Notes under the pieces: generated by a model | Database searches by the model: none | What the model saw: the letters and a program-made list of their open reading frames with translations, nothing else | Told to the model about the DNA's origin: nothing | Shown: piece after piece, positions 1 to 64,000 of the stretch | How the letters are laid out: each line of letters starts with the position of its first letter | Numbering within the stretch: the first letter of the stretch is position 1 | Made by a program: the position numbers and the translations under genes | DNA from: Rhizobium sp. CF122 | GTDB taxonomy: Bacteria; Pseudomonadota; Alphaproteobacteria; Rhizobiales; Rhizobiaceae | Length of the DNA stretch: 64,000 nucleotides | Assembly: GCF_000282035.1 (NCBI RefSeq) | Contig: NZ_AKKA01000023.1 | Coordinates: 62,001-126,000, forward strand | Direction of reading: 5' to 3'

Positions 1-635
1 TCGAGAAGCTCATCTTGCAGACGCGTGCGGATCAGCGGATCGAGCGCCGAGAACGGCTCGTCCATCAGCAGGATCGGTGCACCAGTCGCAAAGGCACGCG
101 CTAGGCCGACACGCTGCTGCATGCCGCCAGAGAGTTCGTTGACCTTGCGGTCGGCCCATTTCGTCAGGTTGACGAGCTCAAGTTGTTCGCCCACGCGCTT
201 CTTGCGCTCGGCTTCCGGCATACCCGCGAGCTCGAGGCCGAAGCCGACATTCTCCGCCACCGTGCGCCACGGCAGCAGCGCGAACTGCTGGAAGACCATC
301 GAGACGGTGTGCATGCGCAGGTCGCGCAAGCCCTTGGCAGTGGTCTTGTAGGGATTACAGAGGCCGTTTTGCGTTGCGACAGACACCTCGCCACGTACGA
401 CAGGCGCCAGCCCGTTCACGGCACGCAGCAAGGTCGATTTGCCGGAGCCCGAAAGGCCCATGAGGACGAGGATCTCGCCTTCCTGTACGGAGAGCGAGGC
501 ATCCGCCACGCCGAGAACGAGACCGGTCGCGGCGCCGATCTCGTCGCGATTCTTGCCCTGATCGGCCAAGGCGAGGGCGTTTTCCGGCTTGTCGCCGAAG
601 ACGATGCTGACGTTGTCGAAGCGGACCGCGGTCAT
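1..635 (-). CDS. choV: Choline/glycine betaine ABC transporter ATP-binding protein (3' end outside window)
   Basis: This ATPase powers choline or betaine uptake together with the ChoW permease. About 211 N-terminal residues are visible; the C-terminus lies beyond the left edge. The reading shows a Walker A loop (GLSGSGKST), the signature LSGGMQQRVGLARA and a Walker B (ILLMDEP), the order expected of the OpuAA/ProV family. The ATG at 633-635 overlaps the choW stop (632-634) as ATGA, so translation is probably coupled. The long N-terminal insertion before Walker A (about residues 17-50) is typical of ProV/ChoV-type ATPases. Substrate specificity is inferred from the neighbouring choX and the rhizobial gene order choX-choW-choV. 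Confidence 0.9.
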   Translation of the reverse strand, partial: MTAVRFDNVSIVFGDKPENALALADQGKNRDEIGAATGLVLGVADASLSVQEGEILVLMGLSGSGKSTLLRAVNGLAPVVRGEVSVATQNGLCNPYKTTAKGLRDLRMHTVSMVFQQFALLPWRTVAENVGFGLELAGMPEAERKKRVGEQLELVNLTKWADRKVNELSGGMQQRVGLARAFATGAPILLMDEPFSALDPLIRTRLQDELL

Positions 636-1477
636 ACGCCTTCTCCTTCACCTGTCGCACGGAACATGCGGTCGAGAATAATCGCGAGGATGACGATACA
701 GAGACCCGCCTGGAAGCCCATCGAGACATTGACCGTATTGAGCGCGCGCACCACCGGTTTTCCGAGACCATCGGCGCCGACAAGCGCCGCGATAACCACC
801 ATCGAGAGGGAAAGCATGATGGTCTGCGTGAGGCCGGCCATGATCTGAGGCATGGCGAAGGGGAGCTCGACCTTACGCAGCACCTGCATCGGCGTCGCGC
901 CGAAAGACTCCGCTGCTTCCACGAGGGACGGCGGCGTCGAGATGATGCCGAGACGCGTCAGGCGGATCGGGGCGGGGATCGCGAAGATTACGGTCGCGAT
1001 CAGACCCGGAACCATGCCGAGACCGAAGAGGATGAGCGCGGGGATGAGATAGACGAAGGTCGGGATCGTCTGCATCAGATCGAGAACCGGCCGCATGATG
1101 GAAAACACCCAGGCGCGCCGCGCACCGGCGATACCGAGTGGAATGCCGACCGCCATGCTGACAAATGTCGATGCCAGGACGAGCGCCAGCGTTTCCGTCG
1201 TTTCCTTCCAATAGCCCTGGTTCATGATCAGCAACAAGCCGAGCAGGGTGAAAACCGCGACGCCGATCGAGCGGCGTAGCCAATAAGCGATCCCAACGAT
1301 CGCAGCCAGTACGATCAAAGGATGCGGAGCCTGCAGAATGAAAAGCAACGCATTGATAACGTGCGACAAAACGAAAGCAAGCTGGTTGAAAAACCACTCA
1401 CCGCTCGACGTCAGCCAGTCGACGGTCGATTTGGCGAAAGGGCCAATAGGAATTTTGTAGTCGGTGATCCAGTTCAA
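632..1477 (-). CDS. choW: Choline/betaine ABC transporter permease
   Basis: Inner-membrane permease of 281 residues, the usual length for the ProW/OpuAB/ChoW family. Several hydrophobic helices are evident, starting near residue 45, and the cytoplasmic coupling region 'EAAESFGATPMQVLRKVELP' near residue 190 is the EAA loop that contacts the ATPase. It lies between choX (76 bp upstream, with a terminator hairpin in the gap) and choV (4 bp overlap). It is likely co-transcribed with choX, but at a lower level because of that hairpin. Confidence 0.92.
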   Translation of the reverse strand: MNWITDYKIPIGPFAKSTVDWLTSSGEWFFNQLAFVLSHVINALLFILQAPHPLIVLAAIVGIAYWLRRSIGVAVFTLLGLLLIMNQGYWKETTETLALVLASTFVSMAVGIPLGIAGARRAWVFSIMRPVLDLMQTIPTFVYLIPALILFGLGMVPGLIATVIFAIPAPIRLTRLGIISTPPSLVEAAESFGATPMQVLRKVELPFAMPQIMAGLTQTIMLSLSMVVIAALVGADGLGKPVVRALNTVNVSMGFQAGLCIVILAIILDRMFRATGEGEGV

Positions 1478-1517
1478 GGAGCGCGCCTATCCGAAAGAGC
1501 AAAGATCGAGATGAAAC

Positions 1518-1543
1518 AAAAAGGGGCGGCGAGGGCCGCCCCC
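1518..1543 (-). terminator. Intra-operon terminator/attenuator between choX and choW
   Basis: On the minus strand an 8 bp GC stem (GGGGCGGC at 1523-1530 pairing with GCCGCCCC at 1535-1542, four-base loop) is followed directly by five T residues. This has the form of an intrinsic terminator. It sits after the binding-protein gene and before the permease gene. That suggests partial termination, giving more ChoX than ChoW/ChoV. Confidence 0.7.
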
Positions 1544-1553
1544 TTCATCAGTT

Positions 1554-2507
1554 TCAAAGGCCGAGGCCCGACTTCACGGCGGTAAGGGCGTCCTTGCCGT
1601 CCTTGGTCGTAACGCCTGCGAGCCACGGATCGACTGCGTTCGGATTTGCCTTCAGCCACTCGGTCGCGGCGACCTGCGGATCCTCACCATCGTTGAGGAT
1701 CTTGCCCATGATCTGGTTTTCCATTTCCAGATTGAACTTCAGGTTCGAGACGAACTTGCCGACGTTGGGGCATTCGGTGGTGTAGCCGGCGCGGGTGTTG
1801 GTGTAGACCGTCGCGCCGCCGAAATTTGGACCGAAGGTGCTGTCACCGCCCGTCAGGTAAGTCATCTTGAAGTTCTCGTTCATGGGGTGGGGTGCCCAAC
1901 CCAGGAATACGACCGGCTTGCCTTCCTTCTCGGCGCGGGCGACCTGTGCCAGCATGCCTTGTTCGGAGGACTCGACGAGCTCAAGGCCGCCCATTCCCAT
2001 CTCGTTCTTTTCGATCAGGGTCATCACGAGGCGGTTGCCGTCGTTGCCGGGCTCGATCCCGAAGATCTTGCCGTCGAGTTCATCCTTGTGCTTGCCGATA
2101 TCGCTGAAATCCTTGATGCCGAGTTCAGCGCCCTTGGCATTGGTCGCGAGCGTGTATTTGGCGCCCTCGAGGTTGACGCCGAGGGAAACGACCGTCTTCT
2201 CATCGAGGTAGGGCTGGACATCCTTCGCCTGAGCCGGCATCCAGTTGCCGAGGAACACGTCAATGTCCTTGTTCTTCAGCGACTGATAGGTGACCGGAAC
2301 CGAAAGAACCTTGATATCAGGCTCGTAGCCGAGGTTCTTCAGAATGACTGCGGCCGTGGCGGTGGTTGCGGTGATATCAGTCCAGCCAACGTCGGAAAGA
2401 CGGACGGCGGAGCAGCTATCGGGGTCTGCGGCAAATGCTGCTGTTGCGACAGAGAGAGCGGCAACTGCGGTGGCGGTGGTCAGTTTGAATGCGCTTGTCG
2501 TTTTCAT
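1554..2507 (-). CDS. choX: Choline-binding periplasmic protein of ABC transporter
   Basis: Periplasmic substrate-binding protein (OpuAC/ProX-type fold) of 317 residues. The chosen ATG at 2507 gives a clean signal peptide (MKTTSAFKLTTATAVAALS..., cleavage near AFA-AD) and has a GGGAG ribosome site 7 bases upstream. A longer reading from 2540 would add 11 polar residues ahead of the signal and is rejected. The mature part starts with a paired cysteine region (PDSC) and 'VRLSDVGWTDITATTATA', typical of choline/betaine binders. It is the first gene of the choXWV operon, divergent from tdk. Confidence 0.92.
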   Translation of the reverse strand: MKTTSAFKLTTATAVAALSVATAAFAADPDSCSAVRLSDVGWTDITATTATAAVILKNLGYEPDIKVLSVPVTYQSLKNKDIDVFLGNWMPAQAKDVQPYLDEKTVVSLGVNLEGAKYTLATNAKGAELGIKDFSDIGKHKDELDGKIFGIEPGNDGNRLVMTLIEKNEMGMGGLELVESSEQGMLAQVARAEKEGKPVVFLGWAPHPMNENFKMTYLTGGDSTFGPNFGGATVYTNTRAGYTTECPNVGKFVSNLKFNLEMENQIMGKILNDGEDPQVAATEWLKANPNAVDPWLAGVTTKDGKDALTAVKSGLGL

Positions 2508-2743
2508 TTTTAGACTCCCAGTCTTGCGTTCCCAAGCCAATCACCAATAACCGAGTTTGACAAGCGATCTGAGCGCGTTTGCGCCGCATTGCAGTACCCG
2601 ATTGCGACGTGGGGCATTTTTCGCGGAGTGCCGGGTTTTCAAGGCTTTTGGCGGTTTTTGGCCGCGATTTTCCTGTGATTATCAAAATGAGGGACTTTTC
2701 TTCGCAGTTTCGAGCTTCCAAGAAGCGAAAGACGGAGAAAACG

Positions 2744-3346
2744 ATGGCAAAACTCTATTTCAACTACTCGACCATGAACGCCGGCAAGTCGACGATGCTG
2801 CTGCAAGCCTCCTATAATTACGAGGAGCGCGGCATGCGTGTCGTTTTGCTGATCGCGGCCTTCGATGAGCGCGCCGGAAAAGGGATTATCGGCTCTAGGA
2901 TCGGGCTGCAGGCGAGCGCCGTGGCCTTCGAACCGGAAGCAGACTTGCAGGCCTTGATTGGCGAACTCAGCAAGGAGGGGGAGCCAATCGCTTGCGTCTT
3001 CGTCGACGAAGCTCACTTCATGACGCGCGAGCATGTCTGGCAGCTTGCCCGGATCGTCGACCGGATGAACATTCCGGTCATGGTCTATGGTCTCAGGACC
3101 GACTTCCAGGGGAAGCTGTTTCCTGCGTCTGAGGAGCTTCTCGCGATCGCAGACGAGATGCGTGAAGTGCGGACCATCTGCCATTGCGGACGCAAGGCGA
3201 CGATGGTGGTGCGCCTCGACGCAGAAGGAAAGGTGCTGCGCGAAGGCGCGCAGATCGATGTCGGGGGCAACGAAAAGTACGTATCGCTTTGCCGGCGGCA
3301 TTGGGATGATGCCATGAACGGGCAATGGCTCGCCGAGGCGGTGTGA
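2744..3346 (+). CDS. tdk: Thymidine kinase (type II)
   Basis: Phosphorylates thymidine to dTMP in the pyrimidine salvage pathway (EC 2.7.1.21). The protein has 200 residues. Visible features are the P-loop NAGKST at residues 12-17, the catalytic glutamate in 'CVFVDEAHF' (E89), and a zinc site formed by C146, C148, C183 and H186 (ICHCG ... SLCRRH). All key residues of the bacterial type II family are present. The ATG at 2744 is preceded by GGAG with a suitable spacer; an in-frame extension to 2579 lacks family similarity and is discarded. Confidence 0.95.
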   Translation: MAKLYFNYSTMNAGKSTMLLQASYNYEERGMRVVLLIAAFDERAGKGIIGSRIGLQASAVAFEPEADLQALIGELSKEGEPIACVFVDEAHFMTREHVWQLARIVDRMNIPVMVYGLRTDFQGKLFPASEELLAIADEMREVRTICHCGRKATMVVRLDAEGKVLREGAQIDVGGNEKYVSLCRRHWDDAMNGQWLAEAV

Positions 3347-3420
3347 GTGTTCCTCAAATCGATTCCGGTTTGTCGGCTTATGCGCTAGGTTCGCGGTAAC
3401 CGATTCATGGAGGCGTTCCG

Positions 3421-4494
3421 GTGCGCAAGCCTTTCTCCTTCGACACGCAGCTGGAAGCCGCGCGAGCGCTCGTGGAACAGCTGCGTCTTGAAGCCAGGGT
3501 CTGCGTCGATTTCGTCAGCGAGTTTGCGCGCCAAGGGGCCGCCGTCGATGATGAGCGCTTCCTTGTCGAGAACGGGCGCTTCCAGGCGTTTGTCACAAAC
3601 GGCGCGAGCCTGACCAATCTGCTGGCGGAACTCGTATCCGTCCTCGACACGCTGACGGTCAAGGTTTCAGCGGATCTCGACAGTTTCCGCGGCCTGACGA
3701 CAGGCGAGAAATTCATCGGTCGCTTTTCGCGTCAGCGGATGTGGCGTCGCCATAGCGCGCGGGTGCGCGCCGCCCCGGTTGTGGAGCGGCTGCGCGACCT
3801 GCTGGTGAAGTCGAACGAAACCGCTGCTGTCATTGTGAGCTACCGCACGATTGTGATCGACTTTCACAAGTTGGGGGAGCATGGGTTGATCGGCATCGTC
3901 GAGCAGCGCCGTCGGCTTGTCGACAAGATCGATATCGCGCGCCTGCGCATTCGGGAATTGAATGCCAAGGCGCTGACGAAGCAGGGCAGGATCGGTCTTT
4001 ATGGAAGCAAGGCCGAATGGGAACGTATGGAACAGGAGCGGCGCGCCCTGAAGAGCGAAGCCGACCGCGTTGCCGAGGAAGAACGCGGAATGCGCGAGGA
4101 TAGCCAGCGCCGCGAACGCTTCATCAATCTCTTCCAGGTTTTCGTCGATGCGCTGAATAGCCAGGTGGGCCGGTGCAACGCCCTCACGCGCAAGATGGTG
4201 ATCGACACCGAAGAGCGGCTTTTGATCTATCAGGCACAGGTGGACACGGACATTCCCGGGTCGAAGGTCCAGATTTCGGCGGAACTCTTTCCCGCCATTG
4301 CCGGTCCGATTGAACTGTTTGAGCGCAATATGCTGGTGCCGCAGGAACTGGAGCATCGCAAGCGGACCGCCGACGCCGTCTTCGCGAGTAAGTTCGAGAC
4401 CTTCCAGCGGGAGCCGGAGGAGGGCTCCGGAGGGCCGATCATCGATACGACGAAAATCTCCAAGCGCCTTCGCTTCCGCCTCCTGCGCCCCTAG
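3421..4494 (+). CDS. Hypothetical coiled-coil-rich protein
   Basis: A 357-residue protein that I do not recognise. It has no signal peptide and no hydrophobic segment. It is rich in charged helices: residues ~195-235 (around 'EWERMEQERRALKSEADR') look like a coiled coil, and the C-terminus is basic (KRLRFRLLRP). The GTG start at 3421 is supported by GGAGG at 3410-3414. It sits between tdk and a DUF2333 protein on the same strand, with about 75-100 bp gaps. Probably a cytoplasmic rhizobial protein of unknown role. Confidence 0.8.
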   Translation: MRKPFSFDTQLEAARALVEQLRLEARVCVDFVSEFARQGAAVDDERFLVENGRFQAFVTNGASLTNLLAELVSVLDTLTVKVSADLDSFRGLTTGEKFIGRFSRQRMWRRHSARVRAAPVVERLRDLLVKSNETAAVIVSYRTIVIDFHKLGEHGLIGIVEQRRRLVDKIDIARLRIRELNAKALTKQGRIGLYGSKAEWERMEQERRALKSEADRVAEEERGMREDSQRRERFINLFQVFVDALNSQVGRCNALTRKMVIDTEERLLIYQAQVDTDIPGSKVQISAELFPAIAGPIELFERNMLVPQELEHRKRTADAVFASKFETFQREPEEGSGGPIIDTTKISKRLRFRLLRP

Positions 4495-4596
4495 CTCCTG
4501 AAGAAACAATAATATCAGCACGATATTGTCCTTCCCGGAGCGAGCGCATATGTCAGTGCGCAGACACTGTCTGCCCATCACGGCAAGGAGAAGAGG

Positions 4597-5721
4597 ATGC
4601 TCGACCGGATCGCCGGTTTTTTCAGGCTGATCGGCCGGACCATCGCACGCTGGGCGCGGATCTTCTTCGCCTGGGCTTTCTGGCCATTTATCGCCGCCCG
4701 TGGCTGGTACGTTCAGCGGACCTGGATGGTCCGGTTGCCGATCCTTGGTTTTATCGGGCTGCTTACCGTTCTTTATTGCTATTTCATCTGGCAGACGCAG
4801 GTCTGGTCCGGCTTCAACCCGTCCTTCGTGAATGAGTACAGGCTTTCCGAACGCAAGGTGCCGGCTGGGCAGGAACTGCCGGCAACAGACGACGCGGCGG
4901 CGACGAAGACCTGCCAGCGCTCGGCCATCGTCGATGTCGCGGCCGATCTGACGGACTTCAACGTCAATCAGAATGCGTGGATCTCCTCCATGCTCCTCTA
5001 TCGTCTCGGCTTCTTCGGCATCGACTGGGATCACACGCCGTTCCTCGACAACAAGGCGTCGTTCCAGCGTGGCGTGAACCAGGCGGTTCGTCGCACCTCG
5101 GTCGAACTCGTCGATACGCTTGGCCGCGTACGGGGCACGTCGGGGATCAACAACGATCTGCAAAAGGCACGCGGCAATCTGCAGTTCGATGAGTACAGCT
5201 GGTATTTCGGACTCGATCCGTTCGGGCCGAAGACGCCGACACCAAGCTATTATCGTTCCGCTCTCGAAAGCCTGCGCAAATTCAATGCCGACTTGGCCGC
5301 TTGCAATGCGATCTTCGATGGACGCGCGGATAACCTGATCCAGTTCATCGACCGCATCGCCAACGATCTCGGCAGCACCTCGGATGTGCTTGCGGACCGC
5401 TCGCAGAACCATCATCGCGGCTGGTTCGATACGCGCGCCGACGACCGCTTCTGGTTCGCCTATGGGCAGCTCTATGCCTACTACGCGATCCTTGCCGCCG
5501 CGCAGTCCGACTTTTCCCAGGTCGTCGCGGAACGCAATCTGGGCGCCATATTCGGCGCAACGATGAGGCAGTTCCAAGCCGCCTTGCAGATCCAGCCCGC
5601 AATCATTTCCAATGGTCGGGAAGACGGTTGGATCATGCCGAGCCATCTGGCGACGATGGGCTTCTACATTCTCCGCGTCCGGTCGAATCTCGTCGAGATT
5701 CGCTCCGTGCTCGATCGCTGA
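4597..5721 (+). CDS. DUF2333 family membrane-anchored protein
   Basis: A 374-residue protein with one N-terminal membrane span (about residues 48-68, 'LPILGFIGLLTVLYCYFIW') followed by a large, probably periplasmic domain. The pattern (NPSFVNEY..., IVDVAADLTDFNVNQNAWISSMLLY..., FGIDWDHTPFLDNKASFQRGVNQAVRR) matches what I know of DUF2333, a conserved proteobacterial family of unknown function. Start ATG at 4597 follows AAGGAGAAGAGG, a strong ribosome site. No enzymatic motif is evident. Confidence 0.85.
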   Translation: MLDRIAGFFRLIGRTIARWARIFFAWAFWPFIAARGWYVQRTWMVRLPILGFIGLLTVLYCYFIWQTQVWSGFNPSFVNEYRLSERKVPAGQELPATDDAAATKTCQRSAIVDVAADLTDFNVNQNAWISSMLLYRLGFFGIDWDHTPFLDNKASFQRGVNQAVRRTSVELVDTLGRVRGTSGINNDLQKARGNLQFDEYSWYFGLDPFGPKTPTPSYYRSALESLRKFNADLAACNAIFDGRADNLIQFIDRIANDLGSTSDVLADRSQNHHRGWFDTRADDRFWFAYGQLYAYYAILAAAQSDFSQVVAERNLGAIFGATMRQFQAALQIQPAIISNGREDGWIMPSHLATMGFYILRVRSNLVEIRSVLDR

Positions 5722-5730
5722 GCGTCTTGC

Positions 5731-6480
5731 TCAGTTGATCAGCTTCATCCGGATCGCCTTGGCGACAAGTTGCGTTCGATTTACACAGTCGAGCTTCTTG
5801 ATGGCGCTCGTCATGTAGGCATTCACGGTGTGATCCGACAACGAAAGGATCTGGCCGATCTCGATCGACGTTTTTCCCTGTGCCGTCCAGCGGACGACCT
5901 CCCGTTCGCGGGCAGAAAGGGGCGTGTGCTCCGTAACCTTCGATTGCTTCGTGCGGTTATAGGCGTCGAGCAGATGGAGGGTCACCATCGTGAGTTCGTT
6001 GAGCTCGGTTTGTCCGAGCACCGGGCGATCACCGGCCAGCCAGAACAGGATTCGCTCACCGTCGCGTGTATATGCGGGGACAGCAACGCCCGTCGGTATG
6101 CCGAAGTCATGCAGAAGTTTACTCAACTCATGCGGGAAAATGTCGGCAGAGGAGTTGTCGGAAAGGCTCCACGAGCGCGGCAGGGCCGAGTCGCCCATTC
6201 CGGTCGACAGCATGGGAAAACGCATGATGCGGGCGCGGTCGAATTGGCTGTAGTATGTGGACGGAAGCGACGTTTCAATGAGGAGGGCTTTGAGAAGAAC
6301 GCTTTCAGGAGCGGGAGCAAGCATCAACGTGACATGCCGGAAGCCATAGGCGCGCGCTACTCTGACGAGAATTTGCGCGAATTCGGCCTTGGTATTGACA
6401 GTTGAAATCTCTGTGGCCAGAGACAGCTGCCTTTCCGAGGTAGTCATGTAAGACATTAATGCGTCCCTGCTTACCTTCAT
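5731..6480 (-). CDS. LuxR-type transcriptional regulator with N-terminal autoinducer-like domain
   Basis: A 249-residue regulator. The C-terminal ~65 residues are a clear GerE/LuxR helix-turn-helix (LSAREREVVRWTAQGKTSIE ... SDHTVNAYMTSAIKKL). The N-terminal ~170 residues have the layout of an autoinducer-binding domain, but key ligand residues differ. Where TraR/LuxR have a W..Y pair and then DP, this protein has 'STYYSQF' and 'MRFPML', so the ligand Asp is missing; a later Trp (PRSW) is kept. It may bind another ligand or none. No luxI-type synthase is in the window, so it would be a solo. It is convergent with the DUF2333 gene. Confidence 0.85.
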   Translation of the reverse strand: MKVSRDALMSYMTTSERQLSLATEISTVNTKAEFAQILVRVARAYGFRHVTLMLAPAPESVLLKALLIETSLPSTYYSQFDRARIMRFPMLSTGMGDSALPRSWSLSDNSSADIFPHELSKLLHDFGIPTGVAVPAYTRDGERILFWLAGDRPVLGQTELNELTMVTLHLLDAYNRTKQSKVTEHTPLSAREREVVRWTAQGKTSIEIGQILSLSDHTVNAYMTSAIKKLDCVNRTQLVAKAIRMKLIN

Positions 6481-6498
6481 TTCAGCGCCATAGAATAT

Positions 6499-6516
6499 GC
6501 AAACTGATATATTTGC
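6499..6516. promoter_or_regulatory. 18 bp inverted repeat upstream of the luxR-type gene
   Basis: The sequence GCAAACTGATATATTTGC carries perfect 5-base arms (GCAAA / TTTGC) around an 8-base AT-rich centre. It lies 19-36 bp upstream of the regulator's ATG. Its 18 bp size and position fit an operator for a LuxR-type dimer, perhaps autoregulatory. This is inference from geometry only; the arms do not match the classical lux or tra boxes. Confidence 0.35.
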
Positions 6517-6977
6517 TAGTGCGAAACGGCGGGGTCTGCAGCGATTAATTTCAAATGTATTACTTTAACCACAGGATCGTCCTATGGTTGCGCCATCCCC
6601 TATTCAAAACGCAACCCAAGGAGACGGAAGTGGCTTTCCGCGCAAGCGCTCCAGGAAAATATGCAGGGTTCGTCGGGGGGGCGCCAGCGCCTGCGAATCA
6701 CGTCACGATCAGATCTTGTCCGTCGCCTTCGCCTTTTTCGCTAGCTGCTCGAGGAAGCCGAGCATGACCGCAGAGAGGACGGATGCCAGGACGCGCTCGG
6801 CAATGAGTTCGAGTGATTTCATGTCTTGTCGTGCCACGTCTAGAATCAATGTCTGACTGATAGCGGCTTGGATAAGCGCTGGGCAACCAGCGCACTATTC
6901 ACAGTCGCGGCATATTTCGCTATCCCGTTGAAACAAAGGTGGCGCCGATCGAGCGCACAGGCCAGTGGGGAAACGGG
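6517..6977. other. Intergenic stretch before fhs
   Basis: About 460 bp with no long credible gene. It holds the upstream region of the luxR-type gene, a possible 37-codon minus-strand ORF (6709-6822) and the 5' region of fhs. A plus-strand reading from GTG 6631 has an AAGGAG-like site in front but yields a low-complexity 45-residue product and runs antisense to the small ORF, so I do not call it. I see no riboswitch fold or tRNA here. Confidence 0.5.
6709..6822 (-). CDS. Possible 37-residue small amphipathic/hydrophobic protein
   Basis: An ATG at 6822 opens 37 codons ending in TGA at 6709-6711. The product begins MKSLELIAERVLASVLSAVM and ends with a lysine-rich tail (QLAKKAKATDKI). That is a plausible single amphipathic or membrane helix followed by a basic C-terminus, the usual shape of a small bacterial membrane protein. 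The codons favour G/C at the third position. No good Shine-Dalgarno is visible, so the call is weak. It is oriented away from fhs. Confidence 0.3.
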   Translation of the reverse strand: MKSLELIAERVLASVLSAVMLGFLEQLAKKAKATDKI

Positions 6978-8657
6978 ATGGCAGCCTACAAATCCGACAT
7001 CGAGATTGCGCGCGCGGCGGAGAAAAAACCGATCTTCGAGATCGGTGCAAAGCTCGGCATTCCGGCCGAGCAACTGGCGCCATACGGGCATGACAAGGCC
7101 AAGCTCAGCGCGCAATTCATTGCGGCACAGGCCGAGAAGCCTGATGGCAGGTTGATCCTCGTCACGGCAATCAATCCGACACCCGCAGGCGAGGGCAAGA
7201 CGACGACGACCGTCGGCCTCGGCGATGGGTTGAACCGGATCGGCAAGAAGGCGATCGTCTGCATCCGTGAGGCTTCGCTCGGACCATGCTTCGGGGTCAA
7301 GGGCGGCGCTGCCGGTGGCGGCTATGCGCAAGTCATTCCGATGGAAGACATCAACCTGCATTTCACCGGCGATTTCCATGCGATCACCTCGGCCCACAAT
7401 CTGCTCGCGGCGATGATCGACAATCACATCTATTGGGGCAACGAGCAGGATATCGATCTCAGGCGCGTCACGTGGCGGCGCGTGATGGACATGAACGACA
7501 GGGCGCTGCGCGAGATGGTCTCCTCGCTTGGTGGGGTCGCCAACGGCTTTCCCAGGCAGAACGGCTTCGACATCACGGTGGCCTCCGAGGTGATGGCCAT
7601 TCTTTGCCTCGCCACGGACCTCAAGGATCTGGAGGAGCGCCTCGGCAACATCATCGTCGGCTACCGGCGCGACAAGACGGCCGTCTATGCCCGCGACCTG
7701 AAGGCCGATGGGGCCATGGCCGTTCTCCTGAAGGATGCCTTGCAGCCGAACCTTGTCCAGACGCTGGAAAACAATCCGGCCTTCGTGCATGGCGGCCCGT
7801 TCGCCAATATCGCGCATGGCTGCAACTCGGTGATCGCCACGAAGACGGCGCTGAAGCTCGGCGACTATGTCGTGACGGAAGCGGGTTTCGGCGCCGATCT
7901 CGGGGCCGAAAAATTCTTCGACATCAAATGCCGAAAGGCGGGACTGAAACCGGATGCCGCCGTTATTGTCGCGACGGTGCGCGCACTCAAGATGAATGGC
8001 GGCGTGACGAAGAACGATCTCGGAACGGAGAATGTCGCCGCGCTGAAGAAGGGCTGCTCCAACCTCGGCCGCCATGTCGCCAACGTTCGCAAGTTCGGCG
8101 TTCCCGTCGTCGTCGCCATCAATCATTTTGTCTCGGATACGGATGCGGAAATCGCAGCCGTGAAAGAGTATGTCTCGCGCCTCGGGGCGGAGGCGATCCT
8201 CTGCCGGCACTGGGCCAAGGGGTCTGCCGGCATCGAGGAACTCGCCTACAAGGTGGTCGAGCTTGCGGAATCGGGACAGTCGAGATTCGAGCCGCTCTAT
8301 CCCGACGATGTCTCCCTGTTCGAGAAGATCGAGATCGTGGCCTCGAAGATTTACCACGCAGGCGAGGTGACCGCTGACAAGGCGGTGAGGGACCAGTTGC
8401 TTGCCTGGGAGGAGCAGGGCTACGGGCACCTGCCGGTCTGCATGGCGAAGACGCAATACTCCTTTTCGACCGATCCGAACCTGCGCGGCGCGCCGGAAGG
8501 ACATATCGTGCCGGTCCGCGAAGTCCGCCTCTCGGCAGGCGCTGGCTTCGTGGTGGCCATCACCGGCGAGATCATGACCATGCCTGGTTTGCCAAGATCG
8601 CCCTCGGCGGAGCGGATTTACCTCAATGATCAGGGCTATATCGAGGGCTTGTTCTGA
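6978..8657 (+). CDS. fhs: Formate--tetrahydrofolate ligase
   Basis: Makes 10-formyl-THF from formate, THF and ATP (EC 6.3.4.3) for one-carbon metabolism. The 559-residue length is normal for the family. A P-loop (TPAGEGKTT, residues 68-76) lies near the N-terminus, followed by '[20 protein letters not shown]' and the typical C-terminus with MPGLPRSP. The start ATG at 6978 has a purine-rich GGGG/GGG stretch just upstream; an in-frame ATG at 6939 would add 13 residues without family support. It appears monocistronic. Confidence 0.95.
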
Positions 8658-8965
8658 TCGGGCGTTGAGAAACCGATTGAAAGGGCTCGGATCTTGATTC
8701 AGCGTTGGTGTCTAGGCCTCTGGCTTTTTGGCATTTGCCAGGCAGGAGCTTGCTGTCGCTGCCGCTCAAGTGCTAAATCCAAGGCGTCGAAAAAGGCAGG
8801 GTCGGATATGGTAAGCACGGCCCCTTCCGCAAGGAAGCTCTGATCCGCACCACTATTCCAGTGCATGTGAGAACCCGCGACGAGAAACGGCGCATCCCGC
8901 GCCGCTCTCGGCGGATTCAATGCGCGTTATACGTCGTTCCGCCGGGCAACCCGAACGAATGAACA
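8658..8965. other. Intergenic region with a possible minus-strand gene relic
   Basis: About 308 bp between fhs and the VOC gene. On the minus strand a 73-codon frame (8699-8920) can be read from a TTG, with an in-frame TAA just upstream. Its product contains 'FLVAGSHMHWNSGAD' and 'AVLTISDPAFFDALDLAL', which reads like real protein rather than antisense noise. It has no ribosome site and no ATG. It may be the 3' remnant of a lost gene. I could not name the family. Confidence 0.3.
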
Positions 8966-9346
8966 ATGCGAATGAACCATATTGATATTCACGTGCCCGA
9001 TGTCGCTGCCACTGCCGCATTTCTCGTCCGGCATTTCGGCCTGTATCTGCGGGAGATGCGAGGTGCGAGCGGCCTTGCGATCCTTGACGACGATGCCGGC
9101 CTTGAAATCGTGGTCAGCCACCCGATCGAAAAGTTCGGTAGCGGCGATCAGCAGGCGCTGGACCTCGTCACCTATCACCTCGGCTTCATCCAGACCGAGC
9201 GAAGCAACGTTGACCGGCTATATAGCGCGTTGAAGGAAAGCGACGCCGAAATCGTCGGTGAGCCGCGCGAGATGCGCGGTGGATATCTCTTTTATTGCAT
9301 GGCGCCGGGGCGCGTGCTGATCGAGGTCGGATGGCGTGCGGGATGA
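8966..9346 (+). CDS. VOC (glyoxalase/bleomycin-resistance fold) family protein
   Basis: A 126-residue single-domain protein with the beta-alpha-beta-beta-beta pattern of the vicinal oxygen chelate family: 'MNHIDIHVPDVAATAAFLVRHF' at the start, 'GLEIVVSH' mid-way and 'GRVLIEVGWR' at the end. Possible metal ligands are H5 (NHID), H67 region and the terminal E. The substrate is unknown; such proteins include lyases, dioxygenases and drug-binding proteins. The ATG at 8966 is used, with an ATG at 8972 possible. It is convergent with the extensin-like gene (7 bp gap). Confidence 0.85.
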   Translation: MRMNHIDIHVPDVAATAAFLVRHFGLYLREMRGASGLAILDDDAGLEIVVSHPIEKFGSGDQQALDLVTYHLGFIQTERSNVDRLYSALKESDAEIVGEPREMRGGYLFYCMAPGRVLIEVGWRAG

Positions 9347-9353
9347 CCCGCCG

Positions 9354-10205
9354 CTAGTGACAGTAGCGATATCCTCCGTTCCGCTCCAACACGTCGAGGT
9401 GGAAGTGCGTTTCGTGGGCTGCGTCACTTTCGGGGTCCAGCACCGTCATGAAGTAGAGGCAGCCGGCGGCGCTGATCGTCCGCTGGAAGGCTCCGATCAG
9501 CGTTGAATCCTCCCTGCGCGGCTGAACGGCGATGTCCTTGCCTTTTTCGAAACTGAAGCTTGCAATGTCGATCGCATTGCCGCGCGCGTGCTCGGAAACC
9601 TTGCCGGTTTCCGCGCCGTTGCGCAGGCGGCAGATATAGGACGATGCCTGATTGACGGCGACGATGCGGCCCTGATCCATCGCGGCGGCGCTTGCCGCCG
9701 GGATGACGCTTTCCTTCATCCAGCGGGCCAGGGCGAGGGCGACAGGACAGCGAAACACCGCCTCAGGCTGCAATTTGATTCCCGGCAAAGCCTCGGAAAC
9801 CTTGATCGGTTTGTCGATTCCGCAGCCGTTGCCGTCATCGATACGCGGGATGTCCTTGAAGACAACGCCGAGGACCTGAAGCTCCCGCTCACATTGCGAA
9901 TGCTCGGCGTCGCTCTCTGCGGCAATCGTCAGATGCTGCTCTTCCAGCGTCTGCTGCGACGGAAGTTTCGGTCCCTGCTTTTCCGGTACGCCAGAAGAGT
10001 TTGGAGGACCCTGCTTGATCGGCGGCGCTTCGGTTTTGCCTCTCTCGGGTTTCGGTTCAGGTATCGGGGGAAGTTGCGGGGCGGGCGCAGCCGTATTGGA
10101 TTCACCTGGACGGGCCGCCGGGAAAGGGCCCGTGTCCGGCAGGCGTGCGCTGGTCAAAAGCCCAATGCAGCTCAGTGCCGCTAAAATTACGATGATATTC
10201 TTCAC
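9354..10205 (-). CDS. Extensin-like family exported protein
   Basis: A protein of 283 residues read from GTG at 10205, which has GGTGG upstream and gives a signal/anchor sequence (VKNIIVILAALSCIGLL). A proline-rich spacer follows (residues ~30-85, many PP and KP pairs), then the extensin-like C-terminal domain. Conserved features there include 'SEHARGNAIDIASF', paired cysteines and the final 'ETHFHLD' motif, a His/Asp set that resembles peptidoglycan peptidases of the D-Ala-D-Ala carboxypeptidase type. I infer a cell-envelope role. It is divergent from the haem receptor gene. Confidence 0.85.
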   Translation of the reverse strand: MKNIIVILAALSCIGLLTSARLPDTGPFPAARPGESNTAAPAPQLPPIPEPKPERGKTEAPPIKQGPPNSSGVPEKQGPKLPSQQTLEEQHLTIAAESDAEHSQCERELQVLGVVFKDIPRIDDGNGCGIDKPIKVSEALPGIKLQPEAVFRCPVALALARWMKESVIPAASAAAMDQGRIVAVNQASSYICRLRNGAETGKVSEHARGNAIDIASFSFEKGKDIAVQPRREDSTLIGAFQRTISAAGCLYFMTVLDPESDAAHETHFHLDVLERNGGYRYCH

Positions 10206-10297
10206 GCATCCACCCGTTGTATGTTGAACCGGGGAGGAGAACGTGCGGATGCGGTTTTCGTTGCAATTTCGCAACGTTGATCTCTATGGTGAAAATA

Positions 10298-10312
10298 TGA
10301 TTTATTAAATCA
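10298..10312. promoter_or_regulatory. Iron-responsive operator (IRO/RirA-type box), distal copy
   Basis: TGATTTATTAAATCA fits TGA-N9-TCA, the core of the rhizobial iron-responsive operator bound by RirA, and is a perfect palindrome around its central base. It lies between the extensin-like gene and the haem receptor gene, 37 bp upstream of a second copy. The site is seen directly; RirA binding is inferred from the known regulation of rhizobial haem receptors. Confidence 0.7.
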
Positions 10313-10333
10313 AGATAACCGTCTCTCGATATA

Positions 10334-10362
10334 TTGACAATTAAACTCATGTTTTTTATGCG
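10334..10362 (+). promoter_or_regulatory. Probable promoter of the haem receptor gene
   Basis: A consensus -35 hexamer TTGACA (10334-10339) is followed after 17 bp by TATGCG (10357-10362), a weak -10. Transcription would start near 10369, about 100 bases before the ATG. The -35 is embedded in an iron-box motif, as expected for a repressed promoter. Confidence 0.5.
10335..10349. promoter_or_regulatory. Iron-responsive operator, promoter-proximal copy overlapping the -35
   Basis: TGACAATTAAACTCA is a second exact TGA-N9-TCA match, and its first three bases are part of the TTGACA -35 element. A repressor bound here would block RNA polymerase directly. The arms are less symmetric than in the distal copy. 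Confidence 0.55.
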
Positions 10363-10471
10363 GCAAAAAGAAGGCGAAAAACTTCGCCAGAAAGCCTAGC
10401 CAGCCCATCGAAAACGCAGCCGCGTCACGACCAGCCAGCCCGGTGGATATTTTTCTCAAGGGGTTGATTTC

Positions 10472-12595
10472 ATGATCGTCCGGCACTCGCGCTCGGTTCT
10501 ACTCGCCTGCACGGCACTTGCTTTTGTTTTGCCTTCCGCCATTGCTTTTGCGCAAAGCGCGCCTTCGACTGCCCAGACGGCCGAAGAGCAGCAGGCCAAG
10601 AGCGAGGGCGATACCTTCCTCTCGCCAATCATCGTGAAGGGTAGCCGGCAGGCGGCCAACGATCCCTACACCAAGCCGGGTCCTTCAAGCACGGTCACGG
10701 CGGACCAGATCAACCTCCAGGCGGGGCAGGGTACGGATGATCTGCTGCGCAGCGTTCCGGGAACGTCGACGGCCAACAATCCCCAGAACCCCGGCGTAGC
10801 CGTAAACATTCGCGGCTTCGAGGGCTCCGGCCGCGTCAACATGTCGATCGACGGCGTTCGCCAGAATTTCCGCTTCACCGGTCATGAGGCGCAAGGATTT
10901 ACCTACGTGGATCCGGCTTTCCTGGCAGGCATCGACGTGACCCGCGGCGCAGTCACCGGTATCGGGGGCGGTGCGCTGGCCGGGACAGTCAATTTCCGTA
11001 CCTACGAGATCGATGATCTGATCCAGGGCGACAAGAACTACGGTGGCATCGTCTCTGCGACGGTCGGAACCAACGAACTTGGTTGGTCCGAGTCGGCCAT
11101 CGGCGCCTATCGGTTCAACGATGTCTTTGCCGTCCTCGGCGGTATCAGCAAGAGCGATCCGGGCAACTACGAGAACGGCGACGGCGTTACCGTGCCTTTC
11201 ACCGAGCAGGATCTGCTTTCCGGCATGCTGAAGGCTGAGATCACGCCGAACGCGGAAAACACGATCAAACTCGGCGGCATCACCTACGACAACGACTTCT
11301 TCGCCAATTCCTATTTCCAGAACGTGAAGAACAAGACGTTTGCCGCGAGCTACGCCTATACGCCCGGCGACAACGAGCTGATCGATTTCAAGACGAACTT
11401 TTACTACAACCGCCTTGAGATGAAATATGACACGAACGCCACGGGCGGCGGTGCGGCCGCCGGTCGCCGGATTACCGATACCGGGATTGGCTTCGACGTC
11501 TCCAACACTTCCAGGTTTAACCTCGGCGACGTTGCTGTCGTCACCAACTATGGTGTCGAGTACTTCCACGACGATTACGATGTGGTCAACAGCCGGACGC
11601 AGCCCTCGGGTGGCGTCAACGGCGACGGCAAGAGCGGCATCCTTGGTGTCTTCGACACGACGACATTCACCTACGGCATGGCGGACCTGACGCTTGGCCT
11701 GCGCTATGATCATTTCGATATTGACGGTTCGGGGTCGGTTGTCGCAGGTAACCCGCTCGGTATGCCGGCCGGCGCATATACCGTCGACAAGTCCGATGGA
11801 CGCCTGAACCCCAGCGTCACCTTTGCGCTCAATCCGACTGAATGGTTCCAGCCCTACGTGACCTATGCCGAGACGCAGCGTGCGCCGACCATCAACGAAA
11901 CTTTTGCTGGCGGATCGCATCCAGGCGCTACCGGCCAGAACTTCTTCCCCAATCCCTTCCTCGAGCCGGAAACCTCCAAGGGCTGGGAAATCGGCACCAA
12001 CGTCAAGTTCGATGGCATACTCGATGCGGGCGACAGCTTCCGCCTCAAGGCCAACTATTTCAACGACCGTATCGACAACTATATCACGGGTGCGTTTGCA
12101 GGGGGCGGCAGGCAGACCTTCTTCATCAACAATCCCGGTACGTCGAAAGTCGACGGCATCGAAATCCAGGCCGCGTATGACGCGGGCTTCGTCTTCGGGG
12201 AGCTTGCCTATACCCATACCAATACGGACCTGCCTGCGCAGATCAATGGCTTCGGTGTGCAGAGCTACCTGCCTGAAAACATCTTCAGCGCCACTCTCGG
12301 CGGCCGCTTCCTTGAAGATCAGAGATTGACCGTCGGTACGCGCCTGTTCGCTGCCGGACAGGCCGACATCGGGCAAATCAACGCAACGAATGCCGGACGC
12401 CCGCGGTTCATGAGCGGCTATGGCGTCGTCGATCTCTTTGCGAATTACCAGTGGGAAAACGGCCTGGAGCTGACGGCGAGCGTGACAAACGTCTTCGACA
12501 AGGCCTACACGCCGGCTTCCAGCACGATCCAGACCACGACGATCGACACCGGTCGCGGTCGTACCTTCATGGTTACAGCGAAAGCCAGGTTCTGA
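10472..12595 (+). CDS. shmR: TonB-dependent haem/haemoglobin outer-membrane receptor
   Basis: Outer-membrane haem importer of 707 residues. It has a Sec signal (cleavage near AFAQS, residue ~28), a plug domain (PGPSSTVTADQI ... VNIRGFEGSGRVNMSIDGVR) and a beta barrel ending in the terminal Phe of 'TAKARF'. The FRAP and NPNL boxes of haem receptors appear as QRAP (near residue 470) and NPFLEPE, with a histidine between them (GGSHPG). Iron boxes in the promoter support iron control. In Sinorhizobium the haem receptor shmR also lies next to trpE(G), so the name rests on family plus synteny. Confidence 0.88.
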   Translation: MIVRHSRSVLLACTALAFVLPSAIAFAQSAPSTAQTAEEQQAKSEGDTFLSPIIVKGSRQAANDPYTKPGPSSTVTADQINLQAGQGTDDLLRSVPGTSTANNPQNPGVAVNIRGFEGSGRVNMSIDGVRQNFRFTGHEAQGFTYVDPAFLAGIDVTRGAVTGIGGGALAGTVNFRTYEIDDLIQGDKNYGGIVSATVGTNELGWSESAIGAYRFNDVFAVLGGISKSDPGNYENGDGVTVPFTEQDLLSGMLKAEITPNAENTIKLGGITYDNDFFANSYFQNVKNKTFAASYAYTPGDNELIDFKTNFYYNRLEMKYDTNATGGGAAAGRRITDTGIGFDVSNTSRFNLGDVAVVTNYGVEYFHDDYDVVNSRTQPSGGVNGDGKSGILGVFDTTTFTYGMADLTLGLRYDHFDIDGSGSVVAGNPLGMPAGAYTVDKSDGRLNPSVTFALNPTEWFQPYVTYAETQRAPTINETFAGGSHPGATGQNFFPNPFLEPETSKGWEIGTNVKFDGILDAGDSFRLKANYFNDRIDNYITGAFAGGGRQTFFINNPGTSKVDGIEIQAAYDAGFVFGELAYTHTNTDLPAQINGFGVQSYLPENIFSATLGGRFLEDQRLTVGTRLFAAGQADIGQINATNAGRPRFMSGYGVVDLFANYQWENGLELTASVTNVFDKAYTPASSTIQTTTIDTGRGRTFMVTAKARF

Positions 12596-12616
12596 ACCGA
12601 CGGCATACTGATGCGT

Positions 12617-12642
12617 AGGGCGGCCATTGCGCCGCCCTTCTT
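12617..12642 (+). terminator. Terminator after shmR
   Basis: Perfect 8 bp stem AGGGCGGC (12617-12624) / GCCGCCCT (12631-12638) with a six-base loop, followed by the pyrimidine-rich TCTTCATT. It ends the receptor transcript before the trp promoter. Confidence 0.6.
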
Positions 12643-12661
12643 CATTCGCCGGATTCGGCTC

Positions 12662-12690
12662 TTGCACTTGGTCCGATCTCACGCTAACAA
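12662..12690 (+). promoter_or_regulatory. trpL-trpE(G) promoter
   Basis: TTGCAC (12662-12667), a 17 bp spacer and TAACAA (12685-12690). The expected start point, 7-9 bases after the -10, falls on or just before the A of the trpL ATG at 12699. The leader mRNA should therefore have essentially no 5' UTR, as reported for the Sinorhizobium trpE(G) leader. Confidence 0.7.
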
Positions 12691-12698
12691 TTTCGCCC

Positions 12699-12743
12699 AT
12701 GAACACGTCCTTGAACATTGCAGTTTGGTGGTGGGCTCGCTGA
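12699..12743 (+). CDS. trpL: trp operon leader peptide
   Basis: Fourteen codons reading [14 protein letters not shown], then TGA. Three consecutive Trp codons near the end are the classic sensor of a Trp attenuator: ribosomes stall there when charged tRNA-Trp is scarce. The rhizobial leader peptide has the same WWWAR ending. There is no Shine-Dalgarno, and the promoter position indicates a leaderless mRNA. The stop codon runs into the first pairing segment of the attenuator (12744-12749). Too short for ordinary gene finders. Confidence 0.9.
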
Positions 12744-12780
12744 GGCGGCCTCGACCAATCGTGTCCAAAGACGACGAGTG

Positions 12781-12811
12781 AGCCGCCCGGAAAACGCCAG
12801 GCGGCTTTTTT
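12781..12811 (+). terminator. trp attenuator terminator
   Basis: Stem AGCCGCC (12781-12787) / GGCGGCT (12800-12806) followed by a run of six T (12806-12811). A textbook intrinsic terminator placed 48 bases before the trpE(G) start. Confidence 0.88.
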
Positions 12812-12858
12812 GCTTTTTAAGGCTGCCTGTCATCCGGGCCCGACAACGGAGTGGAACA

Positions 12859-15048
12859 ATGGTAACGATCCTTCGGGATGACGGAGCGGAAATCTACGAG
12901 ACGAAGGGCGGCATAACCGTTACCCGGCAGCGCCGGGCGATCCCCTATGCCGATGCAGTCTCGTCCTATGTCGACAAGCTCGACGAGCGCCGTGGCGCCG
13001 TCTTCTCGTCGAACTACGAATATCCGGGCCGCTATACCCGCTGGGACACCGCCGTCGTCGACCCGCCGCTCGGCATTTCTTGCCATGGCCGCGAGGTCTG
13101 GATCGAGGCCTACAATGAGCGCGGCGAGGTGATCCTCTCCTTTATCACGGAGCGCCTCAAGACGATCTCAGATCTCGTGCTCGGTGCTTCGACGGCGCGG
13201 CGCCTCGACCTGACCGTGAAGACGCCCGAGCGCGCCTTCACCGAAGAAGAACGTTCGAAGATCCCGACCGTCTTCACCGTGTTGCGCGCCATCACCGATC
13301 TCTTCTATTCGCAGGCGGATGCCAACCTCGGCTTCTATGGCGCCTTCGGCTACGACCTTGCTTTCCAGTTCGATGCGATCAATCTGAAGCTGACGCGTCC
13401 GAGCGACCAGCGCGACATGGTGCTCTACCTGCCGGACGAAATCCTCGTCGTCGACAACTACTCGGCCAAGGCCTGGATCGACCGCTACGACTTCGAAAAG
13501 GGCGGGCTTTCGACCGAGGGCGAGGCCGGCGACATTCCGGCTGAACCGTTCCAGCGCACCGACGCCATTCCGCCGAAGAGTGACCATCGCCCCGGCGAGT
13601 ATGCCAACCTCGTCGTCAAGGCCAAGGAAAGCTTCCGCAAGGGCGATCTCTTCGAAGTGGTGCCCGGCCAAAAGTTCATGGAGCGCTGCGACAGCAAGCC
13701 TTCCGACATTTCCAAGCGGCTGAAGGCGATCAATCCGTCGCCCTACTCTTTCTTCATCAATCTCGGCAACCAGGAATATCTGGTCGGCGCCTCGCCTGAA
13801 ATGTTCGTGCGTGTGTCCGGCCGCCGCATCGAGACCTGCCCGATATCAGGCACGATCAAGCGCGGCGACGATCCGATCGCCGACAGCGAACAGATCCTGA
13901 AGCTGTTGAACTCCAAGAAAGACGAGTCGGAGCTTACCATGTGCTCGGACGTCGACCGCAACGACAAGAGCCGTGTCTGCGAGCCGGGTTCGGTGAAGGT
14001 CATCGGCCGCCGTCAGATCGAGATGTATTCGCGTCTGATCCACACCGTCGACCACATCGAGGGCCGGCTGCGCGACGACATGGATGCCTTTGACGGCTTT
14101 CTGTCTCACGCCTGGGCCGTGACGGTCACCGGCGCACCGAAGCTGTGGGCGATGCGCTTCATCGAAAGCCATGAGAAGAGCCCGCGCGCCTGGTACGGCG
14201 GCGCTATCGGCATGGTCGGCTTCAACGGCGACATGAACACCGGCCTGACGCTGCGCACCGTGCGCATCAAGGACGGGATTGCCGAAGTCAGGGCAGGGGC
14301 GACCTTGCTCAACGATTCCGATCCGCACGAAGAAGAAGCCGAAACCGAACTGAAGGCCTCCGCCATGCTTTCCGCCATTCGCGATGCCAAGGCCGGCAAC
14401 TCCGGCAAGGTCAGCCGCGACGTCGCTGCCGTCGGCAAGGGCGTCAAGATCCTGCTCGTTGATCACGAAGACAGCTTTGTGCACACGTTGGCGAATTATT
14501 TCCGCCAGACGGGGGCGACGGTCTCAACCGTGCGCACGCCGGTGCCGGAGGAAATCTTCGATAGGCTGGATCCGGATCTGGTCGTCTTGTCGCCAGGTCC
14601 AGGCAATCCGAAGGATTTCGACTGCAAGGCGACGATCAAGAAGGCGCGGGCGCGCAACCTGCCGATCTTCGGCGTCTGCCTCGGATTGCAGGCGCTGGCA
14701 GAAGCCTATGGCGGCGAACTGCGGCATCTGGCGCTGCCGATGCATGGCAAACCGTCGCGCATCCGCGTGCTGGAGCCGGGCATCGTGTTCTCGGGCCTCG
14801 GCAAGGAGGTGACGGTCGGGCGCTATCACTCGATCTTTGCCGATCCGTCGACGCTGCCGCGTGATTTCATCATCACGGCGGAAAGCGAAGACGGCACGAT
14901 CATGGGCATCGAGCACGAGAAGGAACCGATTGCGGCCGTGCAGTTCCACCCGGAATCGATCATGACGCTTGGCGGCGATGCCGGCATGCGGATGATCGAG
15001 AACGTCGTCGCGCATCTGTCCCGCAAGGCAAAGACCAAGGCGGCCTGA
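12859..15048 (+). CDS. trpE(G): Anthranilate synthase, fused component I-II
   Basis: Converts chorismate and glutamine to anthranilate, the first committed step of tryptophan synthesis (EC 4.1.3.27). The 729-residue protein fuses the TrpE part (about 1-510) to a TrpG amidotransferase (about 530-729), as in rhizobia. The TrpE part shows '[11 protein letters not shown]', 'ASPEMFVRV' and 'SGTIKRG'. The TrpG part shows the nucleophile C607 in '[15 protein letters not shown]' and the H697-P-E699 pair in 'QFHPESI'. ATG 12859 has GGAG at 12848-12851; the upstream in-frame extension covers the attenuator and is not coding. Regulated by the trpL attenuator. Confidence 0.97.
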
Positions 15049-15057
15049 GACGAGGCG

Positions 15058-15264
15058 TCAGGCGAGGTCGTCTCGGCCTCTTTGGAGATAATCGAAGGCA
15101 TGGCCACTGTTGTGGGCCATGCCTTCGTGCTCAGAGCTTCCCTGTGGCTCCACAATGATCAGGCCGTATTTGCTGACGAAGCCGCCTCCGGCAATCTGCC
15201 GTGAACTGCGATCTTGCGTGGCCGCCGCAATGGTAGCTCGGTCGCCGCCCTCTTGGTCTCGCAT
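15058..15264 (-). CDS. Small hypothetical protein
   Basis: A 68-residue frame from ATG 15264 with third-position G/C preference and a protein-like composition ('GGGFVSKYGLIIVEPQ', 'HNSGHAFDYLQRG'). The ribosome site is weak. The gene is convergent with trpE(G) (9 bp apart) and divergent from the small gene at 15374. I do not recognise a family. A longer reading from 15492 would run antisense to the neighbouring gene and is not supported. Confidence 0.45.
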   Translation of the reverse strand: MRDQEGGDRATIAAATQDRSSRQIAGGGFVSKYGLIIVEPQGSSEHEGMAHNSGHAFDYLQRGRDDLA

Positions 15265-15373
15265 CGGTTTGGCAGGGTGCAGTTCGGACACCAGCGACAA
15301 GAGCCGGCAGAGTCTGATTGACATCCTGCAACAAATCAGAACATTTCCGGAACGATGAATGAGGAATAACGTC

Positions 15374-15610
15374 GTGGCCAATGCTGAGAAGTTTATCGTG
15401 CTCCCGTACCGTAAGAACCGGGGCAATCTGGTGCCGGGCGAGATGCGCCAGGCATCGAACGCTGTCAGCGCGGAGAAGATTGCGACCTCCATGGCCTCGC
15501 GTTTCGTCGGGGTTGCGGCCTATGCCGTGATGGTCGACGAGGAGACCGGCGATATGTCGTCGCCGCGGCTGCTTGCCCGGCACGGCGAGATTGCCGACCT
15601 CAATTCCTGA
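15374..15610 (+). CDS. Small conserved-looking hypothetical protein
   Basis: A 78-residue product from GTG 15374, preceded by GAGGA at 15362-15366 with an 7-base spacer; the in-frame ATG at 15359 overlaps that site and is less likely. The sequence ('EKFIVLPYRKNRGNLVPGEM', then 'ASRFVGVAAYAVMVDEETGD') looks like a compact cytoplasmic protein with no membrane segment. It precedes the DUF2161 gene by 11 bp, so the two are probably co-transcribed. Function unknown. Confidence 0.7.
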   Translation: MANAEKFIVLPYRKNRGNLVPGEMRQASNAVSAEKIATSMASRFVGVAAYAVMVDEETGDMSSPRLLARHGEIADLNS

Positions 15611-15621
15611 TAACAGTCTCG

Positions 15622-16287
15622 ATGGAAACCTCGCTCTATCTGCCGGTCAAAGGCTTTCTGGAAGCGGCGGGCTATGTCGTTAAAGGCGAGATCGGCGGAT
15701 GCGATCTCGTCGGCCTGAGCGAGGGAGAGCCGTCCGTCGTCGTGGTGTGTGAGCTGAAACTCAGCTTCAACCTCGAGCTTGTGCTGCAGGCAGTCGATCG
15801 AGCGGCAATGAGCGATGAAGTGTGGATCGCCGCCCGCGTTTCCGCCAAAGGGCGAGGGCGCGAGGCCGACAAGCGCTATCGCGATCTGTGCCGTCGGCTG
15901 GGGATCGGCATGCTCGGCGTCTCCGATGCCGGCGAGGTCAGCGTTATCGTCAGCTCCGTCTCGCCGATGCCCCGCACCAATCCGAAGCGCCGGTCGCTGC
16001 TCGTCAAGGAACATCAGCGCCGGCGCGGCGATCCGGTCGTCGGCGGCGGCTCGCGTGCACCGATCATGACGGCCTATCGCCAGCGTGCCCTGATCTGCGC
16101 CGCGGCACTCCAGCAGGGGCTCGTGCGGCCACGCGACATGAAGGCGCTGGCGCCGGATGCTGGCAAGATCCTGCTCGGCAATGTCTACGGCTGGTTCGAG
16201 CGTCGGGAGAAGGGCATCTATGCGTTGACGCCAAGCGGCGAAGCTGCGCTCCTTCGCTGGCCGCAAGCCATCAGTGTGGTAGCTTAA
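15622..16287 (+). CDS. DUF2161 family protein, putative PD-(D/E)xK phosphodiesterase
   Basis: A 221-residue protein whose N-terminal third carries the PD-(D/E)xK nuclease pattern: D28 in 'GGCDLVGL' and E44-x-K46 in 'VVVCELKLSF'. The C-terminal part (about 145-215) resembles a winged-helix DNA-binding region ('DMKALAPDAGKILLGNVYGW', 'IYALTPSGEAAL'). This combination fits DUF2161, a family proposed as nuclease-like; its biological role is not established. It forms a likely two-gene unit with the 78-residue gene. No methyltransferase or other restriction component is adjacent. Confidence 0.8.
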   Translation: METSLYLPVKGFLEAAGYVVKGEIGGCDLVGLSEGEPSVVVVCELKLSFNLELVLQAVDRAAMSDEVWIAARVSAKGRGREADKRYRDLCRRLGIGMLGVSDAGEVSVIVSSVSPMPRTNPKRRSLLVKEHQRRRGDPVVGGGSRAPIMTAYRQRALICAAALQQGLVRPRDMKALAPDAGKILLGNVYGWFERREKGIYALTPSGEAALLRWPQAISVVA

Positions 16288-16646
16288 AGCCGCTGCGCAT
16301 CGGCGCCTCGATCATTGCGAGCCCTGCAGACTGACGCTTTACCAGCCACGGCCAGCCCAAATTGGGATCGCCGCTTGGCCGCGGCGACACGCGTTCCGTC
16401 GTCGCGCATCTGCGCAAGACAACGAACAAGCGACCTAAAGGGCTGAACAATCGGAGCCGCCGATGCCCCGCATACGGCGGCTTACTCTTGCCTAAAGGAG
16501 ATAAACTAGATCGGACTCCAGTAACGCAACCTTTATCGGTAGCGGCGTGGCCAAGCGTCCGTGATCGCCCTAGCTTAGCCGTCGTGAAGAATGCTGCGCA
16601 GCTCGCTGGGGCCGCAATGGGTCCAGCCAACCCCCGAGGCTCGACG
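16288..16646. other. Intergenic region before the molybdenum hydroxylase genes
   Basis: About 359 bp without a credible gene. It contains a 7 bp stem AGCCGCC (16455-16461) / GGCGGCT (16476-16482) with a 14-base loop and only a weak pyrimidine tail, possibly the end of the DUF2161 transcript. The remainder presumably holds the iorA promoter, which I could not place with confidence. A long minus-strand reading across it (16271-16882) is a shadow. Confidence 0.5.
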
Positions 16647-17105
16647 ATGGTTACGTTCACGCTCAATGGACAGACGAAGACTTTCGACGGCGATCCGGAT
16701 ACGCCACTACTCTGGGTTATCCGCGATTTCGAGAGGCTCACAGGCACGAAATACGGCTGCGGGGTTGCCCAGTGCGGTGCCTGTACGGTGCATATGGACG
16801 GCTTCACGCGCCGCTCCTGCATCACGCCGATCTCGACGGCGGAAGGCTCCGAGATTTTCACGATCGAAGGGGTCGAGGGCAAGGAAGCGGAGGCTGTGAA
16901 AGCGGCATGGATCGCGATCGACGTGCCGCAATGCGGATACTGTCAATCGGGCCAGATCATGTCGGCCGTCTCGCTCTTGCAGAACACCCCGAAGCCGACC
17001 GACGAAGATATCGACGGTGCGATGACCGGAAATATCTGTCGATGCGCCACCTACCATCGCATACGGGCGGCAATCCACAGCGCCGCCGCTTCGATGGAGG
17101 GTTGA
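16647..17105 (+). CDS. iorA: Isoquinoline 1-oxidoreductase-type small subunit, 2x[2Fe-2S]
   Basis: Electron-transfer subunit of a molybdenum hydroxylase, 152 residues. The plant-type [2Fe-2S] site is C38, C43, C46 and C58 ([18 protein letters not shown]); the second site is C96, C99, C131 and C133 (QCGYCQSGQ ... CRCATY). All eight cysteines are present. ATG 16647 has GAGG upstream; the frame extends to 16362 but that part is not protein-like. The next gene starts 3 bp after its stop. The real substrate may be an aldehyde or N-heterocycle other than isoquinoline. Confidence 0.9.
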
Positions 17106-17108
17106 GAC

Positions 17109-19268
17109 ATGACCATCCAGGAGATTTCAACCACGCGCCGTGCTTTCCTCGCCGGAAGCGCCGGTCTCGTCATCGGATTTGCGCTGGCGCCGAGGATTGC
17201 CGCCTTTGCCGCCGAGAAAGGCGAACAGGCTGGCGGTTCGGACGCGCTCGTGACACTCAACACTTTCGTGAAGGTCGGGACCGACGACACGGTGACGATC
17301 CTGTCGAAGCATATCGAGTTCGGGCAGGGGCCGTTCACCGGTCTCGCGACGCTGATCGCGGAGGAACTCGATGCCGATTGGGGGCAGATGCGTGCCGTGC
17401 ATTCGCCCGCCGATGACAAGATCTACGCCAACCTTGCTTACGGTCTGCAGGGTACCGGTGGCTCTACCTCGATCGCCAATTCCTACGAGCAATTCCGCAA
17501 GGCAGGAGCGACGGTACGCGCCATGCTCGTTGCGGCTGCGGCCGATGAGTGGAAGGTTCCGGCAAGCGAGATCACCGTCGAAAAAGGCCGTGTCAAGCAT
17601 CCCGGTTCCGGCAAGGAGAGCGGCTTCGGCGCCCTGGCAACGAGGGCCGCCGCCATCAAGCCGCCGGCCGACATCGAGCTGAAGGATCCTGCAAAGTTCA
17701 CTCTGATTGGGCAGGAACTGCCAAAGCTCGACACCGTCTCCAAGACCAACGGCCAGGCAATCTTTACGCTGGACATCGTGCCGGACAATCTGCTGGTCGC
17801 GGTGGTCGCCCACCCGAACCATTTCGGAGCAACGGTCAAATCGTTCGACGATCGCGAAACGCGCAAGGTGAAGGGTGTTGTCGACGTCAAGCAATTGCCG
17901 CAGGGTGTCGCCGTCTATGCCGACAACACATTTGCTGCGTTGAAGGGCCGTTCGGTCCTGAAGGTCGATTGGGATCTTTCCAATGCGGAGACGCGCTCCA
18001 GTGACAAGCTTGCAGCCGACTATGCGAAGGCGCTGACGGAGGAGGGCGTCACTGCCGCCGAGAAGGGCGATGTCGAGAAGGCCTTCGGCGACAAAGGGCT
18101 GAAGACCCTCGAAGCGCAGATCATCTTCCCGTTCCTTGCTCATGCGCCCATGGAGCCGCTTGACGCCGTTTTCATCAAGGCGGCGGATGGCAGTCTCGAC
18201 GTCTACAATGGGGCCCAGTTCCCTGGCGCGGACAAGAATACTGCGGCAAAGATCGTCGGGCTCGATCCGTCAAAGGTCCGGCTGAACACACAGATCACCG
18301 GTGGCAGCTTCGGACGCAAGGCGCAGTTCGGCTCGCCCTATATGCAGGAGGCGGCCGCCGCCTTTGCGGCGACCGACCAGTCGCGCCCGGTCAAGCACAT
18401 GTGGACGCGCGAGGACGATATCCGCGGCGGCTATTACCGGCCGATGTATCTTCACAAGATGCGCGGCGCCATGAATGCGGATGGCCGCATCGTCGCCTGG
18501 GACCAGGCGATCGTCGGCCAGTCGATCCTGGGCAAGGCGGATCTCGACAGCACATCGGTCGAGGGGGCTTCGGACCTGCCTTACGACGTGCCGAACCTCA
18601 GGGTGATCTCGCATAATGTGAAGCTTGCCGTGCCGCCGCTCTGGTGGCGATCTGTCGGACATACGCATACCGGCTTTGCGGTCGAGACCTTCCTTGACGA
18701 GCTGTTCCAGATGGCCGGCAAGGATCCGGTGGAAGGGCGGCTCGAGCAGCTGAAGGAAGATTCGCGTTACGCGGGCGTGTTGAAGAAGGCGGCGGAGCTT
18801 GCTGATTGGGGCGGGAAGATACCGGAAGGCAGACAGCGCGGCGTGGCCGTGGTCAAGAGCTTCAACACCTATGTCGGCCAGGTGGCGGAGGTGTCGGCCG
18901 GGGCCGACGGAACACCGCGCGTGCACAAAGTCTGGTGCGCGGTCGATTGCGGCGTGGCGATCAATCCGAACGTCATCAAGGCGCAGATGGAGGGCGGCAT
19001 CGGCTACGGTCTTGGTGCGGTTCTGTTCGATGCCGTGACGCTCGGCGAGGGCGGCGCGATCATGCAGTCGAACTTCCATGATTACCGGTCGATCCGGATC
19101 AACGAGATGCCGGATGTCGAGGTGGCTGTCATCAAATCCGGCGAGCCGCCCACCGGTGTCGGGGAGCCCGGCGTGCCGCCGGTCGGGCCGGCGACCGCCA
19201 ATGCCTGGCGGCGGCTGACCGGCACACCGGTTCGCAGCCTGCCAATCGTTGCCGTGACGACAAGCTGA
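17109..19268 (+). CDS. iorB: Isoquinoline 1-oxidoreductase-type large molybdopterin subunit
   Basis: Catalytic molybdenum-cofactor subunit of 719 residues. A twin-arginine signal (TTRRAFLAGSAGLVIGF) at the N-terminus suggests export of the folded complex. Recognisable are 'HIEFGQGPFTGLATLIAEEL', 'QITGGSFGRKAQFGSPYMQE', 'WWRSVGHTHTGFAVETF' and the C-terminal 'GEPGVPPVGPA', which carries the catalytic glutamate typical of xanthine-oxidase-family enzymes. The absence of an FAD subunit is normal for the IorAB type, which passes electrons to a cytochrome. Ribosome site GGAGGG lies in the end of iorA. Confidence 0.92.
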   Translation: MTIQEISTTRRAFLAGSAGLVIGFALAPRIAAFAAEKGEQAGGSDALVTLNTFVKVGTDDTVTILSKHIEFGQGPFTGLATLIAEELDADWGQMRAVHSPADDKIYANLAYGLQGTGGSTSIANSYEQFRKAGATVRAMLVAAAADEWKVPASEITVEKGRVKHPGSGKESGFGALATRAAAIKPPADIELKDPAKFTLIGQELPKLDTVSKTNGQAIFTLDIVPDNLLVAVVAHPNHFGATVKSFDDRETRKVKGVVDVKQLPQGVAVYADNTFAALKGRSVLKVDWDLSNAETRSSDKLAADYAKALTEEGVTAAEKGDVEKAFGDKGLKTLEAQIIFPFLAHAPMEPLDAVFIKAADGSLDVYNGAQFPGADKNTAAKIVGLDPSKVRLNTQITGGSFGRKAQFGSPYMQEAAAAFAATDQSRPVKHMWTREDDIRGGYYRPMYLHKMRGAMNADGRIVAWDQAIVGQSILGKADLDSTSVEGASDLPYDVPNLRVISHNVKLAVPPLWWRSVGHTHTGFAVETFLDELFQMAGKDPVEGRLEQLKEDSRYAGVLKKAAELADWGGKIPEGRQRGVAVVKSFNTYVGQVAEVSAGADGTPRVHKVWCAVDCGVAINPNVIKAQMEGGIGYGLGAVLFDAVTLGEGGAIMQSNFHDYRSIRINEMPDVEVAVIKSGEPPTGVGEPGVPPVGPATANAWRRLTGTPVRSLPIVAVTTS

Positions 19269-19279
19269 GGGAGGCGGAC

Positions 19280-19933
19280 ATGAAAAGCAGACTGGCACTC
19301 GCCTGCGCGGCAGGCGGCCTCTCCCTTCTTGCGGCCTTGCCCGCCTCGTTCATGGCGCTGGCGCAGACGGCGCCTTTGTCCGACAAGTCGACACTCAAGC
19401 CCGTGGCATCCTTCTCGTCGATCGCCGATCAGAAAGCGCGCTCGGTCGCGCTCTTCAAAGAGGCGGGCAAAGTGATCGAGCATCCTCGATGTCTGAACTG
19501 CCATCCGGCGGGCGACAAGCCGCTTCAGACGATAGCCATGCATCCGCATCAGCCGCCAGTCACCCGCGGCGACGGCGGCATGGGCGTGCCTGGCATGATG
19601 TGCAACACCTGTCACGGCGCGGAGAATGCAACCATCGTCGGTCAGTCGCCGACGTTGAAGAGCGTTCCCGGCAATCCGGCGTGGCATCTGGCGCCGATCG
19701 AAATGGCATGGGTGGGCAAGTCGCTCGGCGAAATCTGTCAGCAGCTCAAGGACCCGACGCGCAACGGCGGCAGGGATCTGAGCAAGATTGTCGAGCACAT
19801 GTCCCATGACAACCTCGTCGGCTGGGGCTGGAACCCGGGCGAGGGCCGCGAGCCAGCACCTGGCACCCAGGCGGAGTTCGGTGAACTGATCAAGGCCTGG
19901 GTCGATACAGGAGCCGCCTGCCCGGCAGGCTGA
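19280..19933 (+). CDS. Di-haem c-type cytochrome, electron acceptor of the IorAB enzyme
   Basis: A 217-residue protein with a Sec signal peptide (ending near ALAQT, residue 30) and two haem c motifs: C71-x-x-C74-H75 (CLNCH) and C108-x-x-C111-H112 (CNTCH). It follows iorB by 11 bp with a strong GGGAGG site, so the three genes form an operon. I infer that it takes electrons from the periplasmic hydroxylase and delivers them to the respiratory chain, which is known for related three-component dehydrogenases. Confidence 0.88.
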   Translation: MKSRLALACAAGGLSLLAALPASFMALAQTAPLSDKSTLKPVASFSSIADQKARSVALFKEAGKVIEHPRCLNCHPAGDKPLQTIAMHPHQPPVTRGDGGMGVPGMMCNTCHGAENATIVGQSPTLKSVPGNPAWHLAPIEMAWVGKSLGEICQQLKDPTRNGGRDLSKIVEHMSHDNLVGWGWNPGEGREPAPGTQAEFGELIKAWVDTGAACPAG

Positions 19934-20042
19934 TGAAAATAGCGCCAAGCGCTGGTCAGTCCTGGCGCTTGGCCACACCGAGGTTCATCTTCGAAGTCAA
20001 ATTTGCAGAGCGAAATTACATCGGTATTTCTCGCCGCGCGAT

Positions 20043-20072
20043 TTGACAAAATATGCATTGTCACCATATGAG
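20043..20072 (+). promoter_or_regulatory. Probable promoter of the CDF exporter gene
   Basis: TTGACA (20043-20048) followed after 16-18 bp by a CATATGA element (20065-20071). Transcription would begin near 20078, right at the base of the hairpin at 20082-20108. Confidence 0.5.
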
Positions 20073-20081
20073 CTTCATGGG

Positions 20082-20112
20082 CCGCCTGCGCGATTTTCGC
20101 GCGGGCGGTTTT
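20082..20112 (+). terminator. Terminator-like hairpin in the leader of the CDF exporter gene
   Basis: An 11 bp stem CCGCCTGCGCG (20082-20092) / CGCGCGGGCGG (20098-20108), with one U-G pair and an ATTTT loop, followed by TTTT. It lies between the predicted start point and the start codon. It may end transcripts early (attenuation), or mark a very short RNA, or protect the 5' end. A weaker 9 bp hairpin (19944-19973) just downstream of the cytochrome gene is the better candidate for ending the ior operon. Confidence 0.6.
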
Positions 20113-20178
20113 GCGTTTGAATGGTCTGGTTTGTGCAATTCATTCGCATCCGCATCGATGTCTGCGCAGGGGATGAAA

Positions 20179-21093
20179 ATGGACGAAAAGGGCAATCTCA
20201 CGGTTCGGCGGCTGGCGCTCTGGGGTATCCCGATGTCGCTCGGGGTCATGGGCCTGAAGATGGTCGCATGGCAGGTGACAGGCTCGGTGGCATTGCTGTC
20301 GGACGGGCTGGAATCGACAGTGAACGTCGTTGCCGCCTTCATCGCCTTCTTCGTCATCCGCTATGCACAGAAGCCGGCCGATCACGATCATCCGTTCGGA
20401 CATCACAAGGCGGAATATCTTTCGGCCGTGACCGAAGGCGTGCTGATCGTCGTGGCGGCGCTGTTGATCGTGAATGAAGCGATTGGGCATCTCTCCGATC
20501 CGCGGATGTTGGATGCGCCAGCGCTTGGTCTTGCGATCAACTTTGTCGCCGGCGTGATCAATGCCGTCTGGGCGCAGATCCTGATCAGGAGCGGGCGCAA
20601 GTATCGCTCGGCGGCGCTGACGGCGGATGGCCAGCACATCATGTCCGATGTCGTCACCTCGGTCGGCGTCCTGGTCGGTCTGCTGCTGGCGCTGGCCACC
20701 GGCTACGCCATCTTCGATCCCGTGCTCGCCATCCTGGTTGCCGTCAACATTCTCTATCAGGGCTGGAAAGTGATCTCGCATTCGATCGGCGGCCTGATGG
20801 ATCAGGCGGTCACGCTCGAGGAGGAGGAGGCGATCAAGCAGGCGATTGCCACCCATGCGGCGGGCTCGATCGGCGTGCATGACCTGAAGACGCGCCGTGC
20901 TGGCACCGTCACTTTCGTCGATTTTCATCTTGTCGTGCCGGCCGCCATGTCTGTAAGGCAGGCGCACGATATCTGCGATCGCCTTGAAGATGCCATCCGT
21001 GCAGCGCATCGGGGCTCCAGCATCGCCATACACGTCGAGCCAGAGGGCGAGAAGGCCCACGGCATTCGCGTCAAAGTCATCAAGGAGGCTTGA
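20179..21093 (+). CDS. Cation diffusion facilitator, YiiP-like metal exporter
   Basis: A 304-residue CDF protein with about six membrane helices and a cytoplasmic C-terminal metal-binding domain (residues ~205-300, 'IGVHDLKTRRAG...HLVVPAAMSVRQAHDI'). In the transport site H153 and D157 (GQHIMSD) are present and D42 (LLSDGLES) is kept, but the position of the second YiiP Asp holds Ser46. 'DHDHPFGHHKAEY' (68-80) is the usual His-rich loop. A related Sinorhizobium CDF protein exports Mn2+; Mn is my best guess. ATG 20179 is chosen because AGGGGA lies 5 bases upstream; a start at 20053 would include the leader hairpin. Confidence 0.88.
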   Translation: MDEKGNLTVRRLALWGIPMSLGVMGLKMVAWQVTGSVALLSDGLESTVNVVAAFIAFFVIRYAQKPADHDHPFGHHKAEYLSAVTEGVLIVVAALLIVNEAIGHLSDPRMLDAPALGLAINFVAGVINAVWAQILIRSGRKYRSAALTADGQHIMSDVVTSVGVLVGLLLALATGYAIFDPVLAILVAVNILYQGWKVISHSIGGLMDQAVTLEEEEAIKQAIATHAAGSIGVHDLKTRRAGTVTFVDFHLVVPAAMSVRQAHDICDRLEDAIRAAHRGSSIAIHVEPEGEKAHGIRVKVIKEA

Positions 21094-21558
21094 ATGCCCA
21101 AAACAGATGTATCCAACCTGTCCATGCTGGGCAGCCAGACGGAATCTCCGAAATCACCGGAGGAAGCGGTGCTAGAGCGCGTGCCGTCGAGCCATGCCGG
21201 CACCGACTACGTCGTCCGCTTCACGGCACCAGAATTCACGTCGCTCTGCCCGATGACGGGTCAGCCAGACTTCGCCCACATCGTGATCGATTACATCCCC
21301 AACGAATGGCTGGTGGAATCGAAATCGCTGAAGCTGTTCCTGCATGCCTTCCGCAATCACGGCGCCTTCCATGAGGATTGCTCGATTTATATTGCCAAGC
21401 GGCTGGTCGAACTGCTCGACCCGAAGTGGCTCAGGATCGGTGCCTACTGGTATCCGCGCGGCGGCATTCCGATCGACGTTTTCTGGCAGACCGGCAAGCC
21501 GCCCGAGGGCGTTTGGCTGCCCGATCAAGGCGTCGCCACCTATCGCGGTCGCGGCTGA
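21094..21558 (+). CDS. queF: NADPH-dependent preQ0 reductase
   Basis: Reduces 7-cyano-7-deazaguanine to preQ1 (EC 1.7.1.13) in queuosine synthesis for tRNA. The 154-residue protein is of the short, single-domain QueF type. The nucleophile C52 ([11 protein letters not shown]), D59 and the '[21 protein letters not shown]' motif including E75 are visible. Its ATG follows the exporter's stop codon with no gap, so translation is probably coupled, though the two functions are not obviously related. Confidence 0.95.
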
Positions 21559-21589
21559 ACCCTGGCGATTTGGTTGAGAGGCCTGGAAT

Positions 21590-22384
21590 TCAAACGTTGT
21601 CGCGGTCGAGTGCAAACTTGGCGACATCCATTTGAATCTGGCGCTTCTCGCTGCGAAGGCCGGCTCTCAGAAGATTGCGCGCCTTCACGAGTTCGAGACG
21701 CAAGCGCATCAAATGCTTGCCCAGCTTGCTCTTTGGCCTGAACGTATCGTCCTCGGATGCCCGAAGGAAAGGCGCCTTGTTTGCGCTGTCTTCGAGAAAG
21801 CGCAATTGGACCACGGGGGCCGGTTCGATCTGAAAGGCCGTAATCCACGATCTATGCCAGAAGTATGCATCGACCAATGCATAGTTCTTCGTGTCTTGAA
21901 GCATTTTCGCGGCTGCGCGTGGCCCTATGACATAACCCGCCAAGCCGAGCCGGTTTTGAAAGACGCGCGTCGCCCGGTGGCCGCTGTGATCATCGGTCCA
22001 AAGCGGTGACTTCGCCATGATATGGGGCAGGGGTACGAATTCCAGATCGTAGACGCAGTTCCAGTCGTCGTCACGGTCGCGGATAGTCCTTATCACTTCG
22101 GCAATATCGCTCGAAAGGACGGCATCGTCCTCCAGGATGATTGTCTTTTCATTTCGCTCTACGACGGCATTCCATGCCATTCGATGCGAGGTGAAGCAGG
22201 CTATGTCCTGGCGAAGCGTCGGACTTGGCCAGTTGTTGGCCGCTTCCTGGCAGGCCTCGAGAGATAGGTCGCTTGCCTCGAACGCGTCGAGAAAACGATA
22301 TTCCAATCCGAGTCTCGCCATCTGCCGAGACTGATAATGCCTTCTCTCGTTCTCGGACTTGCGACTGATGATAAGGATATTCAA
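21590..22384 (-). CDS. Glycosyltransferase family 25 (LPS-type) protein
   Basis: A 264-residue protein beginning at TTG 22384 (the frame gives 'MNILIISRKSENERRHYQSR'). It has GT25 features: substrate-binding 'IACFTSHRMAWNAVVE', the metal-binding 'KTIILEDDAVLSSD' and 'GLAGYVIGPRAAAKML'. These enzymes add sugars such as galactose to lipooligosaccharide. The gene stands alone, with no other polysaccharide genes near it, and its codon choice is less GC-extreme than that of queF or clpP2, so it may have been acquired. Ribosome site is weak (AGG at about 12 bases). Confidence 0.82.
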   Translation of the reverse strand: MNILIISRKSENERRHYQSRQMARLGLEYRFLDAFEASDLSLEACQEAANNWPSPTLRQDIACFTSHRMAWNAVVERNEKTIILEDDAVLSSDIAEVIRTIRDRDDDWNCVYDLEFVPLPHIMAKSPLWTDDHSGHRATRVFQNRLGLAGYVIGPRAAAKMLQDTKNYALVDAYFWHRSWITAFQIEPAPVVQLRFLEDSANKAPFLRASEDDTFRPKSKLGKHLMRLRLELVKARNLLRAGLRSEKRQIQMDVAKFALDRDNV

Positions 22385-22530
22385 CAGATCTTGCCTAGTA
22401 GATGGCCATAGCGTCCAAATCTTATTGAGAACTCTGTCTCTATCGTCAAGGTTGATCGTCGATGCCTCACGATGTCCACGCGTGGACGCGGCAACGATCA
22501 GGCGGTCTCCGGGAAGGCCGCCAGACCGCG

Positions 22531-23334
22531 TCAGACATTGAAGCTGTCGTCATTGCCGAAGTCGGATTGATCGTCATCGGCGGAATCGTCATCATTGGTG
22601 TCGTAGTCGGCTTGCTGAACACTGGCAGTGTCGTTGTCGTCGTTATCGCTTTTCGTGTTGTCGGCTGCCTGCTGCTTGTCACCATCGTTACTGAAATAGT
22701 TGTTGATGACCGTCTCTTCTGTCGGCGCGTTGCCGAAGGGATTGTTACCGGCAAGCGGTGAACCCAAGCCAAGCGACGACATGTGGCTCCCGAAGATACC
22801 GCTTAGCGAATTGGCAAGCAGCATGCCGCCTGCGACGCCTGCCGCCGTGCCGAGCGCGCCTTGCAGGAAGCTGCCACCTGCGGAAGGCGCCGCCGCCTGC
22901 GGGCTCCATGGCCCGGTCGGCTGCTGCGGCATGGCGCGGGGGGTGTCGAAACCGCGATCCTGCTGGATCTGCTGGCGCGGCGCGCTTCCCCATGGACCGG
23001 AGGAGGGCGGCGGCGCCGCCGGCTGCTGGGGCGGTGTCTGGCTGGTGCCGAAGATCGAACTGAGGAAACCGCCGCCTTGTTCGGCCTTGTGATATTCGCT
23101 CTGGTCGGCCTCGAGCACACGAATGCGCTCCTCCAGCTGCTTGATATGATTGGCGGCCGCTTCCAGCCCCTTTTCCTGCACGATAACGGCCTGCGCAAGA
23201 TAATAGGTGGCATAGGGCTGCTCGCTCGTTGCCTGGTCGATCAGCGCTTCGGCGTCATGGTCACGCGGCGTTGCCGATGCGGTGCGGACACGCTCGAAAA
23301 GGGCGGTCAACAATTGGCGTTCTTCAGGTGACAT
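22531..23334 (-). CDS. DUF2076 family protein
   Basis: A 267-residue protein with a helical N-terminus ('MSPEERQLLTALFERVRTA', then a coiled coil near 60-80), a Pro/Gln/Gly-rich middle, a glycine/alanine stretch at ~155-180 ('GTAAGVAGGMLLANSLSGIFG') and an extremely acidic Asp/Asn-rich tail. This order is characteristic of DUF2076, found in many proteobacteria and thought to be periplasmic or membrane associated; function unknown. The AAAGGAG site 7 bases before ATG 23334 is strong. It is divergent from clpP2. Confidence 0.85.
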   Translation of the reverse strand: MSPEERQLLTALFERVRTASATPRDHDAEALIDQATSEQPYATYYLAQAVIVQEKGLEAAANHIKQLEERIRVLEADQSEYHKAEQGGGFLSSIFGTSQTPPQQPAAPPPSSGPWGSAPRQQIQQDRGFDTPRAMPQQPTGPWSPQAAAPSAGGSFLQGALGTAAGVAGGMLLANSLSGIFGSHMSSLGLGSPLAGNNPFGNAPTEETVINNYFSNDGDKQQAADNTKSDNDDNDTASVQQADYDTNDDDSADDDQSDFGNDDSFNV

Positions 23335-23550
23335 GGCCGGTCTCCTTTGTTGCTGGCGATCTCGCGCCTAGGGATGACGTAGGAACGGATTTCGACTTTT
23401 CAAAGCCGTGCCAAGTTACATTTCGGTAAGCCGCGCCGTCTGCCTAACCATATCTTCATCCGTTCCGTGGCTTGTCTTTTTCCCGCATTGTTTTACGCAT
23501 GGAGTCGCACTATGTGCGAGGAACCCGAATTCGACGCAAGAGAGGTTCGA

Positions 23551-24138
23551 ATGTACGAAGAAGAAGAACAGGACGACAAGACGAAGGAACTGCCGCTCGG
23601 CAAGGAAACGGAGGCGAACCTTTTCAAGTCGCGTTCGATCTTCATCTACGGGCCGATCACGCAGGAACTCGCGCAGAAGGTCTGCACGCAGCTCGTGGCG
23701 CTTGCCGCGGCCAATGACGACGATATCCGCATCTACGTCAACTCACCCGGCGGCCATGTCGAATCCGGCGATTCGATCCATGATATGATCAAGTTCATCA
23801 AGCCGAAGGTCTGGATGATCGGAACGGGCTGGGTCGCGTCGGCCGGCGCGCTGATCTATGTCGCAGCGCCGAAGGAGCGGCGCATTTGCCTGCCGAACAC
23901 GCGCTTCCTGCTGCACCAACCGTCCGGCGGCACGCGCGGCATGGCTTCCGACATTGAAATCCAGGCTCGCGAGATCATCAAGATGAACGAGCGTCTGAAC
24001 AAGATCATGGCTGAAGCAACCGGTCAATCCTACGAGAAGATCGCTGCCGATACCGACCGCGACTATTGGCTGTCTGCGGAAGAAGCCAAGGCCTACGGCC
24101 TCGTTTCGCGCATTATCATGTCGCAGTCCGAGATCTGA
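23551..24138 (+). CDS. clpP: ATP-dependent Clp protease proteolytic subunit (ClpP2-type paralogue)
   Basis: Serine peptidase subunit of 195 residues. The catalytic triad is visible: S97 in '[12 protein letters not shown]', H122 in 'FLLHQPSGG' and D171 in '[11 protein letters not shown]'. The motif around Ser (WVASAG) differs from the usual (A)ASMG of the main ClpP, and the acidic N-terminus ([10 protein letters not shown]) replaces a normal propeptide, so this is probably an accessory paralogue, as in Sinorhizobium clpP2. ATG 23551 has AGAGG 5 bases upstream; a start at 23467 would add a stretch lacking family similarity. A strong terminator follows. Confidence 0.92.
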
Positions 24139-24150
24139 TTTCGTGCTATG

Positions 24151-24193
24151 AAAAGCGCCCTTGCTTGCCGGCTGGCAGGCCAGGGCGCTTTTT
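24151..24193 (+). terminator. Terminator after clpP
   Basis: Stem AGCGCCCT (24154-24161) / AGGGCGCT (24182-24189) enclosing an inner GC hairpin, preceded by AAAA and followed by TTTTT. Strong intrinsic terminator, and the flanking A and T runs could let it work in both directions. Confidence 0.85.
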
Positions 24194-24223
24194 CATTTTC
24201 GTACCGAGCCGCGGAGTTCCAAC

Positions 24224-24955
24224 ATGCCCGATCTGCATTACGAGCATCCGCGTCTGGCAGCCCTCTATGATCTTGCTTGCGGCTGGTCCGAGGACCGGGA
24301 TTTCTACCTCTCGCTGGCAGACGGCGGGCCGAAGTCAATCCTCGATCTTGGCTGCGGCACCGGGCTGATCTGCGATGCCTACGCAGCACGCGGTCATGAC
24401 GTGACCGGCGCCGATCCCTCGGCACCGATGCTCGATATCGCGAAGCGCAAGCCGCATGGCGACAGGATCGAATGGGTCGAGTGTTACTCCCAGGATTTTC
24501 GATCCGAAAAGCGCTTCGATTTGATCATCATGACCGGTCATGCCTTTCAGGTATTGCTCGACGAGAGCTCCATTCTCGCCACCTTTGCTGCCATGCGCGA
24601 GCATCTGGCGGATGGCGGCTGCATCGTCTTTGAGACCCGCAATCCTGAAATAGACTGGAAAGCCCGCTGGGACGGCGGTGCGTTCGAGGTCGTTCACGGC
24701 GGGCTTGTCGTTCGCAAGACGCGCGACGTGGTCTCTTACGGGGAGGGGCGGATCCATTTCGAAACTCGCTATCAATTCCCCGAAGAGACGCTTGTCTCAA
24801 AAAGCGAGCTGCTGTTTTTGCCGTGCAGCGATATCGAACGGCACCTCGAGGCTTCCGGGCTGCGCGCCGAAGCCGTCTATGGCGATTGGGACCGTCAGCC
24901 TTTCGACCTGCGGACCTCCGAGGAGATGATCTTCGTCGTCCGGCGCGCTTCGTGA
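24224..24955 (+). CDS. SAM-dependent class I methyltransferase
   Basis: A 243-residue methyltransferase with motif I 'ILDLGCGTGLICDAYAARGH', the acidic residue of motif II in 'GADPSAPML' and the post-motif 'FDLIIMTGHAFQVL'. The C-terminal half ('FETRYQFPEE...LLFLPCSDIERHLEASGL') resembles the small-molecule branch of the family. Substrate unknown. ATG 24224 has GCGGAG in front; the frame upstream lies inside the clpP terminator. Monocistronic and convergent with the MerR-type gene. Confidence 0.87.
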   Translation: MPDLHYEHPRLAALYDLACGWSEDRDFYLSLADGGPKSILDLGCGTGLICDAYAARGHDVTGADPSAPMLDIAKRKPHGDRIEWVECYSQDFRSEKRFDLIIMTGHAFQVLLDESSILATFAAMREHLADGGCIVFETRNPEIDWKARWDGGAFEVVHGGLVVRKTRDVVSYGEGRIHFETRYQFPEETLVSKSELLFLPCSDIERHLEASGLRAEAVYGDWDRQPFDLRTSEEMIFVVRRAS

Positions 24956-24976
24956 GTCAGGCAGCAAGGCACACTC

Positions 24977-26008
24977 TCAAGCAACGGCGGGCCGCCAGGC
25001 GATCACGGCTTCGGTGCGTGCACGGACATCCGGCGACGCCAGGCAGGTTGCGACCACCTCATAGCCGGGTGCACCAGGGTAGGGATGCACGGCCATCGGT
25101 GGACTATGGTTGGCCGGGCAAAAGATGATTGCCTCATTCGGTGTCACGATGCAGAGATCCAAGATCACCTTCGAACGCGTCAGCATGAAAAGAGCGCGTG
25201 CGGTTGAGGAGCGGTTGCGTAGGTAAGACATCAGGGCCTCCTGCGTGGCCTGATCCAATCCTTGCTCGATCATGTCGATGATCAGCACTCCCTGATGCTC
25301 CGTCTCCAATTCGGCAAGAAGTGCATACAGGGCGGGTGAGCCGGTGGCGCCCTCATCGACAAGCCAGTCGAGGGCTTGCAGGAAGCGCGCCCTCGATGCC
25401 GGATCCGTATCCAATCGCTGATCTATGTCCGCGCTCGTCAGGCCAGCGCGATCAAGGCCAAGGAAGCGGGAATTCGGCAACGCCTTGGCAATGGCATGGG
25501 CGAGCCGCGTCTTGCCGCTTCCAAGCGGACCGATGATGTAGTTCAGAGCCTTGACGTCTCGCAGTTCAAAACGTTCACCGCCCCATGGCCACGGCAGGTC
25601 GAAAGCCGCAAGAACCGGAGACCTAGGCATGATCGAGGTCAGGTCGGCAGCGGACGGGGCGTGCCCCGCCGCGATGGAGCTGCGGAACATCGCGACGCGA
25701 CCGATCGTTTCGGTGAGCCGTTGCACACCGTTTTCGAGCGATGCCTGATGCGAGGCGAGTGCTTGTTCGAGGCCGCCGCGATCACCCTTCAGGACCTGCG
25801 CAATCTGTGTGAGGCTGAGGCCGAGTGCGCGAAATGCGACAATCTCGCCAGCGCGTGCCATCTCATCGGGCCCGTATGCGCGCCAGCCGGAAGATGTGCG
25901 CAGGGGGTCGACGAGGCCGCGTTGCTCATAGATCCGCAAGGCCTTGATGGAGATACCTAGCCGCGCTGCCGCCTCGGACGGGCTCAAAAAGTGTGCGGAA
26001 TGACTCAC
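24977..26008 (-). CDS. MerR-type regulator fused to a P-loop ATPase domain
   Basis: A 343-residue protein in two parts. Residues ~8-115 are a MerR winged helix with its dimer helix ('SPSEAAARLGISIKALRIYE', 'GWRAYGPDEMARAGEIVAFR'). From ~150 to the end is a nucleotide-binding domain with Walker A GPLGSGKT (160-167) and a Walker B-like 'GVLIIDMIEQGLD' (240-252). No ABC signature motif is visible. Typical MerR proteins are 120-270 residues and end in a ligand domain, so an ATPase here is unusual. GTG start at 26008 has AGAGG in front. It is divergent from the BenE-type transporter, a possible target. Confidence 0.8.
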   Translation of the reverse strand: MSHSAHFLSPSEAAARLGISIKALRIYEQRGLVDPLRTSSGWRAYGPDEMARAGEIVAFRALGLSLTQIAQVLKGDRGGLEQALASHQASLENGVQRLTETIGRVAMFRSSIAAGHAPSAADLTSIMPRSPVLAAFDLPWPWGGERFELRDVKALNYIIGPLGSGKTRLAHAIAKALPNSRFLGLDRAGLTSADIDQRLDTDPASRARFLQALDWLVDEGATGSPALYALLAELETEHQGVLIIDMIEQGLDQATQEALMSYLRNRSSTARALFMLTRSKVILDLCIVTPNEAIIFCPANHSPPMAVHPYPGAPGYEVVATCLASPDVRARTEAVIAWRPAVA

Positions 26009-26206
26009 GACTCACCTCTTTGGTTGTTTGTCGCCCTGCTTATCGGGGCAGCCCCGGGGGACAGGTCAACAGTATTTCGAACATTGGCGGCGTTTCTTTG
26101 CAGGTCGGTTCGATGGTGCAGGAGAACGGAACTTGGCCGTCGCGGACTTGTGTTCTTTCCGCGTGTAATGCTCCATGCGGCAGTTGCATTCAGTTCGAGT
26201 CCCGCC

Positions 26207-27391
26207 ATGCTCAAAGACTTCTCCGTTCAAAGCCTGTTTATGGGCCTCCTCACTACGTTCGTGGGGTTTGCCAGCTCCTTTGCGGTCGTGCTGCACGGCC
26301 TGCAGAGTGTCGGCGCGACGGATGCGCAGGCGGCATCGGGCCTCATGGCGCTATCAATCGCGCTGGGGCTCTGCGCGATCGTGCTGAGCTCCGTGACGCG
26401 GCTGCCCATCAGCATTGCATGGTCCACGCCCGGCGGGGCGCTGCTTGCAAGTACCGGCGTGGTCGAGGGCGGGTTCAATGCGGCGGTCGGCGCGTTTCTT
26501 ATCTGCGCAGTGCTGATCGTGATCGCCGGCCTGTTCAAGCCGCTCGGCCGGGCGGTTGCGGCCATTCCCGCGCCACTCGCCAATGCGATGCTCGCTGGTG
26601 TGCTGATCGGGTTGTGCTTTGCGCCGGTCAGGGCGATCGGCTTCAATCCGTCGCTCGGCTTGCCGATCGTATTGGCGTGGATCGCCGTTGGCGCCTTCAA
26701 GCGACTCTGGGCGGTGCCGGCGGCTCTAGCGGCCTTCGTGCTTGTGGTTGCCTTCGGCGTTGACATTCCCGAGGGGGCGTTGGGCTCGATCCAACAGGTG
26801 CTGCGGCCGCCGGTCGAGTTCGTCATGCCCGTCTTCAACCTGCCGGCTTTCGTCTCCATCGCCCTGCCGCTTTTCATCGTGACCATGGCGTCGCAGAACA
26901 TTCCCGGCATCGCCGTCCTGAAGGTGAACGGCTACGAGCCGAAACCCGGCCCGCTCTTCTCGGTGACGGGCCTCTTTTCGATCCTATCAGCGCCGTTCGG
27001 GGGGCATGCGGTGAATCTGGCTGCCATCACAGCTGCAATGTGCGCCGGCCAGGACGCGCATCCCGATCCCGCGCGACGGTATTGGGCCGTCCTCGTCTCA
27101 GGCATCTCCTATGTCATTCTCGGACTACTGGCAGGCGCGGTGACGACTTTCGTGGCCCTGGCGCCGCCAATCCTGATCCAGGCGGTGGCTGGACTGGCAC
27201 TGGTCGGCGCTTTCTCCGGCTCGGCCATGGCAGCGTTCCAGGCACCGGAATCGCGAGAGGCGGCGGCCATAACGTTTCTGGTGACGGCATCCGGCGTTTC
27301 CTTTGCGGGAATCTCCGGCGCATTCTGGGGATTGCTCGCCGGAGGGTCGATGCTGGCCCTGTCACGTTTTGTGCAAGCGGCGAAAAAATAG
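26207..27391 (+). CDS. BenE family benzoate/H+ symporter-like transporter
   Basis: A 394-residue membrane protein with about 12 predicted helices. Family features are 'TRLPISIAWSTPGGALLAST', 'PLANAMLAGVLIGLCFAPV' and 'LFIVTMASQNIPGIAVLKVNGYEP', followed by 'FSILSAPFGGHAVNLAAITAAM'. BenE imports benzoate by proton symport in known cases. No aromatic catabolic gene is nearby, so the substrate here is open. The start ATG 26207 begins the family-like part; upstream in-frame sequence overlaps the promoter region of the divergent regulator. Confidence 0.85.
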   Translation: MLKDFSVQSLFMGLLTTFVGFASSFAVVLHGLQSVGATDAQAASGLMALSIALGLCAIVLSSVTRLPISIAWSTPGGALLASTGVVEGGFNAAVGAFLICAVLIVIAGLFKPLGRAVAAIPAPLANAMLAGVLIGLCFAPVRAIGFNPSLGLPIVLAWIAVGAFKRLWAVPAALAAFVLVVAFGVDIPEGALGSIQQVLRPPVEFVMPVFNLPAFVSIALPLFIVTMASQNIPGIAVLKVNGYEPKPGPLFSVTGLFSILSAPFGGHAVNLAAITAAMCAGQDAHPDPARRYWAVLVSGISYVILGLLAGAVTTFVALAPPILIQAVAGLALVGAFSGSAMAAFQAPESREAAAITFLVTASGVSFAGISGAFWGLLAGGSMLALSRFVQAAKK

Positions 27392-27400
27392 ACGGAGGGA

Positions 27401-27429
27401 TTGCCAGTTTTTTGTACCCCGGCTATAAG
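27401..27429 (+). promoter_or_regulatory. leuL-leuA promoter
   Basis: TTGCCA (27401-27406), exactly 17 bp, then TATAAG (27424-27429). This is a good sigma-70 type promoter. The -10 ends 7 bases before the A of the leuL ATG at 27437, so transcription should begin at or next to that A. Confidence 0.75.
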
Positions 27430-27436
27430 CGCGGCC

Positions 27437-27562
27437 ATGAAGAACACGGGCATCATGATTTCTGAGCAGATTGCACGCGGGCGTATCGCCCTGCGCGACA
27501 ATACGCGCGCCCTGACCTCGCTTCTTCTCCTCGGCCTTACGCGCGGTTGCCGGGTCCGTTGA
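27437..27562 (+). CDS. leuL: Leucine-rich leader peptide of leuA
   Basis: Forty-one codons ending in TGA. Residues 26-34 read LTSLLLLGL, six leucines in nine positions, including four consecutive CTT/CTT/CTC/CTC codons (27521-27532). This is the expected sensor of leucyl-tRNA charging ahead of the gene for the first leucine-specific enzyme. There is no Shine-Dalgarno, and the promoter places the mRNA 5' end at the ATG, as in trpL. A second in-frame ATG is codon 7. Leu leader peptides before leuA are known in bacteria; the leaderless feature is my inference. Confidence 0.7.
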   Translation: MKNTGIMISEQIARGRIALRDNTRALTSLLLLGLTRGCRVR

Positions 27563-27653
27563 GGAGCGCCCGGCGGCCGAAAGCCCGCCCAGGCCATCGC
27601 TCCTCGTGACCAATCCCGAAAACTGATCAACCGGATGCTTTCGCACCGGATTC
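27561..27653 (+). promoter_or_regulatory. Structured leader between leuL and leuA
   Basis: An 8 bp outer stem GAGGAGCG (27561-27568) / CGCTCCTC (27598-27605) encloses an inner stem GGCGG (27572-27576) / CCGCC (27585-27589). A further hairpin follows at 27631-27649 (CCGG..TGC/GCA..CCGG). The outer stem overlaps the leuL stop codon, so a ribosome finishing the leader peptide would disrupt it. No run of T follows any of these stems, so the switch may not be a standard intrinsic terminator. Confidence 0.55.
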
Positions 27654-27722
27654 GTCATCGCCAAGCCAGACCCGATACGCTATGACGCGGCTGGCCAGAT
27701 GACGGGAAGAGGAAGAGAAGAC

Positions 27723-29438
27723 ATGGACACGAACACCCGCTCCCAAACCAAAGGCATGCCCGAGGCGGCGATCAAGTATCGCGCCTATCCGCAGGTGAAC
27801 ATCCCTGACCGTACATGGCCGTCCAAGACGCTGACCAAGGCGCCGATCTGGTGCTCGGTCGATCTGCGCGACGGCAACCAGGCGCTGGTCGACCCGATGG
27901 GCCACGACCGCAAGGCCCGGATGTTCCAGTTGCTGCTCGACATGGGTTTTAAGGAAATCGAGATCGGTTTCCCATCGGCATCGCAGACGGATTTCGACTT
28001 CGCGCGCTGGTGCGTGGAGCAGAGCAACGTACCTGATGACGTGTCGCTGCAGGTGCTGGTGCAGTGCCGTCCGGAGTTAATTACCCGTACGTTCGAGGCG
28101 CTGGAAGGGGCGAACCGCCCGATCGTTCACTTCTACAACTCCACTAGCGAATTGCAGCGTCGTGTCGTGTTCGCCAAGGATGTCCAGGGCATCAAGCAGA
28201 TCGCAGTCGATGCGGCGAAGATGATCTCCGACATGGCTGCCAAGGCTGGCGGTGGCTACCGCTTCGAATATTCGCCGGAGAGCTTCACCGGGACCGAACT
28301 TGAGGTGGCTTTGGATATCTGCAACGCCGTCATAGAGGTGATGAAGCCGACGCCTGACAATAAGCTGATCATCAACCTGCCGTCCACGGTCGAGATGGCG
28401 ACGCCGAACGTCTATGCCGACCAGATCGAGTGGATGTGCCGCAATCTCGACAATCGCGAAAACCTGATCATTTCGCTGCATCCACATAACGACCGCGGCA
28501 CCGGTATCGCTGCTGCCGAGTTGGCCTTGCTGGCGGGTGCAGATCGCGTCGAAGGCACGCTGTTCGGCAATGGTGAGCGCACCGGCAACGTCGACGTCGT
28601 CACCATGGCGCTGAACATGTTCACTCAAGGAGTCGATCCGGAGATCGACTGCTCCAATATCGTGCGCATGAAGGAAGTGTTCGAATATTCGAACCAGATG
28701 CCGATCGGCGAGCGCCACCCTTATGTCGGCGAACTGGTCTACACGGCTTTCTCCGGCTCGCACCAGGATGCGATCAACAAGGGCATGAAGGCGATCAAGG
28801 TTGCCAACCACCCGGTTTGGGAAGTGCCTTACCTGCCGATCGATCCGCAGGATGTCGGCCGTACCTACGAGGCGATCATCCGCATCAACTCGCAGTCCGG
28901 CAAGGGCGGCATCGCCTACATCCTGCAGCAGGATTACGGGCTGAACCTGCCGCGCAACCTGCAGGTCGAGTTCCGCGAAGACATCCAGCGGATCACCGAC
29001 GAAGAGGGCAAGGAATTGCCGTCGAAGCGCATCTACGACCGTTTCATCGAGCGCTACGTGACGCAGCCGGTAGGCCGCATCAAGTTCGTCGATCACCACA
29101 CCTATGCCGATCCGGAGCACAAGGGGCAGCGCATCGTCGCCGCCGAGATCACCGACAACGGCGAGACGAAGCGCATCGAAGGCAAGGGCAATGGCCCGGT
29201 CGACGGCTTCGTCAACGCGCTCTCGCACTATCTCGGCATCGACATGTCGGTCGAGGACTATTCGGAGCACTCGCTGCAGCATGGCTCGAACGCTGCGGCC
29301 ATCTCCTACGTCGAGACCTCCTATCCGGGCGGCAAGCTCTTTGGCGCCGGCATCAGCACGAACATCGTCGGTGCATCCCTGGAGGCGATCGTCTCTGCCG
29401 CAAACCGCGTGCTCGAGGTCAAGGCTGGAAAGGCCTGA
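27723..29438 (+). CDS. leuA: 2-isopropylmalate synthase
   Basis: Condenses acetyl-CoA and 2-oxoisovalerate to 2-isopropylmalate, the first leucine-specific step (EC 2.3.3.13). The 571-residue protein belongs to the longer LeuA type ('YRAYPQVNIPDRTWPSK' start). The catalytic barrel shows 'CSVDLRDGNQALVDPM' and the metal-binding H253-x-H255 in 'LHPHNDRGTG'; the C-terminal ~150 residues form the leucine-sensing regulatory domain. ATG 27723 has GAGGAAGAG in front. Controlled by the leuL leader and probably by leucine feedback. Confidence 0.96.
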   Translation: MDTNTRSQTKGMPEAAIKYRAYPQVNIPDRTWPSKTLTKAPIWCSVDLRDGNQALVDPMGHDRKARMFQLLLDMGFKEIEIGFPSASQTDFDFARWCVEQSNVPDDVSLQVLVQCRPELITRTFEALEGANRPIVHFYNSTSELQRRVVFAKDVQGIKQIAVDAAKMISDMAAKAGGGYRFEYSPESFTGTELEVALDICNAVIEVMKPTPDNKLIINLPSTVEMATPNVYADQIEWMCRNLDNRENLIISLHPHNDRGTGIAAAELALLAGADRVEGTLFGNGERTGNVDVVTMALNMFTQGVDPEIDCSNIVRMKEVFEYSNQMPIGERHPYVGELVYTAFSGSHQDAINKGMKAIKVANHPVWEVPYLPIDPQDVGRTYEAIIRINSQSGKGGIAYILQQDYGLNLPRNLQVEFREDIQRITDEEGKELPSKRIYDRFIERYVTQPVGRIKFVDHHTYADPEHKGQRIVAAEITDNGETKRIEGKGNGPVDGFVNALSHYLGIDMSVEDYSEHSLQHGSNAAAISYVETSYPGGKLFGAGISTNIVGASLEAIVSAANRVLEVKAGKA

Positions 29439-29447
29439 CGCGCTCTG

Positions 29448-29478
29448 GTGCAGCGGACTATTCCGCTGCACTCCTTCC
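29448..29478 (+). terminator. Terminator after leuA
   Basis: A perfect 10 bp stem GTGCAGCGGA (29448-29457) / TCCGCTGCAC (29462-29471) with a CTAT loop, followed by TCCTTCC. It lies between leuA and the convergent anti-sigma gene and may serve both strands. Confidence 0.65.
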
Positions 29479-29545
29479 TGGACAGTGCCGAGAATTTTTA
29501 GGCGTCGTCATTCGGGCGGCCGCATCGTTGCGGCCTACCCGAACA

Positions 29546-30388
29546 TCAGATCGATGCCGCAACCTGCATGGCGAGCTGGCCGAGCGACGCTTCCGACGAT
29601 GGGCCGATGAGCACATAGGACGTGCCGGCATTGTGCCAGGCAACCACCCCGATCTCGTCCTTGATCGTTTCTTTGAAATCGTCGGTCTCCGAGGGCAAGC
29701 TGTCCTTGCGGAAGCAGATGGAAGCCAGATCGCCATCGGAGCTCGTGTAGACCAGCTGGCCGACCGGCCGGCCGTCGCCGATGAAGACGCGTGCACCCTG
29801 GAAGGTCCAGCCCTGATCCGACAGGTCAGGCACGCGGAATGCAACGCCAACCGTTGAGGTCAGCCAGGTGGAAATTTCCTCCGCCTGCGTCGACGGCACC
29901 TCGAAAATATGACGCGGCTGGCGAGCGATCAGGCGTTGGTTGGCGATGACGTCTGTCAGCCATTGGCTGGAATCGGCGGCGGCTTCGATCGTTGCCGGGG
30001 GTGCCGATTGCATCGTGCTGGTGCTGCCGGCGGCGAAAAAACCGATGCCGCAGCCGGCGATGAAGAGGATGATTGCTGCCGCAAGAGCCTGTGGCCCGGT
30101 CGGCGCAAGCTTAAACGAGGGCCGCGAAACGCGCGAGGCAACCGGAGCCTTCGGTGGCTGTGCGCTCTTGATCGACCGAACAAGGGCGAGGGGAACCGGT
30201 TCCTTGAGAACATCGTCGAGGCGGTGCTTTCCGAAGTCGGCGCCGTGTCGCAGCTTGTCATAGAGCCGCTTGGCACCCTCGTCGTTGGCCAGGCGCTGCT
30301 CCAGCTCCTGCTTCTGTTCGGGCGTCGTCTCGCCATCCAGCAGGGCGGTTAGCTGAGCATCGAGCGGCAGTTTTTTGAAATCGAGCAA
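29546..30388 (-). CDS. Membrane-anchored anti-sigma factor
   Basis: A 280-residue protein read from TTG 30388, one base after the sigma factor's stop. The N-terminal cytoplasmic part has the anti-sigma pattern 'LPLDAQLTALLDGETTPEQK' without zinc ligands, one membrane helix follows at ~110-130 ('ALAAAIILFIAGCGIGFFAAG'), then a periplasmic domain of ~140 residues. By position and layout it should bind and inhibit the ECF sigma factor encoded just upstream. The weak TTG start and coupling to the sigma stop would set the ratio of the two proteins. An AGG lies 9 bases before the TTG. Confidence 0.82.
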   Translation of the reverse strand: MLDFKKLPLDAQLTALLDGETTPEQKQELEQRLANDEGAKRLYDKLRHGADFGKHRLDDVLKEPVPLALVRSIKSAQPPKAPVASRVSRPSFKLAPTGPQALAAAIILFIAGCGIGFFAAGSTSTMQSAPPATIEAAADSSQWLTDVIANQRLIARQPRHIFEVPSTQAEEISTWLTSTVGVAFRVPDLSDQGWTFQGARVFIGDGRPVGQLVYTSSDGDLASICFRKDSLPSETDDFKETIKDEIGVVAWHNAGTSYVLIGPSSEASLGQLAMQVAASI

Positions 30389-30389
30389 T

Positions 30390-30896
30390 TCAGTACCTGT
30401 GAGAATAATTGTCCGCGATGCTGGCGAAATGCAGCCTCGCCGCGGCAAGCTGCGATACGACGATGTTGATCGTGACACCCATAATATCAGCCGTCTGTTG
30501 ATAGCTATGCCCCTCGACGATGACCAGCAGAAACGCGCTAGAGGTGCCTTCGGGCATCTCGGAAACCACGCGGTGGATGACATCAGGATCGACGAGGGGG
30601 GCACGGTCGCGGCTCGCCTCGCGGATATCGGTGATATTGGTTTTCGAAACGGCATGCGGCTTGCGTCGGCGATGGTCGTCACTCCATTGCTGGCGGGCGA
30701 GGGTGTAGACCCAGCTCTCCAGACGGCCTTCGCCATTCCATTGGTTGCTCTTGGCGATGGCACGCTCACACGCCGCTTGCGCGAGTTCGTCCGCACTTGC
30801 TGCATCACCTGCAAGGGTCATCGCGAAACGCCGCAGCCGGGGCAGAAGGCCCACTAGGTCGCGTCTGATATCGATGGTCGTCACGGGTTGACGCAT
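30390..30896 (-). CDS. ECF-family RNA polymerase sigma factor
   Basis: A 168-residue sigma factor with regions 2 ('LLPRLRRFAMTLAGDAASAD ... AIAKSNQW ... RLESWVYTLARQQWSDDHRRRK') and 4 ('MPEGTSSAFLLVIVEGHSYQQ', then TADIMGVTINIVVSQLAAAR). Its recognised partner should be the adjacent anti-sigma factor. ATG 30896 follows GGAAAGACC. The signal sensed is unknown. I looked for a GGAAC-type ECF promoter upstream of the operon and did not find a convincing one. Confidence 0.88.
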   Translation of the reverse strand: MRQPVTTIDIRRDLVGLLPRLRRFAMTLAGDAASADELAQAACERAIAKSNQWNGEGRLESWVYTLARQQWSDDHRRRKPHAVSKTNITDIREASRDRAPLVDPDVIHRVVSEMPEGTSSAFLLVIVEGHSYQQTADIMGVTINIVVSQLAAARLHFASIADNYSHRY

Positions 30897-30915
30897 GGTC
30901 TTTCCAAGTAATGCA

Positions 30916-30938
30916 TGGGCGTTCAGGCAGAACGCCCA
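30916..30938. promoter_or_regulatory. Perfect inverted repeat upstream of the ECF sigma gene
   Basis: TGGGCGTTC (30916-30924) and GAACGCCCA (30930-30938) form a 9 bp stem with a 5-base loop, starting 20 bp before the sigma factor ATG. Without a T-run on either side it is unlikely to be a terminator; an RNA hairpin in the 5' UTR or a protein-binding site is more likely. A second small palindrome, GATGCTT/AAGCATC, lies near 30991-31007. Confidence 0.45.
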
Positions 30939-31063
30939 GCAGGAGATCGATTTATATCGCTTCTGTGTCCTTTATGAAACAAGTACCTGATGCTTCGCAA
31001 GCATCCGGCGGCGTATCCCACGGGTTCTCAAAGCTTTTCTTCGCTGGCACCGGTGCTGCAACC

Positions 31064-31624
31064 TCAATACGTGCGGTAGCCGTTTAACGTTTGCAGTAGC
31101 GAGCGGTAGGCCCAGGTCTGCTCGCCGCCCCGATCCCGGATCTCGACGAGCTGGACGCGCGCTCCCTGTACATCACCCTGTTCCACCAAAGCTTGGCCCA
31201 TGTATGACCGTGCCAGAACATAATTCTCGTCGGCCTGCAGTGCCTTGCGATAATACGACATCCCCAGTTCCATTCTGCCCGCCTTGCGGTTGGCGTAGCC
31301 GAGGTAGTTCAGGATGCGCGGATCGTTCTGGTTGTTGGCAAGCTGAAGCACGGTCAGGGCGTTGTCATATTGACCGGCATAGGCAAATTCACGGGCTGCC
31401 TTGTAGAGGTCGTCATCGTTGAACGAATTCTTCTTCGGAACCACGCATTCCTTGCGCTTTACGTCCCAGACCTTGCCGGCAGTGCATTTTGTCGTCGTTT
31501 CGGTCTTTGGCGGCGGCTTGGTTTCGTCGCTCTCATCACCGATCGCAAGGGCGGATGAAGAGACAGCGATGGCAAGCGAGCCGGCCAAAGCCAGACCGCG
31601 AAGACTGATGAACGCCATGGGCAT
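31064..31624 (-). CDS. Exported TPR-repeat protein
   Basis: A 186-residue protein with a signal peptide (MPMAFISLRGLALAGSLAIA, cleavage near ALA-IG), a Lys/Pro/Thr linker containing two cysteines (TKCTAGKVWDVKRKECVVP) and about three tetratricopeptide repeats ('AREFAYAGQYDNALTVLQLA', 'YLGYANRKAGRMELGMSYYR', 'ARSYMGQALVEQGDVQGA'). It probably acts as a periplasmic scaffold. ATG 31624 has GGAG 7 bases upstream. It lies 167 bp upstream of the sigma/anti-sigma pair on the same strand; a link is possible but unproven. Confidence 0.85.
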   Translation of the reverse strand: MPMAFISLRGLALAGSLAIAVSSSALAIGDESDETKPPPKTETTTKCTAGKVWDVKRKECVVPKKNSFNDDDLYKAAREFAYAGQYDNALTVLQLANNQNDPRILNYLGYANRKAGRMELGMSYYRKALQADENYVLARSYMGQALVEQGDVQGARVQLVEIRDRGGEQTWAYRSLLQTLNGYRTY

Positions 31625-31772
31625 GCAATGACTCCGTGAATTGATGCTGCAGAGACAACAAGTTTACGTGGCAATCGCCAATTGCCAAGGCCTCGGATGC
31701 TTTCCGAATTCAAGATACCGTCATCTTCAGTTTCTGAATCAACTTGGCGAGACGATGATTTCGAAGGTGGCG

Positions 31773-32681
31773 CTAACCCTTGAAAATATCGACACTTTCA
31801 CTGCATACGCCGTCGCCCATGGAGTTGATGCTGAAGCGTTCCCCGGTCAGTTCCCAGGCACGCGGAGAGCCGTCGATCGAGAACAGATTGTAGGCGGCGC
31901 GGGGCTTTAGTCCTCCTGGTCCCTGCGATGCCGAGGCGATGCCGACCACCGGGACGGGGCCAGTCTGGCCGCGCAGCCAGTGGAGCGTGTTCAAATGGGT
32001 ATGGCCGTGGAGCACCAGTTCGGCGCCGCCGGTGGAGATCACGGCGCCGAAGCGGCGAATGCCGATCATCCGCTTGTGGAAGGACGTTGCGCCACGAATA
32101 GGTGGATGGTGGATCATCACGACCCGAAACAAGCCGGCTTCGCCAGCCGCGCGCAGCATGTTGACGGTGTCTCGCGCCTGGCGCTCACCAAAGAAGCCGC
32201 TGGCCGCGAAAGGGGGCGTTGCGACGGCTGTCGAGCAACCGACGATGGCGACCTTGCCGCGAACGCGGAGATAGGGAAAGACGTGGCGATCTTGCTGCCA
32301 TTCGGGCGGCGCGAGGTCGCCGCGCACGTTGTCGTACCATGCACGCACCGATTTTTCGTAGGCGCCGGGAACGTAAGCATCATGGTTTCCGGGCACGACG
32401 GAATTGTCCTCGGGGTCACCGAGTTCTTTCAGCCAGGCGGCGGCGGCGCGAATCTCCAAGCCGCTTGCGAGGTTCACCAGGTCGCCGGTGACCGCCAGAT
32501 GATCGGCCTGCTTCGCGCGTATGTCGTCCAGCAGCAGATCCAGCGTGCTGCCGAAAAGGTGCTTGCGCCGGTTGCGATGCCAGTTCACAAAGCCGGTAAT
32601 GCGTTTGGAGAAGAGCTCGCGGACGGAAAGGCGAGGGAGCGGGCCGAGATGGATATCGGAGATGTGCGCGAGCTTGAACAT
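31773..32681 (-). CDS. Calcineurin-like metallophosphoesterase
   Basis: A 302-residue phosphoesterase with the complete dimetal motif set: 'LAHISDIHLG', 'LAVTGDLVNLA', 'VVPGNHDAYV', 'MIHHPPI' and 'LHGHTHLN'. The family includes phosphodiesterases acting on nucleotides or phospholipids; the substrate here is unknown. ATG 32681 gives the family-typical MFKLAHISD start; ATG 32693 would add MSAR. Neither has a clear ribosome site. Divergent from the Nudix gene. Confidence 0.88.
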   Translation of the reverse strand: MFKLAHISDIHLGPLPRLSVRELFSKRITGFVNWHRNRRKHLFGSTLDLLLDDIRAKQADHLAVTGDLVNLASGLEIRAAAAWLKELGDPEDNSVVPGNHDAYVPGAYEKSVRAWYDNVRGDLAPPEWQQDRHVFPYLRVRGKVAIVGCSTAVATPPFAASGFFGERQARDTVNMLRAAGEAGLFRVVMIHHPPIRGATSFHKRMIGIRRFGAVISTGGAELVLHGHTHLNTLHWLRGQTGPVPVVGIASASQGPGGLKPRAAYNLFSIDGSPRAWELTGERFSINSMGDGVCSESVDIFKG

Positions 32682-32755
32682 GCGAGCAGACATAGCCCAG
32701 TAAGTCTGCAATTCAAACACATCTGCTTGAACGGATTAATGGAATTGGAAAAAGC

Positions 32756-33232
32756 GTGACCGGAACCATCCGCCCCTGGCAATCACGAGTCCTGATGCGC
32801 ATCGTGCATGTCTATTTCGCGATCGCGCGCGGAATGACGATGGGTGTGCGAGCCGCCTGCTTCGATTCGGCGGGGCGCATCTTCCTCGTGCGGCACAGCT
32901 ACGTGCCCGGCTGGCATATGCCGGGCGGAGGGCTTGAGCGCAATGAGACTGCCGAGGAGGCCCTGATCAAGGAACTTCGCGAGGAAGGGAATCTGCGTAT
33001 TCTCGGCCGGCCTCAGCTCTTCCACATCTATTTCAACACGGCGGCCAGCCGACGCGACCATGTTCTCTTCTATAAGACCCAGGTGGAGCAGACGGCACCC
33101 CGGCCACCGGACCGGGAAATCGTCGAGTGCGGCTTCTTTGAGGTCGATGATCTGCCAGTGGGCACAACTGAAGCGACGCGCCGTCGCCTGGCTGAACTCG
33201 CGGGCGAGCAGGAGCCCGCCCACGTCTGGTAG
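32756..33232 (+). CDS. Nudix hydrolase
   Basis: A 158-residue protein from GTG 32756 (GGAAAAAGC in front). The Nudix box is at about residues 58-80, read as 'GGGLERNETAEEALIKELRE' then EGNL; the final G of the consensus (EExGU) is replaced by N but the catalytic REL-x-EE core is intact. It is preceded by a W..PGG motif (GWHMPGG). Such enzymes cleave nucleoside diphosphate derivatives; no specificity can be assigned. Convergent with the glutathionyl-hydroquinone reductase gene, 8 bp apart. Confidence 0.87.
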   Translation: MTGTIRPWQSRVLMRIVHVYFAIARGMTMGVRAACFDSAGRIFLVRHSYVPGWHMPGGGLERNETAEEALIKELREEGNLRILGRPQLFHIYFNTAASRRDHVLFYKTQVEQTAPRPPDREIVECGFFEVDDLPVGTTEATRRRLAELAGEQEPAHVW

Positions 33233-33240
33233 AACACAGG

Positions 33241-34227
33241 CTAGGCCGCTGCCAATCGGGCACGGCCATGCGGGTGGTCGAGATCGAGCGCCGGGCCGAC
33301 GGGCACAATCCCCGTCGGATTGATCGTCTTGTGGCTGCGGTAATAGTGGTCCTTGATATGGCGGAAGTTCACCGTCTCCTTGACGCCCGGCGTCTGGTAG
33401 AGATCGCGCAGATAGGCCGAGAGATTGGGGTAGTCGTCTATGCGGCGGATATTGCACTTGAAGTGACCGACATAGACGGCATCGAAACGGACTAAGGTCG
33501 TGAACAGTCGCCAATCGGCCTCGGTCAGCCGATCGCTGAAGAGATAACGACCCTTGCCGAGGCGCTCGTCCAGCATATCAAGCGTCTCGAAGAGCCTGAC
33601 GACATTTTCGCCATAGGCCTCCTGTGTCGTCGCGAAGCCGGCCTTGTAGACGCCGTTGTTGACGGTGTCGTAGACGACGGTATTTAGCTCATCGATGTCA
33701 GCCCGCAAATCCTGCGGGTAGAAATCAACGGCCGAGCCGGTCAGATGATCAAAGGCGCTGTTGAACATCCTGATGATCTCGGAAGACTCGTTGTTCACGA
33801 TCGTATTGGTCTTCCTGTCCCACAAGACCGGGACAGTCACGCGGCCGGAATAGTGCGGATCGGCCTTCACGTAGACCTCCGACAGCGTCTTGGCACCGAA
33901 GAGATGATCGCCGGTCGCACCGTCGCCGACCTTGAACTCCCAGCCGTTTGACAGCATGAGCGGATCGACGACCGAAACGCCGATAAGATCCTCGAGCTTC
34001 TTGAGCTTGCGGAAGATCAGCGTGCGATGCGCCCAGGGGCACGCCAGCGAAACATAGAGATGGTAGCGGTCAGCCTCGGCCTTGAAGCCACCCGTACCGG
34101 ACGGCCCGGCTGCGCCATCGGCCGTAATCCAGTTGCGAAACTGGGAAGCGGCGCGCTTGAAGTGCCCCTTGGTTTCTTTTGTATCGTACCAGACGTCATG
34201 CCAGACGCCGTCAACCAGCATGCCCAT
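33241..34227 (-). CDS. Glutathionyl-hydroquinone reductase (GST family)
   Basis: A 328-residue member of the Xi-class/YqjG-PcpF glutathione transferases, which remove glutathione from glutathionyl-hydroquinones. The catalytic cysteine is in 'LYVSLACPWAHRTLI', and 'GRVTVPVLWDRKTNTIVNNE' is the thioredoxin-fold GSH-binding segment; the C-terminal helical domain includes 'GKGRYLFSDRLTEADWRLFT'. Length and motifs match the family. It probably protects against quinone stress. No neighbouring gene suggests a specific pathway. Confidence 0.9.
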   Translation of the reverse strand: MGMLVDGVWHDVWYDTKETKGHFKRAASQFRNWITADGAAGPSGTGGFKAEADRYHLYVSLACPWAHRTLIFRKLKKLEDLIGVSVVDPLMLSNGWEFKVGDGATGDHLFGAKTLSEVYVKADPHYSGRVTVPVLWDRKTNTIVNNESSEIIRMFNSAFDHLTGSAVDFYPQDLRADIDELNTVVYDTVNNGVYKAGFATTQEAYGENVVRLFETLDMLDERLGKGRYLFSDRLTEADWRLFTTLVRFDAVYVGHFKCNIRRIDDYPNLSAYLRDLYQTPGVKETVNFRHIKDHYYRSHKTINPTGIVPVGPALDLDHPHGRARLAAA

Positions 34228-34495
34228 GTTGTCATCCTTCAGATTGTGTTGGGTCAGAACATATCGCAGCTTTTGCTTGTTTACAGGCGGTAAAGATTGA
34301 ACACTGCGTCACGCCCGTGCGGTCTCTCGCCAAATTCCATTGGACGACCGAATTTTTTCCTGCTATCGGCCATTTCACATTTTGGAACCCGATTTGATGT
34401 TTGCACCGAGAAACCTGCGACGACGCTGATGCTCCCGAACGCCGAAGGGCGTGCTCGAGATCCATCAATTCTGTCTATCCGGTTTCCGTCTCATC

Positions 34496-34996
34496 ATGCA
34501 TAAGCACGATCTGGTCTACCTCACTGAGGACGCGTCGCACGACGCTGCAATCGAACACATCAACGAAGAAGCATTCGGCCCCGGCCGGCATACGCGCGCG
34601 GCAGCCCGCATTCGCGAGCAGGGACCGCACGATCTTTCACTTTCCTTCATTTGCGCCGATGACGGCGAGACAATCGCATCGGTACGAATGACGCCCGTCC
34701 AGGCCGGCTCGGTGAATGGGCACCTGCTTGGACCACTTGCGGTGCGGCCGTCTCACAAGGGCCGCGGCATCGGCCGGGAACTCGTCCGGATTGCCATCGA
34801 CGCCGCGCGCCGCACGGGTTCGGAGGCGGTCATTCTCATCGGCGATCCACCCTACTATTGCCCGCTCGGTTTCGAGAAGGTTGCTCATAACGCGCTGACG
34901 TTTCCGGGGCCGGTCGATCCGGCGCGCGTTCTTGTTGTACCGCTCGCGGGGGACGCGCATGCGCGGCTGAAGGGAACTATCGGCTGGCGGAAATAG
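34496..34996 (+). CDS. GNAT family N-acetyltransferase
   Basis: A 166-residue acetyltransferase with the acetyl-CoA site 'LGPLAVRPSHKGRGIGRELV' and the fold-end 'GDPPYYCPLGFEKV', as in YhbS-like proteins. ATG 34496 is chosen because family similarity begins there; a GTG at 34451 is an alternative. The substrate is unknown. Confidence 0.85.
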   Translation: MHKHDLVYLTEDASHDAAIEHINEEAFGPGRHTRAAARIREQGPHDLSLSFICADDGETIASVRMTPVQAGSVNGHLLGPLAVRPSHKGRGIGRELVRIAIDAARRTGSEAVILIGDPPYYCPLGFEKVAHNALTFPGPVDPARVLVVPLAGDAHARLKGTIGWRK

Positions 34997-35069
34997 GGTG
35001 CATGCGGTATTGAGCCTTATGTCCGAGACGCGCTTTGCGTGATCTTTCAGTGGCTTGAAGGGCTTGATC

Positions 35070-36380
35070 ATGAACGGCATTTCCATGGATGAGGCGCTGG
35101 ATCGCGCCGGGACGGGTGCCTTCCAGCGCCGTCTGATCGGCATCTTCGGGCTTGTTTGGGCGGCGGATGCAATGCAGGTGCTCGCCGTCGGCTTCACGGC
35201 GGCATCGATCGCCGCCACCTTCGGACTGACGGTTCCGCAAGCCTTGCAGACCGGCACGCTTTTCTTTCTCGGCATGCTGATCGGTGCCGTTGCCTTCGGT
35301 CACCTGGCGGACAAGGTGGGGCGTCGGCAGGTGCTGATCGTGACGGTTGCCTGTGACGCACTCTTCGGCACGCTTTCAATTTTCGCTCAAGACTTTACCA
35401 GCCTGCTGGTGTTGCGCTTGCTGACCGGCATGGCGGTCGGCGGGACGTTGCCGGTCGACTATGCGATGATGGCCGAGTTCCTGCCCGCTAGAAGCCGTGG
35501 TCGGTGGCTGGTGGCACTGGAAGGTTTCTGGGCGATCGGAACGTTGATCGTCGCGCTGGCCGCTTGGGCCGCGAGCCTTACCGGGGTGGCAGATCCTTGG
35601 CGCTATATTTTCGCGGTTACGGCGCTGCCGGCAGTGTTGGGACTGACGCTGCGCTTCTTCGTTCCTGAATCACCACTCTACCTGTTGCGGACCGGACGGG
35701 CAGGCGAGGCCAAGGCCATTGTCAACAAGATGCTGGCGCTGCACCAAAAAGCGCCCCTGCCGTCCGACGACGAGATCGTCGCGACGCCGCAGGTGGCGGA
35801 AGGGATATTCTCCGAAGAGCTTCGTCGCCGAAGCGCATTGATCCTGGCGATCTGGTTCCTGGTTTCCGTTTCCTACTACGGCGTCTTCACCTGGATGCCG
35901 GCGAAGCTGGCCGGCGACGGGTTCGGTTTCGTCCGCGGATACGGCTTCCTGGTGTTCGTCGCACTCGCGCAGGTGCCAGGCTATGCGCTTGCTGCCTATG
36001 GCGTCGAGGCTTGGGGGCGCAGGCCGACGCTGATCGGTTTCTGCCTGCTCTCCGCGCTTGGGTGCCTGCTCTTCGTGGTTTCTCCTGATGACATGCTGGT
36101 CGGCGCGTCACTGCTGATCATGAGCTTCGCGCTGCTCGGGACGTGGGGGGCGCTGTACGCCTATACTCCGGAGCTCTACCCCACTGCATCGCGGGCGACT
36201 GGTATGGGATCGGCAGGTGCGATGGCGCGCCTCGGCGGGCTGCTTGCTCCGTCCCTAATGGCATTCGTCGTCTCAGGTGGATTGGGTTTGGCCATCGGCC
36301 TTTTTGCGGGCCTGCTGGTCGTGGCGGCCTTTGCCGCGAGGGCGATCGATACCGAAACGCGGCAGGCAGCGCTCAGCTGA
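35070..36380 (+). CDS. MFS transporter, sugar/aromatic-acid:H+ symporter type
   Basis: A 436-residue protein with 12 predicted helices. The loop 2-3 motif 'GHLADKVGRRQVLI' and 'PESPLYLLRTGRAGEA' after helix 6, plus the terminal 'YTPELYPTASRATGMG', place it among the SP/AAHS-type symporters (NiaP- or YceI-like). The transported compound is not deducible. ATG 35070 has GAAGGG 7 bases upstream. Followed after 133 bp by the PhoX-type gene. Confidence 0.87.
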   Translation: MNGISMDEALDRAGTGAFQRRLIGIFGLVWAADAMQVLAVGFTAASIAATFGLTVPQALQTGTLFFLGMLIGAVAFGHLADKVGRRQVLIVTVACDALFGTLSIFAQDFTSLLVLRLLTGMAVGGTLPVDYAMMAEFLPARSRGRWLVALEGFWAIGTLIVALAAWAASLTGVADPWRYIFAVTALPAVLGLTLRFFVPESPLYLLRTGRAGEAKAIVNKMLALHQKAPLPSDDEIVATPQVAEGIFSEELRRRSALILAIWFLVSVSYYGVFTWMPAKLAGDGFGFVRGYGFLVFVALAQVPGYALAAYGVEAWGRRPTLIGFCLLSALGCLLFVVSPDDMLVGASLLIMSFALLGTWGALYAYTPELYPTASRATGMGSAGAMARLGGLLAPSLMAFVVSGGLGLAIGLFAGLLVVAAFAARAIDTETRQAALS

Positions 36381-36442
36381 TTCCTGCGTTAGCGGGCACC
36401 CATCCATCGCTATCCCCGCTTCAAATTCAGTTGATCACAGGA

Positions 36443-36460
36443 CTGTCATGCGCCGTCCCT
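36443..36460 (+). promoter_or_regulatory. Possible Pho box
   Basis: CTGTCAT (36443-36449), four bases, then CGTCCCT (36454-36460). The first half matches the PhoB half-site exactly, the second only partly. It lies about 55 bp upstream of a PhoX-type phosphatase, a family commonly induced by phosphate limitation. A -10-like CTCTAA (36475-36480) lies at suitable distance. Tentative. Confidence 0.4.
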
Positions 36461-36513
36461 AGACTTTGGAAGCGCTCTAAGGCGGATGACGTCAATATTA
36501 TGGGGGTAGTTCG

Positions 36514-38505
36514 GTGACCGAACATATTTCGCAGAAGGAAATCTTTCCGACCAGCCAGCTCGAGGATGCGGATGGCGAGGGCCATAACCGCAGCGACAAT
36601 CCCACGATGGGGGAAATCATTGGGCGGCGCTTCTCACGTCGCGGCTTCCTGCAAGGGTCGCTCGCCGTCTCCGCCATTGCCGCGACCGTCAGCCCAATTG
36701 CGCTGTTGAGCGCAGAAGAGGCTCGCGCGGCAAGCGGTTCCGCCTTCTCCTTCACGGAAGTCGAGGCCGGCGTCGACGCCAATCACCATGTCGCCGAAGG
36801 ATACAACGCCGATATCCTCCTGCGCTGGGGCGATGCGCTGTTTTCCGATTCGCCGGCCTTTGACCCCAAGAAACAGTCGGCGGAGGCGCAGAGCCGGCAG
36901 TTCGGCTACAACAACGACTATGTCGGCTATATTCCGATCGAAGGTTCGTCGGAGCACGGCATCCTCGTCGTCAATCACGAATACACAAATCCGCACCTGA
37001 TGTTCCCCGGCCTGGTAACGATCGCCGAAGGTAAGATCAAGCAGGCGCCACTTGCCAAGGAGCAGGTGGATATCGAGATGGCGGCTCACGGCGGCACGAT
37101 CGTCGAGATCCAAAAAGTGGACGGCAAGTGGCAGGTCGTGCCTGATGGCAAGTACAATCGCCGCGTAACTTCGACGACCGAGATGGAGCTGACCGGTCCT
37201 GTGGCCGGCCATGAGCGCGTCAAGACGTCTGCCGATGCCACCGGCACCCAGGTCATCGGCACGTTCAACAACTGCGCTGGCGGCGTAACGCCCTGGGGCA
37301 CCTACATTATGGCCGAGGAAAATTTCCATGGCTATTTCTCCGGCAAACTGCCTGCCGATCACAAGGAAACAGCGAACTACAAGCGCTACGGCGTGCCGGA
37401 AGGCGCCTATGAGTGGGCAAACTTCTATGACCGCTTCAATGTGGCAAAGGAGCCGAATGAACCTAATCGCTTCGGCTGGATCGTAGAGGTCGATGTCCTC
37501 GACCCGACGTCGACCCCGAAGAAGCGCAGTGCGCTTGGACGCACGAAGCACGAAGGCGCAGCCTCGATCGTCGACAAGGATGGCCGCGTCGTCTTCTACC
37601 TCGGCGACGACGAACGCTTCGACTATATCTACAAGTTCGTGACGGCGGGCACCTATAACGCCAACGATCGCACTGCCAACATGAACCTGCTCGACGAGGG
37701 GACGCTTTATGTCGCCAAGTTCGCCGAGGACGGCACACTGCAGTGGCTGCCTGTCGTCCACGGCCAGGGCTCGCTGACCGCTGAAAACGGCTTTGCCAGC
37801 CAAGCCGACGTGCTGATCGAGACCCGCCGCGCGGCGGACCTGCTCGGCGCGACGAAGATGGACCGGCCGGAAGACATCGAACCCAATGCCGTCAACGGCA
37901 AGGTCTATGTGATGCTCACCAACAACACGAAACGCAAGGCCGACCAGGTGGACGCCGCCAATCCGCGTGCCGAGAACGCCTTTGGCCATATCATCGAGAT
38001 CAGCGAGGATGGCCGTTCCTTCGGGGCAGCCTCGGGCAAGTGGGAAGTGCTGTTGAAGTGTGGCGATCCTGCTGTCGCCGATGTCGGGGCGTCCTTCTCG
38101 ACCGAAACGACGAAGAATGGCTGGTTCGGCATGCCGGACAACTGTTCCATCGATGCCGCCGGCCGCCTCTGGGTCGCGACCGACGGCAACAACAACAAGG
38201 CGACAGGCCGCACCGACGGCCTCTGGGCCGTCGACACCGAGGGCGAGGCGCGCGCAACGTCCAAGCTCTTCTACCGTGTTCCTGTGGGTGCCGAGCTCTG
38301 TGGTCCGCTCTTCCTGCCCGACGACCAGACAGCATTCGTGGCCGTGCAGCATCCAGGCGACGGCGGCGACGACTGGTCTGGTCACGGCCGTCCGTCCTAC
38401 TATGAGGATCTCTCAACCCGCTGGCCGGATTTCAAGGACGACATGCCGGTTCGTCCGGCTGTCGTCGCAATCACCAAGATCGGCGGTGGAAAGATCGCCG
38501 TCTGA
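36514..38505 (+). CDS. PhoX family alkaline phosphatase (DUF839)
   Basis: A 663-residue exported protein from GTG 36514. A twin-arginine signal (RRFSRRGFLQGSLAVSAIA, residues 38-56) is present. The conserved iron-site segment 'NCAGGVTPWGTYIMAEEN' holds C254 and the following Glu, and other PhoX pieces are 'YVGYIPIEGSSEHGILVVNH' and 'GMPDNCSIDAAGRLWVATDG'. PhoX enzymes are Fe/Ca-dependent phosphomonoesterases in the periplasm that release phosphate. GGGGG lies 9 bases before the start. A possible Pho box precedes it. Confidence 0.88.
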   Translation: MTEHISQKEIFPTSQLEDADGEGHNRSDNPTMGEIIGRRFSRRGFLQGSLAVSAIAATVSPIALLSAEEARAASGSAFSFTEVEAGVDANHHVAEGYNADILLRWGDALFSDSPAFDPKKQSAEAQSRQFGYNNDYVGYIPIEGSSEHGILVVNHEYTNPHLMFPGLVTIAEGKIKQAPLAKEQVDIEMAAHGGTIVEIQKVDGKWQVVPDGKYNRRVTSTTEMELTGPVAGHERVKTSADATGTQVIGTFNNCAGGVTPWGTYIMAEENFHGYFSGKLPADHKETANYKRYGVPEGAYEWANFYDRFNVAKEPNEPNRFGWIVEVDVLDPTSTPKKRSALGRTKHEGAASIVDKDGRVVFYLGDDERFDYIYKFVTAGTYNANDRTANMNLLDEGTLYVAKFAEDGTLQWLPVVHGQGSLTAENGFASQADVLIETRRAADLLGATKMDRPEDIEPNAVNGKVYVMLTNNTKRKADQVDAANPRAENAFGHIIEISEDGRSFGAASGKWEVLLKCGDPAVADVGASFSTETTKNGWFGMPDNCSIDAAGRLWVATDGNNNKATGRTDGLWAVDTEGEARATSKLFYRVPVGAELCGPLFLPDDQTAFVAVQHPGDGGDDWSGHGRPSYYEDLSTRWPDFKDDMPVRPAVVAITKIGGGKIAV

Positions 38506-38522
38506 AGGGTGAATGACCTCCG

Positions 38523-38546
38523 CTTCGCCGTCTTCGGACGGCGAAG
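38523..38546. terminator. Shared hairpin between convergent genes
   Basis: A 10 bp stem CTTCGCCGTC / GACGGCGAAG closed by a TTCG tetraloop, a very stable hairpin. It lies 17 bp after the PhoX stop and 7 bp from the stop of the convergent GNAT gene. T-tracts are poor on both strands, but position suggests a two-way terminator. Confidence 0.6.
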
Positions 38547-38553
38547 CATCTAT

Positions 38554-38970
38554 CTACAGGCGCTTGCGCAGGAATGTGCGTGTGCGGCCTTTGGGGAATT
38601 CCGGCACCTCGCCGAATATTTCGTAACCCTGCCGCTGATAGGCTCGAAGTGCCTGGGGATTAAAGGTATCGATCCAGGCGCCGTGGCAACCACGGGCCGC
38701 AGCCTCTTTCTCGGCCAAGGCAAGAATCTTGCCGGCGATGCCCTTGCCGCGTTCCTTATCGGGCACATACAGCAACTGAGTGAAGAGCCAGCCCCAGGCA
38801 GTGTAGCCCGAGAGGCCGCCGGTGACGTTTCCATCGGTATCGCGAATGAGAACGGCGAGCGGCCGGCGTTCGGAAGGGCCGACGTCATGGAGATTGAAGG
38901 CCGAGAGCGCGTCGCCGATCGTCGCAAGGTCATCGGCAGAGGGCGAGCCAGTCACCTCAAACCCGGCCAT
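38554..38970 (-). CDS. GNAT family N-acetyltransferase
   Basis: A 138-residue acetyltransferase with acetyl-CoA motif 'LLYVPDKERGKGIAGKILAL' and 'WIDTFNPQALRAYQRQGYE'. ATG 38970 starts four bases after the stop of the VWA-like gene upstream, so it is the last gene of the MoxR operon. AAGGA lies 11 bases upstream. Its role in that operon is unclear. Confidence 0.85.
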   Translation of the reverse strand: MAGFEVTGSPSADDLATIGDALSAFNLHDVGPSERRPLAVLIRDTDGNVTGGLSGYTAWGWLFTQLLYVPDKERGKGIAGKILALAEKEAAARGCHGAWIDTFNPQALRAYQRQGYEIFGEVPEFPKGRTRTFLRKRL

Positions 38971-38974
38971 GCGG

Positions 38975-41044
38975 CTAACGTCCTTCACGCCACCACATGG
39001 CGCCAAAGGCGAGTAGCAGGATGCCGACACCGGCGAAACCGGCAAACAGCGGCAGGGTGTTGATGCCCTTCAGCACCGTTTCGTTGGTGAGGTGGATTTG
39101 CATGCGATCGTCGTCTGCAACGCGGATCTGGCCGCGAACCGGCAGGATCGGCGGAATGCTGATCGCGCCGCTAGTATCGGACACGCGGGTAACAAGGCCC
39201 TTGGTCTTGTCGGCAACAGGCTTCAGCGCTTCGGTCGTCGATATCATTGCCTTGAATTCAGGAGCATCGACCGCGCCGACATGCGCGAGTGTCGTCATGT
39301 CGCCATTTCGGATTTCGAAAAGGCCGATCTCGTCCATCTTCTTCTCGGCCTTGAAGAGGCCGGGCTCGGCTTGTGTCAGGGGAAGAGTTTCGGTCCTTCC
39401 CGAGGGATAGCGTACCGTTGCGTTGCCTGGGGCGGCGCCAATGGTTTGGCGCGTAATCTCCAGCGTGCGGCCGGATGCGCGCGCTGTCAGGGCCTCCTCC
39501 TCCAGGGCAGGCTCCTTCATCAGCCAATGGGCGACGCGGCGGTAGAGCGACACATGCGGACCGCCGCCCTCGAAGCCACGAGCCCACAGCCAGCCTTGAT
39601 CGGACAGAAGCATGGCGACGCGGCCCTGTCCGGCGCGATTGAGAACAAGCAGCGGATGGTTGTCGGCGCCAACCATTACCGTCTGGCCCTGCGGCGGCTC
39701 GACGTCGACGCTGCGGAACCAGCGGCCCCAATGCGGCGGCTCGTCGGCGGAACCATCGAGGCCACGGGTAACCGGGTGCTTGCGACCTTCTTCCGAAAGC
39801 CTGGGATAGAAAGCTTTCTCGATCATCTGGCCCGTCGGAGCGGCCGGCAGCACGGACGACAGAGGCGTCAGCGCAATCGAATCCTGGCCGGCATGTTCGG
39901 GGCCGGCCGCGATCAGCAGGGCGCCGCCATTTTCCACATACTGGGCGATGTAGTCGTAGTAGAGGATCGGCAGCACGCCACGATGCTGGTAGCGGTCGAA
40001 GATGATGAGGTCGAAGTCCTTGATCTTGTCGACGAATAGCTCGCGGGTCGGGAAGGCGATCAGCGACAGCTCATTGATCGGCGTGCCGTCCTGCTTTTCG
40101 GGCGGGCGCAGAATGGTAAAATGGACGAGATCTACCGACGCATCCGACTTGAGGAGGTTGCGCCACGCGCGTTCGCCAGCATGCGGTTCGCCGGAGACGA
40201 GCAGAACACGCAGGTTCTCGCGGATGCCGTCAATCAAGTGGACTGCGCGGTTGTTCGCGTCCGTGACTTCGCCCGGAAGGTTCGCGACCGAAAATTCGAG
40301 AACGTTGCTGCCGCCGCGCTCGACCTTGAACGAAAACGGTGTGTCGCGGCCCGGCGTGGCCTGGAGCGTCGCGATCTCGTTGCCGTTGAGCTTCACCGTG
40401 ACGTTGGCCGTGCCGCCGGGGCTCGGCCCATCGTCGAAGACGCGCAGCATCAACTGCTGCTCCTCGTTGACGATACCGAAACGCGGCGCCTTGACGACTT
40501 CGATGCGGCGGTCGAATTCGTTGGCTTTGCCCGTGATCAGGCCGTGGATCGGGGCGTCGAAGCCGAGTGCCTGATTGACGCCGGGAACGTCGTGGACTTC
40601 GCCGTCCGTCAGCATGATCGCACCGCCGATGCGGGCCGGCGGCACGTCCGCGACAGCGGCGGAAAGCGCAGTGAACAGTCGCGTCGAGGGAGCGTCGGAA
40701 CCTTCCGGTTCCGTCGCATCCACGTAGCGCGGTTCGATATTGGGGAAGCGAGCGAGGCGATCCTTCAGCTGCGCCAGGGCATCGTCGGTCATCTTGATGC
40801 GTTCAGGCGTCTGCTGGCTCTGGCTGCGGTCCACGATGACGGGCACGACGGTCGACAGCTGTTCGCGATCTTCCTGCAGCAAGAGTGGGTTGGCAAGGGC
40901 GGCCAGCAAAGCAAGGGCTGCGATCGAGCGGATCCAGGCGCCCCGCACGCGGCGCCAGATGGCGAAGGCTGCGGTCAGGAGCACAATGAGCGCCAGCCCC
41001 GCCAGGAGCGGCAAAGGGATGAAGGGCGAAAAATCAATCGTCAT
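38975..41044 (-). CDS. VWA-like/amidotransferase-like transmembrane protein of MoxR operon
   Basis: A 689-residue protein with two N-terminal membrane helices (~10-30 and ~40-55) and one at the C-terminus (~662-682). The large middle part has an intact-looking metal adhesion motif, D72-R-S74-Q-S76, plus 'IMLTDGEVHD' (D147), as in von Willebrand A domains. A later region ('LLIAAGPEHAGQDSIALTPL', 'GRVAMLLSDQGWLWARGFEG') resembles class I amidotransferase-like folds found in this family. Its ATG follows the DUF4159 stop by one base. It is probably part of a MoxR-dependent envelope complex. Confidence 0.8.
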   Translation of the reverse strand: MTIDFSPFIPLPLLAGLALIVLLTAAFAIWRRVRGAWIRSIAALALLAALANPLLLQEDREQLSTVVPVIVDRSQSQQTPERIKMTDDALAQLKDRLARFPNIEPRYVDATEPEGSDAPSTRLFTALSAAVADVPPARIGGAIMLTDGEVHDVPGVNQALGFDAPIHGLITGKANEFDRRIEVVKAPRFGIVNEEQQLMLRVFDDGPSPGGTANVTVKLNGNEIATLQATPGRDTPFSFKVERGGSNVLEFSVANLPGEVTDANNRAVHLIDGIRENLRVLLVSGEPHAGERAWRNLLKSDASVDLVHFTILRPPEKQDGTPINELSLIAFPTRELFVDKIKDFDLIIFDRYQHRGVLPILYYDYIAQYVENGGALLIAAGPEHAGQDSIALTPLSSVLPAAPTGQMIEKAFYPRLSEEGRKHPVTRGLDGSADEPPHWGRWFRSVDVEPPQGQTVMVGADNHPLLVLNRAGQGRVAMLLSDQGWLWARGFEGGGPHVSLYRRVAHWLMKEPALEEEALTARASGRTLEITRQTIGAAPGNATVRYPSGRTETLPLTQAEPGLFKAEKKMDEIGLFEIRNGDMTTLAHVGAVDAPEFKAMISTTEALKPVADKTKGLVTRVSDTSGAISIPPILPVRGQIRVADDDRMQIHLTNETVLKGINTLPLFAGFAGVGILLLAFGAMWWREGR

Positions 41045-41045
41045 G

Positions 41046-43862
41046 TCACTGCCCCAACCGTTCCAGGAGAGCGGGGACGTGGACCTGATCGGTCTTGTAG
41101 TTGCCGGTGAGCATATACATCATGATGTTGACGCCGCTGCGGTAGGCATATTCGCGCTGCATTTCATCAGGCGGGACCGTCGGCAACATGGGCACGCCGT
41201 TGTCATCGACCGCCCAGGCGCCGGCAAAGTCGTTGCCGGTGATGAGGATTGGGGAAACGCCGTCGGCCGTCGCCGCCGACTTGGCGTTCTCAGCACGATT
41301 TTCCTGGCGGGCTTCAATCCAGAGCGGGCTGCCGGTGTAGCGACCGGGGAAGCTCGACAGGAGGTAGAAGGACTTCGTCAGCACGTGGTCGGATGGCACC
41401 GGTTCTAGCGGCGGAATGTCGAGATTCGCGAGGATCTGCTGCAGCCGCTCGCCGTTGGCGCTGACCGAGCTGCCATTGTTGTCGAGTGCGCTGAACTGGT
41501 CGCGGGTGTCGAACAGCACCGTTCCACCGGCGCGCATATAGGCATCGATCTTGTTGATCGCTGCCGTTGAAGGCATGGGCGCCGTTGCCGAGATCGGCCA
41601 ATAGATGATCGGGTAGAAAGCGAGTTCATCCTTCGTGAGATCCAGGCCAACGGGCGGCGAGGGCTCCAGCGTGGTGCGGAAGGTCAGGAATTCCGTCAGG
41701 CCCTCGAGACCCCGCTCGGAAATCCGGTCGACTTCCTGTTCACCAGTGACGACATAGGCGAGATGCGTATTGTCGAGCCGCTGGAAGATCTGGTCATCAC
41801 CGGGTTTGGCGTCATCCGCATGCGATTGACCTGGCTGCAGCAGCAAGAAAGCCGCGCTGAACGCAACGGCGACAATCGCGGCCGTGCGCGCCGCAGGGCG
41901 CAGCCGCGAGAATGCGCCGCTCATGAACATCACGACTAGGCTGTCGGCAAGCAGGAGCAGGAAGGCGATCAGGAACAGCGTAGGCTTTGCCGACCAGGTC
42001 TCGCCGCCGATCAACCCTTCACGCACCACGGTGGTACCCGAAACATCAAGCGGCTTCAGTTCGGCATTTTTCGGCAGTACGTTCAGCGCGGTAAATCCTT
42101 CTTCGGATCCGTAGAGGCCAGGCGGGTTATCGAAGCTGGCAACCGGCGTGACCTTGGCGTTGGGTATCAGCGGGCGTGCCGTACCGGTTTCGGTCGTCAA
42201 TGCGCCCTTGGCGGTCAATAATCGGAATGGCGGTAGCGCTTCAGCGGTCGAAGCGCCGTCGGTTTGCGCGGTCACGCCGCCAGAGCGTGACAACTGCACG
42301 AGGCGACGCAGCATCTCGACGAAATTGCCTGATATCGGAAGGTCGGACCACGTGGCCTCCGCACTAACATGGAAGAGCACAATTCGGCCAGCATTGATCG
42401 GCTTCGTCGTCACCAGCGGCGTTCCATCGGCGAGGCTCGCCCAGGTGCGCTCGGCAAGATCCGGCGTTGGCTCTGCGAGAACCTGACGTTTGACAGTAAT
42501 ATCCGTCGGCTTCGGCATTCCGGCGAACGGGCCGAAAGCGGGAAACTCTGCAAGCGGCTGTGGTTCGGCCCAGGATAGCGCACCACCGAGGGCGCGCTCA
42601 CCCTGGCGCAACGTGACCGGCACCAGCGGGTCGTCGGCGGGCGCAGCAGCAAGGCGTGGCCCTGCAAAACGGACCAACGTTCCACCGTTGCCGATCCAGC
42701 GCTGCAGCGGCTCGTAGGTTTGTTGGGGAAGGCGGCCGATATCAGCCATGATGATGACGGACGGATTCTGCGACAGGAGATCCGGGATCGAGGTCGCGAG
42801 ATCGGGCGTGTTCGGCTCGATCAAGTCGGCATAAGGCTGTAGGGCGCGCTGGATGTAATAGAGCGGCGAAAGCAGTGGCTGGAACGTATCGCCGACTTCG
42901 CCGGACAGCAGGACGACACGGCGACGCTTGAAGCCGTCGTCAAGCAGATGCACGGCGCCAGCCGTAGCGTGGCTATCGATGCTGACGCGCGCAAAATCGT
43001 TGCGCATTTCAAACGGTGCGGCGATTGATCCGGTCGCGACGCTCTGCCCTGGTTGGAAGTCGATCGAGCCGGCCGCGATCGCGCGTCCCTGAGTGTCCTG
43101 CGCGGTGATAGGGCGCGAAGCGGCGCTGGTGCTGTCGAGGCGTGTGGCGGTAACCGTCATCGCATCCGCGGCATTGCTGGCCGACGTGATCGCGATCGTC
43201 TCGGCCGCGTCGCCGGAGATCAAGCGCAGTTGGGCAGGCGAGAGATCCAAGAGCTGGCGGACGGTTGCGTCGCTGTCGGTTGCGGCGGCGCCATCGGTCA
43301 GGAAGGCGAGAGTGCCAGGATGGACGCCGTTCAACGCGGTGCGGAGAGCCTCGAAAGCGCGCTGCCGGTCGGGCACCAGCGGCTTCGGTTCTGCGGCGCT
43401 TAGCTTGTCGCGGGCAACGGACGCCGTTCCCGGAACCGCATCGTTGGTCGGATCGGCGGTGAAGGCGATGGCAACGGGGGTACCGGCGGCTTCCGCGTCA
43501 TCGATCAGTGCGTCGGCCGTCTTCACGCGGCGATCCCAATCCGGCGACGTTGCCCAGCCGTTGTCAACAAAGAGCACGAGCGGGCCGCCGGAAGCAATTG
43601 AATTCGTGCGCGGATTGAAGACTGGGTCGGCGATAGCCAGGATGACGGCGGTGGCAAGCAGCATGCGCAGCAGCGTCAGCCACCAGGGGCTCTGGGCCGG
43701 GGTTTCCTCCCGCTTCAGGACCGTTGCGAGAATCTTCAGTGGCGGGAAGACTTCCGTCTTCGGGCGCGGCGGCGTCAATCGCAGCAGCCACCAGATGATC
43801 GGCAGGGCCACGAGGGCGCCGAGGATCGCGGGGTAGGCGAAAACGAAGGGAAGAGCGTTCAC
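41046..43862 (-). CDS. BatA N-terminal / DUF4159 large membrane protein
   Basis: A 938-residue protein. Residues 1-85 are the aerotolerance-regulator (BatA) N-terminus with two helices ('FAYPAILGALVALPIIWWLL'). A VWA-like segment follows in which the metal motif is degenerate (D100-N-G-W-A). Another membrane segment pair lies at ~625-680, and the C-terminal ~200 residues are DUF4159 ('FYPIIYWPISATAPMPS', then YMRAGGTVLFDTRDQ). GTG start 43862 overlaps the DUF58 stop (GTGA) and has GGGAG in front. Function inferred from the operon. Confidence 0.85.
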   Translation of the reverse strand: MNALPFVFAYPAILGALVALPIIWWLLRLTPPRPKTEVFPPLKILATVLKREETPAQSPWWLTLLRMLLATAVILAIADPVFNPRTNSIASGGPLVLFVDNGWATSPDWDRRVKTADALIDDAEAAGTPVAIAFTADPTNDAVPGTASVARDKLSAAEPKPLVPDRQRAFEALRTALNGVHPGTLAFLTDGAAATDSDATVRQLLDLSPAQLRLISGDAAETIAITSASNAADAMTVTATRLDSTSAASRPITAQDTQGRAIAAGSIDFQPGQSVATGSIAAPFEMRNDFARVSIDSHATAGAVHLLDDGFKRRRVVLLSGEVGDTFQPLLSPLYYIQRALQPYADLIEPNTPDLATSIPDLLSQNPSVIIMADIGRLPQQTYEPLQRWIGNGGTLVRFAGPRLAAAPADDPLVPVTLRQGERALGGALSWAEPQPLAEFPAFGPFAGMPKPTDITVKRQVLAEPTPDLAERTWASLADGTPLVTTKPINAGRIVLFHVSAEATWSDLPISGNFVEMLRRLVQLSRSGGVTAQTDGASTAEALPPFRLLTAKGALTTETGTARPLIPNAKVTPVASFDNPPGLYGSEEGFTALNVLPKNAELKPLDVSGTTVVREGLIGGETWSAKPTLFLIAFLLLLADSLVVMFMSGAFSRLRPAARTAAIVAVAFSAAFLLLQPGQSHADDAKPGDDQIFQRLDNTHLAYVVTGEQEVDRISERGLEGLTEFLTFRTTLEPSPPVGLDLTKDELAFYPIIYWPISATAPMPSTAAINKIDAYMRAGGTVLFDTRDQFSALDNNGSSVSANGERLQQILANLDIPPLEPVPSDHVLTKSFYLLSSFPGRYTGSPLWIEARQENRAENAKSAATADGVSPILITGNDFAGAWAVDDNGVPMLPTVPPDEMQREYAYRSGVNIMMYMLTGNYKTDQVHVPALLERLGQ

Positions 43863-44779
43863 GTGCGTTCTCCCTGCGTCATCCTTGCGGGCATTCCCGA
43901 GAGGTACATGTGAACGGCGACCAGCGCTTCAGAGGCGAGATGGTCGGTGCGGTGGCTGACAAAGGTCCAGCCCATGTGGCGCAGCGCCTGGCCGAGATCA
44001 TCCCTGCGCTCAAGATAGGTGCGGGTGTAGGCTTCGCGAACATGCTCGGCCCGGCCGGATGTCAGCTTCGAACCCGTCTCGGGATCGGTGAATTCGGTGC
44101 GGCCATCATAGGGGAAGAGCTCTTCGGCCGGGTCGGCGATCTCGATCACGTGGCCGCGCAGACCGCGCCGCGCCAAGGGAGCGATGCGCGCCATGACCGC
44201 ACGCGCATCGTCGAGAAAATCGCCGATCAGCACGAGTTCGCTCCAGCCGCGGATCATGGCTGTGTCGGGCAGTCCCCCGCTCAGCGGCGCATGCATCAAT
44301 GCGGTTGCAAGCCGTTCCGCAGCGTTCCGCGCGGCGATCGGTTCCATCACGCCGGGGCATCCGATGCGCTCGCCGGATCGCGCAAGGATTTCGGCAAGCG
44401 CCAGCATGATGACGAGTGCCCGGCCTTCCTTGGAAGCGTTTCCGAAGGTCGATTTGTACATCATTGAAGCAGACATGTCGGCCCAGAGCCAGATCGTATG
44501 GGCTGCCTCCCACTCGCGGTCGCGGATGTAGGTGTGGTCGTCGCGGGCGGATCGACGCCAATCGATGCGCGATAGGCTTTCGCCCTCGGTGTAGGGGCGG
44601 AATTGCCAGAAGTTCTCGCCAATGCCGCGCTTGCGGCGGCCATGCCAGCCGGCGATGACGGTATTGGCGATCCGCTTGGCCTCGACCAGACAATCCGGGA
44701 CAAGGCTCGCCCGCTGCCTAGCGCGAGCGAGCGCATCATTGCCCGGGGTCGGATTGACGATCTGTCCGATGGGTGTCAC
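43859..44779 (-). CDS. DUF58 domain protein
   Basis: A 306-residue cytoplasmic protein with the DUF58 signature near residue 60, 'FRPYTEGESLSRIDWRRSAR', followed by 'IWLWADMSASMMYKS', a VWA-like D-x-S-x-S motif. DUF58 proteins accompany MoxR ATPases and VWA proteins almost everywhere. It starts 12 bp after the moxR stop and overlaps the next gene by 4 bp, so the operon is tightly coupled. Confidence 0.9.
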   Translation of the reverse strand: MTPIGQIVNPTPGNDALARARQRASLVPDCLVEAKRIANTVIAGWHGRRKRGIGENFWQFRPYTEGESLSRIDWRRSARDDHTYIRDREWEAAHTIWLWADMSASMMYKSTFGNASKEGRALVIMLALAEILARSGERIGCPGVMEPIAARNAAERLATALMHAPLSGGLPDTAMIRGWSELVLIGDFLDDARAVMARIAPLARRGLRGHVIEIADPAEELFPYDGRTEFTDPETGSKLTSGRAEHVREAYTRTYLERRDDLGQALRHMGWTFVSHRTDHLASEALVAVHMYLSGMPARMTQGERT

Positions 44780-44791
44780 GCAGACGCTTCC

Positions 44792-45802
44792 TTATCCCTT
44801 GGCCTGCTTGACCAGCCCGTCAATGACATCGCGAACCGACATGCCTTCTGCACGCGCCGCAAATGTCAGCGCCATGCGGTGCTGCAGCACAGGTTCAGCC
44901 AACGCGTGGACATCGTCGATGGACGGAGCGAGGCGGCCTTCGTAGAGTGCACGGGCGCGGGCGCAGAGCATCATGGCCTGGCCGGCGCGAGGGCCGGGGC
45001 CCCAGGCGACGTTCTTGTCGGTGGATGCATTGCCCTGGCCGGGGCGGGCGGAGCGGACAAGCGCCAGGATCGCATCGACGACCTTGTCGCTCACTGGCAT
45101 CTGGCGGATGAGCGTCTGGATTTCGACCAGCCGCTCGGCGTTCAAGACTGCTTGTGGCTTCGTCTCGCTGAGGCCCGTCGTCTCGAGCAGGATCTGTCGC
45201 TCGGCCGCAAGCTCCGGATAGTGGACGTCGACCTGCAGCAGGAAGCGATCGAGCTGTGCCTCGGGAAGAGGGTAGGTGCCCTCCTGCTCCAGCGGGTTCT
45301 GGGTGGCCAGGACGTGGAACGGAACCGGCAGATCGTAGCGATGGCCGGCGACGGTGATGTGGTATTCCTGCATGGACTGCAGCAGTGCCGACTGCGTGCG
45401 CGGCGATGCGCGGTTGATTTCGTCGGCCATCAGAAGCTGGGCGAACACCGGGCCCTTGACGAAACGGAAGGAGCGGCGGCCGCTCTCGTCCTGGTCCATC
45501 ACTTCCGAGCCCAGTATGTCCGAGGGCATCAGGTCCGGGGTGAACTGAATGCGGTTGGAGGCGAGCCCAAGCACTTCGCCGAGCGTCGACACGAGCTTGG
45601 TCTTGGCGAGGCCAGGCACGCCGACGAGCAGGGCATGGCCACCGGAGAGAACCGCCAGAAGCGTATTCTCCACGACGCTTTCCTGGCCGAAGATCACCTT
45701 AGAGACTTCGCCCCGGACGACGGCGATATCTGCTAGTGCCTTCTCGGCCGCGGCGATGATCGCCTTTTCATCAAGGGGGGCTTCGGTCTTCATCATACCC
45801 AT
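44792..45802 (-). CDS. moxR: MoxR family AAA+ ATPase
   Basis: A 336-residue AAA+ chaperone-like ATPase. Walker A appears as 'LLVGVPGLAKTKLV', Walker B as 'LLMADEINRA', and sensor regions 'FHVLATQNPLEQEGTYPLPE' follow, all typical of MoxR. Such ATPases are thought to help assemble or mature protein complexes, often with VWA proteins. It is the first gene of a five-gene minus-strand operon ending at 38554. ATG 45802 has GGAG 7 bases upstream. It is divergent from the DUF1285 gene. Confidence 0.92.
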   Translation of the reverse strand: MGMMKTEAPLDEKAIIAAAEKALADIAVVRGEVSKVIFGQESVVENTLLAVLSGGHALLVGVPGLAKTKLVSTLGEVLGLASNRIQFTPDLMPSDILGSEVMDQDESGRRSFRFVKGPVFAQLLMADEINRASPRTQSALLQSMQEYHITVAGHRYDLPVPFHVLATQNPLEQEGTYPLPEAQLDRFLLQVDVHYPELAAERQILLETTGLSETKPQAVLNAERLVEIQTLIRQMPVSDKVVDAILALVRSARPGQGNASTDKNVAWGPGPRAGQAMMLCARARALYEGRLAPSIDDVHALAEPVLQHRMALTFAARAEGMSVRDVIDGLVKQAKG

Positions 45803-45960
45803 AAGGCATCTCCAGCGGCTGATAACATTCGTCGCGAATCGGCAGACTTACACGCAAGCCTCATACCAGATAGAGTTATGGAGATGTTGCGGGCTGACAA
45901 GTTCGTTCCAAATGACTATCTCGTGACCTTCTGGAGTTAAAGACAAACCGGGACAGAAGA

Positions 45961-46584
45961 ATGGCAGCCGAAGAGATCAAGGCGACAACGGATGCGGCCG
46001 GTCTTGCCGCGCTGATTTCGCGCGCCGCCGGCGACGCAGGGGCCAAACCCCGAGGCCTTCCGCCCGTCGACAAATGGAATCCGCCCTTCTGCGGCGATAT
46101 CGACATGGAAATCCGGGCTGATGGCACATGGTTCTATATGGGAACACCGATCGGCCGAGCGCCTCTCGTCAGACTGTTTTCAACGGTCCTGCGCAAGGAT
46201 GAGGATGGGAAGACATATCTCGTAACGCCTGTGGAGAGGGTCGGTGTCCGTGTTGTAGACGCGCCGTTCTTGGCCGTTGAAATGAATGCCGGCGAAAGGG
46301 ATGGCGAGCGATTGCTGACGTTCCGGACCAATGTCGGCGATGTGGTCGAGGCCGGGGCGGCACATCCCCTTCGCTTTGTAATTCACGGCGAAAGCAGCGA
46401 GTTGAAGCCCTATCTTCACGTTCGCGGGCGGTTGGAAGCGCTGGTCTCCCGGCCCATCATGTACGAACTCGTCGAGCTCGGCGAACGCCTTCAGGTCGAT
46501 GGCGAGACGATGTTCTGTCTCCGCTCCGGCGGTGTGACCTTTCCTGTCATGCCGGCGGCCGAACTGGATGCACTTTCCCGATGA
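45961..46584 (+). CDS. DUF1285 family protein
   Basis: A 207-residue cytoplasmic protein of the DUF1285 family: 'PPFCGDIDMEIRADGTWFYM' then GTPIGRAPLVRLFSTVLRKD, and 'VERVGVRVVDAPFLAVEM' are characteristic. The function is unknown. It heads a three-gene operon with the Nudix and CCA-enzyme genes; its stop overlaps the next start as ATGA. A GGGACAGAAG stretch precedes the ATG. Confidence 0.88.
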   Translation: MAAEEIKATTDAAGLAALISRAAGDAGAKPRGLPPVDKWNPPFCGDIDMEIRADGTWFYMGTPIGRAPLVRLFSTVLRKDEDGKTYLVTPVERVGVRVVDAPFLAVEMNAGERDGERLLTFRTNVGDVVEAGAAHPLRFVIHGESSELKPYLHVRGRLEALVSRPIMYELVELGERLQVDGETMFCLRSGGVTFPVMPAAELDALSR

Positions 46585-47231
46585 CCAATGCTTTGACCGA
46601 CCACCGTTCGCTCTATTCAGCGGCCGAATTCCGTCACCGCGCGCTTCACCAGAGCGGCGGCCCGGTAGACCGCTCCTGGCGTGATCACGGCGACCATATT
46701 CTGAACCCCGATATCGTTACGCAGGTGGAGACCTTCAAACTTCGTGATGCTGCGGTTCTGGTGCCTGTCGTCGACGACGGTGACGATGCGCATGTGATCT
46801 TCACGCAGCGCACCGCGACGCTGCGAAAACATTCCGGACAGATCGCGTTTCCCGGCGGCAAGATCGACGCCATCGACGGCTCGGCCGAGAGGGCGGCAAT
46901 CCGGGAAACCGAAGAGGAAATCGGTATCGACGGGTCGTTTGTCGAGACCGTGGCGCGGCTTCCGAACTATCTTGCATCGACTGGCTTCCGTATTACGCCG
47001 GTGCTTGCCGTCGTCCGGCGCGGCTTCGAATTGAAGCTCAATCCAACCGAGGTGGACGACGTCTTCGAAGTGCCGCTGTCCTTTCTCATGAATCCGGCAA
47101 ATCACAGCCGCGACAGGCGTGTACTCGACGGTCTCGAACGACATTTCTACCGGATGCCCTATGAAAGCCGGATGATCTGGGGCATTACCGCGGGCATCGT
47201 CCGCACCCTTTACGAAAGGCTTTATGCATGA
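46581..47231 (+). CDS. CoA pyrophosphatase-type Nudix hydrolase
   Basis: A 216-residue Nudix enzyme of the NudL/CoAse branch: 'TLRKHSGQIAFPGGKIDAID' includes the CoAse-specific LRxHxGQIAFPGG motif, and the Nudix box follows with 'AAIRETEEEIG'. Such enzymes hydrolyse CoA and derivatives to 4'-phosphopantetheine and 3',5'-ADP. Start overlaps the DUF1285 stop by 4 bp and its own stop overlaps the next gene by 4 bp. Confidence 0.92.
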   Translation: MTNALTDHRSLYSAAEFRHRALHQSGGPVDRSWRDHGDHILNPDIVTQVETFKLRDAAVLVPVVDDGDDAHVIFTQRTATLRKHSGQIAFPGGKIDAIDGSAERAAIRETEEEIGIDGSFVETVARLPNYLASTGFRITPVLAVVRRGFELKLNPTEVDDVFEVPLSFLMNPANHSRDRRVLDGLERHFYRMPYESRMIWGITAGIVRTLYERLYA

Positions 47232-48481
47232 CCAACCTTGGCCACGAAACATGGTTCAAGGATCCGGCGCTGACGCGCGTATTCACGCTGCTCAACGCCG
47301 ACGGAGGAGAGGGGCGTGTCGTCGGCGGAGCGGTCCGCAACAGCCTCATGGGGCACCCGGTCAGCGATATCGATCTTGCCACGACGCTCACGCCGGAACA
47401 GGTCATCGAGCGGGCGGCTGCCTCTGGCATCAAGGCCGTTCCGACCGGCGTGGCGCACGGCACGGTGACCCTCGTCATCGACGGCAAGCCCTTCGAAGTC
47501 ACGACGCTGAGGGCCGATGTCGAGACCGACGGACGCCGGGCCAAGGTGGCATTCAGCTCGGATTGGCAGACCGATGCGGAACGCCGCGACCTGACGATCA
47601 ACGCGCTTTATGTCGACTCCAAGGGCGATGTGATCGACCTGGTCGGTGGTCTTGCCGATATCGAGAAGCGCAACATCCGCTTCATCGGTGATGCGGCGAC
47701 GCGCGTCGCTGAGGATTATCTGCGTATCCTGCGGTTTTTCCGGTTCTTCGCTTATTATGGTTCCGGCCGTCCGGATGCCGATGGGCTCCGGGCGTGTGTA
47801 TCGGCTCGCGCCAAGCTAAAGACGCTTTCGGCCGAAAGGCTATGGTCGGAACTCCGCAAATTGCTCAGCGCGGAGGATCCTGGACGGGCGCTCTTGTGGA
47901 TGCGGCAGGTCGGTGTGCTCAGTGAAATCCTACCGGAGACAGAGAAGTGGGGCATTGACGCCGTCCCGGCGTTGATCAGCACGGAGAAGGCGCTCGGCTG
48001 GAAGCCGGATCCGCTTCTGCGTCTCGCCGCCATCATTCCACCCGATGCCGATCGGCTGGAGAAGATGGCCGCACGCCTCAAGCTTGCCAATGCCGAATTC
48101 GCCTGGTTCAAAGCATGGGCCAAGGCGCCCGTTATCAATGATGAATTGTCTTCGGCTGCCTTTGCACGATTGCTCTATCGGCACGGTGGGGATGGGATAC
48201 AGACGCGCTTGAAACTTGCGCTTGCAACGGCGCGGGGCAAGGCGGAAGGCGACATGCAGGAGATGGCGCGCTCAGCAAGGCTTGGCAAGCTGCTCGAACT
48301 GGCTGAAAACTGGAAGAAACCACAGTTCCCGATCAATGGCACAGACGTCATGGGCGCTGGCGTATCCGCCGGAAAGCAGGTCGGCGAAACGCTGTCGGCA
48401 CTCGAGAATTTCTGGATCGAGGAAAATTTCTCTCCGGACCGGGCGGCGCTGCTCGCCCGGCTGAACGACCTGACAAAATAA
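47228..48481 (+). CDS. cca: CCA tRNA nucleotidyltransferase / poly(A) polymerase family
   Basis: A 417-residue class II nucleotidyltransferase. The active site is in 'GRVVGGAVRNSLMGHPVSDI' followed by D-L-A, giving the catalytic D-x-D; 'RRDLTINALYVD' and 'VAEDYLRILRFFRFFAYYG' are the further family motifs. It probably adds or repairs the CCA end of tRNAs; a poly(A) polymerase role cannot be excluded by sequence. Coupled to the Nudix gene by a 4 bp overlap. Convergent with the DUF1059 gene. Confidence 0.93.
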   Translation: MTNLGHETWFKDPALTRVFTLLNADGGEGRVVGGAVRNSLMGHPVSDIDLATTLTPEQVIERAAASGIKAVPTGVAHGTVTLVIDGKPFEVTTLRADVETDGRRAKVAFSSDWQTDAERRDLTINALYVDSKGDVIDLVGGLADIEKRNIRFIGDAATRVAEDYLRILRFFRFFAYYGSGRPDADGLRACVSARAKLKTLSAERLWSELRKLLSAEDPGRALLWMRQVGVLSEILPETEKWGIDAVPALISTEKALGWKPDPLLRLAAIIPPDADRLEKMAARLKLANAEFAWFKAWAKAPVINDELSSAAFARLLYRHGGDGIQTRLKLALATARGKAEGDMQEMARSARLGKLLELAENWKKPQFPINGTDVMGAGVSAGKQVGETLSALENFWIEENFSPDRAALLARLNDLTK

Positions 48482-48483
48482 CT

Positions 48484-48669
48484 TCAAGCCGCCGTGGCCT
48501 CGTTGCGGATGCGGGCCTTGATGTTGTCGATCATGCTTTCGCGGATCACGGTCTCGCCGTGGACGCTACGCATGTGCTCAACGACACGGCGCACGATTTC
48601 AGCGTCGTCGTTCGCCCTGGTGTGCCATTCACATCCGGGGACAAGCGTTCCACATTCGAAGAGTCTCAT
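48484..48669 (-). CDS. DUF1059 small protein
   Basis: A 61-residue protein with the DUF1059 pattern: 'MRLFECGTLVPGCEW' with two cysteines, then 'HMRSVHGETVIRESMIDNIK'. AAGGAGG lies just before ATG 48669, an excellent ribosome site. Such small proteins occur widely in bacteria without known function; the Cys/His content suggests metal binding. Confidence 0.85.
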   Translation of the reverse strand: MRLFECGTLVPGCEWHTRANDDAEIVRRVVEHMRSVHGETVIRESMIDNIKARIRNEATAA

Positions 48670-48746
48670 TTTTTCCTCCTTCTTTCGGATTTCAATGACA
48701 TTGCGCGGTCCTGCAATGCCTGAATGTTCGAAGCGGCAAGAAGGTT

Positions 48747-48771
48747 CCGGCCGGCGCGAAGGACCGGCCGG
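48747..48771 (-). terminator. GC-rich hairpin after the 86-residue gene
   Basis: Two copies of CCGGCCGG (48747-48754, 48764-48771) flank a 9-base loop, downstream of the minus-strand gene ending at 48787. The tail AACCTTCTT is only weakly T-rich, so it is a tentative terminator. Confidence 0.45.
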
Positions 48772-48786
48772 TTGGTCATTTTCTCG

Positions 48787-49047
48787 TTATTCGGGCATGG
48801 CCCAGGATCTGAAGCAATCGACGGCCGCTTTGTTGTCGTGAGCCTTGGCCGGGTGGTCGAGTTCCTCAGGTGTCTTGCCGCCGGCCAATTGAAGCTTCAC
48901 TTGTTCGATGAAGCAGGAAAGTGGGAGGTCGGATCCGCTTTCTGCCCGGAGCCTTTCCGCAACGCGGCTCAAGAAATCGGGTCTATCCATGGGCGGGGGG
49001 CGCTCTTGGGCACCCGCCGATGCCGCAGAGCTACTTTGTATCGTCAT
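48787..49047 (-). CDS. Small hypothetical protein
   Basis: An 86-residue protein with a strong GGAGGAGG site before ATG 49047. It is Ser/Ala/Pro-rich at the N-terminus, then has a helical part ('MDRPDFLSRVAERLRAESGS', 'CFIEQVKLQLAGGKTPEELD'). No membrane segment. I do not recognise the family. It lies between hemF and the DUF1059 gene, all on the minus strand. Confidence 0.7.
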   Translation of the reverse strand: MTIQSSSAASAGAQERPPPMDRPDFLSRVAERLRAESGSDLPLSCFIEQVKLQLAGGKTPEELDHPAKAHDNKAAVDCFRSWAMPE

Positions 49048-49138
49048 GACAATCCTCCTCCGATTGTTACGCGTACATGCCTAGACTAAGTGATCCGGCC
49101 TCCGAATTTAACCCCTCCCGGCATCTTTATTTGTCAGG

Positions 49139-50053
49139 TCAAGGCCAACGGACAAGAGGAGGCAGGGACGAGAGAATGGATTCGACGTTGCCTCCTGTCT
49201 TGAGGCCGAAGATCGTGCCTCTGTCATAGAGAAGATTGAACTCAACGTAGCGTCCACGGCGAATCAATTGTTCGTCACGATCCGCCTCTGTCCACTGTTT
49301 ATTGAAGTTGGCGCGAACTATCCGTGGATAAACCATGGCAAACGCCCGTCCAACATCGCGGGTGAAGGCGAAATCGGCGTCCCAGCCGCCGGCCTCCTCG
49401 CTGGAATGCAGCCAGTCATAGAAGATGCCGCCGATGCCGCGAGCCTCGTTCCTGTGCTTGAGGAAGAAATACTCGTCGCACCATTTCTTGTAGGCAGCGT
49501 AGTCGGCGACACCGGAGTGGCTTCGACAGGCAATCTCCATGGCCTTGTGGAACAACTGGCTGTCCTCATCTTCCTGCGTGCGACGGCGATCGAGCACCGG
49601 CGTCAAGTCGGCGCCGCCACCGAACCAGCGGCTCGAGGTGACCACCATCCGCGTGTTCATGTGTACGGCAGGCACGTTGGGATTGACCGGATGGGCGATC
49701 AACGAAATGCCCGAGGCCCAGAAGCGAGGATCCTCCTTGGCGCCGGGCATCTGGGCGCGCAGATCAGGCGCGAACTCTCCGTACACGGTGGAGGTGTGCA
49801 CCCCAACCTTCTCGAAGACGCGGCCGTGCATGATCGACATGCGGCCACCCCCACCTGCACCATTTTCGCGCGACCAGTCCTTCGCCACGAAGCGGCCCGG
49901 CTCCCTATCGCAGAGCGGGCCCGAGAGTTCGTCTTCCAGCGCTTCGAAGGAGGCGCAGATCGTGTCGCGAAGACTTTCGAACCATGCCCGGGCAGTCGAC
50001 TTCTTCTCTTCGATATCGTCAGGCAGGCCGATCGGAAGTTCGGGTCTTTCCAT
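49139..50053 (-). CDS. hemF: Oxygen-dependent coproporphyrinogen III oxidase
   Basis: Converts coproporphyrinogen III to protoporphyrinogen IX with O2 (EC 1.3.3.3) in haem synthesis. The 304-residue length is normal. Signature stretches are '[20 protein letters not shown]', '[20 protein letters not shown]' and '[20 protein letters not shown]'. ATG 50053 follows GGAGAGAGATAGA. Divergent from the small gene at 50222. Confidence 0.96.
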
Positions 50054-50221
50054 TCTATCTCTCTCCGAGCGGGTCGCCAGTCGACTCGCGCTTTCGTCTT
50101 TGCTGCTCTGATAGCAGGTAGGGCAGGGTCCTGCCAGCAGAGGGCGATGACTGAGGCTTCCTCAGATTCGACTCGCAAAAAGCAATTTTCGATATTACCT
50201 TTTTCCTACAGAGGTAGGCTC

Positions 50222-50482
50222 ATGACGAAAATTCCTGGACCTCCGTCGTTCGACGGTCTCAAACGACGGATTGCCACCCACCGGGCAGAAGGCACGCCCC
50301 GGAAGAACGATCGTTTCGTCCGACAAACCTATTGCCTCAATCTCCTCGATGCCCGCGCCAAGGCGCGCGAATGGTTCGACGAATATCCTAAGGCAGCCTA
50401 TTGGACGGAAGTCGAGAGCTGGCGCCAGCTGGAAGGCGACCAGATCGAATTCACGATGCGGCGGCTGCCGTCTGCCGATTGA
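50222..50482 (+). CDS. Small hypothetical protein
   Basis: An 86-residue basic cytoplasmic protein ('GPPSFDGLKRRIATHRAEGT', 'LLDARAKAREWFDEYPKAAY', 'WTEVESWRQLEGDQIEFTMR'). AGAGGTAGG precedes ATG 50222; the long upstream open frame is antisense to hemF and not coding. It looks like a compact conserved rhizobial protein of unknown role. Convergent with the Na/Pi symporter gene, 6 bp apart. Confidence 0.75.
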   Translation: MTKIPGPPSFDGLKRRIATHRAEGTPRKNDRFVRQTYCLNLLDARAKAREWFDEYPKAAYWTEVESWRQLEGDQIEFTMRRLPSAD

Positions 50483-50488
50483 ACGGCT

Positions 50489-52135
50489 TTACTCGGCGGC
50501 GCCTTTCAGCCTGCTTTCGATAAGCAGCCCGCTTTCGTCAAGGATCGGGTGTGCGACCGAAACAATGTGGGCGTTGATGCGCTTCAGGTCGCGCAGCATG
50601 TCCAGATGCAATGAGCTTGTCTGCAGGCTGTCGGCGCGGCCATCGCGCAGGCGCTCCAGATGCCGTTCCGAGGACTGCTTCTCCATCCGGCGAACCTCGA
50701 CCTTCACCTCCATCAGCTGCTTGGCGAGATTGAAGTCGCGGGTGACGAGGATCGTCTGGGCAACGCGCAGGTTGTCGATCGTCAGGTGGAAAAGCTTCTG
50801 CAGTTCCTCGTAGCCTTCCTGGGAGAACTTCAGTCCCAGCGAAACCTTCTTGGTCACCTGCGGCATCAGACCCTTCTCTATAATGTCGCCCATATGTTCG
50901 AGGTTGATCGCGTAGTCGATGATAACGATGGAACGGCGACCGTCCTCTTCGCTCAGGCCACCATGCCCAAGCTTGGAAAGATAGATCTTCACCTCCTGCT
51001 GCAGGCTGTCGACCCGCTTTTCCAGCGACGGGATTTCCTTGAGTTTCGCCAGGTCATTGCTCTCGAAAGCGCTTGAGGCGCGCAGCAGCATCCGTTCGAT
51101 CAGATCGCCGACGCCGAGCACCTCTCGTGTCGCGCTTGCGAGGGCGACAACAGGCGTCGAAAGTTCCTGCGCGTCGAGGTATCTCGGTCCGCTGTCCGGC
51201 TGCGTGTCGTCCGGCACCAATCTCAGCATCAGCCGCGAAAGGGGGCGCGAGAAGGGCCAGGCGAGGGCTGCAAGGATCAGGTTGAAGCCGAGATGGGCAT
51301 CGACCGGCAGTTTTGCCGGCGTCAGCGGCAACGTTCCCAGCAACTCGGCGCCGTAGCCGGCGAGCGGCAATGCAATCAGGCAGCCGATTGCCCGCACAAT
51401 CAAATTGCCGAGTGTGACACGCCTGGCGGCTGCCGGCCCGGCGAGCGAAGCTATCACAGGCGGAATGGCGCCGCCGAGATTGGCGCCGAGCACCAGCACG
51501 ATGACCAGTCCGGCCGACAGGATGCCCGTTGAGGCGAGCGAGAGAATGAGGACGACGGCGGCTAGGCTCGACGACGAGATGAAGGCGATGCCGGCGGAAA
51601 AGGCCAGTGCGACCGGCCAGGCATTGTCCAGCAGGGCGATGAAGGCGCCAAGGGCCGGCGACTGCCGCATCGGTTCGGTGGCGCTGCTCAGCAGATGCAG
51701 CGACAGCAGCATCAGGCCGATGCCGATTAACGCCGTGCCGCCGCCCTGGCGTGACGACGAGCCGCTGCGATGGAGGATCATTCCGGCAAGGATCACCAGA
51801 GGAGACAGCCACGCGATGCCGGTGGCGACGATCCAGGCGGTCACCGCGGTTCCGACATTGGCGCCGAGCAGGACGATTTGCGCCATGCGCGGCTTCACCA
51901 GTTCGCGCTCGACGAAGGAGGCGACCATCAGAGCCGTCGCGGTGGAGCTCTGCAGCGCGATCGTGGCGACGAAGCCGGACAGGAAAGAGCGCAAGCCACT
52001 GCGGGTGCCGGTCGCAAGGCCAGTGCGCAATCGGGCTCCAAACGCTCGGGAAACGCCGTCCTTCACCTGTGCCAAGCCAAACAGTAGCAGGGCTACCGCG
52101 CCGAACAGGTTGATCATGACGATCGTCGATTCCAT
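50489..52135 (-). CDS. Na+/phosphate symporter family protein with PhoU-like tail
   Basis: A 548-residue protein. The N-terminal ~330 residues are membranous with two Na/Pi-cotransporter repeats, including 'LQSSTATALMVASFVERELV', 'GANVGTAVTAWIVATGIAWL' and, in the second half, 'FISSSSLAAVVLILSLASTG' with 'GANLGGAIPPVIASLAGPAA'. The C-terminal ~200 residues are PhoU-like helices. It likely moves phosphate with Na+. ATG 52135 starts the family part; an in-frame TTG at 52198 would add a basic stretch without similarity. Confidence 0.9.
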   Translation of the reverse strand: MESTIVMINLFGAVALLLFGLAQVKDGVSRAFGARLRTGLATGTRSGLRSFLSGFVATIALQSSTATALMVASFVERELVKPRMAQIVLLGANVGTAVTAWIVATGIAWLSPLVILAGMILHRSGSSSRQGGGTALIGIGLMLLSLHLLSSATEPMRQSPALGAFIALLDNAWPVALAFSAGIAFISSSSLAAVVLILSLASTGILSAGLVIVLVLGANLGGAIPPVIASLAGPAAARRVTLGNLIVRAIGCLIALPLAGYGAELLGTLPLTPAKLPVDAHLGFNLILAALAWPFSRPLSRLMLRLVPDDTQPDSGPRYLDAQELSTPVVALASATREVLGVGDLIERMLLRASSAFESNDLAKLKEIPSLEKRVDSLQQEVKIYLSKLGHGGLSEEDGRRSIVIIDYAINLEHMGDIIEKGLMPQVTKKVSLGLKFSQEGYEELQKLFHLTIDNLRVAQTILVTRDFNLAKQLMEVKVEVRRMEKQSSERHLERLRDGRADSLQTSSLHLDMLRDLKRINAHIVSVAHPILDESGLLIESRLKGAAE

Positions 52136-52220
52136 TCTGCCGTTTCTTTTGTCTCTTACGCGAACAGGCGCCTTCCTGTTCGAATCTCTCTTTGCCAAGT
52201 AATTGAAAACATGGCTTTCT

Positions 52221-52240
52221 GGACATTTTTTTAATTGTCC
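52221..52240. promoter_or_regulatory. Inverted repeat at the start of the Na/Pi symporter transcript
   Basis: GGACA (52221-52225) and TGTCC (52236-52240) flank ten A/T bases. The repeat falls at about +2 to +21 of the predicted minus-strand transcript, a good location for a repressor site. Confidence 0.35.
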
Positions 52241-52248
52241 GGCTAAAA

Positions 52249-52276
52249 ACTATACGCCGCTCAGGAAAATTCACAA
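52249..52276 (-). promoter_or_regulatory. Probable promoter of the Na/Pi symporter gene
   Basis: Read on the minus strand, TTGTGA (52276-52271), 16 bp, then TATAGT (52254-52249). The predicted start near 52242 gives a 5' UTR of about 107 bases. Confidence 0.5.
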
Positions 52277-52333
52277 CGCCGTTCGCGACATATTCCGAGG
52301 CTATATCGGCATTTGCGTCACCGGGGCCGGAAA

Positions 52334-52795
52334 TCAACCCCAGACGGTCTGCCGCATGGCCTCTCCGATAATCATCGCGGCCGAGACGGCAACATTGATA
52401 GAGCGTTGGCCTTCAACCATCGGAACAAGGATCCGGGCGTCGGCTGCCGCGTGCACATGATCTGGAACGCCGGCGCTCTCGCGGCCGAAAAGCAATATGT
52501 CGTCGGCACGGAATGCGAAGTCTGTATAGCGGCCGGACGACTTGGTGGATGCCAGCACCAGGCGTCGGCCGGTGCTCCTTCGCCAATCGTCGAAGCGATC
52601 CCAATTGACATGGCGGGTGAGGGCGGCAGCAGCGATGTAGTCCATGCCGGCCCGCTTGAGATTGCGATCCGATATGTCAAAGCCTGCGGGCTCGATGATG
52701 TCGATGGCAAAACCGAGGCAGGCGGCAAGACGCAGGATGGTACCGGTATTACCCGGAATGTCAGGCTGATAAAGGGCTAGTCTGAGGTCTGCCAT
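52334..52795 (-). CDS. trmL: tRNA (cytidine/uridine-34-2'-O)-methyltransferase
   Basis: A 153-residue SPOUT methyltransferase that modifies the wobble base of certain leucine tRNAs with SAM. Visible motifs: 'LYQPDIPGNTGTILRLAACL' at the N-terminus, 'DDILLFGRESAGVPDHVH' and 'ILVPMVEGQRSINVAVSAAM' forming the knot. ATG 52795 begins the family part; upstream in-frame residues are unlike the family. Interestingly it serves leucine tRNA while a Leu attenuator lies elsewhere in the window, but no direct link is implied. Confidence 0.93.
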   Translation of the reverse strand: MADLRLALYQPDIPGNTGTILRLAACLGFAIDIIEPAGFDISDRNLKRAGMDYIAAAALTRHVNWDRFDDWRRSTGRRLVLASTKSSGRYTDFAFRADDILLFGRESAGVPDHVHAAADARILVPMVEGQRSINVAVSAAMIIGEAMRQTVWG

Positions 52796-53183
52796 AGTGG
52801 AATGTCGTCTTTTCCGCTTTTTCGTCGAAAGACACCTATTGCAACTGTGATTTTGACGCAACAGGACGCATTTTGGCCGATAATTGTTCAATTTCCGGCC
52901 GGCCGGGGCTGGAAATTCAGCTTAATTCGCGTTAAGGATGCACATCTTTTAATCGCCAGAAGGGAGCGCCAAGATGGAAATATTGCCGCGTATGCGCTCT
53001 CGACGCGTGAACCCACGAGTGGCGATCTGGCACGCCTAGTGCCATTTCTTTCCTGAATTCCCATTTCTAATCCATTGCGCGGCTGTCGTGGCCTCGCCCC
53101 GTGAACGTCCGGTTCCCATATGAGCTCAAGCGCCGTTTTGCGCGAGCCGGGAGGCCGGAGCGATCAAGTTTCGGAGCATTTTC
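52796..53183. other. Intergenic region between trmL and the ABC exporter
   Basis: About 388 bp, AT-richer than its neighbours. It contains the trmL upstream region and the promoter region of the exporter. A 21-codon ORF (52974-53039) with AAGGGAG 7 bases before its ATG is the only translatable-looking element. An 84-codon frame (52802-53056) has no ribosome site and begins 7 bp from the trmL start, so I do not call it. Confidence 0.5.
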
Positions 53184-55040
53184 ATGTTTGGCTGGTTCGA
53201 ACAGCGACTCAATCCCTTCCCCAGCGAGGAGCCGATTGCTCCTCCGAAGGGCCTTTTTGCATTTTGCTGGCACTATACGAAGCCGGCAGCGCCGTGGCTT
53301 GCCATCATGGCGGTCCTGACGGCGCTGATTGCCGTCGGTGAGGTGGCGCTCTTCCAGTTCCTCGGTGACATCGTGGACTGGCTGACCAAGGCGGACAAGG
53401 CGACATTCCTTCAGACGGAGTGGCCGAGGCTGGCATGGATGGGAGCGTTGATCCTCATCGGCCTGCCGCTGGCGGCGGGGCTGGATTCGCTCATCATGCA
53501 TCAGGTGCTTCTCGGCAATTACCCGATGATCGCGCGCTGGCAGATGCACCGGTTCCTGCTGCGTCACAGCATGACCTTCTTCGCCAACGAGTTCGCCGGA
53601 CGCGTTGCGACGAAAGTGATGCAGACGTCGCTTGCGGTTCGTGAAACGACGATGAAGATCCTCGATGTCTTCGTCTATGTCGTCACTTATTTCCTGTCGA
53701 TGATCATCGTCATCGCGGCTGCCGACGTGCGGCTGATGGTGCCGATCCTCGTCTGGCTGGCCGTCTATATCGGCATCGTTTCCTACTTCGTACCGCGGCT
53801 TCGCAAGATTGCGGCGCAACAGGCGGATGCACGCTCGATGATGACCGGGCGGGTGGTCGACAGCTACACGAATATCGCGACGGTCAAGCTGTTCTCGCAT
53901 GCCGGCCGCGAGGAGACCTATGCACGTAGCGGTATGGAGGAATTCCTCGGAACCGTTCACGCGCAGATGCGCCGCGTCACGTTGTTTCACGTCGCTGTCT
54001 ATATGAACAACTGCGTCGCGCTCTTCGTGGTGTCGGGCCTGTCCATCTGGTTCTGGCTGAACGGACAGATCTCCGTCGGCGCCATCGCCATCGCGATCGG
54101 TCTTGCCATGCGCGTCAACGGCATGTCGCAATGGATCATGTGGGAGGTCTCGGCGCTGTTCGAGAACATCGGCACGGTCTATGACGGCATGGAGATGATG
54201 ACCAAGACGCACGACATCGTCGACAAGCCGGGCGCGCCGCAGCTGTCTGCGAAGAAGGGTGCAATCCACTACGAGCGCATCCGCTTCCATTATGGCAAGG
54301 GCAAAGGCGTCATCGACAATCTCTCTCTTGACATCAAGGCGGGCGAGAAAGTCGGTCTGGTCGGCCGCTCCGGCGCCGGCAAGACTACGTTGATGAACCT
54401 GCTGCTGCGCTTCTACGATCTGGAGGCTGGCCGCATCACCATCGATGGACAGGACATCTCGGCCGTGTCGCAGGAGAGCCTGCGTGAACTGATCGGCGTC
54501 GTGACGCAGGATACGTCCCTGCTGCACCGTTCGATCCGCGACAACATCGCCTATGGCCGCCCCGAGGCGACCGATGCTCAGGTGATCGAAGCGGCCAGGC
54601 GGGCCAACGCCTGGGAGTTCATCGAAGGGCTTGTCGACATGCAGGGTCGCAAGGGGCTCGACGCGCAGGTCGGCGAGCGTGGCGTGAAGCTCTCCGGCGG
54701 CCAGCGTCAGCGCGTCGCGATCGCCCGCGTCTTCTTGAAGGATGCGCCGATCCTGGTGCTCGACGAGGCGACATCGGCGCTCGATTCCGAGGTCGAAGCG
54801 GCGATCCAGGAAAACCTGTTTGCGCTGATGGAAGGCAAGACGGTGATTGCAATCGCGCACCGCCTGTCGACCCTGACCGAGATGGACCGCTTGATCGTGC
54901 TCGATAAGGGCAGGATCGTCGAAGCCGGTGCCCATGCCGAGCTTGTCGACCAAGGCGGCATCTATGCCGACCTCTGGAACCGGCAATCGGGCGGCTTCCT
55001 GGCCGACCATTCCGAAGAAGCGGAAGAGGCGGCCGAATAA
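53184..55040 (+). CDS. ABC exporter, fused permease-ATPase (first of two)
   Basis: A 618-residue half-transporter: six membrane helices in the first ~320 residues, then an ATPase domain with Walker A 'GLVGRSGAGKTT', signature 'VKLSGGQRQRVAIARVFLKD', Walker B 'ILVLDEATSALDSE' with catalytic Glu, and H-loop 'IAIAHRLST'. It closely resembles the protein encoded at 55493 (both start with W..NPF and end in ADLWNRQSGGFLA or AELWARQSGGFLA), so the two may be paralogues that pair. The substrate is unknown (lipid or drug-type exporter). A strong hairpin follows. Confidence 0.92.
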   Translation: MFGWFEQRLNPFPSEEPIAPPKGLFAFCWHYTKPAAPWLAIMAVLTALIAVGEVALFQFLGDIVDWLTKADKATFLQTEWPRLAWMGALILIGLPLAAGLDSLIMHQVLLGNYPMIARWQMHRFLLRHSMTFFANEFAGRVATKVMQTSLAVRETTMKILDVFVYVVTYFLSMIIVIAAADVRLMVPILVWLAVYIGIVSYFVPRLRKIAAQQADARSMMTGRVVDSYTNIATVKLFSHAGREETYARSGMEEFLGTVHAQMRRVTLFHVAVYMNNCVALFVVSGLSIWFWLNGQISVGAIAIAIGLAMRVNGMSQWIMWEVSALFENIGTVYDGMEMMTKTHDIVDKPGAPQLSAKKGAIHYERIRFHYGKGKGVIDNLSLDIKAGEKVGLVGRSGAGKTTLMNLLLRFYDLEAGRITIDGQDISAVSQESLRELIGVVTQDTSLLHRSIRDNIAYGRPEATDAQVIEAARRANAWEFIEGLVDMQGRKGLDAQVGERGVKLSGGQRQRVAIARVFLKDAPILVLDEATSALDSEVEAAIQENLFALMEGKTVIAIAHRLSTLTEMDRLIVLDKGRIVEAGAHAELVDQGGIYADLWNRQSGGFLADHSEEAEEAAE

Positions 55041-55043
55041 GCC

Positions 55044-55077
55044 AGAAGCCCTCTCTGTGGATGCGGAGAGGGCTTCT
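55044..55077 (+). terminator. Terminator after the first ABC exporter gene
   Basis: A perfect 12 bp stem AGAAGCCCTCTC (55044-55055) / GAGAGGGCTTCT (55066-55077) with a 10-base loop. The T-tail is short (TTCTCATTT). It lies between the ABC gene and the convergent antitoxin-like gene, so it may work for both. Confidence 0.6.
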
Positions 55078-55100
55078 CATTTGCGTTCATGGATGTCGGC

Positions 55101-55310
55101 TCAGAGGCTGTCTGCCCAGTCTTTCACGCGGTTCCCTTCGACAAGCATGCTGTTGGTCGAAGCAAGCGTACGCAAGGCGAACAGGCGCCGCTCTTCCTCA
55201 CGATCAATCCACGCAGATATCGCCTCTGCGACAGCCTGATCGTAGGAAATATCCAACTGTTCAACGATTGCATCAAGTCGTTCCGCAAGGGGCAGCGGAA
55301 TACTCGACAT
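55101..55310 (-). CDS. Orphan ribbon-helix-helix antitoxin-like protein
   Basis: A 69-residue protein beginning 'MSSIPLPLAERLDAIVEQLD', a beta strand then helix typical of RHH (CopG/ParD-like) DNA-binding proteins, and ending 'VEGNRVKDWADSL', the tail by which such antitoxins hold RelE/ParE toxins. ATG 55310 has AAAGG in front; a longer frame starts at 55394. There is no room for a toxin gene: only 60 bp separate its stop from the ABC gene. It is therefore an orphan or the remains of a toxin-antitoxin pair. Confidence 0.7.
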   Translation of the reverse strand: MSSIPLPLAERLDAIVEQLDISYDQAVAEAISAWIDREEERRLFALRTLASTNSMLVEGNRVKDWADSL

Positions 55311-55408
55311 GAGTGCCTTTCTTGCTTGCATCGCGGCCATCTCCCGTAAGAATCCATTGTACCCCGAGATTGTGACGAGGTCAGTCTCATTCAACGGCGA
55401 TGCCGTTG

Positions 55409-55436
55409 TTGTTACCGATTGTTACGAAAATATAAG
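55409..55436 (+). promoter_or_regulatory. Promoter of the second ABC exporter gene
   Basis: TTGTTA (55409-55414), 16 bp, then TATAAG (55431-55436). It gives a start near 55443, about 50 bases before the ATG. The direct repeat GTTAC (55411 and 55421) overlaps the -35 region. Confidence 0.55.
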
Positions 55437-55492
55437 GTTGCGCCCTGGGGCCGTTGCTTTCCCGCTCCGGCTATTAAGCCTATATCGCAAAT

Positions 55493-57412
55493 ATGCTGAT
55501 AAAACGACTCTTTCGTGCTTTCGAAAACTGGATTAATCCCTTTGCGCCGCGGGAAAACATTCAACCACCGCGCTCCACGCTTGGATTCATCTGGTTCTAT
55601 ATTGGTCAAGCGAAGGCGCCGTTCGTGGCGATGCTGGTGCTCGGGGGCATGTCGGCGGCGATCGAGGCGGCCTTGTTCTGGTTCGTCGGGCGGCTCGTGG
55701 ATATTCTCGCGACGATCACGCCGGCGGCAGGCTGGAGCGGTCTCCTGGCCGCCCACGGCGCCGAGTTGTTCAGCATGCTCGTTCTTATCGGCATTGTCCG
55801 CTTTGTCGTCGCGCTGTTGATCGCACTTGTCGATCAGCAGGTGATCACACCCGGTTTCTACAACCTGGCGCGCTGGCAATCCTACCTGCATGTTTCGCGG
55901 CAATCGCTCTCCTTCTTCCAAAGCGATTTTTCGGGTCGCGTCGTCACCAAGGTCTGGTCGGCCGGCCAGGCCACCGGCGACTTGGTGACGTCACTGATGG
56001 AGAGTGTCTGGTTCGTCGGCATCTATGCGGCGACGACGCTGGTGCTCGTCGCAGGGCTCGATTTCTCGCTTGCCGTCGTCGTGCTCTGCTGGCTGTGCGC
56101 CTTTGGCGTTCTGGCGCGTTATTTCGTGCCACGCATCCGGTTTCATTCCCGCGAAACAGCCGAAGCCGCCTCGATGATCAACGGGCGCATGGTGGACGCC
56201 TACAGCAATATCCAGACCCTCAAGCTATTTGCGCGCGATGAGGAAAGCGACCGCTATATGCGGCAAGGCTTCGACTTCTATCAGGAGACGGTGCTGCGGT
56301 TCACGCGCTTCATCACCGGCGTGCGCGCCTCGATGGCGCTGCTCTCGGGCATCATGATCGTCAGCATGGCGGCTCTCAGCGTTCACCTGTGGTTGGCCGG
56401 CCTCGTCAGTTCCGGTGCGGTGGCCTTCTCGCTGGCGCTCGTGCTGCGCCTGAACTTTCTCCTGGGCCGGTTGATGACCCAGTTCAACGGCATCATGCGC
56501 AACCTTGGCACGATCCAGAATGCCGCGGAGTTGATCTCGCAGCCGCTTGGACTGGTCGATCGCCCCGGTGCCAGTGATCTTGTCATCCGACAGCCTGGCA
56601 TCCGCTTCGAGAACATCTCTTTTCACTACGGCAGGCCAAATGGCGTCATCGACAACTTTTCGCTCACGATCGAGCCAGGCGAGAAGGTCGGCATCGTCGG
56701 GCGCTCCGGTGCGGGCAAGTCGACGCTGGTGAACCTGCTGCTACGGCTCTACGACCTCGAAGGGGGGCAGATATTGGTCGACGGCCAGAATATTGCGGCG
56801 GTCAGGCAGGAGTCACTGCGCATGCAGATCGGGGTCGTCAGCCAGGATACGTCGCTGCTGCATCGCTCGGTCCGGGACAATATCCTGTTCGGCCGCCCGG
56901 ATGCGGGGGAGGCGCGGCTGGTTGAGGCGGCACGGCGCGCAGAAGCGCTTGGCTTCATCGAGCGCCTGCAGGACCAAAATGGCCGCAAGGGCTTCGATGC
57001 ACATGTCGGGGAACGTGGCGTGAAACTCTCCGGCGGTCAGCGCCAGCGCATTGCGATCGCACGCATCATGCTGAAGGATGCGCCGATCCTGGTTCTCGAC
57101 GAAGCCACCTCGGCGCTCGATTCCGAGGTGGAAGAGGCAATCCAATCCAATCTGATCGGCCTCATGGAAGGCAAGACCGTGCTCGCCATTGCGCATCGGC
57201 TCTCGACCATTGCTGCCCTCGATAGATTGATCGTCGTCGACGAGGGGGGGATCATAGAAGAGGGGACGCACGAGACCCTGCTGAAGCGTGGCGGTCTCTA
57301 TGCCGAACTCTGGGCGCGGCAATCAGGCGGGTTCCTCGCCACCGATTTCGACGCGTCGCAGTCTGCGTCAAGAGCTGAGGGCAAACTCGGCCATGAGGCC
57401 AAAGTGGTTTGA
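55493..57412 (+). CDS. ABC exporter, fused permease-ATPase (second of two)
   Basis: A 639-residue half-transporter with the same layout as the 53184 protein: membrane domain to ~330, then Walker A 'GIVGRSGAGKST', signature 'VKLSGGQRQRIAIARIMLKD', Walker B 'ILVLDEATSALDSE' and H-loop 'LAIAHRLST'. All ATPase residues are canonical in both proteins, so either could work as a homodimer. It has no clear ribosome site before ATG 55493. Its last 45 bp overlap the convergent endonuclease-family gene, giving a C-terminus ~20 residues longer than its paralogue. Confidence 0.92.
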   Translation: MLIKRLFRAFENWINPFAPRENIQPPRSTLGFIWFYIGQAKAPFVAMLVLGGMSAAIEAALFWFVGRLVDILATITPAAGWSGLLAAHGAELFSMLVLIGIVRFVVALLIALVDQQVITPGFYNLARWQSYLHVSRQSLSFFQSDFSGRVVTKVWSAGQATGDLVTSLMESVWFVGIYAATTLVLVAGLDFSLAVVVLCWLCAFGVLARYFVPRIRFHSRETAEAASMINGRMVDAYSNIQTLKLFARDEESDRYMRQGFDFYQETVLRFTRFITGVRASMALLSGIMIVSMAALSVHLWLAGLVSSGAVAFSLALVLRLNFLLGRLMTQFNGIMRNLGTIQNAAELISQPLGLVDRPGASDLVIRQPGIRFENISFHYGRPNGVIDNFSLTIEPGEKVGIVGRSGAGKSTLVNLLLRLYDLEGGQILVDGQNIAAVRQESLRMQIGVVSQDTSLLHRSVRDNILFGRPDAGEARLVEAARRAEALGFIERLQDQNGRKGFDAHVGERGVKLSGGQRQRIAIARIMLKDAPILVLDEATSALDSEVEEAIQSNLIGLMEGKTVLAIAHRLSTIAALDRLIVVDEGGIIEEGTHETLLKRGGLYAELWARQSGGFLATDFDASQSASRAEGKLGHEAKVV

Positions 57413-58300
57413 TCCCATATTGTCCTCGATCCGTTCGACCGATTGCAGCCGCAGTGGCGCACGGGCGAGCACGTGATCGATACTGATACCGAAGTCACGC
57501 GCCTTGATCGGCCAGGTCGCCGGCTCCGGAAAGACCGTATGAAAGCCGCTCGTGCGCATAAAGCGCTGGATACGTGGGTCGAGGATCGCGGAATTGAAGT
57601 CTCCGGTGAGGACAAGCGGCGCATCGATAGCGACTGTCGCAGACGCGAGATCAACGAGTTCGTCCGCCTGGAAGTCATCGAAGTAAGGCTTGGCGAGATG
57701 GGCTACGAGAAAGCTGATCTTCGTTCCGTCGAAGTCGATGGCTGAATACGTCAGCCGATTTTGCCACAGCTTGCCAAGGCTGCTGACTTTCTTCTCGATG
57801 AACGGTCGCTTCGAGAGGACGAGCGTGTCGCACTGGTTGATCTCTTCGCCGCAGCCTATGTGATAGGGATATGTGCTGGACAGGCGTGCGATGTAAGGGC
57901 GAAGCGGAGCTGCCTCCAGGATGTTCACGACATCGGCATTCGAGGCGATGACGAAATCCGCAATTCGCCCAGCATTGGAGAAGTTCTCGTGTTCGATGTT
58001 GAAGGACATCACCCTGAAAAGCGGCGGCGTATTGGCGCGCGCTGGAGTGGCGGCGAATTCCCTCAGCATGATAAAGCCATGCCCCAAGAGCATCACTGCG
58101 ATGGTCAGAAGCAGATAGGCATACCAGTGCCGCTTGAGGAGCAGAAGGACCAGGCACCCTGCGATTGCGGCCAGGGCGAAATGAATCTGAAAGCTGTAGA
58201 CGAAGGCGAGAAGCCAGACGTGTGTGATGTAGCGCAAAGACATCAGCGCCAGTAACAGCGAGAGGAGGACACTTCCTATGCAGTATAAAGTGTCTTTCAT
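57368..58300 (-). CDS. Endonuclease/exonuclease/phosphatase family protein, membrane anchored
   Basis: A 310-residue protein with three or so N-terminal membrane helices (about 5-85) followed by an EEP domain: 'RVMSFNIEHENFSNAGRIAD' (N-site), 'ADVVNILEAAP' (metal Glu), 'LVLTGDFNSAILDPRIQRFM' (catalytic D-x-N) and 'GISIDHVLARAPL' with a closing 'NMGSNHFGLMAEF' (catalytic His). The domain probably lies in the periplasm. Such proteins cleave phosphodiester bonds in nucleic acids or lipids; substrate unknown. It overlaps the ABC gene 3' end by 45 bp in convergent orientation. Confidence 0.85.
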   Translation of the reverse strand: MKDTLYCIGSVLLSLLLALMSLRYITHVWLLAFVYSFQIHFALAAIAGCLVLLLLKRHWYAYLLLTIAVMLLGHGFIMLREFAATPARANTPPLFRVMSFNIEHENFSNAGRIADFVIASNADVVNILEAAPLRPYIARLSSTYPYHIGCGEEINQCDTLVLSKRPFIEKKVSSLGKLWQNRLTYSAIDFDGTKISFLVAHLAKPYFDDFQADELVDLASATVAIDAPLVLTGDFNSAILDPRIQRFMRTSGFHTVFPEPATWPIKARDFGISIDHVLARAPLRLQSVERIEDNMGSNHFGLMAEFALSS

Positions 58301-58588
58301 CGGCGGGCGCGGGAATAGGGAGAGGTTTGTGGCGCTCGCCTAGCACGAGGTTCGAATTGGTGCAATGCACAACTGTGGCAAGCATGTGATTGTCTTCGAA
58401 AATCATCTGAAAATTCCCGCGACATTGTGCCCACATGGCCTTGCCAAGGCTGGACATAATTTGCGATCAAGCTTAGAACGCGCCGGATTGGTGGGGAATC
58501 TATGGTCGAATTGTGTCGCGACAGATTCGCTGCCGCGAGGGGAAGGCGGAGTTCCGCAAAAATTGCGTAGAGGATGGTTGAAGCCGTG

Positions 58589-59164
58589 AGCGAACACGAA
58601 ACGACAAGCGAGATCACGGGCGAGCCTACTCGCCGTGATTTCCTTTATCTCACCACTGGTATGGCGGGCGCTGTCGGCGCCGTTTCGGTCGCTTGGCCGT
58701 TTATCGATCAGATGCGTCCGGATGCCTCGACGTTGGCTCTGGCATCCATCGAAGTCGACGTTTCCAGCCTCGAGCCTGGAATGTCGCTGACCGCCAAGTG
58801 GCGCGGCAAGCCGATCTTCATCCGCAACCGTACGCCCGAGGAAGTGAAGGCTGCCGATGAAGTTCCGCTCTCTGATCTGAAGGATCCGATTGCGCGCAAC
58901 GCCAACCTGCCTTCGGACGCACAGGCGACCGGCGTTGACCGTTCCGCCGGCAAGGACAAGGAAAACTGGATCGTCATGATCGGCTCGTGCACGCATCTCG
59001 GCTGCATTCCGCTCGGCCAGGCCGGCGAATATAATGGTTGGTTCTGTCCCTGCCATGGCTCGGTCTACGATACGGCCGGCCGCATCCGCAAAGGCCCGGC
59101 GCCCACGAACCTGGCGATTCCGACCTATTCGTTTGTTTCCGATAAAGTAGTCAAGATCGGTTGA
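58589..59164 (+). CDS. petA: Ubiquinol-cytochrome c reductase Rieske iron-sulfur subunit
   Basis: The [2Fe-2S] subunit of the bc1 complex. It has 191 residues when read from GTG 58589 (VSEHETTSEI..., as in other rhizobial PetA); an in-frame ATG at 58574 would add five residues, but AGAGG directly abuts it, too close to act. A twin-arginine-like RRDFLYLTTGMAG precedes the membrane anchor. Cluster motifs are 'CTHLGC' and 'CPCHGS', all ligands present. First gene of petABC; petB follows after 13 bp. Confidence 0.95.
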   Translation, partial: SEHETTSEITGEPTRRDFLYLTTGMAGAVGAVSVAWPFIDQMRPDASTLALASIEVDVSSLEPGMSLTAKWRGKPIFIRNRTPEEVKAADEVPLSDLKDPIARNANLPSDAQATGVDRSAGKDKENWIVMIGSCTHLGCIPLGQAGEYNGWFCPCHGSVYDTAGRIRKGPAPTNLAIPTYSFVSDKVVKIG

Positions 59165-59177
59165 GGGGGACTGATTT

Positions 59178-60455
59178 ATGAGTGGCCATTCCAGCTACGA
59201 GCCATCAACCGGCCTCGAGAAGTGGATCGATTCGCGCCTGCCTTTGCCGCGGATGGTCTACGATAGTTTCGTCGCATACCCGGTTCCGCGGAACCTGAAC
59301 TATGCCTACACCTTCGGCGCCATGCTTGCGGTCATGCTCGTCGTGCAGATCCTCACCGGCGTCGTGCTCGCCATGCACTATGCCGCGGAAACGACGGTTG
59401 CCTTCAACTCCGTCGAAAAGATCATGCGTGACGTCAACCACGGCTGGCTGCTGCGCTACATGCACGCCAACGGCGCGTCCTTCTTCTTCGTTGCGGTCTA
59501 TCTGCACATTGCCCGCGGTCTCTACTACGGCTCCTACAAGGCGCCGCGCGAGATCCTGTGGATCCTCGGCGTCCTCATCTACCTCCTGATGATGGCAACC
59601 GGCTTCATGGGCTACGTTCTGCCCTGGGGTCAGATGTCCTTCTGGGGCGCGACCGTTATCACCGGTTTCTTCTCGGCATTCCCGCTGGTCGGCGAGTGGA
59701 TCCAGCAGTTCCTTCTCGGTGGTTTCGCCGTCGAGAACCCGACGCTGAACCGCTTCTTCTCGCTGCACTACCTGCTGCCCTTCGTCATTGCGGGCGTTGT
59801 CGTCCTGCATATCTGGGCGCTGCACGTGGTCGGCCAGACGAACCCGACCGGCGTCGAGGTCAAGACCAAGACGGACACCGTTCGCTTCACGCCATATGCA
59901 ACCCTCAAGGATGCGCTCGGCGTTTCGATCTTCCTTTTGGTCTACGCCTACTTCGTCTTCTACATGCCGAATTTCCTCGGCCACCCGGACAACTACATCC
60001 CGGCTGATCCGTTGAAGACGCCCGCCCACATCGTTCCGGAATGGTACTTCCTGCCTTTCTACGCGATGCTGCGCTCGATCACCTTCAACATCGGACCGAT
60101 CGACTCGAAGCTCGCAGGCGTTCTGATCATGTTCGGCGCGATCATCGTGCTGTTCTTCGTGCCCTGGCTCGATACCTCGAAGGTTCGCTCCGCTGCCTAC
60201 CGCCCATGGTACAAGGTGTTCTTCTGGCTGTTCGTTGCCAATTCCATCGTTCTCGGTTGGCTCGGCTCGCGTCCTGCCGAGGGTACCTATGTGATCATGT
60301 CGCAGCTCGGCACTCTCTTCTACTTCGCCTTCTTCCTGGTGATCATGCCGGTTCTCGGCCTCGTCGAGACGCCGCGCCGCTTGCCAAATTCGATTACGGA
60401 AGCGGTTCTGGAAAAGCGCAACAAGGCGGCGGCTGCTGAGCCGGTCAGAGCCTGA
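59178..60455 (+). CDS. petB: Cytochrome b of the bc1 complex
   Basis: A 425-residue integral membrane subunit carrying both b haems. Family landmarks: '[20 protein letters not shown]', '[20 protein letters not shown]', '[20 protein letters not shown]' and the quinol-site PEWY within '[16 protein letters not shown]'. The paired histidines in the second and fourth helices are visible. GAGGGGGA precedes the ATG. It pumps protons via the Q cycle with PetA and PetC. Confidence 0.97.
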
Positions 60456-60481
60456 GCGTGCGACGGGAAGGGAAGAGAAAC

Positions 60482-61375
60482 ATGAAAAAGCTTGTTACAA
60501 GCATTCTGTCGCTTGCTGTCGTCGCGGGTCTGAGCGGTGCGGCATTCGCCCAGGAAGCCGCCTCGGGCGGAGCCGAGCCGGCGCAACACGCCGAAAGCGA
60601 AACGCCGCACTATCCGCTGCTTCATCCGAAGCACGAACACTGGAGCTTCGCCGGGCCGGCCGGTCACTATGACAAGGGTCAGCTGCAGCGCGGTCTGAAG
60701 GTCTACGCCGAAGTGTGCGCGGCCTGTCATTCGATGAGCCTCGTGCCGTTCCGCACGCTTGGGGCTCTTGGCTACTCCGAGGCTCAGGTGAAGGCTTTTG
60801 CCGCCAACTACGAGGTTCAGGACGGTCCGAACGCCAGCGGTGACATGTTCACCCGCAAGGCTATTCCAGCGGACTACTTCCCGTCGCCGTTCCCGAACCA
60901 CGAGGCGGCGGCAGCGGCCAACAATGGCGCGGCTCCTCCGGATTTCTCGCTGATCGCCAAGGCGCGCGGCATTGAACGTGGTTTCCCGCAGTTCCTGATC
61001 GACATGATCCCGTTCGTCGGTGGTTATCAGGAAGGCGGTCCTGACTACATCTATTCGCTGCTGACCGGCTACGACGAGCAGCCGCCGGCAGGCGTCCAGG
61101 TTGCCCAAGGCACGCATTATAACCCGTACTTCGCCGGCGCTGCCGCTCTCGCAATGCCGAAGCCGCTTTCCGACGGCCAGGTGACCTATGACGACGGCGC
61201 GCCGGCGACGGTCGATCAGTATGCCAAGGACGTCTCGGCTTTCCTGATGTGGGCTGCCGAGCCGCATCTCGAAGACCGCAAGCGCACCGGCTTCATGGTC
61301 ATGGTCTTCCTGCTGATCTTCTCGGGACTGATCTACCTGACGAAGCGTTCGGTCTACGCGAACAAGGAACACTGA
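60482..61375 (+). CDS. petC: Cytochrome c1 of the bc1 complex
   Basis: A 297-residue protein with a Sec signal (MKKLVTSILSLAVVAGLSGA, cleaved near AFAQE). The haem motif is C79-x-x-C82-H83 (VCAACHSMS) and the axial Met is in 'AALAMPKPL'. A C-terminal membrane anchor ('MVMVFLLIFSGLIYLTKRS') holds it in the membrane. ATG 60482 has GGGAAGGGAAGAG upstream. Last gene of petABC, closed by a strong terminator. Confidence 0.96.
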   Translation: MKKLVTSILSLAVVAGLSGAAFAQEAASGGAEPAQHAESETPHYPLLHPKHEHWSFAGPAGHYDKGQLQRGLKVYAEVCAACHSMSLVPFRTLGALGYSEAQVKAFAANYEVQDGPNASGDMFTRKAIPADYFPSPFPNHEAAAAANNGAAPPDFSLIAKARGIERGFPQFLIDMIPFVGGYQEGGPDYIYSLLTGYDEQPPAGVQVAQGTHYNPYFAGAAALAMPKPLSDGQVTYDDGAPATVDQYAKDVSAFLMWAAEPHLEDRKRTGFMVMVFLLIFSGLIYLTKRSVYANKEH

Positions 61376-61399
61376 GAGCTTCGCTCCAGACTCTAGGGA

Positions 61400-61425
61400 A
61401 AGGCGGTCTTCGGGCCGCCTTTTTT
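61400..61425 (+). terminator. Terminator of the petABC operon
   Basis: Stem AAGGCGGTC (61400-61408) / GGCCGCCTT (61413-61421) closed by a TTCG tetraloop, followed by a T run to 61425. A textbook intrinsic terminator. Confidence 0.9.
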
Positions 61426-61492
61426 GTTGGTTCCGACAGTGGCAATTGATAGGGTGCAGCCGAACTGAAGCCTTGCAGAATATGGATACTCC

Positions 61493-62035
61493 ATGAGTGA
61501 AACGATTTCGGAGCTTGCAGCGAGCATCCGCTCCATCCCGGACTACCCAAAGCCCGGCATTATCTTCCGTGACATCACGACGCTTCTCGGCAACCCGCGC
61601 GCGTTCCGCCGTGCCGTCGACGAACTGGTGCAGCCCTATGCCGGCCTGAAGATCGACAAGATTGCCGGAACCGAAGCGCGGGGCTTCATTCTGGGCGGTG
61701 CGGTCGCGCATCAGCTTTCGGCCGGGTTCGTACCGATCCGCAAGAAGGGCAAGCTGCCTCGCGATACCGTGCGCGTCGCCTATAGCCTGGAGTATGGTGT
61801 CGACGAGATGGAGATGCATCGCGATGCCGTCCAGCCCGGCGAGAAGGTTATTCTCGTCGACGATCTGATCGCAACCGGCGGGACGGCAGTGGCCGCCACG
61901 CAGCTCCTGCGGCAGATGGGGGCGGAGGTCGTTTCCGCCTGCTTCGTCATCGACCTGCCGGACCTCGGCGGTCGCAAGAAGCTGGAAGAGCTTGGCGTCG
62001 ACGTCCGGACCCTGGTGGAGTTCGCGGGCCACTAG
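61493..62035 (+). CDS. apt: Adenine phosphoribosyltransferase
   Basis: Salvages adenine to AMP using PRPP (EC 2.4.2.7). The 180-residue protein has the family start '[20 protein letters not shown]', the adenine-site '[17 protein letters not shown]' and the PRPP motif '[13 protein letters not shown]'. The ribosome site before ATG 61493 is weak (GGA). It follows petC in rhizobia generally; here it is separated from it by a terminator, so it probably has its own promoter. Confidence 0.96.
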
Positions 62036-62043
62036 GCCCGCGA

Positions 62044-62511
62044 CTACTCGAATTCTATGACGGTGCTTTCGAACCGGATGACCGGCGTGCCGTCAGCGAT
62101 CGTTCCCTCGCAGAGGATCGTGTTCAGCCGACGTCCCGGACGCGACGCCAGGGGGCGACTTGAAAGAAGCGTGACGAAGTAGGTCACTTCCTCGCCGGCG
62201 AAGACCGGCCGCAGCCACTGAAGCGCTTGGAATCCCGGGGAGGGGCCGAGTTTCGGCGGCCTGATGCCTTCGCTCGCCAGTCGCGCGCACTCTGCACTCC
62301 AATAGGCGACGAAGGTCTTCATCCAAGCCGCGCAAGTGTGCCATCCCGAAGCGCAGAGACCGCCAAAGAGCGTAGCCTTTGCAGCTTCCGCGTCCAAGTG
62401 GAACAGTTGAGGGTCGAAGCGCTCGGCAAAGTGAACGATCCGTTCGGTCGTGAACACGTAGCTGCCGATTTCGGTCTTCTCGCCGCTGGCGTAGTGTTCC
62501 GTCATGATCAT
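62044..62511 (-). CDS. MaoC family (hot-dog fold) dehydratase, second of a pair
   Basis: A 155-residue protein with the R-hydratase catalytic motif D-x4-H in 'ERFDPQLFHLDAEAA', followed by 'LFGGLCASGWHT'. These proteins hydrate enoyl-CoA. Its ATG overlaps the stop of the upstream paralogue as ATGA, with GGAG 8 bases before it. The two probably form a heterodimer or homologous pair. Convergent with apt. Confidence 0.88.
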   Translation of the reverse strand: MIMTEHYASGEKTEIGSYVFTTERIVHFAERFDPQLFHLDAEAAKATLFGGLCASGWHTCAAWMKTFVAYWSAECARLASEGIRPPKLGPSPGFQALQWLRPVFAGEEVTYFVTLLSSRPLASRPGRRLNTILCEGTIADGTPVIRFESTVIEFE

Positions 62512-62978
62512 GCGGTCTTCTCCAGCGCTTCACGCAGGACGAACATGATCGAATTCTCGGCCAAGCAGACGAGTTCGCCTTTCTGATTCTCAACCTCGTG
62601 GCGGAACTTCACCATGCCGATGCCGGGCCTTGAGCGCAGCGCACGGGTCTCCATGACCGTCGAATGACCGGAAAGCGTGTCTCCGGCAAGGACCGGCTTT
62701 CGCCATTCCATGAAATCGACGCCGGGCGCACCTTGCGAAAACGAGTTGATGAGGAAGCTCTCCGCCATCATGCGCATGAACAGCGCCGACGTATGCCAGC
62801 CGGATGCCGCCAGGCCACCGAGGATGCTGGCGCGACCGGCCGCCTCATCGAGATGCATCGGCTGCGGGTCGAACTCGCGGGCGAACTCGATGATCTCCGC
62901 TGCCGTTACCGGCCTCGGGCCGAGTGCAAAACGTCGCCCCGGCTGGAAATCTTCAAAGGCAAGTTTCTGATCGGACAA
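62508..62978 (-). CDS. MaoC family (hot-dog fold) dehydratase, first of a pair
   Basis: A 156-residue protein read from TTG 62978 (GAGGGGAAG upstream). It has the same motif set as its neighbour: 'REFDPQPMHLDEAAG' with D-x4-H and 'ILGGLAASGWHT'. The pair arose by tandem duplication, which is common in rhizobia. The substrate is unknown: enoyl-CoA from fatty acid or polyhydroxyalkanoate routes is likely, but no pathway gene is adjacent. Confidence 0.88.
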   Translation of the reverse strand: MSDQKLAFEDFQPGRRFALGPRPVTAAEIIEFAREFDPQPMHLDEAAGRASILGGLAASGWHTSALFMRMMAESFLINSFSQGAPGVDFMEWRKPVLAGDTLSGHSTVMETRALRSRPGIGMVKFRHEVENQKGELVCLAENSIMFVLREALEKTA

Positions 62979-63067
62979 ATTCTTCTTCCCCTCGTAGGAG
63001 TTTCCAAACGACTACAATACCATTCGACGCGACTCAACGATTCCCGGATTCCCGCGAGATTTTGAAC

Positions 63068-64000
63068 ATGCCAGAATTGAAGTTGATCCTCGATGAGGCC
63101 ACCCGAAAGGGTATCATTCCTCTCCATGCTGCTGAGCGGCTTTTGCCGTTTCTGATCGAACGCGGCGTGAAGGCGGATGGCCAGCCGGTGGAGCCTCGCG
63201 CGCAGCCAACTCCTTTTTCAGACACAGAGACGCCGAGCTTCGTGCGCGGCTTTCATGATGTGCTCATAACGATCGGCATCATCGTGGCGCTGGCAGGGCT
63301 GTGGGGCATCGCTTCGGTCTTCGCGGTGTTGCCGGCAATCGTCGTTCTTGCGGAGATCCTTGTTCGACGCCAGAGGCTGGCATTGCCTGCCGTCGTCCTG
63401 ACGCTCACACTTGCGGTCTGGACTGCAATCGTGGCTGCGCGCTGGCTGGAAGGCTCTGCCGTCATGGCGATTGGCGGCAACGTGGCACTGCAGTACACGC
63501 TCGCCTTTCCGGTTGTGCTCGGAGCCTTCTATCTGCTCTATCGCATACCGCTTGCCCTTGCCCTGACGATCATGGGGGCGGCGGTGGTTGTTCTGCAGCT
63601 GGTTTTGCGCGCGCTCGGCTGGCTCACCGGCGATCCCCTCTTCGAGGTCAATCATCCCGTCTTGTTGTCGATCACCGCGATCGTATGCGCGCTCGGCCTT
63701 TTCGCACTCGCCATGAAATTCGATCTGCGCGACCCGCTTCGTCGTACAGTCAATTCCGATATTGCCTTCTGGCTTCATCTCGGCGCAGCACCGGCGTTGC
63801 TCTACAGCATCATTTCGCTTGCCGGTCTCAGCGGCGGCACACTCGCTGCGCTGCAGACAGTATCGTTTCGTACGCCGGTGGTGGTTGCGACCGTCGTCGC
63901 GCTTATGCTGATCGGCCTGATCATCGACCGGCGCGCATTCGTGACGTCAGGATTGCTGTCGCTGGGCTTTGCGCTCTACGGCATCTTCCGCCAGGGGGAC
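63068..64000 (+). CDS. DUF2157-like polytopic membrane protein (3' end outside window)
   Basis: An open frame from ATG 63068 that runs off the right edge, 311 residues visible. The first ~30 residues form a soluble helix pair ('LDEATRKGIIPLHAAERLLP'), followed after a Pro/Thr linker by at least eight membrane segments starting with 'VLITIGIIVALAGLWGIASV'. That N-terminal helix pair plus a long polytopic tail resembles DUF2157 proteins, whose function is unknown. I hold the family name loosely. It is divergent from the MaoC pair (89 bp). Confidence 0.7.
   Translation, partial: MPELKLILDEATRKGIIPLHAAERLLPFLIERGVKADGQPVEPRAQPTPFSDTETPSFVRGFHDVLITIGIIVALAGLWGIASVFAVLPAIVVLAEILVRRQRLALPAVVLTLTLAVWTAIVAARWLEGSAVMAIGGNVALQYTLAFPVVLGAFYLLYRIPLALALTIMGAAVVVLQLVLRALGWLTGDPLFEVNHPVLLSITAIVCALGLFALAMKFDLRDPLRRTVNSDIAFWLHLGAAPALLYSIISLAGLSGGTLAALQTVSFRTPVVVATVVALMLIGLIIDRRAFVTSGLLSLGFALYGIFRQGD

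What the first reader, a model, noticed from the sequence alone, without database searches (positions are those of the whole stretch)
27401..27562. Leucine-rich leader peptide before leuA that looks leaderless
Seen directly: a 41-codon ORF with LTSLLLLGL near its end, a TTGCCA-N17-TATAAG promoter whose -10 ends 7 bases before the ATG, and no Shine-Dalgarno. Known: Leu-rich leaders can control leuA by ribosome stalling. Inference: the mRNA starts at the ATG, as reported for rhizobial trpL, so two separate amino-acid attenuators in this genome may share leaderless translation, making both respond to the pool of 70S ribosomes able to start on 5'-terminal AUGs. The peptide and short RNA could also act in trans, as reported for trpL.
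Basis: partly seen in the sequence, partly recalled or inferred. Interest (0 to 1): 0.75.

Follow-up and report, generated by a model that had tools for sequence, protein, structure and literature searches.

The report
Leaderless leucine-sensing switch before leuA
In Rhizobium and its relatives the gene for the first step of leucine synthesis is preceded by a tiny leucine-rich gene that is predicted to be read from the very first base of its message and likely works as a leucine sensor, with a layout very like one known from actinobacteria.

Summary
In detail: a 41-codon Leu-rich ORF (27437-27562) precedes leuA, with TTGCCA-N17-TATAAG ending 7 nt before the ATG and no Shine-Dalgarno. It is not chance: 217 of 217 leuA upstream regions of Rhizobiaceae and kin carry such a leader (208 distinct; 1-2 of 208 in shuffles); 202 of 208 place a promoter 5-10 nt before the ATG (5-14 in shuffles) and the base before it is C in 92%. 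The leader overlaps RNA with two competing folds of equal predicted energy: A and the outer helix of B covary strongly, B's upper stem less surely. 195 of 203 lack a T-rich tail after B, so a classical terminator is missing. Layout, leaderless start and missing terminator match the actinobacterial leuA leader (LEU element). trp, ilv and leu leaders of this genome share the start geometry. Most likely, stalling at CUU/CUC codons holds fold A and leuA on; completed translation lets B form. The output step is inferred.

The parts
27401..27429 (+). predicted promoter: TTGCCA (27401-27406), 17-nt spacer, TATAAG (27424-27429)
   Evidence: position relative to ATG kept in 202 of 208 loci
27437..27562 (+). 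leuL, leader ORF of 41 codons, predicted leaderless (transcript start at or next to A of ATG)
27521..27538 (+). control codons CTT CTT CTC CTC (Leu29-32), GGC, CTT (Leu34)
   Evidence: CTT is 743 of 1224 Leu codons in the last 17 leader codons of 208 loci versus 143 of 1091 in long ORFs of the window
27544..27579 (+). hairpin A: 27544-27554 with 27569-27579; leader stop codon TGA (27560-27562) lies in its loop
   Evidence: 99.4% of cells paired, 5 pairs with changes on both sides, slid controls at most 50.6%; -24.5 kcal/mol predicted
27561..27605 (+). hairpin B, competing with A: outer helix 27561-27567 with 27599-27605, upper stem uses the 3' arm of A; the outer helix could instead form a pseudoknot with A
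   Evidence: outer helix; upper stem (energy test, no overall effect; matching arm types); -25.1 kcal/mol predicted
27709..27720 (+). leuA Shine-Dalgarno region GAGGAAGAGAAG, complementary (G-U allowed) to the Leu run 27521-27532 at 11 of 12 positions
   Evidence: sequence; specificity of this pairing inconclusive
27723..29438 (+). leuA, 2-isopropylmalate synthase of the long (M. tuberculosis-like) type

Best explanation
Upstream of leuA lies a conserved 41-codon leucine-rich leader gene (leuL) that is predicted to start at the first base of the transcript and overlaps RNA predicted to fold in two competing ways, so that ribosome stalling at its leucine codons likely decides how much leuA is made. 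With leucine short, a ribosome held at Leu29-Leu32 would have its leading edge at about 27533-27542, just short of the 5' arm of hairpin A (27544), so A folds with the leader stop codon in its loop and B is excluded. With leucine plentiful, the ribosome runs to the stop inside A, opens A, and B (equal predicted energy) can form on release. B lacks a U-tail, so the off step is predicted to be masking of the leuA Shine-Dalgarno by the vacated CUU/CUC run, as proposed for the actinobacterial LEU element, or else Rho-dependent termination; I lean to the former. Shown: ORF, promoter geometry, coding constraint, covariation of A and of B's outer helix, distribution. Inferred: 5' end, stalling, sign and output step.
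For: Leader in 217 of 217 regions, 208 distinct (1-2 of 208 in shuffles). Promoter placement 202 of 208 versus 5-14 in shuffles, C at -1 in 92%. A: 99.4% paired, 5 doubly changed pairs. B outer helix: 99.2%, 3 doubly changed pairs, and its closing pair swaps G-C (27 of 66) for A-T (26), G-T 6, unpaired 7. Upper B stem: arm GGCGG goes with CCGCC (95 of 177), GGCGA with TCGCC (9 of 14), GGTGG with CCACC (4 of 7), GGTAG with CTACC (1 of 1), GGCAG 1 of 2, GACGG 0 of 2; foreign partners at most 12 of 177 in the GGCGG row, 1 of 14 and 1 of 7 each in the next two. Predicted energies -24.5/-25.1 in the window, means -25.7/-25.8 over 208. CTT enriched. One hit of the RNA model in the genome; 18 of 19 hits in 297 genomes of the order sit before leuA. 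Precedent: S. lividans leuL1 before leuA is transcribed leaderless and lacks a typical terminator (PMC8079986, passages).
Against: No 5' end, ribosome footprint or expression data for this locus were available. An energy version of the upper-B test shows no overall effect: own partner better than foreign in 107 of 203, mean -0.25 kcal/mol; only minority arm types gain clearly (CCCGGCGATCG -3.3, n 11) and some go the other way. The Leu-run/SD pairing beats trpE/ilvB start regions in 152 of 208 and leuA start regions of the other class in 136 of 208, but shuffled leuA start regions only in 108 of 208, so base composition may explain it. PMC1262725 cites S. coelicolor work in which leuA leader mutations did not fit classical attenuation, and its authors favoured a protein-binding site. 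A can form on untranslated RNA, so the sign depends on translation keeping pace.
Confidence: 0.55

Rival explanations
1. Transcription attenuation: B is the terminator (U-poor intrinsic or Rho-assisted; the Rho branch overlaps the second choice of the best explanation) and A the antiterminator; stalled ribosomes favour A and read-through into leuA.
For: A and B share the arm 27569-27579 and have equal predicted energy; same logic as trpL in the same genome; 8 of 203 relatives have at least 5 T in the 8 bases after B.
Against: No terminator-like site at 27300-27800 (that scanner also missed the trpL terminator, so it is a weak test); 195 of 203 without a T-rich tail; TTTT within 110 nt of the leader stop in 53 of 208 versus 29 of 30 for trpL.
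Confidence: 0.35
2. The RNA structure is a binding site for a regulatory protein and the leader peptide is secondary, as its discoverers preferred for the actinobacterial LEU element.
For: Strong conservation of the A arms; opinion in PMC1262725.
Against: Coding constraint in the ORF, CTT enrichment, Leu-rich leader in 217 of 217; stop codon placed in the loop of A.
Confidence: 0.12
3. The leader is translated from a leadered transcript: transcription starts upstream (for example read-through from the gene ending at 27391) and the promoter resemblance is incidental.
For: The upstream ORF is co-directional and ends 45 nt before the ATG.
Against: 202 of 208 promoter placement versus 5-14 in shuffles, C at -1 in 92%, no SD above background.
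Confidence: 0.08
4. The main role is in trans: the leader peptide or a short leuL RNA regulates other mRNAs, as rnTrpL and peTrpL do.
For: Amino-acid-level constraint in the N-terminal part within Rhizobium, codons 9-25 pN/pS 0.31; precedent PMC7298713 (passages).
Against: No terminator found to release an sRNA; N-terminal parts of the GCRV and GDRR groups look unrelated by eye.
Confidence: 0.08

Closest known systems
LEU element of actinobacterial leuA (PMC1262725; leuL1 of S. lividans in PMC8079986)
   Same: Leu-run leader before long-type leuA; hairpin right after the run with the stop codon in its loop; loop-to-downstream helix plus an alternative fold; leaderless start (reported for S. 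lividans); no typical terminator; in the window the Leu run is complementary to the leuA SD.
   Different: Leader mostly 38-41 codons instead of 13-16; in the window the leuA start is 160 nt after the leader stop, with further hairpins between; base stem not demonstrated here; described only for Actinobacteria in the papers I could read.
Rhizobial trp attenuator trpL / rnTrpL (RcsR1, RF02552)
   Same: Same genome (12699-12811), leaderless geometry, stalling codons.
   Different: The trpL ORF is 14 codons and is followed by a hairpin with a run of six T; leuL has no such tail; different amino acid and fold.
Enterobacterial leu operon attenuator (recalled, with its Rfam family RF00512)
   Same: Leu-codon leader controlling leu genes.
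   Different: SD-led short leader and U-tailed terminator (recalled); no Rfam match to leuL here.
Alphaproteobacterial ilvB leader (ilvL)
   Same: Promoter-like pair 5-10 nt before the start in 22 of 24 leaders found among 30 loci.
   Different: Ile/Val codons and, in this genome, a hairpin followed by seven T.

Membership tests
[quoted passage not shown]
   217 of 217 regions, 208 distinct; 1-2 of 208 in shuffles
LEU element (leuA leader of Actinobacteria) | Hairpin whose loop pairs with a downstream segment (pseudoknot) | tested here: met
   A 99.4% and loop helix 99.2% paired, with double changes; whether both exist at once was not tested
LEU element (leuA leader of Actinobacteria) | Alternative hairpin in the same region | tested here: inconclusive
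   arm types go with their own partners, but the energy test shows no overall effect, 107 of 203
LEU element (leuA leader of Actinobacteria) | Base stem between Leu codon run and leuA SD | tested here: inconclusive
   better than foreign regions but not than shuffled ones
LEU element (leuA leader of Actinobacteria) | Detectable relatedness of the RNA | tested here: inconclusive
   model R1 hits the Nonomuraea leuA leader in place, 17.2 bits, E 0.0031; 0 of the other 3 actinobacterial regions hit in place
Leaderless mRNA | 5' end at the start codon | not testable with these tools
   only promoter spacing, C at -1 and missing SD could be tested
Classical transcription attenuator | U-tailed terminator hairpin after the leader | tested here: not met
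   8 of 203 tails with at least 5 T of 8; none at the window site (weak scanner)
Classical transcription attenuator | Competing folds around a leader rich in the regulated amino acid | tested here: met
   upper B stem less sure
rnTrpL-like trans-acting attenuator RNA | Short terminated RNA that acts on other mRNAs | not testable with these tools
   no terminator found; expression data not available

The most novel reading that the evidence does not exclude
One old leaderless, terminator-free leucine switch, so far described for Actinobacteria, also runs leuA across Alphaproteobacteria and travels with long-type leuA: the leader's stop codon sits in the loop of hairpin A, so only a ribosome that finishes the leader flips the RNA, and freed CUU/CUC codons close the leuA start. 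Rhizobia run at least three amino-acid leaders (trp, ilv, leu) from 5'-terminal AUGs.
Probability: 0.4. Interest if true: 0.75.

Novelty: new variant of a known kind. Interest (0 to 1): 0.6.

Why it matters
The leuA leader of rhizobia and kin matched no Rfam, Pfam or NCBIfam family, and its 26 database relatives are unnamed, hypothetical or uncharacterized, one under a Clp protease name. If right, the same terminator-free leader switch serves two phyla, giving a tractable system (S. meliloti has it) for two open points: how a leader without a terminator controls its gene, and whether leaderless starts matter for attenuation. It also offers a clean test of the 70S-pool idea: add an SD and see whether regulation changes.

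Tried and rejected
Long-range pairing of Leu run and leuA SD: tested twice, modest and composition-dependent, kept as inconclusive. Pairing of the Leu-run end TCGGCC with GGCCGA: 87.9% paired, no better than shuffles, rejected. Extra leaders before homoserine dehydrogenase and pheS in this genome: none found by my rule (for pheS the fetched stretch began inside the gene, so it is no test). First passes for the leader gave 188 of 217 and 208 of 217; misses came from loci read on the wrong strand, four loci without my anchor motif and too strict a tail filter; the relaxed rule gave 217 of 217 and its false rate was then measured. One locus (L105) was dropped for lack of upstream sequence. Of the 115 family matches without a locus, 73 were fetched and 42 were not; one search kept the best 80 of 593 or more. 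The 24 genomes of other families were not searched for leader ORFs. For codons 26-41 pN/pS is not used, because the 40 leaders were chosen by a motif there. In one search the choice among several trpL starts rewarded C at -1, so that count is biased; the choice among ilvL candidates used the promoter score. The actinobacterial set is only four leaders; a viral-contig scan gave one partial leuA. Vitreschak 2004, a survey of proteobacterial attenuators, was seen only as a citation, so an earlier prediction of this leader cannot be excluded; searches for prior reports. On rechecking I lowered the best explanation from 0.6 to 0.55 because.

Full report
What is there. The window is from a Rhizobium species (the closest named loci, L031 and L032, are Rhizobium with LeuA 98% identical). 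Between the ORF ending at 27391 and leuA (ATG 27723) lie TTGCCA-N17-TATAAG (27401-27429), seven bases and an ATG at 27437 that opens a 41-codon ORF ending in TGA 27560-27562.

Is it more than chance. I collected leuA upstream regions with three searches and region fetches: 217 with upstream sequence, 208 distinct. All 217 carry a Leu-rich leader, mostly ending ...LLLLGLTRGCRV. or ...LLLLGLIGDRR(V/A)R or close variants. The rule was relaxed after two passes; it finds 1-2 of 208 in shuffled regions and 0 of 208 on the other strand. The best promoter-like pair, scored without looking at the ATG, falls 5-10 nt before an in-frame ATG in 202 of 208, versus 5-14 of 208 in ten shuffles; aligned on that ATG (six loci by length instead), the base before it is C in 92%, as expected of a transcription start on the A. 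The weights of that scan were written after seeing some loci, so part of the contrast is fitted; a generic TTGACA/TATAAT scan on other groups (below) points the same way. No Shine-Dalgarno above background.

Is it translated. In 40 distinct Rhizobium-type leaders pN/pS is 0.55 for codons 2-8 and 0.31 for codons 9-25, against 1.34 and 1.45 in the other two frames. The Leu codons are unusual: CTT makes up 743 of 1224 in the last 17 codons but 143 of 1091 in long ORFs of the window and 1 of 36 in leuA.

The RNA. On 66 of the 110 sequences left after thinning to under 80% identity, hairpin A pairs in 99.4% of cells with five doubly changed pairs; sliding the partner gives at most 50.6%. The helix of AGGAGC with GCUCCU pairs in 99.2% (slides at most 61.7%), and the pair closing it swaps G-C for A-T (27 and 26 of 66; 6 G-T; 7 unpaired); in the window that base is the G of the stop codon TGA. 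The upper stem of B uses the 3' arm of A: each common arm type goes with its own complement, but only 110 of 203 regions have an exact five-base partner and an energy test shows no overall gain (107 of 203, mean -0.25 kcal/mol). So the outer helix may instead act as a pseudoknot with A. A and B have equal predicted energy. 195 of 203 have no T-rich tail after B; TTTT occurs within 110 nt of the leader stop in 53 of 208 leuL and 29 of 30 trpL.

Other leaders in the genome. trpL (ATG 12699, [14 protein letters not shown]) has TTGCAC-N17-TAACAA-8-ATG; S. meliloti trpL is reported to start at its AUG (PMC7298713, PMC10117765; passages). Upstream of ilvB lies MKIAVALIVVGRRMGRVV with TTGACG-N17-TATCAC-8-ATG and a hairpin followed by seven T. 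Across Rhizobiaceae the base before the start is C in 24 of 30 trpL (the choice among several starts rewarded C, and L242 looks wrong) and 19 of 24 ilvL, with a promoter-like pair in 22 of 24 (6 of 30 loci gave no leader; candidates were ranked partly by promoter score). So three leaders share the geometry.

Distribution. A covariance model (R1) finds one copy in this genome and hits 19 of 297 genomes of the order: 12 in the own family, 6 in one genus of another family, one weak hit; 18 of 19 sit before leuA. The filters are strict and can lose weak matches. In one search the 24 genomes of other families have only distant LeuA (27-32%); the genus of the six hits, and Pleomorphomonas koreensis (79%), are exceptions that carry long-type LeuA with the leader. 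The closest solved structure is M. tuberculosis LeuA; the four actinobacterial LeuA used here are 53-57% identical, but Acinetobacter and Burkholderia ones are about 53% too, and 63 other genomes of 240 in the class have the long type at 48-62%. Origin and direction of any transfer are therefore open. Of 35 regions from outside (29 alphaproteobacterial loci, six plasmid-collection records) 33 have Leu-rich leader candidates, 42 in all, some surely spurious; 26 of 42 have a promoter 5-9 nt before an in-frame start with a generic scan, and 19 of 42 a stem around the stop codon at p 0.04 or less against shuffles. In the 29 alphaproteobacterial loci R1 gives 15 hits at E up to 1 (best L315, 28.7 bits): 15 of 15 on the leuA strand, 13 within about 430 nt before leuA, 7 over the end of a Leu-rich leader.

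The closest relative. PMC1262725 (parts 1-2 of 3 read) describes the LEU element before actinobacterial leuA: Leu-run leader, pseudoknot or alternative hairpin, a base stem of Leu codons and leuA SD, mechanism unknown. PMC8079986 (passages) reports that S. lividans leuL1, MRFGLLLLSCRGEGL, is transcribed leaderless and lacks a typical terminator, as in other Actinobacteria. The four actinobacterial regions fetched (L307, L308, L309, L311) show a Leu run, then a hairpin with the stop codon in its loop (4 of 4 at p 0.02 or less), as in Rhizobium. R1 matches the Nonomuraea leader in place with 17.2 bits (E 0.0031), not the other three. I therefore say it works like a LEU element and is probably related, but do not file it as a proven member.

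How it most likely works. A ribosome whose A site waits at Leu29-Leu32 would cover RNA to about 27533-27542 (footprint size recalled), leaving the 5' arm of A (27544) free: A forms, B cannot. A ribosome at the stop covers the 5' arm of A; after release B can form. That gives leuA on in leucine shortage. The output is inferred: the missing U-tail speaks against intrinsic termination; SD masking by the Leu run fits the window (11 of 12 positions) and the CTT bias but fails the shuffle control.

Leaderless starts are common in Caulobacter and known in S. meliloti (PMC4117421, passages), and in S. meliloti adding an SD to trpL fusions did not alter the response seen (PMC7298713, passages), so the 70S-pool link is unsupported. 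A trans-acting leuL RNA would need a terminator. A trans role of the peptide is not excluded.

Noticed in passing
L249 (own genome, upstream of ilvB; G000 contig C120): Leaderless-looking ilv leader peptide MKIAVALIVVGRRMGRVV with a U-tailed terminator-like hairpin; a similar leader in 24 of 30 Rhizobiaceae loci examined.
   Followed up: yes
window 12699-12811: trpL/rnTrpL (RcsR1): the Rfam match starts at 12715, 16 nt inside the leader that starts at 12699.
   Followed up: partly
L315, L336, L341: Some other Alphaproteobacteria have two successive Leu-rich leaders before leuA; why two is unclear.
   Followed up: no
window 27631-27704: Two further hairpins between B and the leuA start seem kept in Rhizobium by changing letters on both sides (CGTCATC/GATGACG here, GCATTTGC/GCAAATGC in relatives); seen by eye, not counted.
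   Followed up: no
leuA 27723-29438: Rhizobiaceae have the long M. tuberculosis-like LeuA while the other-family genomes have only distant ones, which suggests replacement or transfer of leuA, perhaps with its leader.
   Followed up: partly
database proteins P0003-P0026: Several database copies of leuL start at upstream codons (52-72 aa), and one UniRef entry (P0009) is named as a Clp protease subunit.
   Followed up: no
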